The notes beneath the pieces were generated by a model. The model ran no database searches and was not told where the DNA came from. It worked only from the letters and a program-made list of their open reading frames with translations. DNA of 64,000 bases from Rubrivivax sp. (lineage in GTDB: Bacteria; Pseudomonadota; Gammaproteobacteria; Burkholderiales; Burkholderiaceae_C): the NCBI GenBank assembly GCA_027487905.1, contig JAIYCR010000096.1, positions 1-64,000 on the forward strand, given 5' to 3'. The translations under genes and the position numbers were made by a program. Each line of letters opens with the position of its first letter. The stretch's first letter is position 1. This document shows positions 1 through 64,000 of the stretch, piece after piece.

Positions 1-531
1 GCCAAGGCCGGGCCGATGTCCTATGCGTCGGTGTCGGTGGGCAGCGCCTCGCACCTGACGATGGAGATGCTCAAGACCGCCGCGAAGGTGGACATCACCC
101 ATGTGCCCTACCGCGGCGCGGGCCCTGCGGTGGCCGATCTCGTGGGCGGGCAGGTGCAGGCCGCCTTCATGGTGCCGGGCAACGTGCAGCAGTTCGCCAA
201 GGAGGGCAAGCTCAGGCTCATCGCCAGCAGCGGCGAGAAGCGCTTCGCCTCCACGCCCGACCTTCCCACCATGATCGAGCAGGGCTTTCCGGGCTTCGTC
301 GCCGCGTCGTGGATCGGCTTCGTGGCCCCGGGCGGAACGCCCAAGCCGGTGATCGACCGGCTGCACAGGGAGATCACCCGCATCCTGCTGCAGCCGGACA
401 TCCGCGCCAGGCTCGAGGCCATGGAGTTCGAGATGGTGGCGAGCACCCCGGCGCAGTTCAGCGAGTGGATCGCCGCCGAGATTCCCCGCTGGGGCAAGGT
501 GATCCGCGACACCGGCACCAAGGCCGAGTGA
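1..531 (+). CDS. Bug/TctC-family tripartite tricarboxylate transporter receptor, C-terminal part
   Basis: The reading frame is open from the first base, so the gene starts before the window and only about 176 C-terminal residues are seen. The fragment has typical Bug-receptor features: an AHLT-like segment (GSASHLTMEML), the VPYRGAGPAVADLVGGQVQ stretch that lies near the ligand pocket, and a late GTPKPVIDRLH segment. Bug proteins are periplasmic solute receptors that usually bind small carboxylates. No TctA/TctB membrane genes are visible here; in Burkholderiales many Bug genes stand alone beside catabolic genes. The next gene starts 2 bases after the stop, so the two are probably co-transcribed. 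The ligand cannot be predicted. Confidence 0.9.
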   Translation, partial: AKAGPMSYASVSVGSASHLTMEMLKTAAKVDITHVPYRGAGPAVADLVGGQVQAAFMVPGNVQQFAKEGKLRLIASSGEKRFASTPDLPTMIEQGFPGFVAASWIGFVAPGGTPKPVIDRLHREITRILLQPDIRARLEAMEFEMVASTPAQFSEWIAAEIPRWGKVIRDTGTKAE

Positions 532-532
532 C

Positions 533-1315
533 GTGCAGCGACCGCTTCGCCTGGCCGGCAAGGCTGCGCTGATCACCGGGGGCGCAGCGGGCATCGGGGC
601 GGCCACGGCCCGGCTCTTCTGCGCCGAGGGCGCCGCGGTGCTGCTGCTCGACCGTGACGCGCAGGCGCTCGGCCGCACCCGCGATGCCATCCGAGACGAC
701 GACCCGCATGCCCAGGTGCTGACACTGGCCGGTGACCTTGCCGACGAGGGCTGCGCTGAAAGCGCCGTCACCCAAGCGGCTTCTGCCTTCGGCCATCTGG
801 ACGTGCTGGTCAACAACGCCGCCACCCGCCATCACGGGCCGGTGGCCGATGCCGGCGCCGCGCAATGGCGCGCGGTGCTGGAGGTGAACCTGCTGGCCAA
901 TGCGCGGCTTTGCGCGGCCGCGCTGCCGTGGCTGCGCCGGTCTGGCCGCGGCGCCGTCGTCAACGTGTCGTCCTGCTATGCGGTCAAGGGCCGCAAGGGC
1001 ATGGGCCTTTACGACGCGAGCAAGGCGGCGATGCTCTCGCTCACCCGCACGCTGGCAGCCGAGGAGGCCGGCCAGGGTGTGAGGGTGAACGCGGTGTGTC
1101 CGGGCTCCACGCTCACCGAGTTCCATCGGGCGCGCGCCGAGGCTGCCGGCACGTCCATCGACGTGCTGCGCACGCAGCGCCGCGACACCTCCATGCTCGG
1201 CCGCTGGGCCGAACCGCAGGAGGTGGCCTGGCCCATCCTGTGGCTGGCCTCGGACGAGGCATCCTTCATCACCGGCACGACGCTGATGGTGGATGCCGGG
1301 CTGCACGCCATCTGA
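533..1315 (+). CDS. SDR-family NAD(P)-dependent oxidoreductase
   Basis: A 260-residue classical short-chain dehydrogenase/reductase. The N-terminal Rossmann motif reads TGGAAGIGAATAR, the NNAA motif follows near residue 90, the catalytic Ser is in VNVSS, and the YxxxK pair is Tyr160/Lys164 in YDASKAAM. A C-terminal SFITGTTLMVDAG segment is typical of the family. The start is GTG directly after the stop of the Bug receptor, which implies an operon. SDR enzymes oxidise or reduce a hydroxyl/carbonyl pair; the substrate is unknown. The context (carboxylate receptor upstream, aldehyde dehydrogenase and molybdenum hydroxylase downstream) suggests a catabolic step. Confidence 0.9.
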   Translation: MQRPLRLAGKAALITGGAAGIGAATARLFCAEGAAVLLLDRDAQALGRTRDAIRDDDPHAQVLTLAGDLADEGCAESAVTQAASAFGHLDVLVNNAATRHHGPVADAGAAQWRAVLEVNLLANARLCAAALPWLRRSGRGAVVNVSSCYAVKGRKGMGLYDASKAAMLSLTRTLAAEEAGQGVRVNAVCPGSTLTEFHRARAEAAGTSIDVLRTQRRDTSMLGRWAEPQEVAWPILWLASDEASFITGTTLMVDAGLHAI

Positions 1316-1377
1316 AGGCGGGGACCCGAAGGGCCGGGGCGTTCGGGAGCGCGTCCGAGGCCGCGCAGAATGCCCAC

Positions 1378-2097
1378 ATGAACCGCCTCCACACCGAATG
1401 GTGCCGCCTCTACCAGACCGAGTTCGGCCCCCCGCGCCTCTTCGATGACCACGGTCTGACGCGTGCCGCGGTGCTGGAAGTCCCCACGCCGGCGGACGAC
1501 GGCGCGGTGGCGGCCCTGTGGTCGGCCGTGCAGTCCCGGCTGCACCTGCCGGCGCCGGCCATCGCGGTGGATGGCCGTGCGGCGATGCAGCTGTGGTTCT
1601 CCTTCGCGCAGCCGGTGGACACCGACACCGCCCGGCGTTTCCTCGTCCGGCTGGTCGAGCGCTGCGAAGCGGGCATCGCCCCGGGCCGGCTGCGCCTGTG
1701 GCCGCAGGCCGACCCCGAGCGCCATGCCGACCCGATCCCCGCCGAACAGGCCGTCGACGAGCGCTGGTCGGCCTTCGTGGCGCCCGACCTGGCGCCCCTC
1801 TTCCTGCACACGCCGTGGCTGGACATCCCGCCCGGGGATGCGGCCCAGGCACGCATCCTGGCGGGCTTGGCCAGCATCGGCCCGGCGCAGCTGCAGGCGG
1901 TGCTGCAGACCACGCCCGGCGCGGCGGACCTTCGGCCGGGCGCTGCCCCGTCACCGCGGGCAGTGCCCGCGGCCGGCCCGGGCCTGGACCCTCGCGGCTT
2001 CCTGCAGTCCGTGCTGGACGATGTGCACGCCCCGCTGGCGCTGCGGGTCCAGGCGGCCGCGGCGCTGCTGGGGCGTCCCGCCGACGAGCCGACCTAA
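1378..2097 (+). CDS. hypothetical protein, 239 aa
   Basis: I do not recognise this protein. The frame is open further upstream, but ATG 1378 is the first start that does not run into the SDR gene; it has no clear ribosome binding site. The sequence has no signal peptide and no membrane segment. The first 110 residues look like a compact domain ending in GRLRLWPQADP. The middle has a DERWSAFVAPDLAPLFLHTPW segment with many aromatics, and the C-terminus is proline/alanine-rich followed by a short helical tail. Codon use and GC match the neighbours, so it looks like a genuine gene. It lies between the SDR and aldehyde dehydrogenase genes on the same strand. Confidence 0.6.
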   Translation: MNRLHTEWCRLYQTEFGPPRLFDDHGLTRAAVLEVPTPADDGAVAALWSAVQSRLHLPAPAIAVDGRAAMQLWFSFAQPVDTDTARRFLVRLVERCEAGIAPGRLRLWPQADPERHADPIPAEQAVDERWSAFVAPDLAPLFLHTPWLDIPPGDAAQARILAGLASIGPAQLQAVLQTTPGAADLRPGAAPSPRAVPAAGPGLDPRGFLQSVLDDVHAPLALRVQAAAALLGRPADEPT

Positions 2098-2187
2098 CAT
2101 CGATGCCGCTGCGCCCGCTGGCGCGCGCGCCCCCGCCACGGCACCCCGCCTGCCCCGGCCCACCGAACCCGCATCCACGGACTCACC

Positions 2188-3627
2188 ATGACCTATCCCT
2201 CCATCCAGCTCTTCATCGACGGCCAGTGGTCGGCCGGCGCCGACGGTCGCACCCTGGACGTGCGCAACCCGGCCAACGGCCAGGTGCTCGGCCAGGTGGC
2301 CTGCGCCGAGCGGTCCGACCTCGACCGCGCGGTGCTGGCCGCGCAGAAGGGCTTCGAGACCTGGCGCGACATGCCGCCGGTGGCGCGCTGCAAGGTGATG
2401 CAGAAGGCCGCCGAACTGCTGCGCACGCGGGCCGACGACATCGCACGCGTGCTCACGCAGGAGCAGGGCAAGCCGCTGGTGGAAGCGCGCGGCGAGGTGG
2501 TGGCCGGCGCCGACATCATCGACTGGTTCGCCAACGAGGGCCTGCGGGTGTATGGCCGCATCGTGCCCTCGCGCGGCAACCTGGCGCTGCGCCAGATGGT
2601 GCTGAAAGACCCGGTCGGCCCGGTGGCGGCCTTCACGCCTTGGAACTTCCCGGTCAACCAGATCGTGCGCAAGGTGGGCGCGGCGCTGGCGGCCGGCTGC
2701 TCGATGCTGGTGAAGGCGCCCGAGGAAACCCCGGCCGCCCCGGCCGCGCTGATCCAGGCCTTCGCCGACGCGGGCCTGCCGCCGGGCGTGCTGGGCCTGG
2801 TCTATGGCAACCCGGCGGAAATCTCGAGCCACCTGATCGCGCACCCCTTGATCCGCAAGATCACCTTCACCGGCTCGACGCCGGTGGGCAAGCAGCTCGC
2901 GGCGCTGGCCGGGCAGCACATGAAGCGGGTGACGATGGAGCTCGGCGGCCATGCCCCGGTGATCGTCTGCGAGGACGCCGACGTGGCGCTGGCGGTGAAG
3001 GCCGCGGGCGCGGCCAAGTTCCGCAACGCCGGCCAGGTGTGCATCTCGCCCACCCGCTTCCTGGTGCACGCGAGCGTGGCCGATGAGTTCGCCAACGCGC
3101 TCACGCGACAGGCCCAGGCGCTGAAGGTGGGCGACGGCCTGGCCGAAGGCACGCAGATGGGGCCGCTGGCCAACCCGCGCCGCCTGACCGCGATGGCCTC
3201 GGTCACCGAGGACGCGCTGCAGCGCGGCGCGCGGCTGCTGACCGGCGGCCAGCGCATCGGCGACAGCGGCAACTTCTGGCAGCCCACGGTGCTGGCCGAC
3301 GTGCCGCTGGAGGCCAAGGTCTTCAACGACGAGCCCTTCGGCCCGGTGGCGGCCATCCGCAGCTTCGTGCAGCTCGACGAGGCCATCGCCGAGGCCAACC
3401 GCCTGGCCTTCGGTCTCGCCGGCTACGGCTTCACCCGCTCGCTGCGCAACGCGGACCTTCTGGCCCGCAGGGTGGAGGTGGGCATGATGTGGATCAACAT
3501 GCCGGCCATGCCCACCGCGGAGATGCCCTTCGGCGGCATCAAGGACTCGGGCTACGGCTCCGAGGGCGGGCCGGAGGCGCTGGAGGCCTACCTGAACCTG
3601 CGCTCGGTGGCGCTGATGAACGTCTGA
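2188..3627 (+). CDS. NAD(P)-dependent aldehyde dehydrogenase, succinate-semialdehyde dehydrogenase type
   Basis: A 479-residue aldehyde dehydrogenase, normal length for the family. The cofactor-site Glu251 lies in [10 protein letters not shown] and the catalytic Cys285 in [12 protein letters not shown], 34 residues apart as expected. The oxyanion Asn is in [10 protein letters not shown]. The sequence is closest in feel to the GabD/succinate-semialdehyde dehydrogenase branch (QVCISPTR rather than QVC.A), but substrate range in this superfamily cannot be read from sequence. It oxidises an aldehyde to its acid in the cytoplasm and could take the product of the neighbouring SDR. It is convergent with the molybdenum hydroxylase operon, with 34 bases between the stops. 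Confidence 0.9.
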
Positions 3628-3661
3628 ACGGGGCGGCTCGGGCAGCGGCCCGGGCCTGGCT

Positions 3662-6106
3662 TCAGGCCACCTTGCCCAACGCGCGCAGCACCTTCTCGGG
3701 GGTGGCCGGCTGGCTCCACAGCTGCGCGCCCAGCGGGGCGAGCGCATCGTTGATGGCGTTCATCACCGCGGCGGGAGCGCCGGCAGTGCCGGCCTCGCCC
3801 GCACCCTTGGCACCGAGCTGGCTGCTGCGGGTGGGCGTCTGCACATGGGCCACCTGGATGTCGGGCATCTCGCCGGCCATCGGGACGAGGTAGTCGGCCA
3901 TGTTGGCGTTGCGCATCAGGCCGTCCTCGTCGTAGAGGCACTCCTCGAACAGCGCGCCGCCGATGCCCTGCACGATGGCGCCGCGGATCTGCTCGTCCAC
4001 CAGCTTGGGGTTGAGCACGCGGCCGCAGTCTTCCACCGCCCAGTGCTGCAGCAGCTTGACGAAGCCGGTGTCCACGTCCACCTCGACATAGCTCGCCTGC
4101 ACGCCATTGGTGAAGATGAAGGGGTAGTCGCGCTGGGCGTAGTGGCGGGTGACCATCAACTCGGGCGTGAAGTCCGCCGGCAAGGTGTCGCTGCGGAAGT
4201 AGGCAATGCGGCCGAGTTCGCTGAAATCGAGCACCGGCTCGCCGGTGGCGGCGTCCACGATGGCGCCGCGCCGCACCCGAAGGCCGCCGGCGTCGCGCTT
4301 CAGAATGGCCGCGGCGGTCTTCACGATGTTCGAGCGCAGCGCCTGCCCGGCCAGCAGCACGGCTTCGCCGCCGACGCCCGCGCCGCGCGAGGCCCAGGTG
4401 CCGCCGCCATAGGGCGTGACGTCGGTGTCGCTCATGATGAGGCGCACCCGCTCGAGGTCCACGCCCACCGCATCGGCGGCGATCTGCCGGTAGATGCCGT
4501 CGTTGCCCTGGCCCTGCTCGCCCACGCTGACGCTCACCGCCACGCCGCCCTGCGGGTCCAGGCGCATGGTGCAGCCGTCCTGCGAGGCGATGCGCGCGCC
4601 GCCCACGCCGTAGAAGGCCGCGCTCGGGTTGGTGAGCTCGATCAGCGTCGCAAAGCCGATGCCGCGGTGGATGCCCTGTGCGCGCAGCTCGGCGATTTCC
4701 GCCTTCAGGCGCGGGTAGTCCATCAGCTGCTCGATCTTCGCAAGGCACGCCTCGTGGCTCAGCACCTCCAGCTTGATGCCGCTGGCACCGGTGGTGGGGT
4801 AGGCGTCGTCGGGGATGACGTTCTTGCGGCGGAACTCCAGCGGGTCCATGCCGATGGCGCGCGCAGCCTGGTCGACCAGACCCTCGGTCACCGCGCAGGC
4901 GATGGGGTGGCCCACGCCGCGGTACTGGCAGGTGGGCGTCTTGTTCTGGAAGACCACGTTCAGGCGCGCCCGGTAGTGCTGGTGGCGGTAGGGCCCGCCC
5001 ACCAGGTTGACCACCTGGTTGCCTTCGATGGCGCTGGTGCGCGGGAACATGGAATAGGGACCGATGCCGGTGAGGTCGTCCATGTCGAAGGCGAGGATCT
5101 CGCCGGCCTTCGTCGCCGCGATGCGGGCCGTCACCCGGTGGTGGCGGGCGTGGATGTCGCTGGTGAAGCTCTCCAGCCGGTCGGCCACGAACTTCACCGG
5201 ACGCCGGCACAGCATGGACAGCGCCACGGTGGCGAAGTCGTCCGGGTAGGCGTGCACCTTGATGCCGAAGCTGCCGCCCACGTCCTTGCACACCACGCGC
5301 ACCGCATGCTCGGGCAGGTCGAACTGGCGGGCGTAGAGGTCCTGCATCATGTGCGGGGCCTGGAAGGAGTGCCAGACGGTGAGCTTGCCCTCGGCGCTGT
5401 TCCAGTCGGCGATCTGCGCGCGCGGCTCGAGCGTCACGCCGGTGTGGCGGCCGAACTCGAACACCGTCTCGACCACCGCGTCGGCGCGGGCGAAGGCCTC
5501 GTCCACCTGCCCCACGTTCAGGCTGCGGGTGAAGCACAGGTTGTCGCCGAGCTCCGGGTGGATGAGCGGGGTGGCGGGGTCGAGCGCGGTCTCCATGTCG
5601 ACCACGGCGGGCAGCGGCTCGAGCTCCACCTCGATGAGCTGCAGCGCGTCCTCGGCCTGCTCGCGGGTGTCGGCCACCACCGCCACGACCGGCTCGCCCT
5701 GCCAGCAGGCGCGGTCCATGGCCAGCGGGTATTGAGGCGCGCTCTTCATGCCCGCCAGGTGGGCCAGCGTGGCGACCCAGGGCTTGCACACCCGGGCGAG
5801 GTCGGCGCCGGTGGCCACCATCACCACGCCGGGTGCCTGCGCCGCCGCCTCGGTGGCGATGCGGCCGATGCGGGCGTGCGCCAGGGGGCTGCGCCAGAAG
5901 ACGACATGCGCCATGCGCGGCAGTTCGATGTCGTCGATGTACTGGCCCTGGCCCTGCACCAGCCGGCGGGCGCTGGGCCGCTCGGCACTGGTGCCGATGT
6001 AGCGCGGGTCTTCAGTGACCGGCGGCAGCGGCGTGTCGTGCGCGACGGCGGGGCGCTCCTCGACTTCGGAGGCAGCGCGGATCTCGGGGGCGGTGAGGCT
6101 GTTCAT
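3662..6106 (-). CDS. xanthine dehydrogenase family, molybdopterin-binding large subunit (CoxL-like)
   Basis: 814 residues, typical of the molybdenum-containing large subunit of the xanthine oxidase family. The frame is open to 6529, but ATG 6106 is chosen because the upstream part overlaps the small subunit gene and reads as low-complexity HPKP repeats. Visible are the N-terminal RLVQGQGQYIDDI segment, the EPRAQIADW segment, the GGSFGIK cofactor loop, and the C-terminal KGAGEAG containing the glutamate that acts as base. The active-site loop reads CQYRGVGHP; true form I CO dehydrogenase has AYRCSFR there, so this is not a CO dehydrogenase. It is probably a hydroxylase of an N-heterocycle, aldehyde or other organic substrate. 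Last gene of the operon. Confidence 0.93.
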   Translation of the reverse strand: MNSLTAPEIRAASEVEERPAVAHDTPLPPVTEDPRYIGTSAERPSARRLVQGQGQYIDDIELPRMAHVVFWRSPLAHARIGRIATEAAAQAPGVVMVATGADLARVCKPWVATLAHLAGMKSAPQYPLAMDRACWQGEPVVAVVADTREQAEDALQLIEVELEPLPAVVDMETALDPATPLIHPELGDNLCFTRSLNVGQVDEAFARADAVVETVFEFGRHTGVTLEPRAQIADWNSAEGKLTVWHSFQAPHMMQDLYARQFDLPEHAVRVVCKDVGGSFGIKVHAYPDDFATVALSMLCRRPVKFVADRLESFTSDIHARHHRVTARIAATKAGEILAFDMDDLTGIGPYSMFPRTSAIEGNQVVNLVGGPYRHQHYRARLNVVFQNKTPTCQYRGVGHPIACAVTEGLVDQAARAIGMDPLEFRRKNVIPDDAYPTTGASGIKLEVLSHEACLAKIEQLMDYPRLKAEIAELRAQGIHRGIGFATLIELTNPSAAFYGVGGARIASQDGCTMRLDPQGGVAVSVSVGEQGQGNDGIYRQIAADAVGVDLERVRLIMSDTDVTPYGGGTWASRGAGVGGEAVLLAGQALRSNIVKTAAAILKRDAGGLRVRRGAIVDAATGEPVLDFSELGRIAYFRSDTLPADFTPELMVTRHYAQRDYPFIFTNGVQASYVEVDVDTGFVKLLQHWAVEDCGRVLNPKLVDEQIRGAIVQGIGGALFEECLYDEDGLMRNANMADYLVPMAGEMPDIQVAHVQTPTRSSQLGAKGAGEAGTAGAPAAVMNAINDALAPLGAQLWSQPATPEKVLRALGKVA

Positions 6107-6162
6107 GCTCGGGGGCTCCGGCGGTGCGGCGGGCGGCTTCGGGTGCGGCTTCGGGTGCGGCT

Positions 6163-6672
6163 TCAGGCGGCCGCCGGGTTGGCCGTGCGCGCAGCGGCGG
6201 CCCGTTCGGCCAGCGTTTCGCAGATGGCGTCGACGATGGCGTGGTAGCCGGTGCAGCGGCAGTAGTTGCCGCTGATCCACTCGCGCACCTCGGCGCGCGT
6301 GGCCTGCGGCCGGGCCTGCAGCAGCTCCTTGGCCGCCATCACCATGCCCGGCGTGCAGAAGCCGCACTGCAGCGCGTTGTGGCGGATGAAGGCGCGCTGC
6401 AGGTCGGCCACGTCGCCATCGTGCGACAGGCCTTCGATGGTGCGCACGCTGCAGCCCTGGGCCTGCACCGCCAGGGTCAGGCAGCCGCGCACGATGCGCC
6501 CATCCACCTCGACGGTGCAGGCGCCGCACACGCCGTGCTCGCAGCCCAGGTGCGAGCCTTTCAGGCCGAGCTCGTTGCGCAGGAAATCGACCAGATGCTG
6601 GCGCGGCTGCACGTTGCGCTGGCAGCTGCTGCCGTTGACGGTGAGGTGCAGGGGTTGGGAATCGACGGCCAT
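6163..6672 (-). CDS. (2Fe-2S)-binding small subunit of molybdenum hydroxylase (CoxS-like)
   Basis: 169 residues with both iron-sulfur domains of the family. The plant-ferredoxin-like N-terminal cluster uses Cys44, Cys49, Cys52 and Cys64; the helical C-terminal domain uses Cys103, Cys106, Cys138 and Cys140 (QCGFCTPG and NYCRC). It carries electrons from the Mo centre in the large subunit to the FAD in the medium subunit. The first residues (LHLTVNG) begin directly with the ferredoxin fold and there is no signal peptide, so the enzyme is cytoplasmic. It lies between the FAD subunit gene and the large subunit gene, in the usual M-S-L order. Confidence 0.95.
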   Translation of the reverse strand: MAVDSQPLHLTVNGSSCQRNVQPRQHLVDFLRNELGLKGSHLGCEHGVCGACTVEVDGRIVRGCLTLAVQAQGCSVRTIEGLSHDGDVADLQRAFIRHNALQCGFCTPGMVMAAKELLQARPQATRAEVREWISGNYCRCTGYHAIVDAICETLAERAAAARTANPAAA

Positions 6673-6718
6673 GATGCGTTCCTGATGGGGCGAGGGTGGG
6701 GAGGGCGCGGGCTTAGTC

Positions 6719-7594
6719 TCAGGCGGCCAGCGCGCTGCGGCTGGCCTGCGCGGCGGTGAGCAGCCGGCGCATCAGCACGGTGGCCAGGTGGCGCTTGGTG
6801 TCCGCGCCGTGGGTGAGGTCGCCCACCGGGTCGAGCTCGGCGCGCAGCGTGGCCGCCGCAATCTCGATGGCCGCTGCATCCAGCACCTTGCCGCCCAGCA
6901 GTGCCTCGGTGCGCGGCGCGCGCAGCGGCGTGGCCCCCAGGCCCAGGAAGCCCAGCCGCACCGTGCGGGCTGCGGCGCCATCGAACTGCACCGCCACGGC
7001 CAGCCCCGCCACCGCGTAGTCGCCATGCCGGCGCGAGAGTTCATCGAAGCCGAACCAATCGCCGCGCCCCGCCACCGGCACGTCCGCGCCGACGACCAGT
7101 TCATCCGGGCGCAGGTCGGTGGTGTAGAGATCCTGGAAGAAATCGGTCGCGGCCACGCGCCGGGTGCCCGCGGGGCCTTGCACGGTGACGCTGCCTTGCA
7201 GGGCGATCAGGCAGCAGGGCCATTCCGCGGCCGGATCGCCATAGGCGATGGAGCCGCCCCAGGTGCCGCTGTTGCGGATGGCACGGTGGGCGATGTGCGG
7301 CGCGGCCATGGCCAGCAACGGCGCCTGTTCGGCCACCAGGGCCGAGGCCTCGATGGCGGTGTGGGTGACCAGCGCGCCGATGTGCAGCCGGCCGTCGCGC
7401 ACGGCGATGTCCGACAGGCCGGGCAGGCCGGTGATGTCCACCAGCAGCCGGGGTTCGGACAGGCGCATGTTCAGCGTGGCCAGCAGCGTCTGGCCGCCGG
7501 CGAGCACCCGTGCGTCGTCGCCGTGGATGCGCAGCAGCTCGAACACCTCGTCCAGGGTGCGCGGCTTCACGTAGTCGAAGGATGGGGCTTTCAT
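6719..7594 (-). CDS. FAD-binding medium subunit of molybdenum hydroxylase (CoxM-like)
   Basis: 291 residues, the usual size. The FAD pyrophosphate loops are visible as VLAGGQTLLATLN near residue 30 and WGGSIAYGDPAAEWP near residue 110. The C-terminal CO_deh_flav_C-type domain follows (GLAVAVQFDGAAARTVRLG). It passes electrons from the 2Fe-2S subunit to an external acceptor. It is transcribed with the CoxG-like gene upstream and the small and large subunit genes downstream; the 46-base gap to the small subunit contains no terminator-like hairpin. Confidence 0.93.
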   Translation of the reverse strand: MKAPSFDYVKPRTLDEVFELLRIHGDDARVLAGGQTLLATLNMRLSEPRLLVDITGLPGLSDIAVRDGRLHIGALVTHTAIEASALVAEQAPLLAMAAPHIAHRAIRNSGTWGGSIAYGDPAAEWPCCLIALQGSVTVQGPAGTRRVAATDFFQDLYTTDLRPDELVVGADVPVAGRGDWFGFDELSRRHGDYAVAGLAVAVQFDGAAARTVRLGFLGLGATPLRAPRTEALLGGKVLDAAAIEIAAATLRAELDPVGDLTHGADTKRHLATVLMRRLLTAAQASRSALAA

Positions 7595-7681
7595 CGGGGC
7601 TCCTGGGGAAGGACCTGAAGGGTGTGCCGGGCGGCCAGGGCGAAGTGGGGTGGGGTGGGGCGGGGTGGCGCGGCGGGTGGC

Positions 7682-8446
7682 TCAGCCGAAGAGCACGCGG
7701 GCCAGCCACACACCGAAGCCGGTGGACAGCGCGCCCAGCGCGAACCAGAGCACGCGCTGCGCTTCGCTGGCAGGCGCGGGTGCGGGGGCGGGCGCGGGTG
7801 CGGACCGGTGTTCGGCAGCGGCGGATCGCGGTGCGGGCGCAACCGGGGCTGCAGCCGGCGCGGGCGCTGCTGCAGGCGTCGTGTCGGGCACGCCCGGCAC
7901 GGGTTCAGCCGCGCCGCCGATCCCGTCGCCAGGCGGCGAGGCCTGCGGTTGGAGGGCTTCGGCTTCCGCGTCGGCGGTGGCCGTGGGATCGAGGGCGGGC
8001 ACCTCGGGCGGTGCGAGCTCGCCCTGGAAGGACGCGAAGAACTGGTCGGCCATCTGCCGGGCGGCGGCGTCGATCATGCGGCCGCCCACCTGGCCGAGCT
8101 TGCCGGCCACCGAGGCCTGGGTCTGGTAGCGCAGCCGCGTGAGGCCGGCCTCGTCGACGAGCTCCACCCGGCTGGAGCCCCGGGCCATGCCGGCCGCACC
8201 GCCCTGGCCCTCGAACTGCAGCGTGCAGCCCTCGCCCGGCCGCACGTCTTCCATGCGCACGCGGCCGTTGAAGCGGGCGCGCACCGGGCCGACCTTGATG
8301 CCCACCGTGGCAGTGCGCTCGAACTCGCCGGTGGCCTGCATCGCCTCGCAGCCGGGAATGCAGCGGCGCAGCACATCGGCGTCGTTCAGTGCGGCCCACA
8401 CGCGCTCGCGCGGCGCCGCCACCAGGACCTCGCCATTCAGTTCCAT
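7682..8446 (-). CDS. SRPBCC-family CoxG-like membrane-anchored protein
   Basis: 254 residues. The first 150 form a START/SRPBCC fold typical of CoxG (begins MELNGEVLVAAPRERVWAAL, then LRRCIPGCEAM). A long Pro/Ala-rich linker (about residues 165-225) follows, and the protein ends with one hydrophobic helix (LWFALGALSTGFGVWLARV) and a short tail. The frame extends to 8575, but ATG 8446 starts exactly at the conserved fold. In carboxydotrophs CoxG anchors the hydroxylase at the inner membrane; a similar role is inferred here. It is the promoter-proximal gene of the hydroxylase operon, divergent from the TetR gene across a 118-base region that holds the predicted operator. Confidence 0.88.
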   Translation of the reverse strand: MELNGEVLVAAPRERVWAALNDADVLRRCIPGCEAMQATGEFERTATVGIKVGPVRARFNGRVRMEDVRPGEGCTLQFEGQGGAAGMARGSSRVELVDEAGLTRLRYQTQASVAGKLGQVGGRMIDAAARQMADQFFASFQGELAPPEVPALDPTATADAEAEALQPQASPPGDGIGGAAEPVPGVPDTTPAAAPAPAAAPVAPAPRSAAAEHRSAPAPAPAPAPASEAQRVLWFALGALSTGFGVWLARVLFG

Positions 8447-8510
8447 CGCACCGCCCTCGGGGCCGCGGCTGGCGGCAATTGACGCGCTTCTCGGGTTTTC
8501 ACGGGTGCTC

Positions 8511-8532
8511 TTGTTAACCAGTCGGTCAACAA
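8511..8532. promoter_or_regulatory. inverted repeat, likely TetR-type operator
   Basis: TTGTTAACC, spacer AGTC, GGTCAACAA: two 9-base arms with 8 of 9 pairs matching and a 4-base spacer. It sits in the only intergenic space between the CoxG-hydroxylase operon (starts at 8446, minus strand) and the TetR gene (GTG 8565). Operators of about this size and symmetry, often with a central ACC-GGT core, are typical for TetR-family dimers. It is well placed to repress both directions. This is a prediction from symmetry and position only. Confidence 0.65.
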
Positions 8533-8564
8533 TTTTGGAGTTCATTGATCGAACGGTAAATAGC

Positions 8565-9323
8565 GTGAGCCTCAAGACAAACCCTGAGCAGGCCGTTGCG
8601 GCAGCCGAGGCCGTTGACGGCCCCGGCCCGGCACGGCGACGGCTGGGCCTGGCCGAGCGCGAGCGCCAGATCGTCGACGGGGCGGTGCGCTTCTTCGCCG
8701 AGCAGGGTTTCGCCGGTCAGCTGCGCGACCTGGCGCGCAGCGTGGGCGTGACGCACGCGCTGCTCTACCACTACTTCCCCACCAAGCAGGCGCTGATCGA
8801 CCGCGTCTACGAAGAGCTCTTCGAGGCCTGCTGGCGCGAAGGCTGGGATGCGCTGCTCGACGACCGCAGCGTGTCGGTGGAGGACAAGCTCACCGCCTTC
8901 TACGACGACTACGTGAACCAGACGCTGTCGCGCGAGTTCACCCGCATCTTCGTGTTCTCCGGTCTCACCGACCACACCATCACCGACCGCTTCTTCGCGA
9001 TGCTGCGCCTGCGCCTCTTCCCGCGCCTGGTGCGCGAGACGCGCCGCCACCGCGGCAGCGCCAGCCGGGCCAAGCCGAGCGTGCGCGAGCAGGAACTGCT
9101 GGCCGGGCTGCACGGCGGCTTCTTCTACATCGCGATGCGGCGCTGGATCTACGGCCAGGCCGTCACCCGCGACGCAGCCCCCGACCGCTACGACGCCGGC
9201 CTGGTGCGCGACCGCGTGCGCGGCTACCTGGCCGCCAGCGTCGACCTCTTCGGCGAGCCCGCAGCCGCGGCACCGGTGGCGTCACGCGCCCCGCCGCGCC
9301 GTCCGCGAGCCCGCGTGCGCTGA
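8565..9323 (+). CDS. TetR/AcrR-family transcriptional regulator
   Basis: 252 residues from GTG 8565. The frame is open from 8139 but the earlier part is antisense to the CoxG-like gene. The helix-turn-helix lies at about residues 30-75: IVDGAVRFFAEQGFAGQ, LRDLARSVGVTHALLYHYFP, TKQALIDRVYEEL. This is the normal TetR pattern with a Tyr-His-Tyr-Phe end of the recognition helix. The C-terminal ligand domain is unassigned and ends in an Arg/Pro-rich tail. It probably represses the divergent hydroxylase operon and possibly itself and the TRAP genes 60 bases downstream, through the inverted repeat at 8511-8532. Confidence 0.92.
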   Translation: MSLKTNPEQAVAAAEAVDGPGPARRRLGLAERERQIVDGAVRFFAEQGFAGQLRDLARSVGVTHALLYHYFPTKQALIDRVYEELFEACWREGWDALLDDRSVSVEDKLTAFYDDYVNQTLSREFTRIFVFSGLTDHTITDRFFAMLRLRLFPRLVRETRRHRGSASRAKPSVREQELLAGLHGGFFYIAMRRWIYGQAVTRDAAPDRYDAGLVRDRVRGYLAASVDLFGEPAAAAPVASRAPPRRPRARVR

Positions 9324-9384
9324 GCGCGCCCAGTTCCGCCCCAAGACCCGGCCGCCCCGCGGCCTCACACCAGGAGACAGACCC

Positions 9385-10452
9385 ATGAACCGCAAGCACT
9401 TCGTCCTCGCCGGCCTGCTCGCCGGCGCCGGCCTGGCCACAGCGCCCGCCTTCGCGCAACAGGCCATCACGGTGAACATCGGATCGAGCCACCCGACCAC
9501 CAACATCTGGGCCTATGCAATGAAGCAGGTGTTCCAGCCCGAGGTGGACCGCATCCTGAAGGCCGGCGGCGGCAAGTTCGAGGTGCGCTGGCGCGAGAAC
9601 TACGGCGGCACGCTCTACAAGTTCACCGACACCCGCGCCGCGGTGCGCGACGGCATCGTCGACGTGGGCATGGTGGGCACGGTGTGGGAGAACTCGGCCA
9701 TGCCGCTGCAGAACGTCACCTACTTCACGCCCTTCGCCACCACCAACCACGAGATGCTGATCGAGATCTTCGACAAGCTGAACACCACGCTGCCGGCGCT
9801 GCGCGACAGCTGGGCGGCGCAGAACATGGTGCCGCTGTCCAGCCTCATCACCGACAGCTACGACCTCTACACCAACTTCCCCATCCCCAACTTCGAGGCG
9901 CTGCAGAACAAGAAGATCAACGCCCCGGGCACCTCGGCGAACTGGCTGCGCCAGACCGGCTCCACGCCGGTGGACGGTGCGCTCACCACCTACTACACCA
10001 ACATCCAGACCGGCGTGACGCAGGGCGCGCTGTCCTTTGCCAGCGGCATCGGCCCGGCCCGGGTGTACGAGGTGGCCAAGTACATGACCAACGTGGACAT
10101 CGGCTCGATGTACTTCGGCAGCGTGGCGGTGAACAAGCGCTATTTCGACGCCCTGCCCAAGGAAGTGCAGGACGCCTTCGTGCAGGCCGGGCGCGCCACC
10201 TCCAAGGCCCACGGCGCGCACGTCACCCGCACCGCCGCGTCGGCGATGGACACGATGAAGGCCGCCGGCCTGCAGATCTCCGACCTGCCCGCCGCGGACA
10301 AGCAGAAGTGGGTCAACGGCCTGCCCGACATCGTCACCCCCTGGCTGCAGAGCACCGGCGAACCCGGCCGCGCCGTGCTACGCGCCTATTTCGACGAACT
10401 GCGTGCGCGCGGCGTGAAGCCGCTGCGCGACTGGGACAAGGTCGCGCGCTGA
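9385..10452 (+). CDS. dctP: TRAP transporter substrate-binding protein (DctP type)
   Basis: 355 residues with a clear signal peptide (hydrophobic AGLLAGAGLATAPA, cleavage after AFA near residue 25). The mature part has the DctP/TAXI-like layout: IGSSHPTTNIWAYAMK at the start, EVRWRENYGGTLYKFTD, the GIVDVGMVGTVWE segment, and a GSMYFGSVAVNK strand with the conserved late region ADKQKWVNGLP. An AGGAGA ribosome site is 8 bases upstream of the ATG. It binds an acidic organic solute in the periplasm and passes it to the DctQ and DctM subunits encoded next. The ligand is unknown; the neighbouring hydroxylase suggests an aromatic or heterocyclic acid. Confidence 0.93.
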   Translation: MNRKHFVLAGLLAGAGLATAPAFAQQAITVNIGSSHPTTNIWAYAMKQVFQPEVDRILKAGGGKFEVRWRENYGGTLYKFTDTRAAVRDGIVDVGMVGTVWENSAMPLQNVTYFTPFATTNHEMLIEIFDKLNTTLPALRDSWAAQNMVPLSSLITDSYDLYTNFPIPNFEALQNKKINAPGTSANWLRQTGSTPVDGALTTYYTNIQTGVTQGALSFASGIGPARVYEVAKYMTNVDIGSMYFGSVAVNKRYFDALPKEVQDAFVQAGRATSKAHGAHVTRTAASAMDTMKAAGLQISDLPAADKQKWVNGLPDIVTPWLQSTGEPGRAVLRAYFDELRARGVKPLRDWDKVAR

Positions 10453-10503
10453 GCGTGCACCCGGCCCACCCCTTGATCCGCCAGATGCCGACCGGAGCCC
10501 TCG

Positions 10504-11058
10504 ATGAGCGTGGAGATTGAACTGCTGCAGGAGGGCGGGGCGCCGACGGCGCCGCGCCATCCCCTGCAGCGCCTGTCCGAGGTGCTCGCGGCGGTGGGAA
10601 CGCTGTGGATCTTCGTGATGATGATGCTGGTCGTGGCCGATGTGGTGGGCCGCAATTTCTTCAACGCACCGATCACCGGCGTGGCCGAGTTCGCGTCGCG
10701 CTCGGTGGCGTCCATCGTCTTCCTGACGCTGGCCGCGGCCATCTGCGGCGGTCGCATGACCCGCAGCGACTTCATCCCCCGGCTGCTGGGCGCGCGGGCG
10801 CCCGGCCTGGTGCTCGCGCTGGACGTTCTCAACGCGGTGCTGGGGGCCTTGCTCTTCGCCGCGCTGGCCTTCATCGGCTGGCCTGAGCTGGTGCGCAGCT
10901 GGTCGAGCAACGAATACATCGGCGTGCCTGGCGTGGCCACCCTGGCCACCTGGCCCTTCCGCGCGCTGCTGGTGGGGGGTGCGGCGGTGGCCGCCATCGC
11001 CTACCTGCTGCTCATTCCGGCGCTGCTGCGTCAGCGGGCATCGGGAGCATCGGCATGA
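10504..11058 (+). CDS. dctQ: TRAP transporter small permease (DctQ type)
   Basis: 184 residues with four predicted membrane helices (LWIFVMMMLVVADVV, ASIVFLTLAAAIC, VLGALLFAALAFIGW, GAAVAAIAYLLLIPALL). The VADVVGRNFF motif at the end of helix 1 is typical of DctQ. It forms a complex with the large permease; the two genes overlap by four bases (ATGA at 11055-11058), so they are translated together. Confidence 0.93.
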   Translation: MSVEIELLQEGGAPTAPRHPLQRLSEVLAAVGTLWIFVMMMLVVADVVGRNFFNAPITGVAEFASRSVASIVFLTLAAAICGGRMTRSDFIPRLLGARAPGLVLALDVLNAVLGALLFAALAFIGWPELVRSWSSNEYIGVPGVATLATWPFRALLVGGAAVAAIAYLLLIPALLRQRASGASA

Positions 11059-12386
11059 GCGACCTGGCATTCGGCGGCTGGTTGATCGCCGCGCTGGTGG
11101 GCCTGGTGCTGCTGGGCGTGCACATCGCGGTGGCCCTCATCGCGGTGGCCTTCGCCGGCATCTGGCTGATGCGGCAGGACGTGGAGATGGCCATGCGCCT
11201 CTTCTACATGGCGTCCTACAACGGCGTGGCCGACTACATCTTCGCCACCATCCCGCTGTTCGTGCTGATGGGACTGCTGGTCAGCGTGGGCAACGTGGGC
11301 AAGGACACCTTCGAGGTGGCCGAGACGCTGCTGCGCCGCGTGCGCGGCGGCCTGGGCGTCGCCACGGTGGCGGCCAACACGGTGTTCGCCGCGGTGACGG
11401 GCGTGTCCATCGCCTCGGCGGCGGTGTTCACCCGCGTGGCGGTGCCCGAGATGGTTCGCCACGGCTACCGCACCACCTTCGCCACCGGCACCGTGGCCGG
11501 CAGTTCGGTGCTGGGCATGATGATTCCGCCCAGCCTCCTGATGATCATCTACGGCGTGCTGGCCGAGCAGTCCATCGGCAAGCTCTTCATCGCCGGCGTC
11601 ATCCCGGGCTTCCTGCTGGCGGCGGCCTTCATCGTGATGATCGTGCTGATGGCCACCTTCACCCCCGGCCGCGTGTTCGACCCGGAACGGCTGCAGGCGC
11701 TGCGCGAAAGCCAGGCGGAGCGCCCGCGCCTGGGCTCGGTGGCCATGGCCGGCAAGCTGGTTCCCATCGCGCTGCTGGTGCTGCTGGTGCTGGGTGGCCT
11801 TTACACCGGCTTCTTCACGCCCACCGAGGCCGGTGGCATCGGTGCCTTCGGTGCGCTGCTCATCGCCGCAGCGCGCCGGCGGCTGGGCGCGGGCAACCTG
11901 TGGAAGGTGCTGCACGAGACGGGCAGCGTGTCGGTGGGCATCCTGGTGCTGCTGGTGGCCGCGAGCTTCTACAGCCGGATGCTGTCGGTGGCCGGTGTGC
12001 CGGTGGCCATTGCCGAGCTGGTGCGCGATGCCGGCTTCGGGCCCTACGGCTTCCTGCTGATCTACATCGGCATCGTGCTTTTCCTGGGGATGATCCTGGA
12101 CAGCAGCTCCATCCTGCTGATCATGACCCCCATCGCCGCGCCGATTGCCCAGCAGATGGGTTTCGATCTCATCCACTTCGGCGTGATCACGGTGCTGGCG
12201 GTGGAGATCGGCCTGCTCACGCCGCCCTTCGGCATCTCCATCTTCACGGTGAAGTCCACCCTCAACGATCCCAAGGTGTCGGTGGAATCGATCTTCGCGG
12301 GCGCCATGCCTTTCGTCGGGGTGATGCTGCTGGTGCTCGCGCTGGTGGCCGTCATCCCCTGGCTGTCGCTGGCGCTGGTGCGCTGA
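11055..12386 (+). CDS. dctM: TRAP transporter large permease (DctM type)
   Basis: 443 residues, about 12 hydrophobic segments, normal for DctM. Conserved family stretches are seen: LFVLMGLLVS, GSSVLGMMIPPSLLMIIYGV, GFFTPTEAGGIGAFGALL, LGMILDSSSILLIMTPI and GLLTPPFGISIF. It carries out Na+- or H+-coupled import of the ligand captured by DctP. Its start overlaps the DctQ stop. A bulged GC hairpin follows the stop codon, so this is probably the end of the transporter operon. Confidence 0.94.
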   Translation: MSDLAFGGWLIAALVGLVLLGVHIAVALIAVAFAGIWLMRQDVEMAMRLFYMASYNGVADYIFATIPLFVLMGLLVSVGNVGKDTFEVAETLLRRVRGGLGVATVAANTVFAAVTGVSIASAAVFTRVAVPEMVRHGYRTTFATGTVAGSSVLGMMIPPSLLMIIYGVLAEQSIGKLFIAGVIPGFLLAAAFIVMIVLMATFTPGRVFDPERLQALRESQAERPRLGSVAMAGKLVPIALLVLLVLGGLYTGFFTPTEAGGIGAFGALLIAAARRRLGAGNLWKVLHETGSVSVGILVLLVAASFYSRMLSVAGVPVAIAELVRDAGFGPYGFLLIYIGIVLFLGMILDSSSILLIMTPIAAPIAQQMGFDLIHFGVITVLAVEIGLLTPPFGISIFTVKSTLNDPKVSVESIFAGAMPFVGVMLLVLALVAVIPWLSLALVR

Positions 12387-12391
12387 CGGGG

Positions 12392-12415
12392 CGCGCCCGT
12401 CCACCGGACGGCGCG
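12392..12415 (+). terminator. GC-rich hairpin after the TRAP operon
   Basis: CGCGCCCGTCC / ACC / GGACGGCGCG: a 10-pair stem with one bulged C and a 3-base loop, 6 bases after the dctM stop. No T-run follows (gttgcg), so it would be a weak or Rho-assisted terminator, or a 3' end stabiliser. Confidence 0.4.
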
Positions 12416-12449
12416 GTTGCGATCTGCGGGTGAAGCCCGAAGCGCGAGT

Positions 12450-12462
12450 GGGGACAGTCCCC
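12450..12462. promoter_or_regulatory. 13-base palindrome in front of the RND efflux genes
   Basis: GGGGACAGTCCCC is perfectly symmetrical around its central base. It lies 16 bases before the adaptor start codon and directly before TAAACT, a possible -10. It could be an operator for the efflux operon. A similar GGGGACAG.CCCC core also occurs in dispersed REP-like elements of related bacteria, so a repeat origin is possible. Confidence 0.35.
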
Positions 12463-12477
12463 TAAACTTCGCCGCTC

Positions 12478-13806
12478 ATGCCTGCGCCCCGTCTCACCGT
12501 CGCCGCGTCCATCACGGCCCTCGTCCTTGTGGCTGCTGGCGCCTGGTGGTTCCAGAAAGGCCCGAGCGCTTCACCCTCGCCCGCGTCGTCGGCCATGCCC
12601 GGCCCCGGGCCGCAGGCCGGACCCGGGCCCACGGCCGGGGCCTCCGCAGGCCCTCCGACGGGCCGCCCGCCCGGCCCGCCGGGGGCTGCCGGCCCTGGGG
12701 GCCCGCAGGGGCCGGTCGCGGTCGAAGTGGCCCGCGCCGAGCGTCGAACCCTGGTCGATGAAGCCCAGGGCGTGGGCAGCCTGCGCTCTCGCCAGGGCGT
12801 GATGCTGCGCCCCGAGGTCAGTGGTCGGGTGGCCCAGATCGGTTTCCGCGATGGCCAGCCTGTTCGCCGTGGCCAGGTGCTGGTGCAGCTGGACGACACC
12901 CTGCAGCGCGCCCAGCTGCAGCAGGCCGAGGCCCAGGCCGCCATTGCCCGCACCAACCTGCAGCGCAGCCGCGAGCTCTTCGCCCAGCAGTTCGTCAGTG
13001 CCAGCGCGGTCGACCAGAACGCCGCGGCGCTTCAGGTGGCCGAGGCCCAGGTGGCGCTGGCCCAGGCGCAGGTGGCCCGCATGCGGGTGCTGGCGCCCTT
13101 TGACGGGCGGGCCGGCATCGGCAACGTCAACCTGGGCGACTACGTCAAGGACGGCGCCGACCTGGTCAACCTCGAAGACAGCCGTTCGATGCTCGTGGAC
13201 CTGCGGCTGCCCGAGCGTTTCGCGGCGCGCCTGAAGCCGGGCCTGGCGGTGCAGTTCGATGTCGACGCGCTGGCGGGCCAGCGTTTCGAGGGCCGTGTCG
13301 AGGCGCTGGATTCGCAGATCGATGCCAACGGTCGCTCGCTGCTGCTGCGCGCCCGGGTGGACAACCCTGGCCTGGTGCTCAAGGCCGGCATGTTCGCCCG
13401 CGCCAACGTCGTGTTCTCGGTGCGCGAGAACGCGGTGGTCGTGCCCGAGGAGGCGCTGGTGCCCCAGGGTGGACGGCAGTGGCTGGTGCTGGTGGTCGAC
13501 GGCCCCGAGGGCAAGCCGGTGTCGCGCCGCATCGAGGCCCGGCTGGGCCTGCGCCAGCCCGGCGTGGCCGAGGTGCTCGCCGGTGTCCAGGCCGGCGACC
13601 GCGTGGTCACCGCCGGCCATGCCCGCCTGATGCGCGACCAGCCGGTGCCGCTGCGGGTGGTCGAGCTCGGGCGGCCGGGCGGCCCTCGACCCGCGGGTGC
13701 TGCGCCTGCGGGCGCAGCGGCGTCCAGTGCCGCGGCTGCCGGTCCTGCCGTGGCCTCGTCCCCTTCCGCGGGCGCCGCCTCCGGGCCCGCCGCCCCGCGT
13801 CCCTGA
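12478..13806 (+). CDS. RND efflux periplasmic adaptor (membrane fusion protein)
   Basis: 442 residues. A single N-terminal hydrophobic segment (ITALVLVAAGAWWF) is followed by a long Pro/Gly/Ala spacer to about residue 80. Then comes the adaptor core: the first lipoyl half (RPEVSGRVAQIGFRDGQPV), an alpha-helical hairpin (about residues 135-200), the second lipoyl half (RVLAPFDGRAGIGNVNLGD) and beta-barrel and membrane-proximal domains (ENAVVVPEEALVPQGG). The C-terminal tail is again Ala/Pro-rich. It bridges the pump encoded next to an outer-membrane channel; no channel gene is adjacent, so one encoded elsewhere must serve. Confidence 0.93.
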   Translation: MPAPRLTVAASITALVLVAAGAWWFQKGPSASPSPASSAMPGPGPQAGPGPTAGASAGPPTGRPPGPPGAAGPGGPQGPVAVEVARAERRTLVDEAQGVGSLRSRQGVMLRPEVSGRVAQIGFRDGQPVRRGQVLVQLDDTLQRAQLQQAEAQAAIARTNLQRSRELFAQQFVSASAVDQNAAALQVAEAQVALAQAQVARMRVLAPFDGRAGIGNVNLGDYVKDGADLVNLEDSRSMLVDLRLPERFAARLKPGLAVQFDVDALAGQRFEGRVEALDSQIDANGRSLLLRARVDNPGLVLKAGMFARANVVFSVRENAVVVPEEALVPQGGRQWLVLVVDGPEGKPVSRRIEARLGLRQPGVAEVLAGVQAGDRVVTAGHARLMRDQPVPLRVVELGRPGGPRPAGAAPAGAAASSAAAAGPAVASSPSAGAASGPAAPRP

Positions 13807-13824
13807 CGCTCGAGGATCCCGCCC

Positions 13825-16800
13825 ATGCGACTGGCCGAACTCTCCGTGCGCCGGCCGGTCTTCGCGACCGTGCTCTCGCTGCTGCTGCTGCTGGTGGGCG
13901 GCGTGTCCTTCCTGCAGCTCAGCCTGCGCGAATATCCCCGGGTGGACGAGCCGGTGGTCACCGTCACCACACGGCTGCTGGGTGCATCGTCCGAGGTCAT
14001 CGAGTCGCAGGTGAGCAAGCCGCTGGAGGATTCGATCGCCGGCATCGACGGCGTGGACATCATGACGTCCATCTCGCGCACCGAGCAGAGCCAGATCTCG
14101 GTGCGCTTCAAGCTCAGCAAGGACGCCGACACCGCGGCGGCCGAGGTGCGCGACCGCGTGTCGCGGGTGCGCGGGCGCCTGCCGGCCTCGGTGGACGAGC
14201 CGGTCATCGCCAAGGTCGAGGCCGATGCGTCGCCGACGGTGTGGCTTGCCTACACCAGCGAGACCATGAGCACGCTGGAGCTGACCGAGCTCGTCAACCG
14301 CGTGGTCAAGCCCCGGCTGCAGACGATTCCGGGCGTCGCCGACGTGCAGGTCGGCGGAGACCGCCGCTTCGCGATGCGCATCTGGCTGGACCCCGAGCGC
14401 CTGGCCGCCCACCGCCTGACCGTGCAGGACGTCGAGGACGCGCTGCGCCGGCAGAACCTGGAGGTTCCCGCAGGCCGCATCGAAAGCCAGAAGCGCGAAT
14501 TCAGCGTCACCTCGCGCACCGACCTCAACACGGTCGAGCAGTTCGGTCAGATCGCCCTGCGCACGAACGGCGGCTACACCATCCGTCTGCGCGACGTCGC
14601 ACGGGTGGAGGAGGGCGCGGCGAGCGAACGCAGCCGCGTGCGCCTGAACGGCGTGCCTTCGGTGAGCACCGGCATCGTCCGCAATGCCACCGCGAACCCG
14701 CTGGAGGTGGCCGCCGGCGTGCGCAAGATGATGCCGCTCATCCAGCGCGACCTGCCCGCTTCGGTCACCGTGGCCCTGGCCAACGACCTGTCGGTCTTCA
14801 TCGACCGCTCCATCAAGGCCGTCTACCAGACCGTCATCGAGGCGGTGGTGCTGGTGGCGCTGGTGGTGTTCGTCTTCCTGCGCACGATGCGCGCGTCCAT
14901 CATCCCGCTGGTCACCATTCCGGTGAGCCTCATCGGCACCTTCGCGCTCATCGCGCTGGCCGGCTTCACCATCAACACGCTCACGCTGCTGGCCCTGGTG
15001 CTGGCCATCGGTCTGGTGGTGGACGACGCCATCGTGGTGCTGGAGAACATCTACCGCCGCATCGAACAGGGGCTGACACCCTTCCAGGCCGCCATCAAGG
15101 GCGTGCGCGAGATCGCCTTCGCTGTCGTCGCGATGACGCTCACGCTGGCGGCGGTGTTCGCGCCGCTGGCCTTCACGCCGGGGCGCACCGGCCGGCTGTT
15201 CGGCGAGTTCGCGCTGACGCTGGCCGGCGCGGTGCTGGTGTCCGGCTTCGTCGCGCTGACGCTCACACCCATGATGTGCAGCAAGCTGCTGCGCCATGTG
15301 GAGAAGCCCGGCCGGTTCGACCGCTTCATGGAGTCGGCCCTCGACGGCCTGACCCGCGCCTATGGCCGTGCACTCGGCTGGAGCCTGCGCCACCGCTGGC
15401 TGGTGGTGGCCGTGATGCTGGCCTCCGCGGGCGGCAGCGGCTGGCTCTTCACCACGACCAAGAGCGAGCTCTCGCCCATCGAGGACCGCGGCGCCATCGC
15501 GATGCCCATCCGCGCACCGGATGGCTCCACGCTCGAGTACACCGCCCGCTATCTGGACGAGATCGAGCGCATCGCCGCCCAATACCCCGAGTTCGACCGC
15601 CGCTTCATGTTCATCGGCGGCGGCCAGGTGTCCAGCGCCTTCGGCGTGCTGCGCACCGTCGATTGGTCCGAGCGTGAGCGCAGCACCATCGAGCTGCAGC
15701 AAAAGCTGCTGCCCCAGCTGATGGCCCTGCCCGGCGTGAGTGCCTTTCCGGTCACGCCGCCCAGCCTGGGCCAGGGCTTCCGGGAGCGGCCGGTGACTTT
15801 CGTGCTGGTGAGCAACGACAGCTACGAGGGCATGGCCCGCGTCGCGCAGCAGATGCTCGCCGAGATGCAGCGCAACCCCGGCCTGGTGCAGGCCGATTCC
15901 GACCTGCAGCTGAACAAGCCGGAGATCTTCCTCGACGTCGACCGCGCGCGGGCCGCGGACCTGGGGGTGTCGGTCGAGTCGGTGGCGCGCGCGGTGGAGA
16001 CCATGCTGGGCGGGCGGGTGGTCACCCGCTACAAGCGCGAGGCCGACCAGTACGACGTCATCGTGCAGACCGACGCGGGCCGACGCAACACCCCCGAGGA
16101 CATCGAGCGCATCTTCGTGCGCGGCCGCAACGACGCGCTGGTGCCGCTGTCGGCGCTGGTGAAGGTGCGCGAGGCGGTCAGCCCGCGCGAGCTCAACCGC
16201 TTCAACCAGCGCCGTGCGGTGACCATCACCGCCAACCTCGCCCCGGGCTACACGCTGGGTCAGGCGCTCGAATTCATGGACGCCACCGCCGCCAAGGTGC
16301 TGCCCGCGGGCTATGCCACCGAGCTCAACGGCGTGTCACGCGAGTTCCGCGCCTCCGCCGGGGCGCTGGGCGTGGTCTTCGTGCTGGCGCTGGTCTTCAT
16401 CTTCCTGGTGCTGGCCGCGCAGTTCGAGAGCTTCGTCGACCCCATCGTCATCCTGCTGTCGGTGCCGCTGTCCATGGTGGGCGCGCTGGCCGCGCTGCAG
16501 TGGAGCGGCGGCACGCTCAATGTCTATTCGCAGATCGGGCTGATCACCCTGGTGGGGCTGATCACCAAGCACGGCATCCTGATCGTGGAGTTCGGCAACC
16601 AGCTGCGCCGGCAGGGCCTGACGGTGGTCGAGGCGGTGGTGGACGCAGCCACGCTGCGCCTGCGCCCCATCCTGATGACCACGGGCGCGATGGTGCTGGG
16701 TGCGGTGCCGCTGGCGCTGGCCAGCGGTGCCGGTGCGGAAAGCCGCCAGCAGATCGGCTGGGTGATCATCGGCGGCATGACGGTGGGCACGCTGCTCACG

Positions 16801-16941
16801 CTCTTCGTGGTGCCCACGGTCTACACGCTGCTGGCGCGCCGCCAGGTGCCCGGCGAGATCGAGACCCCCGAGGTGGCCGACGAGCCGTCGCGCGACGCTT
16901 CGCGCGATGCGGTGGACAGCGACTGGGCGCTGCAGAAGTGA
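13825..16941 (+). CDS. RND multidrug-type efflux permease (HAE1/AcrB family)
   Basis: 1038 residues, full length for the hydrophobe/amphiphile branch. It starts with the usual LSVRRPVFATVLSLLLLLVGG helix (first membrane segment). TM4 carries the proton-relay acidic pair in LVVDDAIVVLENIYRR. Two large periplasmic domains and a second set of helices (VLALVFIFLVLAAQFESF, GLITKHGILIVEFGNQL) complete the fold. It exports hydrophobic compounds from the periplasm and inner membrane by proton antiport, together with the adaptor 18 bases upstream. Substrate unknown. The subfamily looks like the MexF/AcrB-type pumps with a short DEP-rich C-terminal tail. Confidence 0.95.
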   Translation: MRLAELSVRRPVFATVLSLLLLLVGGVSFLQLSLREYPRVDEPVVTVTTRLLGASSEVIESQVSKPLEDSIAGIDGVDIMTSISRTEQSQISVRFKLSKDADTAAAEVRDRVSRVRGRLPASVDEPVIAKVEADASPTVWLAYTSETMSTLELTELVNRVVKPRLQTIPGVADVQVGGDRRFAMRIWLDPERLAAHRLTVQDVEDALRRQNLEVPAGRIESQKREFSVTSRTDLNTVEQFGQIALRTNGGYTIRLRDVARVEEGAASERSRVRLNGVPSVSTGIVRNATANPLEVAAGVRKMMPLIQRDLPASVTVALANDLSVFIDRSIKAVYQTVIEAVVLVALVVFVFLRTMRASIIPLVTIPVSLIGTFALIALAGFTINTLTLLALVLAIGLVVDDAIVVLENIYRRIEQGLTPFQAAIKGVREIAFAVVAMTLTLAAVFAPLAFTPGRTGRLFGEFALTLAGAVLVSGFVALTLTPMMCSKLLRHVEKPGRFDRFMESALDGLTRAYGRALGWSLRHRWLVVAVMLASAGGSGWLFTTTKSELSPIEDRGAIAMPIRAPDGSTLEYTARYLDEIERIAAQYPEFDRRFMFIGGGQVSSAFGVLRTVDWSERERSTIELQQKLLPQLMALPGVSAFPVTPPSLGQGFRERPVTFVLVSNDSYEGMARVAQQMLAEMQRNPGLVQADSDLQLNKPEIFLDVDRARAADLGVSVESVARAVETMLGGRVVTRYKREADQYDVIVQTDAGRRNTPEDIERIFVRGRNDALVPLSALVKVREAVSPRELNRFNQRRAVTITANLAPGYTLGQALEFMDATAAKVLPAGYATELNGVSREFRASAGALGVVFVLALVFIFLVLAAQFESFVDPIVILLSVPLSMVGALAALQWSGGTLNVYSQIGLITLVGLITKHGILIVEFGNQLRRQGLTVVEAVVDAATLRLRPILMTTGAMVLGAVPLALASGAGAESRQQIGWVIIGGMTVGTLLTLFVVPTVYTLLARRQVPGEIETPEVADEPSRDASRDAVDSDWALQK

Positions 16942-16999
16942 GGCCCCTTGCGGCCTGGCTGCACCCGGCCTTGGCAGACCGCAGGCCCTGAATGACAAA

Positions 17000-17026
17000 C
17001 CCCCGGCGCCTTGCGGCCACCGGGGG
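17000..17026 (-). terminator. hairpin between convergent RND and ubiD genes
   Basis: CCCCCGG and CCGGGGG (7 perfect pairs) flank a 13-base loop. Read on the minus strand the stem is followed by TTTGTCATT, which resembles a short U-tract, so it may terminate the ubiD transcript; it can also serve the efflux operon. It lies in the 238-base gap between the two convergent stops; nothing else is seen in that gap. Confidence 0.4.
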
Positions 17027-17179
17027 CGGGTGGCTGACGCCACCGTGCGGGGCTCCGGAGAGAGTGAGTCCGGGGCTCCTTGCGGGCCTCGAAGGCACCG
17101 CGTTCAAAGGCCTTGGAGAAGGCGCCCTGAATCTAATCCTCGGCGGCGCGCGGCGCAAGCCCCGGACGCGTTACGGTCA

Positions 17180-18757
17180 TCACCGGCGGCGTTCGGCCGC
17201 CAGGGTGTCGAACAGGGCCCCCATGCGCCGGCGCACGTCCGCGTCCATCTGGATGGTCCGGCCCCACTCGCGGTCGGTCTCGCCCGGCCACTTGTTGGTC
17301 GCGTCCAGGCCCATCTTGCCGCCCAGGCCGCTGACCGGCGAGGCGAAGTCCAGGTAGTCGATGGGCGTGGACGGCACCAGGGTGGTGTCGCGCACCGGAT
17401 CCATGCGGGTGGTGATGGCCCAGATCACTTCCTGCCAGTTGCGGATGTCCACGTCGTCGTCGGTCACCACGATGAACTTGGTGTACATGAACTGGCGCAG
17501 GAAGCTCCACAGCCCGAACATCAGCCGCTTGGAGTGGCCGGGATAGGCCTTCTTCATGCTGATCACCGCCATGCGGTAGCTGCAGCCCTCGGGCGGGAGG
17601 TAGAAGTCGACGATCTCCGGAAACTGCTTGCGCAGGATGGGCACGAACACCTCGTTGAGCGCCACGCCCAGCACGGCCGGCTCGTCCGGTGGCTTGCCGG
17701 TGTAGGTGGAGTGGTAGATGGCGTCAGGTCGCATGGTCAGCCGCGACAGCTCGAACACCGGGAACCAGTCCTGTTCGTTGTAGTAGCCGGTGTGGTCGCC
17801 GAAGGGTCCTTCCAGCGCGTGCAGATAGCCGTTCTTCTCCTTGAGCTTCACGCCGTGGGCGCTCTCGCCGGTGAAGCCAGCGGCAGCCGGCGGAATGTGC
17901 CCTTCCAGAACGATCTCCGCCGACGCCGGCACCTGCAGCCGGCTTTCGCCCTCGCCCACGCCGCTGGCCACCAGCTCGGTGCGCGAGCCGCGCAGCAGGC
18001 CGGCGAACTGGTATTCGCTCAAGGTGTCGGGCACCGGCGTGACGGCGCCCAGGATGGTGGCCGGATCGGCACCGAGCGCCACCGCGATGGGGAAGGGCTG
18101 GCCCGGGTTGGCCAGCGCGAACTCGCGGAAGTCCAGCGCGCCGCCCCGGTGCGCGAGCCAGCGCATGATCACCTGGCGCGGGCCGATCACCTGCTGGCGG
18201 TAGATGCCCAGGTTCTGGCGCCGCCGGGGCTCGGCCACCGACTGCGGCCCCCGGGTGATGACCAGGCCCCAGGTGATCAGCGGTCCGGCGTCGCCCGGCC
18301 AGCAGTGCTGGACCGGCAGCCGGGCGAGGTCGATGTCGCTGCCCTGCAGCACCACCTCCTGGCACGGCGCCTGCCGGACGACGGCAGGCTTCATGTCCCA
18401 CACCGCCTTGACCATCTGCAGCAGCTTGCCGGCGTCCTTCAGCCCCTTGGGCGGCTCGGGCTCCTTCAGGCCGGCGAGCACCTGCCCCACCTGTCGAAGT
18501 TCACCCACATCCGCGGCGCCCATGCCCAATGCGACCCGCTCCGGCGTACCAAAAAGATTTGTCAAGGCCCGGAAACTGAGGGGCTGACCCCCCTTGTTCA
18601 GGGGGGTACGGAACAACAATGCGGGCCCGCCCGCGCGCAGCGTGCGGTCGCTGAGCTCGGTCATGTCCAGATGAACGGAGACAGGCTGAGCCACGTTTTG
18701 CAGCCGACCGGTACTTTCCAGCTGGGCGATGAAGTCACGCAGGTCTCGGTATTTCAT
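17180..18757 (-). CDS. ubiD: UbiD-family decarboxylase (polyprenyl-4-hydroxybenzoate carboxy-lyase)
   Basis: 525 residues, close to other long UbiD proteins of proteobacteria. It begins [19 protein letters not shown] and contains the family stretches [39 protein letters not shown], the prenyl-FMN pocket region [21 protein letters not shown], and [19 protein letters not shown] near the C-terminus. It removes the carboxyl group of the polyprenyl-hydroxybenzoate intermediate in ubiquinone synthesis, using prenylated FMN made by UbiX. No ubiX or other ubi gene is in the window. UbiD homologues with other aromatic acids as substrate exist, but the full-length match and solitary position fit the ubiquinone enzyme. 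Confidence 0.9.
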
Positions 18758-18790
18758 GTTTATTGGTGATGAAGAACACGTTTCATATGC

Positions 18791-18818
18791 TTGACCGAGT
18801 CTGAAGGCTTCCTAGAAT
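18791..18818 (+). promoter_or_regulatory. sigma-70-type promoter for the transglycosylase gene
   Basis: TTGACC at 18791-18796 and TAGAAT at 18813-18818 are separated by 16 bases. It is the best promoter-like pair in the 266-base gap between the divergent ubiD and transglycosylase genes and would give a 5' leader of about 200 bases. Confidence 0.5.
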
Positions 18819-18832
18819 CCGCAGCATTCCCG

Positions 18833-18844
18833 ATCCCTAGGGAT
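18833..18844. repeat. perfect 12-base palindrome ATCCCTAGGGAT
   Basis: The palindrome begins 15 bases after the -10 element of the predicted promoter, so it falls just downstream of the expected transcription start. That position suits an operator, but no regulator is encoded beside it. Confidence 0.35.
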
Positions 18845-19023
18845 TACCCGCGCCTGTGTCCCCCGGACACCTTCGGCGCTCCGGACAGCCCGCAAGAGGC
18901 TGCCGTCCAGGATGTGCCGCCGCCCTCTTCGTGGCGGGCCTCTCAATTTATCCCCGCCTCGCGGGCAGCGGTTCCGTCCTCCGGGATGGCCGTCTGGCTG
19001 CGCGGTGGATAGAAAGGAGCGAC

Positions 19024-19947
19024 ATGAACTTCAACGACAGCGCGCTGGCGCCTCTGGGTCGATGGCCGGCTGCCTTCGCCCAGGGCGTGGGCGTGGTCCT
19101 GCGCGACATCGGCAATGGCCTGCTCGAGATCAGCCACAACCTGCTCGCCCTGATCGGGCTGGCGGTGCTGGCGGTGAGCGTCTTCGTCGGCAGCCACCCG
19201 CAGATGCTGCAGGACGTGGAGACGCGCACGCTTGACTGGCTGCAGGGCAGGCTGGTGGAGCGCATGCCCGCCTCCGAGCGCCTGGCCCAGGCGATGGCGC
19301 AGCCCGAGGCGGTCGAGCGGGCCACCGCCGCCGACCCCAGCGCGCTGGACCGGCAGCAAGGCCGCATGGCGCAGTGGCTGGCGCGTCGCTACAAGGTGGC
19401 GCCCGAGCCGGTCGCCCGCCTGGTGCAGGAGGCCTGGCACCTGGGCGCCAAGGCCGATGTCGACCCGGCGCTCATCCTGGCCATCATGGCCATCGAGTCC
19501 AGCTTCAACCCCTTTGCCCAAAGCGCGGTCGGTGCCCAGGGCTTGATGCAGGTGATGACCCGGGTGCACGACGACAAGTTCGAGGCCTTCGGCGGCAACC
19601 ACGCCGCCTTCGACCCGGTGGCCAACCTGCGGGTGGGGGTGCAGATCCTGAAGGAATGCATCCGGCGCGCCGGATCGGTCGAAGGGGGGCTGCGCTTCTA
19701 CGTGGGTGCGGCCAACCTGCCGGACGATGGCGGCTACGCGGCCCGGGTGATGGCCGAGCGCGAGCACCTGCGTCGGGTCGCGCTGGGCCACGCGGTGCCC
19801 TTCAACGTGCCCACCAACCTGGCCCAGGTGCCCGCTGCGACGACGCCCGCCCCGCCGGCTGCCAAGGCGGCGTCCGCCGACACCGCGCCGACGCTGGCAG
19901 CGGCTCCCGAGGGCCTGTCGGTGCCGGCGCGCATCGCCGGTCTCTGA
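19024..19947 (+). CDS. lytic transglycosylase (SLT domain)
   Basis: 307 residues from ATG 19024, which has a good AAAGGAG site 4 bases upstream; the frame is open to 18856 but lacks a better start. An N-terminal hydrophobic helix (LIGLAVLAVSVFVG, about residues 46-60) anchors it. The SLT domain covers about residues 140-255, with catalytic Glu158 in AIESSFNPFAQS, then GAQGLMQVM and the FYVGAANLPDDGGYAARVM region. The last 45 residues are Ala/Pro-rich. It cleaves peptidoglycan glycan strands with formation of 1,6-anhydro ends, acting in the periplasm. No cell-wall partner gene is adjacent. Confidence 0.9.
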   Translation: MNFNDSALAPLGRWPAAFAQGVGVVLRDIGNGLLEISHNLLALIGLAVLAVSVFVGSHPQMLQDVETRTLDWLQGRLVERMPASERLAQAMAQPEAVERATAADPSALDRQQGRMAQWLARRYKVAPEPVARLVQEAWHLGAKADVDPALILAIMAIESSFNPFAQSAVGAQGLMQVMTRVHDDKFEAFGGNHAAFDPVANLRVGVQILKECIRRAGSVEGGLRFYVGAANLPDDGGYAARVMAEREHLRRVALGHAVPFNVPTNLAQVPAATTPAPPAAKAASADTAPTLAAAPEGLSVPARIAGL

Positions 19948-19983
19948 ACGCGCCGGGCCTGCCCGATACACTCGATGGTGCTG

Positions 19984-20103
19984 CGCGACTGGCGATAGGC
20001 CCTGACGGGTCCGAGGTGGTGAACCACCGGGAAGCGCAGCGGACACCGCCTCAGGCGCCGACCCCGGCGCCCCGCCGATGTCCTCAGCCGTTCGCCTGGG
20101 CAC
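19984..20103 (+). promoter_or_regulatory. ZTP (pfl-motif) riboswitch upstream of glyA
   Basis: The leader carries both conserved halves of the ZTP/ZMP riboswitch. The 5' half has GCGACTGGCG (19984-19993), then GGTGGTGAACCACCGGGAAG (20015-20034). The 3' half has CCGTTCGCCTGGGCA (20088-20102), which forms the ligand pocket and pseudoknot in known pfl RNAs. A TACACT -10-like element ends 11 bases before it (19967-19972). A stem GAGCCCGG/CCGGGaCTC at 20129-20150 may be part of the expression platform. ZTP riboswitches sense the purine intermediate that accumulates when folate one-carbon units run low and switch on one-carbon genes such as glyA, which fits the gene here. Confidence 0.88.
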
Positions 20104-20188
20104 CCCGCCACCGTGTCTCCTGCGCGCCGAGCCCGGTCGCGCCGGGACTCGCCGGGCGGGTCCACGCCTTGCACCGAGAACCGCCCCC

Positions 20189-21439
20189 ATGTTCGATCGC
20201 ACCACGTCCACCATCGCCCAGGTCGACCCCGAGCTCTGGACCGTCATCCAGCAGGAGAACGCGCGCCAGGAGGCGCACATCGAGCTCATCGCCTCCGAGA
20301 ACTACGCCTCGCCGGCCGTCATGGCCGCGCAGGGCAGCCAGCTGACCAACAAGTACGCCGAGGGTTACCCCGGCAAGCGCTACTACGGCGGCTGCGAGTT
20401 CGTCGACGTGGCCGAGACCCTGGCCATCGAGCGCCTGAAGCAGCTGTTCGGGGCAGGCTTCGCCAACGTGCAGGCCAACTCCGGTTCGCAGGCCAACCAG
20501 GCGGTGTTCTTCGGCCTGCTCAACCCGGGCGACACCATCATGGGCATGAGCCTGGCCGAAGGCGGCCACCTCACCCACGGCATGCCGCTGAACATGAGCG
20601 GCAAGTGGTTCAAGGTGGTGAGCTACGGCCTGGACGCGAACGAGGCCATCGACTACGACGCCATGGAGCGCCTGGCCCACGAGCACAAGCCCCGGCTCAT
20701 CATCGCCGGCGCCTCGGCCTACAGCCTGCGCATCGACTTCGAGCGCTTTGCCCGCGTGGCCAAGGCCATCGGCGCGATCTTCATGGTCGACATGGCGCAC
20801 TACTCCGGCCTCATCGCCGGCGGTGTCTACCCGAACCCGCTGCCCTTCGCGGACGTCGTCACCTCCACCACCCACAAGGGCCTGCGCGGCCCGCGCGGCG
20901 GCATCATCCTCACCAACCACGAGGACATCGCCAAGAAGGTGAACAGCGCCATCTTCCCCGGCATCCAGGGCGGGCCGCTGATGCACGTGATCGCCGCCAA
21001 GGCGGTGGCTTTCCAGGAAGCGCTGCAGCCGGCGTTCAAGGTCTATCAGCAGCAGGTGGTGGCCAACGCCCGCGTGCTGGCCGAAACCCTCATCGAGCGC
21101 GGCCTGCGCATCGTCAGCGGCCGCACCGAGAGCCATGTGATGCTGGTCGACCTGCGTCCCAAGGGCCTGACCGGCAAGGAAGCCGAGGCCGTGCTGGGCC
21201 GCGCCCACATGACCTGCAACAAGAACGGCATCCCGAACGACCCGCAAAAGCCGATGGTGACCAGCGGCATCCGCCTGGGCACGCCGGCCATGACGACCCG
21301 GGGCTTCAAGGAAGCCGAGGCGCGCCTGACGGGCGAGCTCATCGCCGACGTGCTCGACCGTCCTCAGGACGAGGCGCGCCTGGCCGAGGTGCGCGCACGG
21401 GTGGAGGCGCTGACCCGCGACTTCCCCGTCTACCGCTGA
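20189..21439 (+). CDS. glyA: serine hydroxymethyltransferase
   Basis: 416 residues, normal length. ATG 20189 starts [17 protein letters not shown]; the frame runs upstream into the riboswitch and that part is not coding. Hallmarks are [43 protein letters not shown] and the PLP-binding Lys230 in [13 protein letters not shown]. It converts serine and tetrahydrofolate to glycine and 5,10-methylene-tetrahydrofolate, the main source of one-carbon units for purine and thymidylate synthesis. Control by the ZTP riboswitch in the leader fits this role. nrdR follows 22 bases downstream, a common glyA-nrdR(-rib) order in betaproteobacteria. Confidence 0.97.
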
Positions 21440-21461
21440 GGCCCGGCGGCCGGGCCCCGCG

Positions 21462-21905
21462 GTGCGCTGCCCCTTCTGTCCCAGCGAGGACACGCAGGTC
21501 GTCGAGACGCGCGAGTCCGACGAAGGCGACGTCGTCCGGCGGCGTCGCCGCTGCACCCGCTGCGACAAGCGTTTCACCACCTACGAGCGCGCCGAGATCG
21601 CACTGCCCACGGTGGTGAAGAAGGATGGCGCCCGGGTGGAGTTCGACCCCGCCAAGCTGCGCGCTTCCATGCTGCTGGCCCTGCGCAAGCGGCCGGTGAG
21701 CGTCGAGCAGGTCGATGCCGCGCTCGATCGCATCCAGGACAAGCTGCTGGCTGGCGCCGCCAAGGAAGTGCCCACGACCCGGCTGGGCGAACTGGTGATG
21801 CGCGAACTCAAGCGCATCGACAAGGTCGCCTATGTCCGTTTCGCGTCGGTCTACCGATCCTTCGAGGATGTCGAGGAGTTCCGCCAGCTGCTCGAGGGCA
21901 TCTGA
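21462..21905 (+). CDS. nrdR: transcriptional repressor NrdR
   Basis: 147 residues from GTG 21462. The N-terminal zinc ribbon uses Cys3, Cys6, Cys31 and Cys34; the ATP-cone domain follows (about residues 46-136, [20 protein letters not shown]). NrdR represses ribonucleotide reductase genes when dATP is bound. Its frequent place is between glyA and the riboflavin genes, as here, though the minor pilin genes are inserted between them in this genome. Confidence 0.96.
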
Positions 21906-21948
21906 GCGGGAAGTCCGTCGCCGGCGGGTTCGGGTGAGGGACTGAAAG

Positions 21949-21988
21949 GGCGCCCGCGAAGCGGAGGGTCGACGGCCTCGCGGGCGCC
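21949..21988. terminator. 11-pair perfect hairpin downstream of nrdR
   Basis: GGCGCCCGCGA (21949-21959) pairs perfectly with TCGCGGGCGCC (21978-21988) around an 18-base loop, 43 bases after the nrdR stop. There is no T-run, so it may be a Rho-type or stabilising structure, or a small palindromic repeat. The rest of the 188-base gap holds a TAGAGT -10-like box at 22083, just before the next gene. Confidence 0.4.
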
Positions 21989-22093
21989 GCCTGCGAGTTG
22001 GCAATCCCCCCTCGGGGCGGCCTGCTTGCCAGGGGGTGACGCTTCCTCCTGGAGGGGGAAGCGCCCGCGAAGACCCCTTCCTAGAGTGCGGCC

Positions 22094-22747
22094 ATGCACT
22101 CGCCACTCCTCGCCACGCCCAGCGCCACCCAGCCCGCGGCTCGGTGCGGCGGGCTGCGCCGCCAGCCTGCGGGTTACGGGTTCACGCTCGTCGAGTTGCT
22201 GATCGCGCTGACCGTGCTGGCACTGGTCACCGCCGGTGCCTTGCCCTCGCTGGCCGAAGCCCTCGAAAGGCGCCGCCTGGCTGGGGTGTCGCTGCAGACA
22301 TTGGCCTTGCTGCAGCAGGCCCGCCTGGAGGCGCAGACCCGCGACGAGGTGTTGCGCGTGGCCGTCCGGGGTGCCAGCGGCGGCCTCACCTGCCTGCTGC
22401 TTCACACCGGCCCGGCGGGCAGCTGCGGCTGCGAGCCCGCCCCTGCGACCCTGGACGACTCGCCAACGGGCCCGAGCGGGCCGGATCGGTTCTGCGCGCC
22501 GGGCAGCGAGCTGCTGCGGCTGGTCGTCGCCTCGCCTGCCCAGGGCTTGCGCCTGAGCCTGAACGTGGCGTCGATGAGCTTCGACCCCAGCCTCGGCACC
22601 ACCACGCCCACCGGGCGGGTGGAGCTGCGCGGCCGTCGCACGGCCATTGCCCATGTGGTGAGCGTCATGGGCCGTGTGAGGCGTTGCATGCCTGCGCCTT
22701 CGGTCGGCGGGCCGGCATCGGTCATGGCGGGGATCGCGGCATGCTGA
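22094..22747 (+). CDS. GspH/FimT-family minor pseudopilin
   Basis: 217 residues. A 29-residue basic leader ends in Gly and is followed by the class III prepilin signal FTLVELLIALTVLALVTAG, with the conserved Glu at position 5 of the mature protein; prepilin peptidase would cleave before Phe30. The rest resembles the GspH/FimT beta domain: EALERRRLAGVSLQTLALLQQARLEA is the usual helix-to-domain junction. Several cysteines (TCLLL, GSCGCEP, RFCAPGS) may form disulfides. It is a minor subunit primed in the inner membrane for a type IV pilus or related secretion pseudopilus. It overlaps the next gene by 7 bases. Confidence 0.85.
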   Translation: MHSPLLATPSATQPAARCGGLRRQPAGYGFTLVELLIALTVLALVTAGALPSLAEALERRRLAGVSLQTLALLQQARLEAQTRDEVLRVAVRGASGGLTCLLLHTGPAGSCGCEPAPATLDDSPTGPSGPDRFCAPGSELLRLVVASPAQGLRLSLNVASMSFDPSLGTTTPTGRVELRGRRTAIAHVVSVMGRVRRCMPAPSVGGPASVMAGIAAC

Positions 22748-23382
22748 GCGCGGGGCCCACCCATCGCCTCCTGCGGGGCATGGGCCTGGTGGAACTGCTG
22801 GTGGGCCTGGCCGTGGGCGCCATCGTGCTGGCCGGCGCGCTGGCGCTGGCCGCGCAGCAAGGCCGGCAGGCCGGGGCCACGCAGGCCGAGCAGATCGCGC
22901 TGCGCGAGTTCGAGGCGGTCGATCGCCTGTTGTGGCGCTTGCTGCGCCAGGCCTCTGCCACCGTGGCCTGGCCCGACGCGGCCAGCCTGCAGGCCCTGCT
23001 TCACGGCACCGGACTTCATTTCGCCAGCCGGGTGAGCGAAGGCAGCGTGCGCCGGGTCGGGTTGCGCCTGTCGGACGGATTGCTCGCGCTGAGCCTGGAG
23101 GGCGGGCCCTGGCAGGCGCTGCACGATCCGCAGCGCCTGCGCATCGAGGCGATGGACCTGTCGATCGCTGCGGTATCCGTCGCCCCTGGCGACGACGAGG
23201 CTGCGGCCGCCCCTGGGTCTGTCCCGTCGGCTGGAGCGGCTGCTGTGGCCTGCCCCCATCCGCTGCCGCCCCGGCTTCGGTGGCGGCTGCAGGGCCGCCT
23301 GCCCGATGACCGAGCGGTGTCGGCCCCGGCCCGCGTGGTCCAGGTGCGCGACCTGCCGGCTGCCGGAGCTTGCCCGCCATGA
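22741..23382 (+). CDS. PilW-like prepilin-type minor pilin
   Basis: 213 residues from ATG 22741. A short 13-residue leader ends in RG and the mature helix starts MGLVELLVGLAVGAIVLAGA, with Glu5. The layout (GLVELLVG, then QQGRQAGATQAEQIALREFEAVDRLLWRLLRQ) matches PilW/GspJ-type subunits, which are normally somewhat longer. The C-terminal half has strands such as RVGLRLSDGLLALSLEGGPW. The role is inferred as part of the tip-initiating complex with the flanking subunits. Start and stop codons overlap those of both neighbours. Confidence 0.78.
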   Translation: MLSAGPTHRLLRGMGLVELLVGLAVGAIVLAGALALAAQQGRQAGATQAEQIALREFEAVDRLLWRLLRQASATVAWPDAASLQALLHGTGLHFASRVSEGSVRRVGLRLSDGLLALSLEGGPWQALHDPQRLRIEAMDLSIAAVSVAPGDDEAAAAPGSVPSAGAAAVACPHPLPPRLRWRLQGRLPDDRAVSAPARVVQVRDLPAAGACPP

Positions 23383-24734
23383 GGTCCGCTTCGTCCGTGC
23401 AGAGGCTGCCCGGCGCCCAACGGGGCTTCATGCTGCTGGGGCTGGTGGGCCTGCTGACCCTGCTCGGGCTGCTGGCCGCATGGGGCCAGGCGGCGCTGCC
23501 ATTGAGCACGCTGCAGGATGGAAACCGGCTGGCAGTGGCGCTGCAGGCCCGGTCGGCGGCGGAGTCGGGGCTTGCGCTGGCGATGCAGCTGCTCAACGAC
23601 CCGCGCGGTGCCGGACCGCAATGCGAGGCCCTGGCGGGCGAGCCGCAGGCCTCTTGGTGGGAACGCCGTCCGGGCGGGGCGCCGTCGCCGCTGGCGGTCG
23701 GTGGGGGGGCCGGGGCCGGCCTGGCAGGCAACGGCGTGCAGGCTGCCGAGCTGCGGTGCACCCGTGCAGCGGGTGGTCCCGGTCCGGCGTCGGCCCCGGG
23801 CTGGCGTTGCACCTGTGGGGCCCAGGGTGGCGCCGCGGTGACGCCGCCGGCTGCGTCGTCCGGCCCTGTGCAGGTGTCCTTCTCGGTGCGCTGGGCTGCC
23901 CCAAGTCCGCCAACGGGCGACACCGAACGGGCCGATCTCGACGCGGCCGGCTGCGTGCGGGTGGACGGAGATTGCCGGCGCCCGGCCAGGGGCGCCGAGG
24001 CCCCGGCGGCACGGCAGCGCGTGGGCCTGAGGGTGTGGCCTGCGGTCCCTCGGTTGCCGCAGGCCGCCTGGACTGCGGGCAGGTCGATCCAGCTGAGCGC
24101 CAGCGTCGAACTGCTCAACTCGGACGCGGCGTCCGGTGGGCGGGTGCTGCACGCCGGCGGGGGCGTCGATGCGGGCGGCGCTGTCCTGCAGGGGCTGCCC
24201 GGGGCTCCTCAGGCTGACCTGGTGCTGCGCGGCGACCGCGCACTGGCCGGATGGGCCACCCAGTTGGGCGTCGCCCGCTGGCTGGGCAGTGCCCCCGCCG
24301 CGTGGGCCAGGGCACCCAGGGTGACGCAGCTCGATTGCAGCGGTGCCGCATCGGCTTGTCGCGGCGGCCTGCAGCGCGCGCTGGACGACGGAGCGCAAGC
24401 CCTCAGGGTGGTGGGCGACCTGCAGCTTCAGCCGGGGTTCCGGGTCGGGTCCGAAGCGCGGCCTGTCGTGCTGGTCGTCGACGGTGCCTTGCAGCTGCAG
24501 GGGCCCGGCGAGCTCCACGGGCTGGCGATGGCCTCGTCCATCCAGGCCGACGGCGATGCCGGCCCGATCCAATGGCGGGGGGCGGCCCTTGCGCTGGGCG
24601 CCTCACGGGCGCGGGGCAGGGTCCGGGTGGAGTGGACGCCGGAGGTCCGCGAGTCGATCGAGCAGGTCGTGGCGGGCGTTCTCGCGGCGCCGGGTTCGTG
24701 GCGCCAGACTGCCGGCGGCGAGGCCTTGCCATGA
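23379..24734 (+). CDS. PilX/GspK-like prepilin-type protein
   Basis: 451 residues from ATG 23379, overlapping the previous stop by 4 bases. The N-terminal AQRGFMLLGLVGLLTLLGLLA looks like a prepilin helix, but position 5 is Gly rather than Glu, as in PilX and GspK subunits, which cap the pilus. The 400-residue remainder is not recognised. It contains LSTLQDGNRLAVALQARSAA, which is the usual PilX/GspK region with an Ala-Glu-Ser-Gly-Leu following, cysteine pairs (RCTCGAQ, RVDGDCRR) and a beta-rich C-terminal part. It is much longer than PilX (about 180 residues), nearer to GspK. The role is inferred from position between PilW-like and PilV-like genes. Confidence 0.7.
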   Translation: MRSASSVQRLPGAQRGFMLLGLVGLLTLLGLLAAWGQAALPLSTLQDGNRLAVALQARSAAESGLALAMQLLNDPRGAGPQCEALAGEPQASWWERRPGGAPSPLAVGGGAGAGLAGNGVQAAELRCTRAAGGPGPASAPGWRCTCGAQGGAAVTPPAASSGPVQVSFSVRWAAPSPPTGDTERADLDAAGCVRVDGDCRRPARGAEAPAARQRVGLRVWPAVPRLPQAAWTAGRSIQLSASVELLNSDAASGGRVLHAGGGVDAGGAVLQGLPGAPQADLVLRGDRALAGWATQLGVARWLGSAPAAWARAPRVTQLDCSGAASACRGGLQRALDDGAQALRVVGDLQLQPGFRVGSEARPVVLVVDGALQLQGPGELHGLAMASSIQADGDAGPIQWRGAALALGASRARGRVRVEWTPEVRESIEQVVAGVLAAPGSWRQTAGGEALP

Positions 24735-26140
24735 CCCTTGTCCTGATCCGCCCGACCCGCCCGACCCGCCCGACCCACCCCACGCCGCCACCGGGCATCC
24801 GACATGGGGCAGCGGCTGCATGCCGCCCTGGCGAGCGCGGGGGCCTGCTCGTCGAGGCCCTGGTGTCGCTGATGCTGGTGATGCTGTGCTGGCTGGCGGT
24901 GCTGCAGATCGACCTTCAGTCCCGGTCCACCCGCCAGGCCGCGGCAGCCCTGCACGGACGCCTGGCGGTTCTGGGGGCCCAGGTCGAGGCGGCCCACCCG
25001 GTGCTCGCCGTCGAGCCCTGGGCGGTCGCGCCCGGCCGCGAAGACGCGGCCCGGACCGAAGCTGCCCAGGCGCAGGGCATCCCTCTGATAGGACAGGCAC
25101 TGGACGCACGGAGTGGCCAGGTGACCTGGGTGGTCGAGCACCGGGCCTGGGACCGGAGCGGCGTCGGGCGCAGTTGGCCGGGCTCATCGGCAGCGGGCCT
25201 GACCGGGCCGAATCCAGCGGCAGCTACCGCTGCGCCCGCCGTAGCCACGGCGCTGGAGGATCTGACCTGGCGTGCGGGGAGCCCTGCGATGGCGGCACCC
25301 GCCGGGGGGAGGGTCGAAACCATCGTCTTCGCACTGCGCTGGCCGCTGCCCATCGACCTGTGGGATCTCGCCCACCACGCGCTCGACCAGCGTCAAGCCC
25401 ATCAACGGGAGCGGCGCCTGGCGGGTGCCGGTGCCGGGGAGACTGGCGACGGGCCGATCGACGACGCCGGGGTCGACGACCTGCCGACCGAAGATGCGGC
25501 AAGCCCGGCGACGCCTGGAACGCCGACCGGACGCCCGCCTCGCGCTTCACCCGACGGGCGCGGGGGCCCGGACGACCGGTTCATCGCAGGCGATGTCGGA
25601 ATCGACCCTGACCCTGGCCTCTCAGCCGGAACCGGCGAGCGGCTGGCAGCCCTCGTGCCGCCCAGGCCTGCCGCCGCGGCCCGCTTCGACCGGGCCTTGC
25701 GCGCCGCACGGCAAGCCGGCAGCAGCACCCGCCTGGCGGCCGGCTGGCAGGGCCAGTCGGGAGCCCTGTGGGTCGATCCTTCCGTCCTGCGCGACCCACA
25801 GCGCCGCGCTGCGCTCCAGGACTGGGTGGCGGGGGTCGCGAACCGCTCGGAGGAAACCCGGGACGACGCGGCAGTGGGCGCATCGGGCGATCGGATCTGC
25901 GACATCCAGCCGGCGTCATCGCTCGCCTCTCATCTGGTCTGGCGCTGCCTGGGCTCGAGTGGCGCGGCCGAGGTGTTCATGTTGCCCACGGTGGGTCTGT
26001 CGGCCGCTTTCGTGCTGTGTCGCTTCGAGCTGCAGTCGCCAACCACCCCGCGCGGCCGTCCGGCGGCTCCGGCCCCGCGGGTTCACGCCTGGATCGGTTC
26101 GGCCGGACAGTCCTGCCCCGCGTCTTCGCAGCGCGTTTGA
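24731..26140 (+). CDS. oversized PilV/GspI-like prepilin-type protein, 469 aa
   Basis: Starts at ATG 24731, overlapping the previous stop by 4 bases. A 36-residue leader with RPT repeats precedes a prepilin signal, cleaved within RGGLLVEALVSLMLVMLCWL with Glu5 retained; that leaves a PilV/GspI-type helix. PilV-like proteins usually have 130-200 residues; this one has about 430 after cleavage. The extra part is Pro/Asp/Gly-rich in the middle (about residues 240-310) and then has a mixed domain with paired cysteines (DRICDIQPAS, HLVWRCLG, FVLCRFEL, GQSCPASS). The GC content and codon pattern are like the neighbours. The function of the large C-terminal domain is unknown; a surface adhesin-like tip role is only a guess. 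Confidence 0.65.
   Translation: MTLVLIRPTRPTRPTHPTPPPGIRHGAAAACRPGERGGLLVEALVSLMLVMLCWLAVLQIDLQSRSTRQAAAALHGRLAVLGAQVEAAHPVLAVEPWAVAPGREDAARTEAAQAQGIPLIGQALDARSGQVTWVVEHRAWDRSGVGRSWPGSSAAGLTGPNPAAATAAPAVATALEDLTWRAGSPAMAAPAGGRVETIVFALRWPLPIDLWDLAHHALDQRQAHQRERRLAGAGAGETGDGPIDDAGVDDLPTEDAASPATPGTPTGRPPRASPDGRGGPDDRFIAGDVGIDPDPGLSAGTGERLAALVPPRPAAAARFDRALRAARQAGSSTRLAAGWQGQSGALWVDPSVLRDPQRRAALQDWVAGVANRSEETRDDAAVGASGDRICDIQPASSLASHLVWRCLGSSGAAEVFMLPTVGLSAAFVLCRFELQSPTTPRGRPAAPAPRVHAWIGSAGQSCPASSQRV
24749..24775 (+). repeat. 9-base tandem repeat, 3 units
   Basis: Three exact copies of CGCCCGACC followed by a degenerate fourth. They encode the Arg-Pro-Thr repeats in the leader of the PilV-like protein. 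Slippage here would change the leader length by whole residues without a frameshift. Confidence 0.7.
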
Positions 26141-26168
26141 ACCCGCCTGGGCCACCGACAATCGACGC

Positions 26169-27464
26169 ATGGCCTCCGACCCTGCCCCCCTGTCCGCGCG
26201 AGACCTGTCCGAGCGAGACCTGCCCGGGCAAGACCTGCCCGGGCAAGACCTGCCCGAGCAAGGCGACCCTCCGGCCGCCGCCGACCCCACGCTGGCCGAT
26301 CTGCCTGCGGACGTTTCGCCGGTGTGGGTCCGCGCACTGGGACTGGCGGCCCGGGCGATCGGCCTGAGCGAGCCCAACCCGCGGGTGGGCTGCGTTCTCA
26401 CCGATCGCGACGGTCGTCTGCTAGGCCAAGGCTTCACCCAGCAGGCCGGTGGCCCGCATGCCGAGGTGATGGCCTTGCGCGATGCACAGCGTCGGGGCGA
26501 ATCGGTGAACGGCGCCACGGCCTGGGTGACGCTCGAGCCGTGTGCCCACCACGGCCGCACGCCGCCCTGCTGCGATGCGCTGATCGCCGCCGGTCTGGGT
26601 GCGGTGCGCGCGGCCAGCATCGACCCCTTCGGCGCGGTGGCCGGCGAGGGTCTGGCGCGCCTGCGCGCGGCGGGCCTGGATGTCCGCCTCGCCCCGGAGC
26701 CCGGTGTGCGTGCTGCGGCGCTGGCGCTGAACCCCGGATTCTTCTCCCGCGTCGTCCGCGGGCGGCCCTGGGTGCGGATGAAGGTGGCGGTTTCGCTGGA
26801 CGGCCGAACCGCGCTGCCCAATGGCGCCAGCCAGTGGATCACCGGGCCGCAGGCCCGCCACGATGGCCACGCGTTCCGTCGCCGTGCGGGCGCGGTGCTC
26901 ACCGGCGTGGGCACCGTGATCGACGACGACCCGCGTCTGGATGTGCGCGGCTGGCCCGGCACCGTCCAGCCCATCCGGGTGGTGGTGGACTCCTCCCTGC
27001 GCACCCCTGCCACTGCCCGCTTGCTGGCGCCGCCGGGTCAGGTCTGGGTCGCGCATGCGCAGGGTGCCGATGCAGCCTCCGCCGGGGCGGCCGCAGCCGC
27101 CGACGCGCTGCGCCAGGCCGGAGCGCTGTTGCTGCCGGTGCCGGCCCCTGGCGGCAAGACCGACCTCGCAGCGTTGCTGCAGGCCCTGGCCCGGCGCGGG
27201 GTCAACGAACTGCATGTGGAGGCCGGGGAGAAGCTCAACGCTTCCTTCCTCCGCGCCGGCCTGGTCGACGAGCTGCTCGTCTACCAGGCGCCCCGGCTGC
27301 TCGGTGCCGGGGCGGCACTGGCCGCGCTGGGCCCCTGGGATTCGCTCGCGCAGGCGATGACTTTCGAACTGACGGACCACCGGCGCGTCGGCGACGACCT
27401 GCGGCTGCGTTTGCTCCGTCCCGGTGCGCTGGCGCCGCTGGAGCAGGCGATGCTCGCCCCCTGA
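26169..27464 (+). CDS. ribD: bifunctional diaminohydroxyphosphoribosylaminopyrimidine deaminase / 5-amino-6-(5-phosphoribosylamino)uracil reductase
   Basis: 431 residues from ATG 26169. The deaminase domain has the zinc-site motif His97-Ala-Glu99 and the cysteines Cys125 and Cys134 in [11 protein letters not shown]. The reductase domain starts near [18 protein letters not shown] and ends [20 protein letters not shown]. It performs the second and third steps of riboflavin synthesis. The first 50 residues are an unusual acidic extension with repeated DLPGQ units; the conserved fold begins at [18 protein letters not shown]. The neighbouring ribBA and ribH genes confirm the pathway. Confidence 0.95.
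26201..26260 (+). repeat. 15-base tandem repeat, 4 units, in the ribD 5' end
   Basis: Four units of AGACCTGCCCGGGCA with one to three differences at the ends of the array (26201, 26216, 26231, 26246). In frame they encode about four DL(S/P)(E/G)(R/Q) pentapeptides in the N-terminal extension of RibD. It is a minisatellite-like array, not a CRISPR: units are adjacent without spacers. Confidence 0.8.
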
Positions 27465-27488
27465 GCGGCGCCGCGCAAGCCGCCTGCC

Positions 27489-27494
27489 TACAAT
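27489..27494 (+). promoter_or_regulatory. possible -10 element giving a leaderless ribBA transcript
   Basis: TACAAT ends 7 bases before the ribBA ATG, so transcription from it would begin at or next to the start codon. No good -35 box is visible. No Shine-Dalgarno sequence precedes the ATG, which would fit a leaderless message. Confidence 0.35.
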
Positions 27495-27501
27495 CCGGGC
27501 G

Positions 27502-28623
27502 ATGCCCATTGCACCGATTCCCGAGCTGATCGCCGAGCTGGCCGCCGGCCGCATGGTCATCCTCGTCGACGAGGAAGACCGCGAGAACGAGGGCGACCTC
27601 GTCCTCGCCGCCGACCACGTCACGCCCGAGGCCATCAACTTCATGGCCCGCTTCGGTCGGGGCCTGATCTGCCTGACCCTCACCCGCGAGCGTTGCGAAC
27701 GCCTGAACCTGCCGCCGATGACGCGCCGCAACGGCACTCAGCACGGCACCGCCTTCACCGTGTCCATCGAGGCCGCCGAAGGCGTGACCACCGGCATCTC
27801 GGCGGCCGACCGCGCGCGCACGGTGCAAGCCGCGGTCGCCCGCGATGCGCAGGCGAGCGACCTCGTCCAGCCCGGCCACATCTTCCCCTTGCAGGCCCAG
27901 GACGGTGGCGTGCTGATGCGGGCCGGACACACCGAAGCCGGCTGCGACCTGGCCGCCATGGCCGGCTTCTCGCCCGCCGCGGTGATCTGCGAGATCATGA
28001 ACGACGACGGCAGCATGGCCCGCCTGCCAGACCTCGAACGCTTCGCGGCCACGCATGGCCTGAAGATCGGCACCATCGCCGACCTCATCGGCCACCGCAG
28101 CCGCCACGAGACCCTGATCGAGCGCATGGGTCGCCGTCCGCTGGCCACGCCCTACGGCGTCTTCGACTGCACCACCTTCCGCGACCGCACCGGCGGCGTG
28201 CACCTGGCGCTCACCCGCGGCCAGTGGGATGTCCGCGACGAGGTGATGGTGCGCGTGCACGAGCCGCTGTCGCTGCTGGACCTGCTGGACGTCGAGCACT
28301 CGCGCCATTCCTGGCCCTTGCCGCTGGCGCTGCACAAGCTGCAGGAAGCGCCCAAGGCTGCGGCCGTGCTGCTCAACTGCGGTGATCGGGCCGACGCCCT
28401 CACGCTGGCGCTGCGCCCCGACGCCAGTGGCCCGGCACGGGCACCGCAGATGGACCTGCGCACCTACGGCATCGGCGCGCAGATCCTGCGCGAACTGGGC
28501 ATCGGCCGCATGCGGCTGCTGGGCAGCCCCCGGCGCATGCCCAGCATGACCGGTTTCGGCCTGGAAGTGACGGCCTTCGAGATGCCGGCCGGCCCGACGC
28601 CGCCGGCCCGCCCGGCCACCTGA
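27502..28623 (+). CDS. ribB: RibBA: 3,4-dihydroxy-2-butanone-4-phosphate synthase with degenerate GTP cyclohydrolase II domain
   Basis: 373 residues. The synthase half (about 1-200) has the acidic motif [14 protein letters not shown] and the [15 protein letters not shown] segment and should be active. The second half aligns in layout with GTP cyclohydrolase II ([19 protein letters not shown] near the end), but the zinc motif CxxGDxxxSxRCDCG is absent: the region reads [17 protein letters not shown], with none of the three cysteines. The C-terminal domain is therefore probably not a GTP cyclohydrolase. A separate intact RibA is encoded at 42416-43642. The same pattern is known from RibBA proteins in other proteobacteria. 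Confidence 0.93.
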
Positions 28624-28740
28624 CGAACCCCGAGACGCGGCCGCGCCTGCGGCCCGTCGCACGATGGCCTTCGGCTCCCGTGAACCCACGGGGCTGGAGC
28701 AGCCGCCCCTTCAATCCTTTCGCCCGCGTCCCCATTCACC

Positions 28741-29217
28741 ATGCAAGGTGCTGAAACCTCCGGCCGCCACGGACCCACTGTCGAGATACTCGGGCGCGAC
28801 CTGCGCATCGGCATCGTGCAGGCCCGCTTCAATTCGAGCCACACCGACCGCCTGGCCGACGCCTGCCTGGCCGAGTTGCGTGCGCTCGGGGTGAACGAGC
28901 GCCACATCCAGCATGTGACGGTGCCCGGCGCGCTGGAGGTGCCGGTGGCGCTGCAGGCGCTGGCCGAGCAGGACCGCTTCGACGCGCTGGTGGCGCTGGG
29001 CTGCATCATCCGCGGCGAGACCTACCACTTCGAGCTGGTGGCCAACGAGAGCGGCGCGGGCGTCACGCGCGTCTCGCTGGACCACCGAGTGCCCATCGCC
29101 AACGCCATCCTCACCGTCGAGAACGAGGCGCAGGCCGATGCCCGGGTCGAGGAAAAGGGGCGCGACGCGGCCCGTGCGGCCGTCGAGATGGCCAACTTGC
29201 TGGAGGACCTGTCGTGA
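28741..29217 (+). CDS. ribH: 6,7-dimethyl-8-ribityllumazine synthase
   Basis: 158 residues, normal length. Family hallmarks: [53 protein letters not shown] and the [11 protein letters not shown] segment. It joins the ribitylamino-pyrimidine from RibD with the four-carbon phosphate from RibB to make lumazine. The 117-base gap after ribBA has no gene or obvious signal. Riboflavin synthase (ribE), often located between ribD and ribBA, is not in this cluster. The stop overlaps the nusB start. Confidence 0.96.
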
Positions 29218-29765
29218 GCGCAGCCGAGGACGGCCCCGGCGTGCCCGCCGCGCCAGCCCGGACTGCCAAGCCCGCCCGAAAACCCAAGCCTGACCGCAGG
29301 CTTTCCCGCGAGTACGCGGTCCAGGGCCTCTACGAGTGGCTGGTCGCCCGGCACGACCTGGGCGTCATCGACGCGCACCTGCGGGAGGACGGCGAGTTCT
29401 CGCGCTGTGATGCGGCCTGGTTCGACACCTTGCTGCACGGGTGCGCCTCGCGCCGTGCGGAACTGGACACGCATCTGGCGCGCCACGGCGACCGCACGCC
29501 CGAGGAACTGTCCCCGGTGGAACACGCGGTGCTGCTGGTGGGCGTGTACGAGCTGCTCCAGGCGGTGGAGATTCCCTACCGCGTGGTCATCAACGAGGGC
29601 ATCGAGCTGGCCAAGGCCTTCGGCGGCACCGACGGCCACCGCTACGTGAACGGCGTGCTGGACAAGGCCGCCCGAGAAATCCGGGCGGTGGAGGTGGCCG
29701 CAGCCCCCGCGCGCCGACCGGGGCCGCCGCGCCGAGGCCCGGGAGCGGCCGGGGCCGGGCGATGA
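29214..29765 (+). CDS. nusB: transcription antitermination factor NusB
   Basis: 183 residues from GTG 29214, which overlaps the ribH stop by 4 bases (GTGA). The fold is recognisable from [33 protein letters not shown] and [18 protein letters not shown], the last being the most conserved NusB stretch, followed by [15 protein letters not shown] Lys/Pro-rich 30-residue N-terminal tail and a Pro/Gly C-terminal tail are extra. It binds boxA RNA with NusE (S10) in antitermination of rRNA operons. ribH-nusB adjacency is widely conserved. Confidence 0.94.
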
Positions 29766-30964
29766 GGCTTGCACCGCGGGTCGACCGAGTCGAGCCCTTC
29801 TACGTGATGGAGTGCGCCAAGGCGGCGGAGGACATCGCGCATGGCCCGCTGTGCGACCCGGCCCAGGGTGGCCGCCCGATGATCTACCTGAACATCGGCG
29901 AGCCCGACTTCAGCGCCACCGAGCCGGTGAAGGCCGCGGCGGCCCGGGCGCTGCAGCGAGGTGCCACGCAGTACACCGGCGCCACCGGCCTGCCCGAGCT
30001 ACGCGCGGCGATCTCGCGCTGGTACGGCGAGCGCTTCGGCCTGTCCATCGCGCCGCATCGCATCGTCGTCACCGCGGGCGGGTCCGCGGCGCTGCAGCTG
30101 GCCTGCCTGGCGCTGGTCGGGCCGGGCGACGAGGTGTTGATGTCCGACCCCACCTACCCCTGCAACCGCCACTTCGTCGCGGCCGCCGACGGCTGGCCGG
30201 TGATGCTGCCCTGCGGTGCGCAGGACCGCTTCCAGCTGCGTCCCGAGGCGGTGGAGGCGGCCTGGTCGGCCCGCACGCGGGGCCTGCTGATGGCGTCGCC
30301 CTCCAACCCCACCGGCACGTCCATCGAGCCTGCGTCGCTCGAGCGGCTGGTCGCCATCGCCCGCGAGCGCTCGGGCTTCGCCATCGTCGACGAGATCTAC
30401 CTCGGCCTGGGCGACGACCCTCGCCTGGGTCAATCCGCGCTCGCCTTCGACGGACCGGATGGTTGCGTCGTCAGCGTCAACAGTTTTTCCAAGTATTTCT
30501 GCATGACCGGCTGGCGTCTGGGCTGGCTGGTGCTGCCCGAGTCCCTGGTGGAGCCGGTGGAGCGACTGGCGCAGAACCTCTTCATCTGTGCGTCCACGCT
30601 GGCGCAGCGGGCGGCGCTGGCGGCCTTCGAGGCCGAGTCCATCGCCGAGTGCGAACGCCGACGCGCCGAGTTCAGGGCCCGGCGCGAGTTCGTCGTGCCG
30701 GCGCTGGAGGCGCTGGGCTTGAAGGTGCCGGTGCCGCCGGACGGCGCCTTCTATGCCTGGATCGACGTGTCGGCGCACAGCGACGACAGCTGGGACTTCG
30801 CCTTTCGCCTGATGCGCGAGGCGCAGGTGGCGCTGACACCGGGGCGTGACTTCGCCCGGGTGGATGCGCGCCGCTTCCTGCGCCTGTCCTGCGCGCGTTC
30901 GATGGGCGAGCTGCGCGAGGCCATCGACCGGATCGGTCAAGTGCTTCACACGCCGGGGGGCTGA
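29762..30964 (+). CDS. class I/II pyridoxal-phosphate aminotransferase
   Basis: 400 residues from ATG 29762, overlapping the nusB stop by 4 bases. Fold type I features: LNIGEPDFSATEPV, YTGATGLPELRAAI, ASPSNPTGT, FAIVDEIYLGL and the PLP lysine in SVNSFSKYFCMTGWRLGW. The set resembles the aspartate/alanine aminotransferase subgroup that is often encoded after nusB in Burkholderiales. It moves an amino group between an amino acid and a 2-oxoacid; exact substrates cannot be given from sequence. Confidence 0.92.
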   Translation: MRLAPRVDRVEPFYVMECAKAAEDIAHGPLCDPAQGGRPMIYLNIGEPDFSATEPVKAAAARALQRGATQYTGATGLPELRAAISRWYGERFGLSIAPHRIVVTAGGSAALQLACLALVGPGDEVLMSDPTYPCNRHFVAAADGWPVMLPCGAQDRFQLRPEAVEAAWSARTRGLLMASPSNPTGTSIEPASLERLVAIARERSGFAIVDEIYLGLGDDPRLGQSALAFDGPDGCVVSVNSFSKYFCMTGWRLGWLVLPESLVEPVERLAQNLFICASTLAQRAALAAFEAESIAECERRRAEFRARREFVVPALEALGLKVPVPPDGAFYAWIDVSAHSDDSWDFAFRLMREAQVALTPGRDFARVDARRFLRLSCARSMGELREAIDRIGQVLHTPGG

Positions 30965-30986
30965 CGGCGCGTAAGCTTGCCCTTCG

Positions 30987-32777
30987 ATGAGCACGCCCCC
31001 TCCGCCCGCTCCGCTCGATCCGGTCCATCGGCCTGCAGCCGCAGCGCCGCCTGATCTGGACACCACGCAGGTGCTGCCCCAGCGCGACCCCTCGCTCGCC
31101 CGCTGGTCGGACGCCGACGCCCACATCGCCCAGGGCCCGACGCTGGCCTTCCGCACCAACCCGGGCGACGGGCGCGATGGCCAGCTGCCCACTGTGGGGC
31201 ACATCGGCCGCTATGCGCTGAAGTACCCGATCGGGGAGGGCGGGCTGGGCACGGTCTATGCCGCGCACGACCCGCTGCTGTCCAGGCTGATCGCCATCAA
31301 GACCCTGCGGCTGCGCCTGGACGATGCCGTCCGCCCGGCCTTCCAGGAGCTCTTCCTGCGCGAGGCGCGGGCGGCTGCCAGCCTGAGCCACCCGCACATC
31401 GTCACCGTGCATGACGCGGGCCTCACCGAAGACGGCGCCTACATCGCGATGGAACTGCTCAAGGGCCGTGACCTGCGGCTGCTTCGGCAGGAGGGGTGGC
31501 GCCCCACGCCGCAGCAGGCGGCGCTCATCGTGCGTCGGGTCGCCGATGCACTGGCCTATGCGCACTCGCGCGGGGTGGTGCACCGGGACATCAAGCCGGC
31601 GAACATCTTCATGGTGTCGCGCACCCAGCCGCGGGTGCTGGATTTCGGCATCGCGTCGGTCGCGCACCGGCATGAGGCGGGCGCCGGCCCGGCGGCGCCT
31701 GAGGTGGGCGTCGACTGGATCGCCGGTTCGCCGCACTACATGTCGCCCGAGCAGGTTCAGTCGCTGCCCACCGACAAGCGCACCGACGTCTTCTCGCTGG
31801 GCGTGGTGCTGTACGAACTCCTCACCGACCGCAAGCCCTTCACCGGGCAGACACTGGCCGAGGTCACCGAGGCGGTGCTCACCCACGAGCCTCCCCTGGC
31901 CCATGAAGTCGACGCCAAGGTGCCGCCCGCGCTGTCGGAGGTGCTGCGCAAGGCGCTGCGCAAGGACCCCGCCGAGCGCTACGCGTCGGTGCGGCAGATG
32001 GCGCGCGACCTGCGGCAGTGGCTGGAGGACGAAGCCGCGTCGGCGGACCCCGTCGACGAACCCGTGGCGACCAGCGGCCACCGCGCACCGCGCTGGGGCC
32101 TGCCCATCGCCATGGGCGCAGGCGCGGCAGCGGTGGTGACGGCCTGGGCGTTGCTCGGCGGCGAGGCCGGCACCCCGCAGCGCGGCGCGCTCGCCACCGG
32201 CGGCTTCGTGCAAGGCGCGGCGGCACCGGCCGTGTCGGCCGCACCGGCTGGCGCGTCGTCGCCGGAGTCGCTGTCTGCAGCGCCGCTGCCGACCGCGGCG
32301 GTTCAGGCGCAAACGGCAGCCCTGGGGGGGCTGGTGACCAGCCCGCCCGATACCCTGCCCGGATCGCCGCCCACGGCCGCTGCGTCGACGACCCCTGCCA
32401 CGCCGACCTCGCAGACCGCAGCCACTCCCGCCGAGGGGCCGCAGACCCCGGCCAGGGCCCCCCGCGCGGCCGCGCCGCGAGCCGTGGCCCCTGCGCCCGG
32501 CCCGGCCGCGGCAGGCGCGGCGACGCCCGCTGCGGCCGCCGCCACCGCCGCCCCGGTGCCGGTGGCCACCGGCGAGCTCCGGTTGGCGGTGTCGCCCTGG
32601 GGCGAGATCGAGGTGGACGGCCAGGCGCGCGGCATCGCGCCGCCGCTGTCGCTGGTGACGCTGCCCGAGGGCATGCACCGCATCACCATCCGCAACGCCG
32701 ATTTCCCGCCCTTCAGTGCCACCGTCCAGGTCACGGCGGGGCAGACCACGGTGGTGCGCCACCGGTTCGGCTCGTGA
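30987..32777 (+). CDS. transmembrane serine/threonine protein kinase with PEGA domain
   Basis: 596 residues. The kinase domain (about 75-345) has the glycine loop GEGGLGTVYAA, the ATP lysine in IAIKTL, catalytic Asp201 in VHRDIKPANIF, the DFGIAS loop and GSPHYMSPEQ; all key residues of an active Hanks kinase are present. A membrane helix follows near residue 375 (GLPIAMGAGAAAVVTAWALL). A long Ala/Pro/Thr linker leads to a C-terminal PEGA beta domain (SPWGEIEVDGQARGIAPPL, LPEGMHRITIRN), expected in the periplasm. The stop overlaps the start of a TssQ-like lipoprotein gene, hinting at a type VI secretion-linked signalling role, but no T6SS genes are here. Confidence 0.92.
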   Translation: MSTPPPPAPLDPVHRPAAAAPPDLDTTQVLPQRDPSLARWSDADAHIAQGPTLAFRTNPGDGRDGQLPTVGHIGRYALKYPIGEGGLGTVYAAHDPLLSRLIAIKTLRLRLDDAVRPAFQELFLREARAAASLSHPHIVTVHDAGLTEDGAYIAMELLKGRDLRLLRQEGWRPTPQQAALIVRRVADALAYAHSRGVVHRDIKPANIFMVSRTQPRVLDFGIASVAHRHEAGAGPAAPEVGVDWIAGSPHYMSPEQVQSLPTDKRTDVFSLGVVLYELLTDRKPFTGQTLAEVTEAVLTHEPPLAHEVDAKVPPALSEVLRKALRKDPAERYASVRQMARDLRQWLEDEAASADPVDEPVATSGHRAPRWGLPIAMGAGAAAVVTAWALLGGEAGTPQRGALATGGFVQGAAAPAVSAAPAGASSPESLSAAPLPTAAVQAQTAALGGLVTSPPDTLPGSPPTAAASTTPATPTSQTAATPAEGPQTPARAPRAAAPRAVAPAPGPAAAGAATPAAAAATAAPVPVATGELRLAVSPWGEIEVDGQARGIAPPLSLVTLPEGMHRITIRNADFPPFSATVQVTAGQTTVVRHRFGS

Positions 32778-33297
32778 TGCCCGCCCGACAGGCCCCCGCG
32801 GCCGCGCAAGCCGCTGCAGCCCCGGGCCTCGACCCTGATTCCATGACGCTGAAGGTGACGCTGACCCTGCCCAAGGTTGAACCGCCCGCCCTGCCGACTG
32901 CACGCCTGCGCGCTCGCCGCCGTCTGCCGCGCCTGGCGACCTGTCTCGCGCTGGCCCTGGCCGGTGGCTGTGCGCAGCCGCCCGGCGGCATCGGCCTCAC
33001 CGACCTGCTCGCGCGGCCCGCGGAGCGCTCGTTGATGATGGGCCTTCGGGCCTATGACGAGGGCCAGTACAGCGAATCCGAGCGCTACCTCGACGAGGCG
33101 CTGAAGGCCGGACCGATGACCGGCCGCGACCAGGCCGCCGCCCACAAGCACCTGGCCTTCATCTACTGCACGACCGACCGCATCTCGCCCTGCGAGGCGG
33201 CCTTCCGGGCCGCCCGGCGGGCCGACCCTGCCTTCGTGCTCAGCCGTTCGGAGTCCGGGCACCCGCTGTGGGGCCCGGTCTATCGAAAGGTGCTGCC

Positions 33298-33301
<4 letters not shown>
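32777..33301 (+). CDS. TssQ-like T6SS-associated lipoprotein
   Basis: 174 residues from ATG 32777, overlapping the kinase stop; an internal ATG at 32843 would give a shorter leader of better signal-peptide shape. The hydrophobic stretch LATCLALALAGGC ends in a cysteine that could be lipidated, although the lipobox (AGGC) is not ideal. The mature part has a tetratricopeptide-like repeat (AERSLMMGLRAYDEGQYSES, then HKHLAFIYCTTDRISPCEAA) and ends HPLWGPVYRKV. These features match my memory of the TssQ family described as T6SS-associated in Burkholderiales; the assignment is from memory. Operon with the kinase and ybgC. Confidence 0.72.
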
Positions 33302-33731
<430 letters not shown>

Positions 33732-33735
<4 letters not shown>

Positions 33736-34499
33736 ATCAGGACATGTCCATCGTCGCGCTGGTGCTGCAGGCGAGCCTCGTGGTGCAGCTGGTGATGGCC
33801 GGCTTGCTGCTGGTGTCGCTGGCCAGCTGGACGGTGATCTTCGCCAAGCTCATTGGCCTGAAGCGCATCAAGCGCGGCAACGAAGGCTTCGAGCGCGAGT
33901 TCTGGAGCGGGCAGAGCCTGAACGAGCTTTACGGCCAGGCCACCCACGCCGCCGAGACGGCACCCATCCAGCGCATCTTCGCCTCGGGCATGCGCGAGTT
34001 CCTCAAGCTGCGCGAGCGTCGGGTGACCGACAGCGGCGCGCTGCTGGACGGCGCCCGTCGGGCCATGCGGGCGAGCTACCAGCGCGAGATGGACACCATC
34101 GAGTCCAACCTGTCCTTCCTGGCCTCGGTGGGCTCGGTCTCGCCCTATGTGGGCCTGTTCGGCACGGTCTACGGAATCATGCATGCCTTCGTGGGCTTGT
34201 CCAACCTGCAGCAGGTCACGCTGGCCACGGTGGCGCCGGGCATCGCCGAAGCGCTGGTGGCCACGGCCATCGGCCTTTTCGCGGCCATCCCTGCGGTCAT
34301 TGCCTACAACCGCTTCGCCCGCGACATCGACCGCATCGCGATCACGCTGGAGACCTTCATCGAGGAGTTCTCCAACATCCTGCAGCGCAACGCGGCCGCC
34401 GGCCTTCCGGCTGCCCCCGCTGCGGCGTCAGGCCCGTCGAGCGCTGCGGGCGCGGCCTTCTCCACCGCCAGCGGCACCGGCCTGCCCGGCGGCCGTTGA
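33732..34499 (+). CDS. tolQ: TolQ, proton channel subunit of the Tol-Pal system
   Basis: 255 residues, three membrane helices: VVQLVMAGLLLVSLASWTVI, then SPYVGLFGTVYGIMHAF and VATAIGLFAAIPAVIAYN after a large cytoplasmic loop. The ExbB/TolQ/MotA motifs LFGTVYGI and AEALVATAIGLFAAIPA are intact. With TolR it uses the proton gradient to drive TolA. The start overlaps the ybgC stop (ATGA). The C-terminus has an unusual Ala/Gly/Ser-rich tail of about 30 residues. Confidence 0.96.
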
Positions 34500-34516
34500 G
34501 GGCAGGGGAACACGAC

Positions 34517-34948
<432 letters not shown>

Positions 34949-35020
34949 CCGAAACCGCCGTTGCCCGCGTCGATCCCTTGCGCGTTTCCTTTCCTGCCTG
35001 ACTTGCCCGCCACGTCCACG

Positions 35021-35926
35021 ATGCCGGCCCCAGCCGCAACCCCCGCCCCCGCGCCCGTGGCGCGCGACGCCTGGATGCCCACCCGAGCCGATGCGCGCGG
35101 GATGGGCCTGTCCATCGCCGTGCTGGTCCACCTGGGCCTGGTGGCGGCGCTGGCCCTGGGTGTGCAGTGGCGTTCCAGCCAGCCCACGGTTCAGTCCGCC
35201 GAGCTCTGGGCGCAGGTGCCGCAGTTCGCGGCCCCGCGCGAGAGCGATCCGCCGCCGGCTCCACCGCCGCCCCCCGCGCCCGCGCCCACACCGCCCCGCC
35301 GCGAGGCGACGCCGCCGCCGCCGGAACGGGATGCCGAGATTGCGCTTGAGCAGCGGCGTCGCGAGCAGGCCGCCCGCGAGCAGCGCGAGCAGGAACAGCG
35401 CGAGCGTGCCGCCCGGGAGGCGCGGGAACGGGAGGCCCGGGAGGCCCGCGAGAAGGCAGCCCGTGAACGAGAAGCCCAGCGAGAAGCCCAGCGCGAGGCC
35501 GCCGCCCGGGAGCAGCGCGAGGAGCGCCTGGCGCAGCAGCGGCGCGAGCAGCAGGCGCGCGAGGCCGCCGAACGGGCCGAGGCGCAGCGGGAGGCCAACC
35601 TCAAGCGCCTGCAGGGCCTGGCCGGCTCCACCGGCACCGCGCAGCGCAGCGCCGGCCCTTCGGCGACCTACGCCGGCCGCATCGTCGCAGCCGTCAAGCC
35701 CAACATCGTCTTTCCCGATGCCATCGCCGGCAATCCGGCGGCCGAGGTGGAAGTGCGCGCAGGGCCGAGCGGCACCATCCTGGGCCGCACGCTCGTTCGC
35801 TCGAGCGGCGTGCGCGAGTGGGATGAGGCGGTGCTGCGCGCCATCGACCGCACCGAGACCCTGCCGCGGGACACCGACGGGCGGGTGCCTTCGTCGCTGG
35901 TCATCACCTTCCGGCCGCGGGACTGA
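35021..35926 (+). CDS. tolA: TolA, periplasm-spanning Tol protein
   Basis: 301 residues from ATG 35021 (a TTG at 34961 would add a weak extension). One membrane helix (GLSIAVLVHLGLVAALALGV) is followed by a proline-rich part and then a long Arg/Glu/Ala helical domain from about residue 105 to 200, rich in EQRE and AREA units. The C-terminal globular domain (YAGRIVAAVKPNIVFPDAIAG onward, VRSSGVREWDEAVLRAIDR) is the TonB/TolA-type domain that meets TolB and Pal. tolB and pal would normally follow; here a divergent-type Lrp gene follows instead, so they must lie elsewhere. Confidence 0.92.
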   Translation: MPAPAATPAPAPVARDAWMPTRADARGMGLSIAVLVHLGLVAALALGVQWRSSQPTVQSAELWAQVPQFAAPRESDPPPAPPPPPAPAPTPPRREATPPPPERDAEIALEQRRREQAAREQREQEQRERAAREAREREAREAREKAAREREAQREAQREAAAREQREERLAQQRREQQAREAAERAEAQREANLKRLQGLAGSTGTAQRSAGPSATYAGRIVAAVKPNIVFPDAIAGNPAAEVEVRAGPSGTILGRTLVRSSGVREWDEAVLRAIDRTETLPRDTDGRVPSSLVITFRPRD

Positions 35927-35989
35927 GCCGCCGTCAGCCTCGGGTCCGGTGTCGCGTCGGTCCGACGCGCGGTCAGCGCCGCGCCGGAC

Positions 35990-36496
35990 TCAGCGTCGGC
36001 CCCGCGCCAGCGCCGCGCCCGCAGGTCCGGGCAGCGGCAGCTCCGTCTTGTAGCGCACCTGCTTGAGCGCGAAGCTCGAGCGGATCTTCTCGATGCCCTC
36101 GATGGGCGACAGCTGCTCGAGGATGAAGCGCTCGAGCGAGGCGATGTCCGTCACCGCGACCCGGATCAGGTAGTCGCTCTCGCCGGTCATCAGGTAGCAC
36201 TCCATCACCTCGTCGTGCTCGGCGATGCGGCGCTCGAAAGCGGCGAGCGCCGCCTTGCTCTGCTCCTTCAGGCTGATGCTGATGAAGACGTTCAGGCCCA
36301 GGCCCAGCGCGCCCGGGTTGACCAGCGCCACATAGCGGTCGATCACGCCGGCGGCTTCCAGCGCCTTGACCCGGGCCAGGCAGGGCGAAGGGCTGAGCGC
36401 CACGCGGCGCGCCAGCTCGACGTTGGACAGGGCGCCATCGGCCTGCAGCTCGCGCAGGATGCGCAGGTCGGTGGGGTCCAGTGCAGGCAGGGGCAT
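35990..36496 (-). CDS. Lrp/AsnC-family transcriptional regulator
   Basis: 168 residues from ATG 36496; the frame is open to 36742 but the conserved fold begins exactly here (LDPTDLRILRELQADGALSN). The N-terminal winged helix-turn-helix (ELARRVALSPSPCLARVKAL) is followed by the ligand-binding RAM domain (GLNVFISISLKEQ, ECYLMTGESDYLIRV). Lrp regulators bind amino acids or related small molecules. It is divergent from the 2-oxoacid dehydrogenase gene, an arrangement like mdeR-mdeB of methionine breakdown in Pseudomonas, so it may control that gene in answer to an amino acid. Confidence 0.93.
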   Translation of the reverse strand: MPLPALDPTDLRILRELQADGALSNVELARRVALSPSPCLARVKALEAAGVIDRYVALVNPGALGLGLNVFISISLKEQSKAALAAFERRIAEHDEVMECYLMTGESDYLIRVAVTDIASLERFILEQLSPIEGIEKIRSSFALKQVRYKTELPLPGPAGAALARGRR

Positions 36497-36543
36497 GGTG
36501 GGCTTGGCCGGGGCGTTGAACGACAGGATGACCGTTCGATGGT

Positions 36544-36585
36544 AGATCGTGCTGGGTCTATTTCCATCCTGAGCAGATCGTGCTG
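36544..36585. promoter_or_regulatory. two direct repeats in the Lrp / E1 intergenic region
   Basis: AGATCGTGCTG occurs at 36544-36554 and again at 36575-36585. The copies are 31 bases apart start to start, about three helical turns, so they face the same side of the DNA. They lie between the divergent Lrp and dehydrogenase genes. Lrp octamers bind several phased sites, which makes this a good operator candidate. The 194-base gap has no other clear signal apart from a TAGACT box at 36638. Confidence 0.45.
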
Positions 36586-36690
36586 TCTGAATCGGCTTTG
36601 ACCATCCGATCGGCAGCACCTGCGGCGCCTGCGTCCCTAGACTTCCCTGCGCCGGGCACCGTGCCTGCCCGCGCCTGCGACTGCACCGCC

Positions 36691-39342
36691 ATGCTGATGC
36701 CCACTTCCCCGCTGACCCTCGCGCCTGCCGCCGACGCGCCACCGATCGGCCCGCTTGACGCCCACGCCCTTGCCGTGGATGCCATCGACACCGACCCGGC
36801 CGAGACCGCCGAATGGCGCGAAAGCCTGGCTGCCGCCCTGGCCGCTGCCGGACCTGAACGCGCGCGCTTCCTGCTGGACACGCTGGCCGCCCAGGCCCAG
36901 GCGATGGGCGTGAACTGGCGGCCCGAGCTCACCACGCCCTACGTGAACACGGTGCGCGTGGAAGACCAGCCGGTCTTCCCCGGCGATCTCGCGCTGGAAG
37001 AGCGGCTGGCCGGCTGGATGCGCTGGAACGCGCTGGCCATGGTGGTCCGGGCCAACCAGGCCTTCGGTGAGCTGGGCGGCCACATCGCCAGTTACGCCAG
37101 TGCGGCGGACCTCTTCGAGGTCGGCTTCAACCACTTCTTCCGCGCCCGCGACGCTTCGCACGGCGGCGACCTCGTCTTCTTCCAGCCCCACAGCGCGCCG
37201 GGCGTCTATGCCCGCGCCTTCCTCGAAGGCCGCCTGAGCGAACACGACCTGGCCCACTATCGCCAGGAACTGACCGCCGGTGCTGCCGGGGCCCGCGGGC
37301 TGTCGAGCTACCCGCACCCCTGGCTGATGCCCGATTTCTGGCAGTTCCCCACCGGCTCCATGGGTCTGGGGCCGATCAGCTCCATCTACCACGCGCGCTT
37401 CATGCGCTACCTCAGCCACCGCGGGCTGCTGGCCACCGAGGGCCGCACGGTGTGGGGCGTGTTCGGCGACGGCGAGATGGACGAGCCCGAGAGCATGAGC
37501 GCGCTCACGCTGGCCGCCCGCGAGCGGCTGGACAACCTGGTGTGGGTGGTGAACTGCAACCTGCAGCGCCTGGACGGCCCGGTGCGCGGCAACGGCAAGA
37601 TCATCGACGAGCTCGAGCGCCTGTTCACCGGCGCGGGCTGGCATGTGATCAAGCTGCTGTGGGGCAGCGACTGGGACGGCCTCTTCGCCCGCGACCTCAC
37701 CGGCGCGCTGATGCGCTCGCTGGCGGGCACGGTGGACGGGCAGATGCAGACCTTCGCGGCCAAGGACGGCCGCTACAACCGGCAGAACTTCTTCGGCCAG
37801 AGCCCCGAACTCGCCCGGCTGGTGGAGGGGCTGACCGACGAGCAGATCGACCGCCTCAAGCGCGGCGGCCACGACCTGGTGAAGATCCACGCCGCCTACC
37901 ACGCGGCGGTGCACCACCGCGGCCAGCCGGTGGTGATCCTGGCCCACACCAAGAAGGGCTACGGCATGGGCGAGGCCGGACAGGGCCGCATGACCACGCA
38001 CCAGCAGAAGAAGCTGGAGGCCGAGGACCTGCTCGCCTTCCGCGACCGCTTCGCGCTGCCGCTGTCCGACGAGGACGCCGTGGGCCTGCGCTTCGTCAAG
38101 CCGGCCGCCGACAGCGCCGAGCTGCACTACCTGCAGGCGCGCCGGGCCGCGCTGGGCGGGCCCATGCCGGTCAGGGACGCGCGCTGCGAGCCGCTGAGCG
38201 TGCCGCCGCTGGCGTCGGTGGCCGGCTTCGCGCTGCAGGCGGACGGCAAGGTGATGAGCACCACCATGGCCTTCGTGCGTCTGCTCGGCGCCTTGCTGAA
38301 GGACCCGGCGCTCGGCCCCCGGGTGGTGCCCATCGTCGCCGACGAGGCCCGCACCTTCGGCATGGCCAACCTGTTCAAGCAGATCGGCATCTATTCCAGC
38401 GTCGGCCAGCGCTATGCGCCCGAGGACATCGGCTCGGTGATGAGCTACCGCGAGGCCCGCGACGGGCAGATCCTCGAGGAGGGCATTTCCGAGGCCGGCG
38501 CCATCGCCAGCTGGACCGCCGCGGCCACCAGCTACACGGTGCACGGCCTGGCGATGCTGCCCTTCTACATCTACTACTCGATGTTCGGCTTCCAGCGGGT
38601 GGGCGACGCCATCTGGGCGGCGGCCGACCAGCGTGCCCGAGGCTTCCTGCTGGGCGCCACCTCGGGCCGCACGACGCTGGGCGGCGAGGGCCTGCAGCAC
38701 CAGGACGGCAGCAGCCAGCTGGTGGCCGCCACCATTCCCAACTGCAAGGCCTACGACCCGGCCTTCGCCGGCGAGCTGGCGGTCATCCTCGACCACGGCA
38801 TGCGCGAGATGCTGGAGGAACAGCGCGACGTCTTCTACTACGTGACGCTGATGAACCAGAACTACCCGATGCCTGACCTGCCCACCGACGCGCACGAGGG
38901 CGTGGTGCGCGGTGCCTATGTGCTGCAGCGGCTGAACCCCGAGGCGGCCGACCGGGTCACGCTGATGGGCAGCGGCGCCATCCTGACCGAGGTGGTCGAG
39001 GCGGCGCGGCAGCTGGCCGATGCGGGGCGGGGCGTGGATGTGGTGAGCGTCACGAGCTTCAGCGAACTGGCCCGGGCGGGCGTGGCGGCCGAGGCGGCCG
39101 GCGAGCCCCTGGCCGGCTGCTGGTTGCAGCGGGTGCTGGCCACCACCGGCGGCCCTGTCGTGGCGGCTACCGACTATGTGCGCGCGGTGCCCGAGCAGAT
39201 CCGCGCCTTCATGCCCGACGGACGCGCTTACCGGACCCTGGGCACCGACGGCTTCGGCCGCAGCGACACGCGGGCGGCGTTGCGCCGCTTCTTCCAGGTG
39301 GACGCCCAGGCGGTGGTGGAGGCGGCCCGGGCGATGGGCTGA
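36691..39342 (+). CDS. homodimeric 2-oxoacid dehydrogenase E1 (AceE / MdeB type)
   Basis: 883 residues from ATG 36691, near the usual length of AceE; the open frame from 36580 is less likely to be coding. The thiamine-diphosphate motif GDGEMDEPES starts at Gly259 and continues to NCNLQRLDGPVRGNGK. The HMR-type start (NTPYVNTV-like, here TTPYVNTVRVED), SYPHPWLMPDFWQFPTGSMG and the central DEARTFGMANLFKQIGIYS are standard. It decarboxylates pyruvate or 2-oxobutyrate for transfer to a lipoyl E2. No E2 or E3 gene is adjacent, and the paired Lrp gene resembles mdeR, so an alternative E1 for 2-oxobutyrate is as likely as the housekeeping AceE. Confidence 0.9.
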   Translation: MLMPTSPLTLAPAADAPPIGPLDAHALAVDAIDTDPAETAEWRESLAAALAAAGPERARFLLDTLAAQAQAMGVNWRPELTTPYVNTVRVEDQPVFPGDLALEERLAGWMRWNALAMVVRANQAFGELGGHIASYASAADLFEVGFNHFFRARDASHGGDLVFFQPHSAPGVYARAFLEGRLSEHDLAHYRQELTAGAAGARGLSSYPHPWLMPDFWQFPTGSMGLGPISSIYHARFMRYLSHRGLLATEGRTVWGVFGDGEMDEPESMSALTLAARERLDNLVWVVNCNLQRLDGPVRGNGKIIDELERLFTGAGWHVIKLLWGSDWDGLFARDLTGALMRSLAGTVDGQMQTFAAKDGRYNRQNFFGQSPELARLVEGLTDEQIDRLKRGGHDLVKIHAAYHAAVHHRGQPVVILAHTKKGYGMGEAGQGRMTTHQQKKLEAEDLLAFRDRFALPLSDEDAVGLRFVKPAADSAELHYLQARRAALGGPMPVRDARCEPLSVPPLASVAGFALQADGKVMSTTMAFVRLLGALLKDPALGPRVVPIVADEARTFGMANLFKQIGIYSSVGQRYAPEDIGSVMSYREARDGQILEEGISEAGAIASWTAAATSYTVHGLAMLPFYIYYSMFGFQRVGDAIWAAADQRARGFLLGATSGRTTLGGEGLQHQDGSSQLVAATIPNCKAYDPAFAGELAVILDHGMREMLEEQRDVFYYVTLMNQNYPMPDLPTDAHEGVVRGAYVLQRLNPEAADRVTLMGSGAILTEVVEAARQLADAGRGVDVVSVTSFSELARAGVAAEAAGEPLAGCWLQRVLATTGGPVVAATDYVRAVPEQIRAFMPDGRAYRTLGTDGFGRSDTRAALRRFFQVDAQAVVEAARAMG

Positions 39343-39351
39343 CCGGTCCCC

Positions 39352-39361
39352 GGGGGGGGGG
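39352..39361 (+). repeat. run of ten G in front of the catalase gene
   Basis: A homopolymer of ten guanines lies 10 bases after the E1 stop and 50 bases before the catalase start. Such tracts vary in length by slippage. In this position it could change promoter spacing, or simply be neutral. Confidence 0.7.
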
Positions 39362-39410
39362 CGGCATCCGGCTTGCCGACCGGGTCTGTCCCAACCCAAC
39401 CGGAGTGCCC

Positions 39411-40382
39411 ATGTTCGCCCACACCAAACGCCTTCAGTACACGGTGCGCGTCACCGAGTCCAATCCTGGCCTGGCCAACCTCATGCTGGAGCAGTTCGGC
39501 GGCCCGCAGGGCGAACTCGCCGCGGCCTGCCGATACTTCACCCAGTACCTGGCCGAGGACGACCCCGGCCGGCGCGACATGCTGATCGACATCGCCACCG
39601 AGGAGCTCAGCCACCTGGAGGTGATCGGCACCATCGTGGCCATGCTCAACAAGGGCGCCAAGGGCCTGATCGCCGAGGGCATCGAGCGCGAGGCCGACAT
39701 GTACCGCGCCATCTCCGGCGGCGGCAACGACTCCCACGTCACCCAGCTGCTCTACGGCGGCGGCCCGCCGCTGACCAATTCGGGCGGCGTCCCCTGGACG
39801 GCCGCCTACGTGGACACCATCGGCGACCCGGCCGCGGACCTGCGCAGCAACATCGCCGCCGAATCGCGCGCCAAGATCGTCTACGAGCGCCTGATCAATC
39901 TCACCGACGACCCCGGGGTGAAGGAGGCGCTGGGCTTTCTGATGACCCGCGAGATCGCCCACCAGCAGAGCTTCGAGAAGGCGCTTTACTCCATCCAGCC
40001 GAATTTCCCGCCGGGCAAGCTGCCGGGCATGGCCGAGTTCACCAACGTCTACTTCAACATGTCCAAGGGCGACACCGAGTCGCGCGGGCCGTGGAACCAG
40101 GAGCCGACCTTCGAGTTCCGCGAGGCGGAGCCGGCGGTGGACGGCGGCTCGGGCATGGGCGAGGTGACGCTGTCCTCCGACGAGGCCGACGCCGTGGAGC
40201 GGGCCGCCCTGAGGCTGCGCTCCGACCCCGACGACGACCCGCTGACTGGCGCGATGCTCGGCGCCGGTGCAGCGCCGGGCCCGGACGGCCAGGCCGAACT
40301 GGGCGACCCGGCCGACGCGAAGGCTGCGTCCACGCTGGCCCGCAAGCGCAAGCCCCTGCGGGCTGCGGACGCGGACCGCTGA
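39411..40382 (+). CDS. manganese catalase (non-haem)
   Basis: 323 residues from ATG 39411 with GGAG 5 bases upstream. The four-helix bundle ligands of the dimanganese site are in place: ATEELSHLEVIG (Glu and His on one helix), NIAAESRAKIVYERL, and TREIAHQQSFEKAL. The N-terminal QFGGPQGELAAACRYFTQY supplies the first Glu. It splits hydrogen peroxide to water and oxygen in the cytoplasm. The last 60 residues form an acidic, Ala-rich tail without conserved motifs. It is followed, 13 bases later, by a ZIP transporter that could supply the metal. Confidence 0.94.
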   Translation: MFAHTKRLQYTVRVTESNPGLANLMLEQFGGPQGELAAACRYFTQYLAEDDPGRRDMLIDIATEELSHLEVIGTIVAMLNKGAKGLIAEGIEREADMYRAISGGGNDSHVTQLLYGGGPPLTNSGGVPWTAAYVDTIGDPAADLRSNIAAESRAKIVYERLINLTDDPGVKEALGFLMTREIAHQQSFEKALYSIQPNFPPGKLPGMAEFTNVYFNMSKGDTESRGPWNQEPTFEFREAEPAVDGGSGMGEVTLSSDEADAVERAALRLRSDPDDDPLTGAMLGAGAAPGPDGQAELGDPADAKAASTLARKRKPLRAADADR

Positions 40383-40395
40383 GGCGGGAGGCGCC

Positions 40396-41310
40396 GTGGA
40401 CCACCCGCTGACACCGTCGTCGGTGCCCCGGCGTGCCGGCCTTCGGGCCTGGCGCCGCATGGCCGGCATGGCCATCTGCCTGTCGGGCGGGCTGATCGCC
40501 CTCGACTGGTGGTGGCGGCAATGGGCGCTGGCGCATCCCCAGGTGGAGCATGCGCTGTGGGGCGGGCTGCTGGCGGCGCTGGCCACTGCGCTGGGCACCC
40601 TGCCCGCGCTGCTGCCCGGCGGCACCAGCGAGCGGGTGCGAGACGGCATGCTCGGCTTCGGTGCCGGCGTGATGCTGGCCGCCAGCGCGTTCTCGCTGGT
40701 GGCCCCTGCATTGGAGGCCGCGCAGCTTCAAGGTGCGACCCGCATGGGTGCCAGCCTCACGGTGGCGCTGGGCTTTTGTGCCGGGGCGCTGGTCCTGCTC
40801 GGACTGCAAGCCTGGGTGCAGCGGGCCGTCGCGCCGCGCCAGCTGCAGGCGCATGCCCAGTGTCGGCGCTTGCTGGCCGTCTGGTTCTTCGTGCTGGCGG
40901 TGACCTTGCACAACCTTCCCGAAGGCCTGGCCATCGGCGTGGGCTTCGCCGGTACGGACCCGGCCGCCGCCCGTGCCCTGGCGGCGGGCGTGGCCATCCA
41001 GGACGTGCCCGAGGGCCTGGTCATCGCGATGGCCCTGCGGGGCGTGGGCTATGGGCGGGTGATGGCCGTGCTGGTGGGCACGCTGTCCGGCCTGGGCGAA
41101 CCGGTGGCCGCGGTGCTGGGTGCGTCCATCGTGGGCAGCTGGATGGTGCTGCTGCCGCTGGGGCTGGCGCTGGCCGCGGGCGCGATGGTCTTCGTCATCG
41201 CCAGCGAGGTCATCCCGCAGGCCCAGCAGGGCCGGCACGGTCGCCTGGCGGCCGCGGCGGTGGTGGCGGGCTTCGCCTTCATGATGGTGCTGGACACGGC
41301 GCTGGGGTGA
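40396..41310 (+). CDS. ZIP-family metal transporter (GufA/ZupT-like)
   Basis: 304 residues from GTG 40396, preceded by GGGAGG at 4 bases. About eight membrane helices. The two metal-binding helices have HNLPEGLAIGVGFAG and QDVPEGLVIAMALRG; the HNxPEG and (H/Q)(E/D)xPEG signatures define the ZIP family. A histidine/glutamine-containing loop (RQLQAHAQCRR) lies before them. It moves Zn2+, Mn2+ or Fe2+ into the cytoplasm. Close linkage with manganese catalase suggests manganese, which is inference. Confidence 0.9.
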   Translation: MDHPLTPSSVPRRAGLRAWRRMAGMAICLSGGLIALDWWWRQWALAHPQVEHALWGGLLAALATALGTLPALLPGGTSERVRDGMLGFGAGVMLAASAFSLVAPALEAAQLQGATRMGASLTVALGFCAGALVLLGLQAWVQRAVAPRQLQAHAQCRRLLAVWFFVLAVTLHNLPEGLAIGVGFAGTDPAAARALAAGVAIQDVPEGLVIAMALRGVGYGRVMAVLVGTLSGLGEPVAAVLGASIVGSWMVLLPLGLALAAGAMVFVIASEVIPQAQQGRHGRLAAAAVVAGFAFMMVLDTALG

Positions 41311-41377
41311 CGCGGCGCGCCAGGGCGTTCGCTGGGATGATGAAGGCCCTGCGTCTTCATCCCCTCGCGCGTTCGCC

Positions 41378-42397
41378 ATGACCGACTGGTTCGTCCACCC
41401 GGCTTTCCAGAGCCTGGCCTTCCCCGTGCTGCTGTCGGCGACCGCCGTGGCCCTGCTTCGGGCCTGGGGCGGTGCGGCGGCGGCGCCCTGGGGGGCCGTG
41501 GCGGGCCTGGTGGGTTCGCTGATGCTGATGCCGGGGCTGGAGTGGCCGGCCCTGTCGCGCCTGCAGCGCCTGCCGTGGGTGGTGCTGGCGGGTGCGGCGG
41601 CGCTGGCCTGGCTGGCGCTGCGGGCCGCGCGGGGAGGCAGGCGCGGCAGGCGCGGCTTGGCGACGGGTTGGGCCTGGCTGGCCACCGGTGTGGCGTGGCT
41701 GGGGGCGTGCGGGGTGCTGGGTGGCGCCGCCTCGGGAGGGGTGCCGCGCGATGGCACCGACGCGGCGCTGGCCGTGCCGGTCGCCGCACTCGCCGGCCTG
41801 TCCGTGCTGGTGCTGATGGCTCTGGGTACACCAGACCGCCCGGCCTCGACGCCGGTTCAGGAGCAGCGCTTCGGATGCACCGTGCGCACCGCCGCCAGCC
41901 TGAGCGTCGCCGCGCTGGGGCTCGCAGCCCTGGCTGCCGTGGGCGGCTCGCTGCTCATCGGGCAACTGGCCTTGATGCTGGCGTGCTGCGGGGCGGTTCT
42001 GGCAGGTGCCGTGGCCCTGGGGTGGAAGCGGGCCGGGCAGGGGCCTTCCGGCGACGGCCTGTGCAGCCTGGCTTCGCAGCAGGGTGGTCGACGTGCCTTG
42101 ATGCCCCTGGCACTGGCGCTGCTGGCCCTGGCGTGGGTGCTGTGGCAGTCGTGGCCACCGCAGGTCCGGCAGTGGGTGGGTCCGCCCCTGCGCCTGGCCT
42201 TGCTGGTGCTGCCCCTGGCCATGCCCGCGCTGTTGCGGCACCTTGCCTGGGCGCAGCGGCACCCCCGCCGGTCGCTCGGGATGGGCATCGTCGTGTCGAT
42301 GCTCGCGGTGGCCGCTGCGGTGGGCTGGCAGGCCGTTGCGGGAATGCCCGGCGCCGCGCCGGGCGATGACGACCCCTACTACACCCCCGGCGGGTGA
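41378..42397 (+). CDS. hypothetical multi-pass membrane protein, 339 aa
   Basis: Not recognised. The protein has about nine or ten hydrophobic helices (for example FPVLLSATAVALLRAW, VPVAALAGLSVLVLMAL, GQLALMLACCGAVLAGAVAL, LALALLALAWVLWQSW), short loops and two Arg-rich cytoplasmic loops (RAARGGRRGRRG). No charged residue pairs typical of transporters are obvious within the helices. It starts 67 bases after the ZIP gene, with a GGGATGA..TGAAG/CTTCATCCC imperfect hairpin in the gap, so it may be a separate unit. It ends 18 bases from the convergent ribA gene. Confidence 0.7.
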   Translation: MTDWFVHPAFQSLAFPVLLSATAVALLRAWGGAAAAPWGAVAGLVGSLMLMPGLEWPALSRLQRLPWVVLAGAAALAWLALRAARGGRRGRRGLATGWAWLATGVAWLGACGVLGGAASGGVPRDGTDAALAVPVAALAGLSVLVLMALGTPDRPASTPVQEQRFGCTVRTAASLSVAALGLAALAAVGGSLLIGQLALMLACCGAVLAGAVALGWKRAGQGPSGDGLCSLASQQGGRRALMPLALALLALAWVLWQSWPPQVRQWVGPPLRLALLVLPLAMPALLRHLAWAQRHPRRSLGMGIVVSMLAVAAAVGWQAVAGMPGAAPGDDDPYYTPGG

Positions 42398-42415
42398 CCG
42401 GGCGGTGCGGCCGGC

Positions 42416-43642
42416 TCAGTCGGCACCCAGGTGGCCTGCGGCCCGCTTGGTCTGCAGGTAGCGCTGGTTGTGGTCGTTCACCGGACCGAGCAGCGGCAGG
42501 CGGTCGACCACCTCGATGCCCGCTTCGCGCAGCGCGTCGATCTTCTGCGGGTTGTTGGTCATCAGGCGGATGCGGGTGTAGCCCAGCGACTGCAGCATGG
42601 CCGCGGCCGCGCCGAACTGGCGTTCATCCTCGCGGAAGCCGAGGTAGCGGTCGGCCTGCAAGGTGTCCAGGCCCTGGTCCTGCAGCCGATAGGCCCTGAG
42701 CTTGTTGGCCAGGCCCGTGCCTCGGCCCTCCTGCGCCAGGTAGAGCAGCACGCCGCCGGTTTCGCCCAGGCGCTGGACCGCGCGCTGCAACTGCGGCCCG
42801 CAGTCGCAGCGCAGGCTGTCCAGCAGGTCGCCGGTCAGGCAGGCCGAGTGCAGGCGCACCGGCACCGGCGAACCCGTCGCCGGCTCGCCGACGATGATGG
42901 CCAGGTGCTCGGCGTCGCCGTCGGTCTCGCGGAAGACGATCAGCGTGCAGTCCTCGCCCAGGCCCAGCGGCACCCGGGCGTCGCTGACCCGGCGCAGGGC
43001 TTGCGGGCGCAGGGCTTGCGGGTGCTCGGCGTCGGCCGGTTGCAGCTCGCCCAGGTCCAGCGCCAGCGGATCCCAGGCGGCCCAGGTACCGGCCTGCTCG
43101 GCCGGCAGCTCCAGCACGATGAAGGCGGGAATCAGGCGAGCCCGCTTGGCCAGGAACAGGGCCGCCTGCGCCGCCGGATGGTGTTCGGCGCTCGGCCGCT
43201 TCGGGTCCAGTGGCGCGGGTGGCAGGCCTTCAAAGGGGCCGTCCACGCCGGTCACGGCCGCCCAGCGGGACAGGTCCGACAGCTCGATGTCGCGCGGCAG
43301 CACCACCGAGTGCGGTGCCTGGGCGCCTTCGCGTCCGAGCGAGGCGACGCGCTCGGCGCTGAGCAGCAGGCGCACCGGCAGGCCGGTGGCCAGCCAGTGG
43401 GCGAGCTCGTCGGCCGCCAGCGTCTCCACGGCCGACACCAGCCAGACGCTCGAGGCTGCGCTGGCGCGGTCGCCAGGCCCGGCTGGCCAAAGCGCCACCG
43501 GTCGTCCGCGCCGCAGCTCGGTGCTGGCGCGGTCGATGTGGATGGCCGCGCGGCGGTCCGCGTCGGGTGCAGGCCCGGCAAAGGCCGGCACGGGCGCGCC
43601 GGTCGAATCAGGGGAGGCAGGGGAGGCAGGGGAGTTCGTCAT
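42416..43642 (-). CDS. ribA: GTP cyclohydrolase II with ~190-residue N-terminal extension
   Basis: 408 residues. The C-terminal 200 residues are a complete GTP cyclohydrolase II: zinc cysteines Cys268, Cys279 and Cys281 in CLTGDLLDSLRCDCG, the QEGRGTGLANKLRAY segment and LMTNNPQKIDALREAGIEV. It opens GTP to diaminopyrimidine, formate and pyrophosphate. The N-terminal part (AAIHIDRASTELRRGRPVALW onward) looks like a degenerate dihydroxybutanone-phosphate-synthase-like fold and lacks its acidic motif. It may be the only functional cyclohydrolase for riboflavin, since the RibBA copy lacks the zinc motif, or it may feed the neighbouring pathway genes. The first codons contain a GGGGAGGCA tandem repeat (43611-43634), encoding SPA units. 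Confidence 0.93.
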   Translation of the reverse strand: MTNSPASPASPDSTGAPVPAFAGPAPDADRRAAIHIDRASTELRRGRPVALWPAGPGDRASAASSVWLVSAVETLAADELAHWLATGLPVRLLLSAERVASLGREGAQAPHSVVLPRDIELSDLSRWAAVTGVDGPFEGLPPAPLDPKRPSAEHHPAAQAALFLAKRARLIPAFIVLELPAEQAGTWAAWDPLALDLGELQPADAEHPQALRPQALRRVSDARVPLGLGEDCTLIVFRETDGDAEHLAIIVGEPATGSPVPVRLHSACLTGDLLDSLRCDCGPQLQRAVQRLGETGGVLLYLAQEGRGTGLANKLRAYRLQDQGLDTLQADRYLGFREDERQFGAAAAMLQSLGYTRIRLMTNNPQKIDALREAGIEVVDRLPLLGPVNDHNQRYLQTKRAAGHLGAD

Positions 43643-43767
43643 TGCGCGGTGGGGCGGCGCCGGGGCGCGTCCGCGCGGGTCAGGGCGACGGGCCGGGTGT
43701 CGCGCCGGGTCTGGGGCGGGGTGTGGGGACGGGTTTGGGCCCGGGTGGAGCGCCGGATGGGAAGCAT
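43639..43767 (-). CDS. possible small Arg/Pro-rich ORF coupled to ribA
   Basis: A 42-codon frame (begins MLPIRRSTRAQTRPH) whose TGA overlaps the ribA ATG (ATGA at 43639-43642). The overlap is the same kind used between true genes here, so it could be an upstream ORF that controls ribA translation. It is rich in Arg, Pro and Thr, and in such GC-rich DNA short frames arise by chance. The rest of the 238-base divergent gap (43643-43880) shows no recognisable operator. Confidence 0.2.
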   Translation of the reverse strand: MLPIRRSTRAQTRPHTPPQTRRDTRPVALTRADAPRRRPTAQ

Positions 43768-43880
43768 GGCCGAAAGAATACCGGCTCGCCCGCCGTTGGC
43801 GCTTCCTGGGCCCATTGCGCTTCCGGCGGGGCCCGTGGCAGGCGCTGCGGAGGGCGGCCCGTCGCTGCGATGATGCGCCG

Positions 43881-44834
43881 ATGCGTCCGAGCCCCGCCCC
43901 GCCTGCCGCCGACCCCGCCGAAGAGCGATGGACACCGCTGTGGCAGTGGTTGCTGTCGACCCGGCTTGGGCCATCGGAGGCGCTGGAGCCGGCCCCGCCG
44001 CAGCCGCCGGATGCCGCAGCGCAGGCCCTGCTGCAGCTCTACATGCCCCTCGTGCGGGCCCGTCGGGAACGCCGGCGGCACGGTGTTGCCCACAACCGGC
44101 CGGTGCTCGCCGCTTCAGGCCCGTCAGCGCCTGTCACGGCGGCCGCGTCTGCGGCGCCCCGCCCCTGGGTGGTGGCGCAGCTGGGCCAGAGCCTGGATGG
44201 CTGCGTGGCCACCGCAGCCGGCGATTCCTTCTTCGTCACCGGCGAGCAAAGCCTGCTGCACCTGCACCGCTTGCGCGCGTTGTGCGACGCGGTGCTGGTG
44301 GGCGCCGGCACCGTAGCGGCCGATGACCCGCAGCTCACCACCCGCCGCGTGCCGGGCCCCAACCCGCTGCGCCTGGTGCTGGACCCGACCGCGCGGCTGG
44401 ACGGTCAGGCCCGGGTGCTCCGCGAGCCGGCGGCGCCCACGCTGTGGATCTGCGACGCGAGCCACGCCGCCCGCGCCCGGGCCTGCCGGCCGCACGGGGG
44501 CGCCGAGGTGCTGGCCGTCGACGGTCTGTTGACTGGTGACGGGCCCGCCGCGGGCATCGACATCGGCCGCCTGCTGGACACGCTGGGCGAATGCGGCGTG
44601 GCGCTGCTCTTCGTCGAAGGGGGTGGGGTGACGGTGTCGCGCTTCCTGGCGGCCGGTGCCATCGACCGCCTGCACCTGGTGGTCGCGCCGGTGCTCATCG
44701 GCGATGGCCGCCGGGGCATCCAGGGCCCGGGGCCGGCGCGCATGGCCGAATGCCCCCGGCCGCCCGTCCAGCGCCTGCTGATGGGCGAAGACGTGCTGTT
44801 CGATCTCGACCTGAGCCGCAGCGGGTCCGGCTAG
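43881..44834 (+). CDS. RibD C-terminal-domain reductase without deaminase domain
   Basis: 317 residues from ATG 43881. The first 95 residues are an unassigned helical, Pro/Ala-containing part (TPLWQWLLSTRLGPS; LYMPLVRARRERRRH). The rest is a dihydrofolate-reductase-like RibD_C domain: VVAQLGQSLDGCVATAAGD, CDAVLVGAGTVAADDPQLTT, and LLFVEGGGVTVSRFLAAGAI. There is no CMP-deaminase domain, so it is not a second RibD. It probably reduces a ribosylamino-pyrimidine or similar compound with NADPH. It is divergent from ribA and its stop codon shares CTAG with the convergent methyltransferase gene (44831-44834). Confidence 0.85.
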   Translation: MRPSPAPPAADPAEERWTPLWQWLLSTRLGPSEALEPAPPQPPDAAAQALLQLYMPLVRARRERRRHGVAHNRPVLAASGPSAPVTAAASAAPRPWVVAQLGQSLDGCVATAAGDSFFVTGEQSLLHLHRLRALCDAVLVGAGTVAADDPQLTTRRVPGPNPLRLVLDPTARLDGQARVLREPAAPTLWICDASHAARARACRPHGGAEVLAVDGLLTGDGPAAGIDIGRLLDTLGECGVALLFVEGGGVTVSRFLAAGAIDRLHLVVAPVLIGDGRRGIQGPGPARMAECPRPPVQRLLMGEDVLFDLDLSRSGSG

Positions 44835-45892
44835 CCGCGCTCGGGTGGCAGCGCCATCAGGTCCAGGTGCCCCACCCGCAGTCGGCTCGCGCCGAGCAGG
44901 GCCTGTCGTCGCCCCTGCCACGCCTGCAGCGCCGGCCGCGCGCTGGCGTCCACTTCCTGCGCCGCCCCCGCCATGCCGTCGATCATCGCGGCCATCAGCC
45001 GGCGGTCAGCGGCGTCCCGTCCTCCGTCGAGCTGCCAATCGCTGCGCCAGGTCCACACCCGATGGCCGGCGGCGCGCAGCCGAACGCGCAGGTGGTGCGT
45101 GGCCTGCGCGCCCAGGGCCGGGCCGAAGCCCTTGTCGCGGTGCTGATGGCGCGCGAACAGCCGTGCCACGCTGTCGTCGAATGGATCGGCGGGTGTCCAG
45201 CGGTGGCGGCCGTCCACGCTGAGCGCCATCAGCAGCGCCGTGCGGGACGACCCCGCCGCGTGCGCCAGGCGGTCCAGCCAGTCGGCGCTGACCAGGTCCA
45301 GCAGCGCCGATGCGGTGACCAGGTGGGCGGCCTGCCAGGGCAGCGCATCCAGGCCCCTGGCCAGGTCGAGTGGCTGTCGCACGATGCGGGCGTCCAAGCC
45401 GGGGGCGCTCAGATGCAGGGCAGGAGGCGGGGTCGGTGGCTGCGACCTTGCCAAGGCCGGGTTCGAGCCGCCCGGGCGCAGCGCGCCGAGGCCAGCCGAT
45501 GCCATCGCCTGCGGCCAGTGCGCCAGCAGCGCCGGGTCGTGGTCGACGACGAGCCACTGCTGCGGGCCGCCCAGGCGCGGCGCCAGCCAGCGCAGGTTGG
45601 AGCCGGTGCCGCAGGCCAGGTCGATCACGCGCCAGGGCTCGCCCGCGGCAGGTCCGGCTGCCCGCAGGAGGCCGGCCAGCGCACGAAGACCGGCGTCGCC
45701 CGCGCGGGCTCGGTGGTCGAAGGCCTCGCGCAACTGCAGCCAACCGGCGCTGAAGCCTTCGGGGGCGGGGGCGGGCGGCTGCGTCGCTGTCGGGAGGGTG
45801 GATGGTCCGGCCCTGGCCTTGGCGTTGTCCGCGGCCCCCAGCTTCACGGAGCCGGGCCGGCGGTCGCTTCTGCGGTCGGACCGCTGCGTCAT
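44831..45892 (-). CDS. class I SAM-dependent methyltransferase
   Basis: 353 residues from ATG 45892; the frame is open further but enters the glycosyltransferase gene. After a 45-residue basic/Pro-rich lead, the Rossmann methyltransferase fold begins with motif I VIDLACGTGSNLRWLAP, motif II QQWLVVDHDPALLAHW and a later LVTASALLDLVSADWLDRL. An AWQGRRQALLGASRLRVGH segment ends the protein. The methyl acceptor is unknown. It is the last gene of a four-gene operon (dehydrogenase, PTPS homologue, glycosyltransferase, methyltransferase), with a 4-base overlap to the gene before. Confidence 0.85.
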   Translation of the reverse strand: MTQRSDRRSDRRPGSVKLGAADNAKARAGPSTLPTATQPPAPAPEGFSAGWLQLREAFDHRARAGDAGLRALAGLLRAAGPAAGEPWRVIDLACGTGSNLRWLAPRLGGPQQWLVVDHDPALLAHWPQAMASAGLGALRPGGSNPALARSQPPTPPPALHLSAPGLDARIVRQPLDLARGLDALPWQAAHLVTASALLDLVSADWLDRLAHAAGSSRTALLMALSVDGRHRWTPADPFDDSVARLFARHQHRDKGFGPALGAQATHHLRVRLRAAGHRVWTWRSDWQLDGGRDAADRRLMAAMIDGMAGAAQEVDASARPALQAWQGRRQALLGASRLRVGHLDLMALPPERG

Positions 45893-47007
45893 CGCAGCGC
45901 CTCCAGCACCGTGGCGAAGCGGGCCGCCTGGGCCGGCCAGGTCGGAATCCCCCCCGCCGCTCGGACCGCCCCTCGGGCGAGCGCGGACCGCAGCGCAGGG
46001 TCGCCGATGCAGCGCTGCAACGCCGACCTGAGCGCCGGCACGTCGCCCGAAGGGACCGAACAGCCAGCACCGGGCGGCAGCGTCGAGGCCAGCGCGCCGG
46101 CATTGCTGCACAGCACGGGAAGCCCGGCCACCAGGGCCTCGCTCACCACCATGCCGTAGCCCTCGTGCAGCGAGGGCAGCACCAGCAGATCGGCCTGCGC
46201 GTAATGCGCCCACAGGGTTGGTTCGTCGACCTCGCCGTGCCAATGCACCCGCCCGTCCAGCCCGGCCTGCTGCGCCTGCATGACCAAGGCGCGCGCGGTG
46301 GCCGGATCTCGATCTGCGCTGCCCACCGCGTGGAGCTCCCAGGGCAGCGACGTCAGGCCGCTCAGGGCCTGCAGCAGCAGGGCATGGCCCTTGCGCGGGG
46401 TGAGGGTGGCCACGCACAGCAGCATGACCGTCCCCGCCCGGTGCGGCCGGACGGCGGTGGACGCCACCGGCCCTGCGGCCCGAGCGACGCCGGGTTCGAC
46501 CACCGCGATGCGCTCGCCCGGCACGCCCATCGCCTGCACGTCGCGGGCCGTGTGCGCACTGGTCACGATCACCCGTCGCGCCCAGCGCAGGGCCTCGCAT
46601 TCGCGCGAGCGCAGCCGCTCGCGCCCAACCTCGTCCAGCCCCGTCTCCAGGTGCAGCGGATGGTGGACCAGGGCCACCCACCCAAGCCGATGGGCGTGGG
46701 CCCGCGCCGACGCGCCCAGCGCGCCGAAGGCCAGGCCATCGGCGATGACGGTTCGCCCCTCTGGCAGCGCAGCGATCTGCTCTTCCGCACGTGCCAGGTC
46801 GGCGGCGTGTGCCTGGGGCCACTCGCCGGGCAGGTTCAGCACATCGATCGTCCAGCCGGCCTCACGCAGCGCCGCGACCATCTCGCGGTCGTAGCGGTAG
46901 CCGCCGGTCGGTGCGGACCCATCCCCCGGGATGATCCAGGTGGCCCGACCTTCGGCCAGGGTGCCCGCGGTGGCGTCGGCAGTGGTGGTGGCGGTGGAGT
47001 TCGCCAC
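45889..47007 (-). CDS. glycosyltransferase, family 4 type (GT-B fold)
   Basis: 372 residues from GTG 47007, five bases after the PTPS-homologue stop. Retaining GT-B features are clear in the C-terminal half: LLCVATLTPRKGHALLLQAL, then LLVLPSLHEGYGMVVSEALV, holding the EX7E motif (Glu-Gly-Tyr-Gly-Met-Val-Val-Ser-Glu), and GLPVLCSNAGALAS. The N-terminal acceptor domain starts IIPGDGSAPTGGYRYDREMV. It moves a sugar from an NDP-sugar to an unknown acceptor. Given the neighbours, a pteridine-like or lipid-linked acceptor is possible, as in bacterial pterin glycosides; this is inference. Confidence 0.87.
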   Translation of the reverse strand: MANSTATTTADATAGTLAEGRATWIIPGDGSAPTGGYRYDREMVAALREAGWTIDVLNLPGEWPQAHAADLARAEEQIAALPEGRTVIADGLAFGALGASARAHAHRLGWVALVHHPLHLETGLDEVGRERLRSRECEALRWARRVIVTSAHTARDVQAMGVPGERIAVVEPGVARAAGPVASTAVRPHRAGTVMLLCVATLTPRKGHALLLQALSGLTSLPWELHAVGSADRDPATARALVMQAQQAGLDGRVHWHGEVDEPTLWAHYAQADLLVLPSLHEGYGMVVSEALVAGLPVLCSNAGALASTLPPGAGCSVPSGDVPALRSALQRCIGDPALRSALARGAVRAAGGIPTWPAQAARFATVLEALR

Positions 47008-47011
47008 GGCG

Positions 47012-47440
47012 TCAACCCGCCGCCGGCAGGGACCCCTCGTAGGACGCCCAGGCGACGTGCGATTCGTTCAGCGTCACCCGCATGTGGCACAGGCCTTCGC
47101 TGCCCGCGCCCTTCAGCGCGTGCGGACCGAGCGCGCCCTGCGCGATTCGCCGGGCGACCCGGTCGAAGATCTCGCGGGCCAGGAACTCGGTGGTCGTGTT
47201 GCGGCCGTTGAAGGCGGGCACTTCGTCGAGGTTGCGGAAGTTCAGCTCGGCCAGTTCGCTGCGCAGCAGCTCGGTGGCCAGCCCGATGTCCACCACGATG
47301 CCGTCCGGGTCGAGCGCGGCGCGTCGAAGCTCGAGGTCGACCACATAGGTGGCCCCGTGCAGCCGGCGTGCCGGCCCGAAGACCTCACCTTGGAAGCTGT
47401 GGGCGATCATGAAGTGGTCTCTGACGTTGACGGCGTACAT
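47012..47440 (-). CDS. 6-pyruvoyl-tetrahydropterin synthase / QueD homologue with altered active site
   Basis: 142 residues; the fold is clear along the whole length when laid beside E. coli QueD from memory. His14 (MIAHSF) and His28 (RRLHGATY) keep two zinc positions, but the third zinc histidine is Ala30 and the catalytic cysteine position is Ala24. The Asp-His pair of LDHHYLN is replaced by Asn67-Phe68 (ELNFRNLD). The pterin-anchoring glutamate seems kept as Glu126 (LNESHV). Standard dihydroneopterin-triphosphate chemistry is therefore unlikely. It still probably binds a pterin or related ring. Second gene of the minus-strand operon; no queC, queE or queF nearby. Confidence 0.85.
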
Positions 47441-47474
47441 CGGGTTCCTTGGGAGGGGTGGGGAAGGCTGGCCT

Positions 47475-48575
47475 TCAGGCGGGCTGCGAAGCCGGTGTGA
47501 GCGTGGATGCAGCCGCGGCCGGGTAGTCGATTCGATGGCACAGCACGTCCGCGTCCTTCGTGGGCACGGCCGACAGGCGGGCGAGCACCTCGGGCAGCTG
47601 GTCGAAACCGGCGCTGTGGGTGATCAGGCGGTCCAGCACCGGGTCGGTCAGCAGCGACAACGCCAGTGCCAGGCGCCGCTGGTGCGTCCAGCGCCCACGT
47701 TGCGCCGGCGCGAGGCTTCCCACCTGCGAACTCTGCAGGCGCAGCCGCTGCGAATGGAAGGCCTCGCCCAGGCGCAGCGTCACGTCGCGGCGGCCATACC
47801 AGCTCAGCTCGAGCACCGTGGCCTCGTAGCCGGCCAGGCGCAGCGCGGCGTCCAGGCCCTCTGGCTGGCCGCTGGCATGCACCACCCGGTCGGCGCCCGG
47901 GGTGGCCTCCTCGGGCAGGACGAAGCGGGCGCCGAGTGCGCGGACGATGTCGGCGCGGGCCTGCAGCCTGTCCACCACCTCCACCTCGCAGCCCGGTGTG
48001 CGCGCAGCCAGCCAGGCCACCAGCAGGCCCAGCGTTCCCGCACCGACCACGGTGATGCGGTCGCCGATGCGCGGCGGGGCATCCCAGAGCGCGTTGACGG
48101 CAGTCTCCATCAGCGCGGCCAGCACCGCCCGGCCTGCGGGCACGCCCGCGGGCAGCGGCAGCACCGCGTGGGCCGGAACCTGGTAGCGCGTCTGGTGCGG
48201 GTGCAGGCAGAACACGGTGCGGCCGATCAGCTCGGCCGGTCCCGCTTCGACCCGGCCGACGTTGATGTAGCCGTACTTCACCGGGAACGGGAAATCGCCT
48301 TGCTGGAAGGGTGCACGCATGCGCTCGTGCTCGGTGGGGGGCACCTCGCCGCGCAAGACCAGGCCTTCGGTGCCCCGGCTGATGGCGCTGTGAAGGCTCA
48401 GCACCTGCACGTCGCCGGGCGAAAGCGGCGGCAGCAGCGCCTCGCGCAGCTCGGCCCGGCCGGGCGCGACCACCCAGCAGGCGCGGGCAGGCAAGGGACT
48501 GGGATTGAAGGGGTCGGCGGACACGATGGACCGGGCAGCAACAGGGGATACGGCCGATGGTACGGTTGGGTCCAT
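47475..48575 (-). CDS. MDR-family dehydrogenase lacking zinc ligands (BchC-like layout)
   Basis: 366 residues from ATG 48575; a GTG at 48524 would start just before the conserved part ([21 protein letters not shown]). The nucleotide-binding motif is [17 protein letters not shown]. The region that normally carries the catalytic zinc Cys and the GHE motif reads [20 protein letters not shown] and [13 protein letters not shown], with no Cys and no His-Glu. The SRGTE segment recalls BchC-type dehydrogenases of bacteriochlorophyll synthesis. It is likely an NAD(P)-dependent oxidoreductase with non-metal chemistry; substrate unknown. It is the first gene of the operon and its ATG overlaps that of the divergent CDP-alcohol gene by two bases. 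Confidence 0.85.
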
Positions 48576-49389
48576 GAACTCGCGCGGATCCGCCCCCTGG
48601 TCGACGCCGTCGCCGCGCGCGGCGCCGGACCCGGGCGATCACAGCGCGCTGCTGCGCCGCACCGCCGTGGACATCGGCATCGCCGCGCTGGTGCTGGCGC
48701 TGGCCGGCGCCGGCCTGATGCGGGTTTTCGACCTCGGGCTGGACTACCCGGTCAAGGCGCTGCTCGCCTTCGGCCTGGCCGCTGCGCTCGTGGCACGCGC
48801 GCTCTCGCAGGGCCGGCATCCGCATCCGGTGTTCGGCCCGGCCAACCGCGTGACGCTGCTGCGCGTGGCGCTGGGTGCCTTGCTGGCAGCGCTGATCGGA
48901 GAGCCGTCGATGCAATCGCCGGGCGCCCCCGGGTCCGCCTGGCTGGGCTGGGGCGTGGTGGGGGTGGCCACGGTGGCCGCCGTGCTCGATGCGGCCGACG
49001 GCGCCCTGGCGCGCCGCAGCGGTCTGTGCAGCGGCTTCGGCGCGCGCTTCGACATGGAATCCGATGCGGCCTTCACGCTGGTGCTGTCGGTGCTGGTGTG
49101 GCAGGGCGGCCAGGCCGGTGCCTGGGTGCTGGCCGCAGGCCTGATGCGCTATGCCTTCGTCGCCGCCGCGTGGCGCTGGGTCTGGCTGGCGGCGCCATTG
49201 CCGCCCAGCCGTCGTCGCCAGGCGGTGTGCGTCGTGCAGATCACGAGCCTGGTGGTCTGCCTGGGGCCGGTGGTTCCGCCCGCGGCCGCGACCGGGCTGG
49301 CGCTGGCCAGCCTCGCCTTGCTCGTGCTGTCCTTTGCGGTCGATGTGCGCTGGCTGGCGCGTGCACGACCGCGCCCACCGGAGACCTGA
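48574..49389 (+). CDS. CDP-alcohol phosphatidyltransferase family membrane protein
   Basis: 271 residues from ATG 48574. The family signature is exact: Asp139, Asp142-Gly143, Ala146-Arg147, Gly156, Asp160 and Asp164 fit DxxDGxxAR(x8)GxxxDxxxD. Six or more membrane helices surround it (LVLALAGAGLMRVF, PVKALLAFGLAAALVARAL, RQAVCVVQITSLVVCLGPVV). The family joins CDP-diacylglycerol or a CDP-alcohol with an alcohol to form a phosphodiester lipid. The substrate here is unknown. The next genes encode a YceI protein (1 base gap) and an LTA-synthase-like enzyme, so these three form a lipid/envelope operon facing the pterin-like operon. Confidence 0.9.
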   Translation: MNSRGSAPWSTPSPRAAPDPGDHSALLRRTAVDIGIAALVLALAGAGLMRVFDLGLDYPVKALLAFGLAAALVARALSQGRHPHPVFGPANRVTLLRVALGALLAALIGEPSMQSPGAPGSAWLGWGVVGVATVAAVLDAADGALARRSGLCSGFGARFDMESDAAFTLVLSVLVWQGGQAGAWVLAAGLMRYAFVAAAWRWVWLAAPLPPSRRRQAVCVVQITSLVVCLGPVVPPAAATGLALASLALLVLSFAVDVRWLARARPRPPET

Positions 49390-49390
49390 G

Positions 49391-50056
49391 ATGAGCCTGG
49401 ACACCCTGGACACCCATACGTCAATGCCGCCCGTGGCCCCGTGGCGGCGTCGCGCCGCAAAGCTGTGCAGCACCGCGCTGCTGTACGGCTTCGCCTCGTT
49501 GGCGCTGGCACCGCCCGCCAGTGCCCAACCCGCCCGCTACGAGCTGGACCCCGATCACCTCACGGTGGCCTTCCTGGTCGATCACATCGGCTATGCCAAG
49601 ACCCTCGGACTCTTCCGTGCCGCCCGCGGCAGCTACCGCTTCGACGAGGCAACGGCCACCTTGTCTGCGGTGCGCATCGAGGTGGAGACGGCCAGCGTCT
49701 TCAGCAACCAGCGCAAGCGCGACGAGCACCTGAAGGGGCCGGACTTCCTCAACAGCGCTGAATTTCCCCGCATGGTCTTCACCGCCGACGCTGCGCGCCG
49801 CACCGGCGAGCGCAGCTTCGAGATCGCCGGCCGGCTCGAGCTGCTGGGCCGGACGCAGCCGCTGACGCTGCAGGCCACCTGGAACAAGAGCGCGGAGTCA
49901 CCCATCGGCGGCCCTGGCGGCAAGCCCTATGTGATGGGCGTGTCGGCCCGGGGCAGCTTCAAGCGCAGCGCCTACGGCATGAACTACGCCGTGGCCAACG
50001 GCTGGGTGGGCGACGAGGTGGCGCTGATCATCGAGTTCGAGGCCATCCGCAAGTGA
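49391..50056 (+). CDS. YceI-family periplasmic lipid-binding protein
   Basis: 221 residues from ATG 49391. A signal peptide is visible (STALLYGFASLALAPPASA, cleavage after ASA near residue 46) after an unusually long N-terminal stretch. The lipocalin-like YceI fold follows: YELDPDHLTVAFLVDHIGYA, SAVRIEVETASVFSNQRKRD, HLKGPDFLNSAEFPRMVFT and GRLELLGRTQPLTL. YceI proteins bind isoprenoid or other amphiphilic chains in the periplasm. Position between a phosphatidyltransferase and a membrane transferase suggests handling of a lipid intermediate. Confidence 0.92.
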   Translation: MSLDTLDTHTSMPPVAPWRRRAAKLCSTALLYGFASLALAPPASAQPARYELDPDHLTVAFLVDHIGYAKTLGLFRAARGSYRFDEATATLSAVRIEVETASVFSNQRKRDEHLKGPDFLNSAEFPRMVFTADAARRTGERSFEIAGRLELLGRTQPLTLQATWNKSAESPIGGPGGKPYVMGVSARGSFKRSAYGMNYAVANGWVGDEVALIIEFEAIRK

Positions 50057-51756
50057 AGTCCGCCGTGCGGCCCGCGCGGCTGCCGCCCTGGCTGGCCGCC
50101 GCGCTGGGGTTCGCGCTGCTCAATGCGCTGCTGGTGATGGAGAACCGCTGGCCGGGCCTGGGCGTGCGGTGGGTGCCACGGCTGTCCTTCGAGCTCGCGC
50201 TGGCGGTGGCGGCGCTGGGCCTGCTGGCCTCGTGGCGACCATCGGCTGCGCTGCGCCTGGCCCACGGGCTGGTGCCGGTTCTGGTGCTGCTGGTGGTGGT
50301 GCGCTATGCCGATGTGACGGTGCCGGCGGTGCTGGGCCGCCCGGTGAACGTCTATTGGGACGGGCGTCACGCGCTGGAGCTGCTGCGGGCGTCCGGGCTG
50401 ACGCAGCACGGCGCCTGGCTGGCTGCGGCCGGGCTGGCCGGCCTGCTGGGAATGGGCCTGGTGGTCGGCCTGGTGCGCTGGGCGCTGCTCGCGATGGCGC
50501 GAGGCCTGGCGCTGATGCCGGCGCGGCCCTTGCGCTGGGTACTGGCGGGCGGGGCGCTGGTGCTGGTGACGAGCTTCGCGGCCTATGTTCCCGGCGTTCG
50601 CGACACGCGCTGGTTCTTCTCGCTGCCGGTGCTGCCCACCGTGCTGCACCAGGCCCTGCTGGTCGGGCGTGTGCTCGTGCCGGACGCGCAGGCGGCGGTG
50701 CTCGGCCCCGGGCCGGCCTTCGACGGCGACGCAGGGGGCCTGCGAACCGCGCAGGGCGCCGCCGACGTGCTGCTGGTGTTTGCCGAGTCCTACGGCGCCG
50801 TCACGCTCGACCACCCCGAGCTCGCCGCGGCCTTGGCGCCCTCCCGACAGCGCCTGCAGCAGGCGCTGCAGGCCGGTGGCCGCGGCGCCGTGTCGGCCCG
50901 GGTGCGGTCGCCCACCTACGGTGGCGCCTCGTGGCTGGCCCATGCGAGCCTGCTCAGTGGCCTGCCCATCACCGACCCGGCCCGGCACGACCTGCTGCTG
51001 ACCGGCGATCGGCCCACGCTGGTGAGTTTCTTCGCCGGCCAGGGCTACCGCACCGTGGGCTGGATGCCCGGCATCAAGCGGGCCTGGCCCGAGGGGGCCT
51101 TCTACGGCTTCGACCGGGTGGCCGACGACGCGGGCGTGGGCTACCAGGGGCCCGATTTCGGTTACTGGCGCATTCCCGACCAGGCCGCCCTGGCGCTGCT
51201 GGACCGCCAGGAGCTGCAGCGTGGTGGGGCGCAGCTGCCGAGGTCGCCCCGATTCGCCGTCTTCGCCACCACCAGCACCCACGCACCCTTCCATCCGCTG
51301 GCGCCCTTGGCCGCCGACTGGACCCGGCTGCCGGGGCCGCAGGCCTACACTGCAGCGCAAGCGATCGAAGCGCAGGCTCACCCGCCAAGCCTTCAGGCCC
51401 CGCTGCCGCACTACCTGGCAGCCATGCGCTACCAGTTCGACTGGTTGTCCGACTACCTGGCGTCGCGTGCGCCGCGGCCCCTGGTGATGGTGGTGGTGGG
51501 CGACCACCAGCCGCCCGCACTGGTCACGGGCCTGGCAGACAACTGGGACGTGCCGGTGCACGTCATCAGCGACGACCCCGCCTTGCTGGATCGACTGAGG
51601 GCGGAGGGGTTCGCGCAGGGCCTGGCGCCACCCGCCCGCACGCTCGGGCCGCTGCATGCGCTGACGCCGGTGCTGCTGCGGGCTTTCGCATCGCCGGGCG
51701 CCGGCCCGTCGCTCGCGGGCAAGGCCCGGGGCGTCGATTCAGGGCCTGGCTCCTGA
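50053..51756 (+). CDS. LTA-synthase/alkaline-phosphatase-superfamily membrane enzyme
   Basis: 567 residues from GTG 50053, overlapping the YceI stop (GTGA). Four or five N-terminal helices (ALGFALLNALLVM, LALAVAALGLLASW, LVPVLVLLVVVRYADV, VLAGGALVLVTSFAAY) precede a large periplasmic domain of the sulfatase fold. Metal and nucleophile sites typical of the phosphoglycerol-transferase group are seen: VLLVFAESYGAV (metal Glu), PTYGGASWLAHASLLSG (likely nucleophile Ser), and VVVGDHQPPALV (Asp-His). Such enzymes move phosphoglycerol, phosphoethanolamine or similar groups onto envelope glycans or lipids, or cleave them. Its 3' end overlaps the convergent FkbM gene by 18 bases. Confidence 0.85.
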   Translation: MKSAVRPARLPPWLAAALGFALLNALLVMENRWPGLGVRWVPRLSFELALAVAALGLLASWRPSAALRLAHGLVPVLVLLVVVRYADVTVPAVLGRPVNVYWDGRHALELLRASGLTQHGAWLAAAGLAGLLGMGLVVGLVRWALLAMARGLALMPARPLRWVLAGGALVLVTSFAAYVPGVRDTRWFFSLPVLPTVLHQALLVGRVLVPDAQAAVLGPGPAFDGDAGGLRTAQGAADVLLVFAESYGAVTLDHPELAAALAPSRQRLQQALQAGGRGAVSARVRSPTYGGASWLAHASLLSGLPITDPARHDLLLTGDRPTLVSFFAGQGYRTVGWMPGIKRAWPEGAFYGFDRVADDAGVGYQGPDFGYWRIPDQAALALLDRQELQRGGAQLPRSPRFAVFATTSTHAPFHPLAPLAADWTRLPGPQAYTAAQAIEAQAHPPSLQAPLPHYLAAMRYQFDWLSDYLASRAPRPLVMVVVGDHQPPALVTGLADNWDVPVHVISDDPALLDRLRAEGFAQGLAPPARTLGPLHALTPVLLRAFASPGAGPSLAGKARGVDSGPGS

Positions 51757-52551
51757 CGTGTCGGTGGCGAGCCAGGCGTGTATGTCGCCCGAAGGCGCGT
51801 TGCCCGGCTGAGACTGCAGCCAGGCGACCATCGCCGGGGCCTCGAGGCCCTGCGGCTGCATCAGCCTCAGGCGTTCGCCCAGCGACACCGCATACCGGTA
51901 GCGTCCCGGCCCGGCCAGGGCCTCGAGCCGTTCGATGCAGGCCAGCGCGAGGTCGAGCACCGACGGCAGGAACTCGAAGGACAGAGCGGGCAGTGGCTGC
52001 TCCAGCCCCAACAGCACCTGCAGTTCATGGCCCTCGACGTCGATCTTGACGAAATCGGGGCGCCCGTGGCGAGCGATCAGCGCTTGCAGCGTGTCCACGG
52101 CCACCAGCGGCCCGGCCGCCCAGCGCACCCCTCGGAAGGATTCCGCGGCGCCCGCCCGGGCCACGAAATCAGCCGACAGCGTGGACACGCTCGGGTGGCG
52201 CAGGCTCTCCAGCAGCCGGGCCTGCCCTGCCGCACGGCCCAGTGCCAGGGGCTCCAGCACGACGCCCGCATCGCGGCCGAATCGACGCCGGAGCTGCCGC
52301 ACGAAATCGGGCTGCGGCTCGATCGCCACCACCCGCGCGCCCAGACGGCGAAAGGCATCCACCCGGTTGCCGGCGTGTGCCCCGACATCGAAGGCCAGCC
52401 CGCCGGAAGGCACGAAGCGCCGGTAGAACCGGCGCAGCTGCGCCCCCCGCCAGGGAATGGCGCGGTAGACGAGCCAAGACCGCAGCAGGCCCAGCCGGCG
52501 ATCAAGGGCCTCGCGGAGCGTGTCGGCGGTTGGTGAAGGAGCGGGGGGCAT
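51739..52551 (-). CDS. FkbM-family methyltransferase
   Basis: 270 residues from ATG 52551; an upstream ATG at 52680 in the same frame would add a poorly conserved lead. The SAM-binding motif is GGLAFDVGAHAGNRVDAF, followed by ARVVAIEPQPDFVRQL; the FkbM core continues with PDFVKIDVEGHELQVLLGL. These enzymes methylate hydroxyl groups, often on sugars or secondary metabolites. It lies next to, but is transcribed towards, the LTA-like gene, and may belong to the same modification pathway. Confidence 0.88.
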   Translation of the reverse strand: MPPAPSPTADTLREALDRRLGLLRSWLVYRAIPWRGAQLRRFYRRFVPSGGLAFDVGAHAGNRVDAFRRLGARVVAIEPQPDFVRQLRRRFGRDAGVVLEPLALGRAAGQARLLESLRHPSVSTLSADFVARAGAAESFRGVRWAAGPLVAVDTLQALIARHGRPDFVKIDVEGHELQVLLGLEQPLPALSFEFLPSVLDLALACIERLEALAGPGRYRYAVSLGERLRLMQPQGLEAPAMVAWLQSQPGNAPSGDIHAWLATDTSGARP

Positions 52552-53232
52552 CGTCGGGTTCGGGCTGTGCGCGGATGATGCCTTTGCCGTGGGCTTCCTT
52601 CCGCACCTGCCGCCGAAACCCGCCCCGATGCGGTTGAAACTGCCGTCAGAACTGAAATGAAAAGTCAATGGCAAAGGCAATGAAAACCATCCTCCGAGGG
52701 GCCGGAGGAGAAGCCTCGGATCGGGCTTCTGGAACGGCCTAAAAGGTGACGCAAGTACCTGTCGGGAATTGACTTTCGGGCCCTTGCGGTGGATAATTCA
52801 GGCTTGCTTCGGAGGGCTTCTTCAATGGCAGATGAGTTCGGTTCCTGGGTCATTGGAAGTCCGATTCGAGCGGGCAGTCCGGCACGAATGAAGTGTCGAA
52901 GAGAAATTCGCGGGGATATTCAAGCCCAAGCCCAAGCCCTCCCTGGCCCCTTCTTGCCAGGTGCCCCGATCCGCCCGGCGGCGGTTCGCTCCATCGCCTG
53001 AGCCGACGGGTCGCTGGTCGGGCGGAGCACCCCGGCGCCCGGTCGCGGCGCGGGGTCGCGCACCGTCGGTCCTGCTTCTGTGTTCACCGATCGTCCCGTC
53101 CCGCCTTCCTGCGGGCGTGGGCGTCTTTCGTCACCACGGTCTTGATTTCCAACCCCGCCCTGTGGCGGGTGCGTTGCGGCGTGGCCATCCCGGCGCCGCA
53201 AGGCCATGCCCCGGGATGCTTTCGGAGAAACG
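52552..53232. other. 681-base gene-free region with promoter and lower GC
   Basis: The only gap over 300 bases. The part from about 52640 to 52920 is visibly poorer in GC than the rest. It holds a hairpin CCTCCG/CGGAGG (52691-52708), a good promoter (52769-52797) and, further on, a CCTGGC/GCCAGG hairpin (52942-52961) without a T-run. A 70-codon frame at 52789-53001 starts inside the -10 and has no family features. The right half up to 53232 is GC-rich with no recognised signal. A small RNA or a long 5' leader of the deacetylase-family gene are both possible. Confidence 0.5.
52769..52797 (+). promoter_or_regulatory. strong sigma-70-type promoter
   Basis: TTGACT (52769-52774), 17-base spacer, GATAAT (52792-52797). 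This is the best -35/-10 pair noticed in the window. Transcription would start near 52804, about 430 bases before the next gene, so it makes a long leader or a separate RNA. Confidence 0.6.
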
Positions 53233-54147
53233 ATGCCCCCCATCCAGGCCCTGACTTCCGTTCCCGTGCTCTTCCGGCCCGAAATGGTCGCGCTGGACGC
53301 GTCGCCGGCTTCACCCAGCGCGGGCAAGCCCGGCGAGGTGGTGGCCGACTGGCAATCGCGCGGCCTGCCGATCGACGTCCAGGGCTTCGAACCGCTGGAC
53401 GCCGCCACCCTCGCGCTGGCCCACGACCGCGCCTATGTGGAGGGCGTGCTGTCGCTCCAGCGCCCGAACGGCTTCGGCAACCGCCGGCCGCAGGTGGCGG
53501 CCTCGCTGCCCTTCACCAACGGCTCGATGCTCGCGGCGGCCCGGTTGGCGCTGGCCAACGGCCGCGTCGCCTGCTCGCCGAGCGCCGGCTTCCACCATGC
53601 CGGCTACGACGAGGGCGGCGGCTACTGCACCTTCAATGGCCTGGTGGTGACGGCGATGGCGCTGCAGCGCGAGGGTCGGGTTCGCCGCGTGGGCATCCTC
53701 GACCTCGACCTCCATTGGGGCGACGGCACCCACGACATCCAGCAGCGCCTGGGACTGTCCTGGCTGCAGCACCACAGCCCCTGCAACGGGCCCGAGCAGC
53801 CCCGGCCCGCCCAGGCCGAAGGCTATCTGGCGCGCCTGCCGCGCATCGTCAGCACCTTCCACGACTGCGACGTCCTGCTCTACCAGGCCGGCGCCGATGC
53901 CCACATCGGCGACCCCTACGGTGGCTGGATGAGCTCCGAGCAACTCGAGCGGCGCGACCGCACGGTGTTCGAGGTCGCCGCCCACCTGGGGCTGCCGGTG
54001 GTCTGGAACCTGGCCGGCGGCTACCAGCGCACGGACGAGGGCGGCATCGAGCCGGTGCTGGACGTCCACCGCCGAACGATGCGGGCCTGCGCCGAGGTCT
54101 ATGCCGGCCTTCTTTCGGCCTTCTTTCGGCCTCATGCCGGCGGGTAA
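53233..54147 (+). CDS. histone-deacetylase-superfamily enzyme
   Basis: 304 residues from ATG 53233 with GGAG 5 bases upstream. The arginase/deacetylase fold signatures are present: FHHAGYDEGGGYCTFNG (His-His dyad and Tyr/Cys loop), ILDLDLHWGDGTHDIQ (zinc Asp and His), LLYQAGADAHIGDPYGG (third zinc Asp) and NLAGGYQR near the end. Bacterial members remove acetyl or other acyl groups from polyamines, small amides or lysines. Substrate unknown. It ends in a good hairpin terminator. Confidence 0.92.
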   Translation: MPPIQALTSVPVLFRPEMVALDASPASPSAGKPGEVVADWQSRGLPIDVQGFEPLDAATLALAHDRAYVEGVLSLQRPNGFGNRRPQVAASLPFTNGSMLAAARLALANGRVACSPSAGFHHAGYDEGGGYCTFNGLVVTAMALQREGRVRRVGILDLDLHWGDGTHDIQQRLGLSWLQHHSPCNGPEQPRPAQAEGYLARLPRIVSTFHDCDVLLYQAGADAHIGDPYGGWMSSEQLERRDRTVFEVAAHLGLPVVWNLAGGYQRTDEGGIEPVLDVHRRTMRACAEVYAGLLSAFFRPHAGG

Positions 54148-54153
54148 GTGAGC

Positions 54154-54173
54154 GGCTCATCTGATGAGCCTTT
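54154..54173 (+). terminator. hairpin after the deacetylase-family gene
   Basis: GGCTCAT, loop CTG, ATGAGCC, then TTT: seven perfect pairs, starting 6 bases after the stop codon. The short T-run makes it a plausible intrinsic terminator between this gene and the VWA gene. Confidence 0.6.
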
Positions 54174-54222
54174 GACCCGCCACACTGTTTTCGCTGTTCC
54201 CCGCCCCCTACCAGGAGACCCC

Positions 54223-55572
54223 ATGGACGCCGACCTCTCCCTGTCAACCGCGATCGTGCTCGACCCCCGCCGTGCCGGCCTGTGCGCCGGGCAGGACAAC
54301 CTCGTCGAGGTGCTGGTCCGGGTGCAGGCGCCGCCGCCTCCCGCGCCGGACCCGTCCCGGGCCGAACGCCCGCCGTTGGCACTGGCCGTGGTGATCGACC
54401 GCTCCGGCTCGATGCAGGGCCGTCCCATCGCCGAGGCCGTCCGCTGCGCCGAGCGCATCGTCGACGCGCTGCGCCCCACCGACACCCTGTCGCTGGTCCA
54501 GTTCAGCAACTCGGTTCAGCGCCTGTGGCCGGCCGTCCCCGTGGGCGACGGGCGGGGCCATCGCGGTGCGCTCGTCGGCCTGCAGGCCGACGGCGGCACC
54601 AACCTGCACGGCGGCTGGCTCGAGGGCGCCGACACCCTGGTGGACGTGCCCGGCACCGGCCTCAAGCGCGTGATGCTGCTGTCCGATGGTCAGGCCAACG
54701 ACGGCTGCCTCGAGCCGCACGACATCGCCACCCAGTGCGCGGCGTGGGCGGCCCGCGGCATCACCACCAGCACCTACGGCCTGGGCGACGGCTTCAACGA
54801 GAGCCTGATGATGGCCATGGCCCGCGCGGGCGGCGGCAACGCCTACTACGGCGACACCGCCGACGACCTGATGGACCCGTTCCGCGAGGAACTCGCCCTG
54901 CTCGACCACCTGGCGCTGCGGCGTCTCCGTCTTCGCGCCACGGTGGACGACGGCCTGCAGGTGGAGGTCGCCAACGACCTGCCGCTGGCCGACGGCGCCT
55001 GGTGCCTGCCCGATCTGGCCTGGGGCGCCGAGGCCTGGGCCGTGCTGCGGGTGAAGCTGCCGGCCGACCGCCTGCCGCCCACTGGCCGGCAGGCCCTGGT
55101 GCTGCGGGTTCAGGTGGAGGGCTGCGATCTCGACGGCAGGCCGGTCCGGCTCGAGCGCAGCGGCCTGTCGCTTCCGGTGCTGGCGCCGCTGGCCTTCGAG
55201 GCCTTGCCCTCCGACGAGCGCGTGTCCCGGCGGCTGATCGAACTGGCCGCGGCACAGGCCCTGCTGAAGGTGCGAGAGGCCGCCGATCGCTTCGACTGGC
55301 CCACGGTGGACCGCCTGCTCGACGACGCCCGTCGCCAGTTCGCCGGCCACGACTGGGTGGCCTCGGTGCTGCAGGCCATGCAGGCCCTGGGCGCCCAGCG
55401 CTCACGCGAACGGATGCTGAAGGAGTCCGTCTATTCGGTGGGCAAGATGCACCAGCGCCTGACGGTGGCGGACGAAGCGACCACCGTCAGCGACCTGGCC
55501 GGCGAAGCCGCGGTGCCGGCCTATCTGCGTCGCAAGGCCGCGCAGGGAAAGGGTCAAGCGCCCGATGCGTAG
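54223..55572 (+). CDS. von Willebrand factor type A domain protein
   Basis: 449 residues from ATG 54223 with AGGAGA 4 bases before it. The VWA domain (about 50-215) has a complete MIDAS: DRSGSMQG, a Thr in ADGGTNLHGG and LLSDGQANDG. After it come beta-rich segments (LRLRATVDDGLQVEVAND) similar to bacterial YfbK-like VWA proteins, and a helical C-terminus. There is no signal peptide or membrane helix, so it is cytoplasmic. The role is unknown; VWA proteins usually mediate metal-dependent protein contacts. No MoxR ATPase partner is next to it. Confidence 0.88.
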   Translation: MDADLSLSTAIVLDPRRAGLCAGQDNLVEVLVRVQAPPPPAPDPSRAERPPLALAVVIDRSGSMQGRPIAEAVRCAERIVDALRPTDTLSLVQFSNSVQRLWPAVPVGDGRGHRGALVGLQADGGTNLHGGWLEGADTLVDVPGTGLKRVMLLSDGQANDGCLEPHDIATQCAAWAARGITTSTYGLGDGFNESLMMAMARAGGGNAYYGDTADDLMDPFREELALLDHLALRRLRLRATVDDGLQVEVANDLPLADGAWCLPDLAWGAEAWAVLRVKLPADRLPPTGRQALVLRVQVEGCDLDGRPVRLERSGLSLPVLAPLAFEALPSDERVSRRLIELAAAQALLKVREAADRFDWPTVDRLLDDARRQFAGHDWVASVLQAMQALGAQRSRERMLKESVYSVGKMHQRLTVADEATTVSDLAGEAAVPAYLRRKAAQGKGQAPDA

Positions 55573-55581
55573 CATCGGCCC

Positions 55582-56442
55582 ATGACTTCCCCTGACCTGA
55601 GCCTGGACGGCGTCCATGTCCACGTGACCGGCGCCGGCCCGCCGGTGCTGCTCGTCCACAGCATCAACGCCGCAGCGGGCGCCCACGAGCTGCGCCCGCT
55701 CATCGAGCGGCTCGCGGCCTCGCACACGGTCTACACGCCCGATCTCCCCGGCTTCGGTGCGAGCGAGCGGCGCGACATCGCCTACACGCCCCGGCTGTAC
55801 ACCGACGCGCTGCTGCGCGTGGCCGGCGCCATCCGCGGCCGCCACGGTGCACGGGCGTTTCCGGCGCTGGCGGTGTCGCTCGGCTGCGAGTTCCTGGCCC
55901 GGGCGGCGGTCGAGCAGCCGGCCGTCTTCTCGCGGCTGGCTCTGGTCAGCCCGACCGGCCTGATGGGCCTGAAGGCCAGGCGCGGCCCCAGCGGCGCCAC
56001 CCGGGCCGTTCCCGGCCTGCACGCGGCGCTCACCCGCCCGGGGTGGGGCCCTGCGCTCTTTCGCCAGCTCACCCGCCCGGCCGTGGTGCGCTACTTCCTG
56101 CGCCGCACCTGGGGTGGCGAGGCCATCGACGAGACGATGTGGGCCGACGCGGTCGCCGCCGCGCGCGCCCCCGGCGCCCACCACGCGCCGCTGCACTTCC
56201 TGTCGGCGGGCCTCTTCAGTGCCGATGTGCTGTCGCTCTACGAGGCGCTGGCACAGCCGGTGTGGGCCAGCCACGGCACGCGCGGCGACTTCACCGACTA
56301 CCGCGGCCGGGTGCACCTGCAAGGGCGCTCCAACTGGCAATGGACGGTCTACGAAGGCGGCGCCTTGCCCTACTTCGAGCATCCGCAGGCCTTCGGCGCG
56401 GCCTTCGAGGCCTTCCTGGCAACGGACGGCCCGGTTCGCTGA
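55582..56442 (+). CDS. alpha/beta hydrolase
   Basis: 286 residues. The fold is clear: PPVLLVHSINAAAGAHELRP (oxyanion segment), YTPDLPGFGASERRD, a nucleophile elbow at FPALAVSLGCEFLARAA and a late acid/His part (HGTRGDFTDY; YEGGALPYFEHPQAF). The nucleophile motif reads Ala-Val-Ser-Leu-Gly, so the first glycine of GxSxG is replaced by Ala. The likely substrate is a small ester; nothing more specific can be said. It begins 10 bases after the VWA gene and may be co-transcribed. Confidence 0.87.
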   Translation: MTSPDLSLDGVHVHVTGAGPPVLLVHSINAAAGAHELRPLIERLAASHTVYTPDLPGFGASERRDIAYTPRLYTDALLRVAGAIRGRHGARAFPALAVSLGCEFLARAAVEQPAVFSRLALVSPTGLMGLKARRGPSGATRAVPGLHAALTRPGWGPALFRQLTRPAVVRYFLRRTWGGEAIDETMWADAVAAARAPGAHHAPLHFLSAGLFSADVLSLYEALAQPVWASHGTRGDFTDYRGRVHLQGRSNWQWTVYEGGALPYFEHPQAFGAAFEAFLATDGPVR

Positions 56443-56470
56443 GCCCGCCGAGGCCCGGCCGCCCTGCAGG

Positions 56471-57565
56471 TCAGGGTCGGGCCACTTCCAGCACCAGCTT
56501 GCCGAAATTCTCGCCGGTGAAGAGCCGCCCCAGGGCGTCGGGGAAGGCCTCGACGCCGCCCGGTACGACGTCCTCGCGGCTCTTCATGCGGCCGTCCTTC
56601 AGGTAGCCGGCCATCTCGGACACGGCGCTGTCGAAGCGGTCGACATAGTCGAACACCACAATGCCTTCCATGCGCGCCCGGTTCACCAGCAGGCTGAGGT
56701 AGTTGGCCGGGCCCTTCACCGGCGTGGTGTTGTTGTACTGGCTGATGGCGCCGCAGATGATGATGCGGGCCTTGCGGTTGATGCGGGTGAGCACGGTGTC
56801 CAGGATGTCGCCGCCCACGTTGTCGAAGTAGATGTCGACGCCCTGGGGGCAGTGCTGCTTCAGTCCCTCGCGAACCGCATCCCACCGCGCCACGCCCTGC
56901 GGCGCGGGTGCCTTGTAGTCGATGCAGGCATCGAAGCCGAGCTCCTGGACCACCCACTCGCACTTGGCCGGGCCGCCGGCAATGCCCACGACGCGGCAGC
57001 CCTTGAGCTTGGCGAGCTGGCCCACCGTCTGGCCCACCGCGCCGGCAGCGCCCGACACCACCAGCGTCTCGCCGGCCCGGGGCTGGCCGACGTCCATCAG
57101 GCCGAAGTAGCCGGTCATGCCCGGCATGCCCAGGACATTGAGCCACTGGGTGATGCTGCCCAGGCGAAGGTCGATCTTCACCAGGCCGCTGGCCTTGATC
57201 TCGCCGGCCTCGAGGCGCGCGAACTCCTGCACGCCCAGGCCACCGCTGACCGTATCCCCCACCGAGAAGCCCGGGTGGCTCGACGCCACCACCCGGCCGA
57301 TGCCGCCGGCGCGCATCACCTCGCCCAGGCCCACCGGCGGGATGTAGCTCTTGCCTTCGTTCATCCAGCCGCGCATGGCCGGGTCGAGCGACAGGGCCAG
57401 CGTCTGCACCAGCACGCCGCCCGCGCCGGGCGGGTGCACCGCTTCGGTGGTCAGTGCCCAGTCGCTCGCCACGGGCAAGCCCCGGGGGCGGGCGGCCAGG
57501 CGGATCTGTCGGTTCAGCTGCTTGGTGTCGGCGGCGGAGGAAAGGGCGGCGGTGGTGTCGTTCAT
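56471..57565 (-). CDS. zinc-independent MDR NADP-dependent oxidoreductase (CurA/LTB4-dehydrogenase type)
   Basis: 364 residues from ATG 57565; the longer frame to 57757 has no conserved lead. Features of the leukotriene-B4-dehydrogenase/CurA subgroup: NRQIRLAARPRGLPVASDW, SLDPAMRGWM, LGMPGMTGYFGLMDVGQP, LVVSGAAGAVGQTVGQLAK and the FDNVGGDILDTVL stretch. No zinc ligands, as expected for the group. It reduces the double bond of enones with NADPH, a detoxification step. It stands alone on the minus strand. Confidence 0.93.
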   Translation of the reverse strand: MNDTTAALSSAADTKQLNRQIRLAARPRGLPVASDWALTTEAVHPPGAGGVLVQTLALSLDPAMRGWMNEGKSYIPPVGLGEVMRAGGIGRVVASSHPGFSVGDTVSGGLGVQEFARLEAGEIKASGLVKIDLRLGSITQWLNVLGMPGMTGYFGLMDVGQPRAGETLVVSGAAGAVGQTVGQLAKLKGCRVVGIAGGPAKCEWVVQELGFDACIDYKAPAPQGVARWDAVREGLKQHCPQGVDIYFDNVGGDILDTVLTRINRKARIIICGAISQYNNTTPVKGPANYLSLLVNRARMEGIVVFDYVDRFDSAVSEMAGYLKDGRMKSREDVVPGGVEAFPDALGRLFTGENFGKLVLEVARP

Positions 57566-57650
57566 GGCGAGGCCTTTGGCAGGAAGAGCGGGCATCCGGC
57601 AATGGGGGACGGACGATGCTAGGTGGATTCGGTACCGGTTCAGCGCCGGT

Positions 57651-58163
57651 TCAGCGCGGCTTCTGGAAGCCGCCTTCCACCCAGGCTTCGACGGCCGAGG
57701 CGGTGAAACGGAAGTCGGCCCGCACGCGGATGCGGGCCAGTTCGTCGCCGGCCGCATCGAAGGCGGCCAGCCGCGCGTGCGGGTCGTCCTCGTCGGGCAC
57801 CAGTGTCCAGGTGACCCGCACGCGACCCTGCGGGCCCTGCACGGTGATCTCCCGGTTGAGCCTTGCGTGTTCGGCCTGTTCGGCCCGCCGCAGCACCTCG
57901 CCGGCAGTCTTCACCAGGGTGTTGAAGGCTGCGGTGTCCAGCGGCTTCGGGTTCTTCTTGTCGCGACCCATGGTCCACGGGCCGGTCAGCGCCGGCTCCG
58001 GGTCGCCGTGGCGCATCATTTCCACCGCCCAGCCGTCGTCGTCCTCGTTCTTGATCACGCGGGCGGTCCAGCCCTTGTCGCGCCACAGGCGGTCGGCGTG
58101 GACGGGGGTGTTCGGGTCGTCGGGGTCGTCGGGGACTTCAGGGGCTCGGTTGGGGTCGGTCAT
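57651..58163 (-). CDS. hypothetical protein, about 170 aa
   Basis: Not recognised. ATG 58163 is chosen; another in-frame ATG at 58172 would add three residues. The N-terminus is acidic and Pro-rich (PEVPDDPDDPNTPVHADR). The middle has a compact region WTARVIKNEDDDGWAVEMMR followed by PWTMGRDKKNPKPLD, and the last 60 residues are beta-like with many charged residues. No signal peptide or membrane segment. Codon use fits the neighbours. An 11-base duplication CCGGTTCAGCG lies across the stop (57635-57656). Confidence 0.65.
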   Translation of the reverse strand: MTDPNRAPEVPDDPDDPNTPVHADRLWRDKGWTARVIKNEDDDGWAVEMMRHGDPEPALTGPWTMGRDKKNPKPLDTAAFNTLVKTAGEVLRRAEQAEHARLNREITVQGPQGRVRVTWTLVPDEDDPHARLAAFDAAGDELARIRVRADFRFTASAVEAWVEGGFQKPR

Positions 58164-58266
58164 CGGCGGCATTGTGTCGCCGGAGTCGGTGTCTCTTGAC
58201 GCCGATCAGCCAGCCCTGTGCGCACCCGCCATGAAATGAAGCCTCCCCTTCACGACCGGAGTGCCC

Positions 58267-59364
58267 ATGCCCGCCCCCATGAAAGCCGCAGTCTTCGTCG
58301 AGCCCGGACGCATCGAACTCGTCGACAAGCCGGTGCCGGAGGTCGGCCCCAACGATGCGCTGATGCGCATCACCACCACGACCATCTGCGGCACGGACGT
58401 GCACATCCTCAAGGGCGAATACCCGGTGGCCCGCGGCCTGACGGTGGGGCATGAGCCGGTGGGCGTCATCGAGAAGCTGGGTCGTGCGGTGGTGGGCTAC
58501 ACCGAGGGACAGCGTGTGGTCGCGGGCGCCATCTGCCCGAACTTCAATTCCTATGCGGCACAGGACGGGGCGCCCTCCCAGGACGGCAGCTACCTGGTGG
58601 CGTCCGGCCGCTGCGGCTGCCACGGCTTCAAGGCCACCGCCGGCTGGCGCTTCGGCAACCTCATCGACGGCACCCAGGCCGAGTACGTGCTGGTGCCCGA
58701 CGCGCAGGCCAACCTCGCGCCCATTCCCGACGGGCTCACCGACGAGCAGGTGCTGATGTGCCCGGACATCATGTCCACCGGCTTCGCCGGGGCGGAGAAC
58801 GCGAACATCCGCATCGGCGACACGGTGGCGGTGTTTGCCCAGGGGCCGATCGGGCTGTGCGCCACGGCAGGGGCCCGCCTGCGCGGCGCCAGCACCATCA
58901 TCGCGGTGGACGGCAACCCGCACCGGCTGGACATCGCCCGGCAGCTCGGCGCGGACGTGACGCTGAACTTCAATGACTGCGACGTCGTGGCCGAGATCCT
59001 GAAGCTGACCGGCGGGCGCGGCGTGGACGCCGCCATCGAGGCCCTGGGCCTGCAGAGCACCTTCGAGTCGTCGCTGCGCGTGCTGCGGCCGGGCGGCACG
59101 CTGTCCAGCCTGGGCGTGTATTCCACCGACCTGCGCATTCCGCTGGACGCCTTCGCGGCGGGGCTGGGCGATCACCGGATCAACACCGCGCTGTGCCCGG
59201 GCGGCAAGGCCCGCATGCAGCGGCTGATGAACGTGCTGGCCAGCGGCCGGGTGGACCTTGGCCTGCTGGTCACCCACCGCTACCGGCTGGACGACATCGT
59301 CGACGCCTACGACCTCTTCGCCCACCAGCGCGACGGCGTGCTGAAGGTGGCGATCCGTCCCTGA
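58267..59364 (+). CDS. zinc-dependent NAD(P) alcohol dehydrogenase, isopropanol/secondary-alcohol type
   Basis: 365 residues from ATG 58267 (GGAG 5 bases upstream). Catalytic zinc ligands are Cys41 in TICGTDVH and His62-Glu63 in VGHEPVG, with the Asp of LMCPDIMSTGF. The four-cysteine structural zinc lobe is absent, replaced by SGRCGCHGFKATAGWRFGN, which fits the tetrameric secondary-alcohol dehydrogenases of the TBADH type. The cofactor site is VAVFAQGPIGLCATAGARL. It interconverts secondary alcohols and ketones. It is a single gene with its own ribosome site. Confidence 0.92.
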   Translation: MPAPMKAAVFVEPGRIELVDKPVPEVGPNDALMRITTTTICGTDVHILKGEYPVARGLTVGHEPVGVIEKLGRAVVGYTEGQRVVAGAICPNFNSYAAQDGAPSQDGSYLVASGRCGCHGFKATAGWRFGNLIDGTQAEYVLVPDAQANLAPIPDGLTDEQVLMCPDIMSTGFAGAENANIRIGDTVAVFAQGPIGLCATAGARLRGASTIIAVDGNPHRLDIARQLGADVTLNFNDCDVVAEILKLTGGRGVDAAIEALGLQSTFESSLRVLRPGGTLSSLGVYSTDLRIPLDAFAAGLGDHRINTALCPGGKARMQRLMNVLASGRVDLGLLVTHRYRLDDIVDAYDLFAHQRDGVLKVAIRP

Positions 59365-59454
59365 CCCTGCCGGCCTGCCGCCCAGTCTGGGCAGCCGTCG
59401 CCGCGGCGCCTCCCTAGAATGCCGCGTTTCAGCCACTTGCCAGGATCAGCCCCC

Positions 59455-59979
59455 ATGTCGGAACAGCAGGACGACGGAACCCGGATCGGTCTGTGGGTAA
59501 CCTTCAGCGTGGTTGCCGTCCTCGTCGTGAGCGTGCTCGCCGGGGTGGTCACGCGGCACCTGAGTCCCCGCGCGCCGGCGTCCGTCCCGGCCGAGGTGAC
59601 GATGCTCGCCTCCGGCCCGGCCGGCGCCGAGATCGCCGCCTTCCTGGACGCGCCGCTCGAAGGCGAACTCGTCGCCACGGTCTTCTTCGCGGTCGGCCAG
59701 GCCGCCTTGCCTGAAGACTCCCGCTCGGCCATCGAGGCGGCCATCGCCGCGGCCGCCGCGGCGCCCGCACGGCGTGTCGTGCTGTCCGGCTTCCACGACG
59801 CGAGCGGTGCGGCGGCGGTGAATGCGCAACTTGCCCGGGACCGCGCCATGACCATCCGCGAGGCCCTCTCCGCCGAAGGCCTGAGCCTCACCCGCATCGC
59901 GCTGCGCAAGCCCGACGTCACGCTGGGCGATGGCGCCGCACCCGAAGCGCGTCGGGTCGAGATCCGCCTGGTCGACTGA
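59455..59979 (+). CDS. membrane-anchored OmpA-like domain protein
   Basis: 174 residues from ATG 59455. One membrane helix near residues 12-33 (GLWVTFSVVAVLVVSVLAGVV) is followed by a periplasmic part with an OmpA/MotB-type domain: TVFFAVGQAALPEDSRSAIE, VVLSGFHDASGAAAVNAQLA, RDRAMTIREAL and RRVEIRLVD. The HDASG segment stands where peptidoglycan-binding members have TD..G, so binding is uncertain. A TAGAAT box at 59414-59419 may be the -10 element. Confidence 0.8.
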   Translation: MSEQQDDGTRIGLWVTFSVVAVLVVSVLAGVVTRHLSPRAPASVPAEVTMLASGPAGAEIAAFLDAPLEGELVATVFFAVGQAALPEDSRSAIEAAIAAAAAAPARRVVLSGFHDASGAAAVNAQLARDRAMTIREALSAEGLSLTRIALRKPDVTLGDGAAPEARRVEIRLVD

Positions 59980-60036
59980 AGGCCTGGCCCGCCCGGGCAA
60001 CTGCCGGCCTGACCTCGCTGCCGACGGAACGAAGCC

Positions 60037-61575
60037 GTGCACAGCCCCTGGGTGCGCTGGGCCTTCCTGCTGGGCATCGTCCTCCAGGTGGCGGCCTGCA
60101 GTTCGCTGCCACCGCCTGCCGAACGCACACCGAGCCTGCACCTGACCGACACCACCGAGACCCGCCTGGGCCGTGCGGTTGCCGCCGACGATCCCGGTGA
60201 CGGCCGCAGCGGCCTGGCCGTGCTGGCCGCGCCGCTGGATGCCTTCGTGGCCCGGGTGGCGCTGGTGCGCTCGGCCGAGCGCACGCTCGACGTGCAGTAC
60301 TACATCTGGCACGGCGACATCAGCGGCCTGGTCCTGCTGGAGGAACTGCGCCTGGCCGCGCAACGCGGCGTTCGCGTCCGCCTGCTGCTCGACGACAACG
60401 GCATTGGCGGGATGGACCCCGATCTGGCCCTGATGGCCGCGGTGCCGGGTGTGCAGGTGCGGGTGTTCAACCCCTACCCCAACCGGCAGTTCAAGCTGCT
60501 GGGCTACCTCACCGAGTTCGACCGGCTGAACCGGCGGATGCACAACAAGTCGCTGATCGCCGACGCTCAGGTGTCGGTGGTGGGTGGCCGCAACATCGGC
60601 GATGCCTACTTCGGAGTCGACCCGCGGCTGGACTTCGCCGACCTGGACGTGGTGGCGGCCGGGACTATCGCCCGCTCGGTGTCCCGCGGCTTCGATGACT
60701 ACTGGAACAGCCCGCAGGCCTGGCCGATCGGCGAACTGGCCGCGGCGCCCGCTGCCGATGCGGCCGCCGCCTGGGGCGAACGCATCCGTGCGCTGGGCGA
60801 GCACCCGCTGGTCGCTGCCTATGCCCAGGCCCTGAAGGAGGCGCCGCTGGCCCGTGAGCTCTCGGGGGGGCGACTGAGCCTGGAATGGGTGCCGATGCGG
60901 CTGGTCATCGACCCGCCTTCCAAGGCCGGCGGGTCGGTGCCCGACAGCCAGCTGCTGGCCGCCCACCTGACCGAGGCGCTCGGTCCGGCACGGTCGGTGC
61001 TCGATCTCGTCTCGCCCTATTTCGTCCCGGGCGCGGCCGGCACCGAGGCGCTGGCCCAGCAGGTGCGCCAGGGCGTGCGGGTGCGCGTGCTCACCAATTC
61101 ACTCGCGGCCACCGACGTGCCGGCGGTGCATGCGGGCTATGCGCGCCATCGGCAGGCCTTGCTGGCCGCCGGCGTGGAGCTCTTCGAGCTCAAGCACCGT
61201 CCGAAGACCGTTCAGACCCGTCGAGGCTGGGGCCTGGGCAGCAGTTCGGCCAGCCTGCATGGCAAGACCTTCGCCATCGACCGCGAGCGCAGCTTCGTCG
61301 GCTCCTTCAACATCGACCCGCGGTCCTACCGGCTGAACACCGAGCTCGGCCTGGTTGTCGAAAGCCCCCGGCTCGCCCGATCGCTGTCCGAGGCTTTCGA
61401 CCAGGGGATGGGCGGTGACGCCTATGCGCTGCGCCTGGATGCCCAAGGCGAGATCGAATGGGTCGACCGCGCGGGCGCGGTCGAGGTGGTGCTGCGTGCG
61501 GAGCCGGGCGCGAGCCTCTGGCGGCGCCTGCAGGTGCGCGTGCTGTCCTGGCTGCCGCTGGACAGCCTGCTCTGA
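60037..61575 (+). CDS. phospholipase D / cardiolipin-synthase-family lipoprotein
   Basis: 512 residues from GTG 60037. A lipoprotein signal is seen at the N-terminus (FLLGIVLQVAAC, good lipobox VAAC). Two HKD motifs are complete: MHNKSLIADAQ and LHGKTFAIDRE, each followed by a GG or GS segment (VVGGRNIGDAYF; FVGSFNIDPRS). This layout is that of ClsC-like enzymes and related periplasmic phospholipase D proteins. It probably forms cardiolipin or moves phosphatidyl groups at the membrane surface. No ClsB/YmdB partner gene is next to it. Confidence 0.9.
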   Translation: MHSPWVRWAFLLGIVLQVAACSSLPPPAERTPSLHLTDTTETRLGRAVAADDPGDGRSGLAVLAAPLDAFVARVALVRSAERTLDVQYYIWHGDISGLVLLEELRLAAQRGVRVRLLLDDNGIGGMDPDLALMAAVPGVQVRVFNPYPNRQFKLLGYLTEFDRLNRRMHNKSLIADAQVSVVGGRNIGDAYFGVDPRLDFADLDVVAAGTIARSVSRGFDDYWNSPQAWPIGELAAAPAADAAAAWGERIRALGEHPLVAAYAQALKEAPLARELSGGRLSLEWVPMRLVIDPPSKAGGSVPDSQLLAAHLTEALGPARSVLDLVSPYFVPGAAGTEALAQQVRQGVRVRVLTNSLAATDVPAVHAGYARHRQALLAAGVELFELKHRPKTVQTRRGWGLGSSSASLHGKTFAIDRERSFVGSFNIDPRSYRLNTELGLVVESPRLARSLSEAFDQGMGGDAYALRLDAQGEIEWVDRAGAVEVVLRAEPGASLWRRLQVRVLSWLPLDSLL

Positions 61576-61669
61576 GCGGGCCGCCGGCCTTCGGGTGCTA
61601 CCCTGCCCGGCCGCCACGGGCGCGGCACTTGCATGCCCACCGGCTTCCTCACTTCCCTCGCGTTCCTGC

Positions 61670-62362
61670 ATGGCCCACATTCATTTCATCGGCGGCGAGA
61701 AAGGCGGGGTGGGCAAGTCCCTCGTCGCCCGCCTGCTCGCCCAGCACTTCATCGACGGCGCCCGGGACTTCGCCGGCTTCGACACCGACCGCTCGCACGG
61801 CGCGCTGATGCGCTTCTATGCCGGCTATGCACAGGCGCTGGTGCTCGATCGCCCCGAATCGCTCGACCCGGTGCTCGAAGCGGCCCTCGCGCAGCCGGGC
61901 CGGCCGGTGCTGGTGGACCTGGCCGCGCAGACGCTGGACCCGCTGGTGCGCTGGATGGACGATGCCGGCGTGCCTGAGCTGGCCGCCGAGTCGGGTGTGT
62001 CCATCACCCACTGGCATGTCATGGACGCCGGCCGCGATTCGACCGACCTGCTGCGACGTGTGCTCGACCGGCTGGAGGGCCGGGTCGGCCATGTGCTGGT
62101 GCGCAATGCGCTGCGCGGCGACGATTTCCGGCTGCTGGATGAATCGGGCCTGGCCGAGCGCGCACGGGCCTTGGGCGCACGCGAGTTGCTGATCCGCCGC
62201 CTGCCGGAATCGGTGGCCCAGCGGCTGGACGCGCTCAGCAGCAGCTTCTGGGCCGCGCAGCAGGCCGGCGCCGGCGAGGCTTCGCTGGGCCTGCTGGACC
62301 GCCAGCGACTGAAGCTCTGGCGGCGCGACATCACCCAGCAGTTCGAAGCCCTGGCCCTCTAG
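61670..62362 (+). CDS. ParA/MinD-like P-loop ATPase
   Basis: 230 residues from ATG 61670. A deviant Walker A motif begins at residue 7 (GGEKGGVGKSLVARLLAQ); it has the signature Lys of the SIMIBI class. FAGFDTDRSHGALMRFY is the next switch region, and PVLVDLAAQTLDPLV the Walker B-like strand. There is no ParB-like gene and no plasmid functions nearby, so a chromosomal positioning or accessory role is more likely than plasmid partition. Some databases call similar proteins mobilization proteins. Confidence 0.82.
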   Translation: MAHIHFIGGEKGGVGKSLVARLLAQHFIDGARDFAGFDTDRSHGALMRFYAGYAQALVLDRPESLDPVLEAALAQPGRPVLVDLAAQTLDPLVRWMDDAGVPELAAESGVSITHWHVMDAGRDSTDLLRRVLDRLEGRVGHVLVRNALRGDDFRLLDESGLAERARALGARELLIRRLPESVAQRLDALSSSFWAAQQAGAGEASLGLLDRQRLKLWRRDITQQFEALAL

Positions 62363-62401
62363 GGCGCGAGCCGCTTCCCGCGGCAACGCTGCGGCGGGGG
62401 G

Positions 62402-63865
62402 TCAGAGCGGCGCGGCCAAGCGGGGCGTACCGCCCGCACCGCCGCCCAGTGCGCGGTAGAGCGCCACCCGGTTCTGCAGCAGGGCCAGCCGTGTCTGCAC
62501 CACCGCCTGCCGGGCTGCGAAGGCCGATCGCTGCGCATCCAGCGCCTCAAGCGAACTGCTCACGCCGTTGCGAAGCCTGAGCTCGGCGAGGTCCAGCCGG
62601 CGGGCCTCGGCATCCGCCTGCGCCTGGGCGGCGCTGAGCTGCTCGCCCAGCGTGGCGCGCCCTGCCAGCGCATCGGCCACCTCCCGGAAGCCAGCCTGGA
62701 TCGCGCGTTCGTACTGCGCGATGGCCACATCCCGCTGGGCCTGCGACACCGCCAGACCCGCCCGGTTGCGGCCTGCATCGAAGAGCGGCTGCACCAGCTG
62801 CGCCACGAAGCCATAGGCGCCGGTCTGGAAGAGATCGGCCAGCTGCGGGCTGGCCGTGCCCAGGCTGCCGGTCAGGCTGATGCGGGGCCAGAACGCGGCC
62901 CGCGCCGCGCCGATGTTGGCGTTGGCAGAGATCAGCAGCTGCTCGGCCTGCCGCACGTCCGGCCGTTGCAGCAGCACATCGGCGCCCAGGGCTTCGGGCA
63001 GTTCGGGCAGCACGATGCGCTCGAGCGGCGGGGGTAGGGGCAGGGCGGTGCCGGCCGGCAGCGGCTCGCCCACCAGCAGCACCAGCGCGTTGAGGTCCAG
63101 CGCGCGCTGGCGCTGCGTCTGGGCCAGCGCCACCCGGGCGGCCTCCACCAGGCTGCGCGCGCCCTGCAGGTCCAGTTCGGTGGCCACGCCCTGGTCCAGG
63201 CGCAGCTGCGTCAGCCGCAGCGACTCCAGGCGCGAGCGCAGCGTCTGCCGGGTCAGCTCCAGCAGCTCGTCGCCGGCCGTCACCGCCAGGGCCTGCTGGG
63301 CCACGGCCGCGACCAGCGCCACCTGGGCGGCGTCGCGCCCGGCCTGGCTGGCCAGCCACTGGGCGGCCGCCGCGTCGCCCAGGGCGCGCACCCGGCCGAA
63401 GAGGTCGACTTCGTAGGCGCTCAGCTGCAGTCCGGCGCTGTAGAGGCTGGCCGTGCTGCCGTTGGCCTGGGTCTGGCGGCTGGCGGACACGCCCGCGCCG
63501 ATCGTCGGCCACGCATCCGCACGGCGCAGCTGCAGGTTGGCGCGGGCGATCTCGATGTTCAGCACCGCGACCCGCAGGTCGCGGTTGTTGCGCAGCGCCC
63601 GGGCGATCAGTTCGCGCAGTGCCGGATCACCGAAGTGATCCGTCCAGGCAGTGTCCGCTGCGGCCCGGGCCGCCCCCGCAAGCGCTGCGGACGCCGCGGA
63701 GCCGGAGAGGTCCGCAAACCGTTCGGCCACCGGCAGCGCGGGCCGCTCGAAGTCCGGGGTGAGCGAGGTGCAGGCACCGGTCAGCGCGAGCGCTGCCGAG
63801 GCGACCAGGGCCCGCACGAGCGGCACGGCCCCTGATGAGGACAGGCCACGCTCAGCCCTGTGCAT
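62402..63865 (-). CDS. RND efflux outer-membrane lipoprotein channel (NodT/OprM family)
   Basis: 487 residues from ATG 63865. A signal with a candidate lipidation cysteine is seen (ALALTGACTSLTPDFERP). Two OEP repeats follow, with typical segments: LRELIARALRNNRDLRVAVLNIE, SLYSAGLQLSAYEVDLFGRVR, DVRQAEQLLISANANIGAARA and GVSSSLEALDAQRSAFAARQ. It is the outer-membrane exit duct of a tripartite pump. Its start overlaps the end of the pump gene upstream by 14 bases, so they are one operon; it could also serve the pump at 13.8 kb. Confidence 0.93.
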   Translation of the reverse strand: MHRAERGLSSSGAVPLVRALVASAALALTGACTSLTPDFERPALPVAERFADLSGSAASAALAGAARAAADTAWTDHFGDPALRELIARALRNNRDLRVAVLNIEIARANLQLRRADAWPTIGAGVSASRQTQANGSTASLYSAGLQLSAYEVDLFGRVRALGDAAAAQWLASQAGRDAAQVALVAAVAQQALAVTAGDELLELTRQTLRSRLESLRLTQLRLDQGVATELDLQGARSLVEAARVALAQTQRQRALDLNALVLLVGEPLPAGTALPLPPPLERIVLPELPEALGADVLLQRPDVRQAEQLLISANANIGAARAAFWPRISLTGSLGTASPQLADLFQTGAYGFVAQLVQPLFDAGRNRAGLAVSQAQRDVAIAQYERAIQAGFREVADALAGRATLGEQLSAAQAQADAEARRLDLAELRLRNGVSSSLEALDAQRSAFAARQAVVQTRLALLQNRVALYRALGGGAGGTPRLAAPL

Positions 63866-64000
63866 CCGCGCCTCCCTGGATGGACGCGGGCGCGGGATTG
63901 GCTTCCCGGGGCGGCGGCGCCGGCAGGAAACGCCGCACCACGACGAAGAACACCGGCACGAAGATCACCGACAGCAGCACGGCGCTGACCATGCCCCCCA
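63852..64000 (-). CDS. RND efflux permease, C-terminal end (cut by window)
   Basis: The minus-strand frame is open from the window edge to a TGA at 63852-63854 and encodes about 48 residues. GGMVSAVLLSVIFVPVFFVV is the final membrane segment of AcrB-like HAE1 pumps, followed by VRRFLPAPPP and a short tail. The larger part lies beyond the window. Confidence 0.88.
   Translation of the reverse strand, partial: GGMVSAVLLSVIFVPVFFVVVRRFLPAPPPREANPAPASIQGGADAQG

Follow-up and report, generated by a model that had tools for sequence, protein, structure and literature searches.

A ZTP riboswitch ahead of glyA in Rubrivivax, and a putative strand-exchange platform at the ribosome-binding site in its relatives

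The glyA leader of a Rubrivivax sp. contig almost certainly carries a ZTP riboswitch, at positions 19975-20108 on the forward strand of the 64,000-nucleotide stretch that was analysed (the window). A ZTP riboswitch ahead of glyA is an already known type, to which this copy adds a member: glyA is among the five genes most commonly associated with the pfl motif (Weinberg 2010, PMC2864571), and a ZTP riboswitch upstream of glyA has been reported in Herbaspirillum seropedicae as Hsnc029 (PMC7011215). Comparison with related leaders adds a candidate mode of action. Complementarity between the 3′ strand of the P3 helix and a CUGCC box shortly ahead of the start codon is suggestive of translational ON control by strand exchange. 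The overall explanation that we favour is that the riboswitch raises GlyA through strand exchange at the ribosome-binding site of the glyA leader. We regard the ON direction as very probable, and strand exchange at the ribosome-binding site as a somewhat probable platform for the window's family, judging from sequence. If the comparative reading is true, it provides a testable account of how terminator-free proteobacterial ZTP riboswitches may act.

A cmscan of the window against all Rfam families gave RF01750 (ZMP-ZTP) as the sole family at or above its cut-off, with 39.8 bits against a gathering score of 39 (E 0.0047); the match spans the full model (1-86), and its margin over the cut-off is small. 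The original prediction of a ZTP riboswitch had named a covariance-model scan as its check, and it has passed. The location that it gave, 19984-20103, stands, but the Rfam match extends nine bases beyond it on the 5′ side and five on the 3′ side. In the whole genome the same copy has an E-value of 7.6e-5 and is the sole ZTP match over the cut-off; the sub-threshold matches, of which the best reaches 24.7 bits, are taken as chance. The marginal score is of little worry, since RF01750 exceeds the cut-off in 193 of the 299 genomes of the window's family (its own included), with a best score of 63.1 bits. Inserts within the aptamer probably lower the covariance score.

The cmscan alignment contains P1, P2 and P3 together with the conserved GGCG and CGCCUGGGC blocks, and flags non-standard pairs at the two outer P1 pairs and at one P3 pair. 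A pseudoknot between L3 and J1/2 is possible, and inspection finds its strands, GGCG (19991-19994) and CGCC (20093-20096), to be complementary. Both predicted halves of the pfl motif are found in order. ACTGGCG (19988-19994) holds the end of P1 and the J1/2 pseudoknot strand; it is followed by a predicted hairpin inserted in J1/2 (19995-20012, fold z about -2.0), which lies mostly outside the Rfam consensus, by P2 (GGTGG..ACCACC, about 20015-20028), and by P3 with its loop L3 (GCCGTTCGCCTGGGC, 20087-20101), where GCC 20087-20089 faces GGC 20099-20101. The window thus matches RF01750 over its full model and in its glyA association, and differs in the J1/2 hairpin insert, in a long linker before P3, and in that no terminator-like site was found.

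The gene downstream is glyA, as predicted: a serine hydroxymethyltransferase of 416 amino acids (20189-21439; Pfam SHMT, E 6.2e-166), so that the element sits in the leader of a one-carbon/purine-type gene, with 96 nt between the P3 box and the start codon. Binding of ZMP/ZTP by the window copy is predicted from its sequence, and a change in expression has been reported for a relative by reporter: in Cupriavidus metallidurans a pfl-glyA-lacZ fusion is induced by trimethoprim (PMC10882993). Both the ON direction and the claim that the element controls glyA draw support from that induction.

Just upstream of the aptamer, the -10-like box that had been noted is TACACT (19967-19972). A TANNNT sequence occurs 18-22 nt ahead of ACTGGCG in 153 of 157 family leaders, a position range picked after an initial look at 90 leaders, and is TACACT in 107 of those 153. 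We infer that transcription starts about 6-7 nt downstream of TACACT, at the 5′ edge of P1. A generic two-hexamer promoter scan of 19850-20250 gave no match, and a simple scan of the same interval for intrinsic terminators, with loops of 3-8 only, gave none either; the earlier remark had been that the expression platform was not obvious, a GC stem at 20129-20150 having no T-run. In terminator-type ZTP platforms a terminator overlaps the 3′ part of the aptamer; the window leader contains no such arrangement.

The riboswitch accounts for a non-coding leader which protein-only annotation would miss, as had been anticipated, or even swallow. The linker of the aptamer contains an in-frame ATG at 20078; a start there would lengthen GlyA to 453 amino acids (20078-21439), and automatic annotation could absorb the riboswitch in this way; the same type of misannotation is discussed for C. 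metallidurans (PMC10882993). The gene upstream of the leader, whose product has an SLT transglycosylase domain, ends at 19947, and nrdR (21462-21905) comes after glyA. Further upstream, at 13825-16941, is an RND efflux pump subunit (Pfam ACR_tran) with no relation to the riboswitch, and a tRNA scan found none.

Of the 299 genomes of the window's family, its own included, 279 have an RF01750 match at E≤1. Sampling at the level of the order gave a match at E≤0.001 in 17 of 200 genomes, of which 13 belong to other families, and sampling at the level of the class in 2 of 274, both within it. Fetched family leaders have the aptamer ahead of glyA and the -10 box in a fixed position, and both motif blocks precede glyA in Rivibacter, Roseateles, Variovorax, Polaromonas, Ramlibacter, Acidovorax, Hydrogenophaga, Cupriavidus and Herbaspirillum. 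Between the GGCG block and P2, all 90 leaders of a subset carry an insert of 17-65 nt, which in 86 of them folds with z below -1 relative to shuffles. Three leaders (L118, L119 and L120), with GlyA about 86% identical, have neither of the motif blocks, nor the CUGCC box; the absence of the motif there is probably a natural loss.

The leaders compared below come from a starting set of 205 loci, of which 157 family leaders were kept, 137 of them distinct by the first 4 and last 18 nt after P3. Left out were seven sub-threshold loci of the window's own genome, three whose stretch contained no match to glyA (L032, L040, L178), four without a readable start (L125, L129, L144, L146), and 21 missing one or both exact motif blocks, of which 18 served as aptamer-free controls and L092, L123 and L179 were omitted; 13 loci of other families were tallied separately from the 157. 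The 90-leader subset excludes L092. A further set of 80 named loci yielded 65 with both blocks and 11 without, four being dropped (two with no start, two with less than 200 nt upstream). The aptamer-free controls therefore number 29 (18 from the first set and 11 from the named set), or 26 distinct by the last 16 nt; their status is defined solely by missing motif blocks, and some possibly come from the same genomes. Family leaders were mostly taken from the best-scoring matches listed, so that weak copies are under-represented, and both the leader counts and the covariation concern related sequences, with statistics that ignore kinship.

We propose that a shortage of 10-formyl-tetrahydrofolate would lead ZMP/ZTP to accumulate and, through the riboswitch, to more GlyA. 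In the absence of ligand, GGGC on the 3′ side of P3 and the bases that follow it would pair with the bases just before the glyA start, forming a long-range helix that would enclose the P4 hairpin and exclude the ribosome. With ligand bound, P3 and the pseudoknot would retain the switching strand and free the ribosome site. The putative pairing is GGCAG/CUGCC in most of the relatives examined, and would persist in the window as a GGGC/GCCC remnant.

This proposal draws on a reading of 90 leaders, many of which end in AGGACUGCC ahead of the start codon. CUGCC is the complement of GGCAG, which consists of the GGGC 3′ strand of P3 and the two bases that follow. In 95 of the 137 distinct leaders, GGGCNNNN can form at least five Watson-Crick pairs with the 18 nt that precede the start codon; dinucleotide shuffles lead one to expect 11.0 such leaders. 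In the earlier 90-leader set the count was 58, with 5.6 expected on the same basis. The remaining 42 of the 137 form fewer than five pairs, which counts against strand exchange. In 89 of the 91 distinct box leaders, the box ends 0-6 nt ahead of the start codon, while the adjacent upstream stretch, -36 to -19, offers at least five pairs in 5 of 108 leaders. The box also goes with the aptamer: of 179 distinct leaders that bear the aptamer, 116 have the box, against 1 of the 29 controls that lack the motif blocks. The box can outlast the Shine-Dalgarno sequence, since no four-base Shine-Dalgarno match is found in 22 of the 91 distinct leaders that have it. Six leaders without CUGCC (L048, L059, L071, L079, L084, L088) have a CAACCC(U)-like motif after P4 and no Shine-Dalgarno that is clear by eye.

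Covariation gives mixed support for pairing between P3 and CUGCC. Counting for it are changes on both sides of the helix: L072 has GGCAC/GUGCC, with complementarity kept, and L076 has GGGCA/UGCCC in a shifted register. L039, from the window's own genus, has GGGCG/CGCCC, with the complement at -18 to -14, upstream of the Shine-Dalgarno, and L114, from another family, has GGGCAU/AUGCCC directly ahead of the start codon. Within the family set the CUGCC box is linked to an AG that follows GGGC, being present in 91 of 117 leaders with AG and in 0 of 20 without; 16 of these 20 form no five-pair helix. In additional named leaders, other families included, this link is absent (21 of 34 against 4 of 8, p 0.69). 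Also counting against the pairing, L206, L233, L261 and L281 keep CUGCC despite changed facing bases, although by inspection L281 is still pairable through two G-U wobbles.

There are two readings to be weighed against strand exchange at this point. One treats the CUGCC box as an independent element, such as a small-RNA target or an initiation enhancer, that happens to accompany the riboswitch. The four leaders that keep CUGCC with a changed partner, and the failure of the AG/CUGCC link in the named set, are what this reading would lead one to expect. We nevertheless consider it improbable, given that the box is nearly confined to leaders with the motif blocks (1 of 29 without them) and that L039, L072, L076 and L114 provide alternative complements. 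The other, which we judge unlikely but less so than a separate element, is that the aptamer acts on transcription, by Rho-dependent termination, or on mRNA decay, and that the CUGCC match arises from other constraints. A Cupriavidus glyA-lacZ operon fusion responds to trimethoprim, which hints at an effect at the mRNA level there (PMC10882993), and the TaRTLEt study reports transcription termination for ZMP-ZTP loci (PMC12121620). Furthermore, in 8 of 13 leaders from other families (1.3 expected) the P3 strand can form at least six pairs with a strand further downstream; this complement starts 23-51 nt after P3 and lies, in 7 of the 8, 27-124 nt ahead of the start codon. Against an action on transcription in the window's family stand the absence of a terminator-like site from the window leader and the placement of the family box immediately before the start codon, with no excess of pairing in the stretch upstream of it. 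We retain strand exchange at the ribosome-binding site as the working explanation for the family.

In unconstrained folds of the 90 leaders, the P3 strand pairs with the last 20 nt at a mean of 0.43 in leaders that have the box and 0.10 in those that lack it, but it also pairs with upstream sequence, at 0.34 and 0.22, respectively. Whole-leader free-energy folding was not decisive, P3 itself being rarely predicted without the pseudoknot (mean at most 0.05). Between P3 and the start codon, leaders exceed their shuffles in stability only slightly (median z -0.8), which is why a stem test anchored at P3 was used. By that test, a P4 stem of at least six pairs lies directly after P3 in 45 of 90 leaders, with 14.3 expected; its sequence varies, and it fits within the proposed long-range helix. 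In the window P4 is a predicted hairpin at 20104-20160 (CCCGCC 20104-20109 with GGCGGG 20155-20160), and the GC stem previously noted at 20129-20150 exists as its distal part. A different helix in the window, between CAGGCG of the linker (20052-20057) and CGCCTG of P3, was rejected as a shared platform, at least six Watson-Crick pairs being found in 11 of 137 leaders with 13.6 expected.

The window's own leader departs from the family pattern. P3 is followed by ACCC, the weak ribosome-binding region is GAGAACCGCCC (20176-20186), and the sequence there, GAGAACCGCCCCC, has no CUGCC box. The proposed switching strand GGGC (20098-20101), defined by comparative pairing, can form four pairs with GCCC at 20183-20186, a length that shuffled sequences match (p 0.75); the duplex is worth -8.2 kcal/mol, compared with medians of -9.9 for box leaders and -5.5 for the others. 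In the unconstrained fold of the window's leader, the P3 strand pairs mainly with the sequence that separates it from the ribosome site (pairing probability 0.77), the value for the last 20 nt being 0.00. The ribosome-binding-site model for the window copy accordingly rests on homology of position only, and that this copy is a diverged form of the family platform, switching by the same strand exchange, is a tentative reading about which we are slightly doubtful.

Such divergence could also mean that the window copy is decaying, with a marginal aptamer, a diverged platform and regulation lost. Its score barely above the cut-off, the 36.2 bits (under the cut-off) of a congener's copy, the missing CUGCC box and the complete absence of the motif blocks from some relatives all fit this picture. 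Yet the aptamer blocks (ACTGGCG, P2 and CGCCTGGGC) and the -10 box are intact, and the inserts that probably lower the score are normal in the family, making decay very improbable.

Other ZTP systems suggest that the same P3 strand may be put to different uses. In Clostridium beijerinckii the pfl riboswitch acts on transcription, by P3 strand exchange into a terminator (review, PMC10907184); the switching strand is shared with our proposal, whereas the competitor proposed here is the ribosome-binding region rather than a terminator strand. In leaders of other families, GGCUGCC lies 24-45 nt after P3 (L101, L108, L109) or GGCUGCCC lies 23 nt after it (L105), in each case complementary to the P3 strand. 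These complements start 69-124 nt ahead of the start codon, and given that distance the output is probably different; they may represent a further type of platform used with this aptamer. Near the aptamers of L101 and L105, the two that were scanned (loops 3-8 only), no terminator-like site was detected. H. seropedicae and C. metallidurans share with the window the same aptamer and gene within the betaproteobacteria (PMC7011215, PMC10882993), but in other Herbaspirillum and Cupriavidus strains (L285, L270, L277, L283) the P3 box lies 150-202 nt before the start, against 96 nt in the window, and no CUGCC box precedes the start codon.

Drawing these comparisons together, we propose that the glyA ZTP riboswitches of the Rubrivivax-Variovorax-Acidovorax group share one translational platform, in which the P3 3′ strand and its AG are captured, when ligand is absent, by a CUGCC fused to the Shine-Dalgarno, with P4 between, that in neighbouring families the P3 strand faces its complement elsewhere, one strand being wired to different outputs, and that the window has diverged; for this wider proposal we consider the balance to be even. 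A covariation study built its model of the whole ZTP riboswitch from 187 members with predicted intrinsic terminators and then searched 3458 Rfam sequences (PMC13273304); because it derives from terminator-bearing members, terminator-free ones may not be covered by it. In the available portions of the literature searched (PMC7011215, PMC2864571, PMC13273304, PMC12121620, PMC10907184, PMC11476745, PMC10882993) we found no description of the proposed ribosome-binding-site platform; the search was partial, and we make no claim that it is unpublished.

A second ZTP aptamer, of 55.8 bits, was observed in one genome of the set (G257; locus L032, minus strand, 1088-1581). It precedes a 131-amino-acid open reading frame that encodes FolB, dihydroneopterin aldolase (Pfam FolB, E 1.3e-27).
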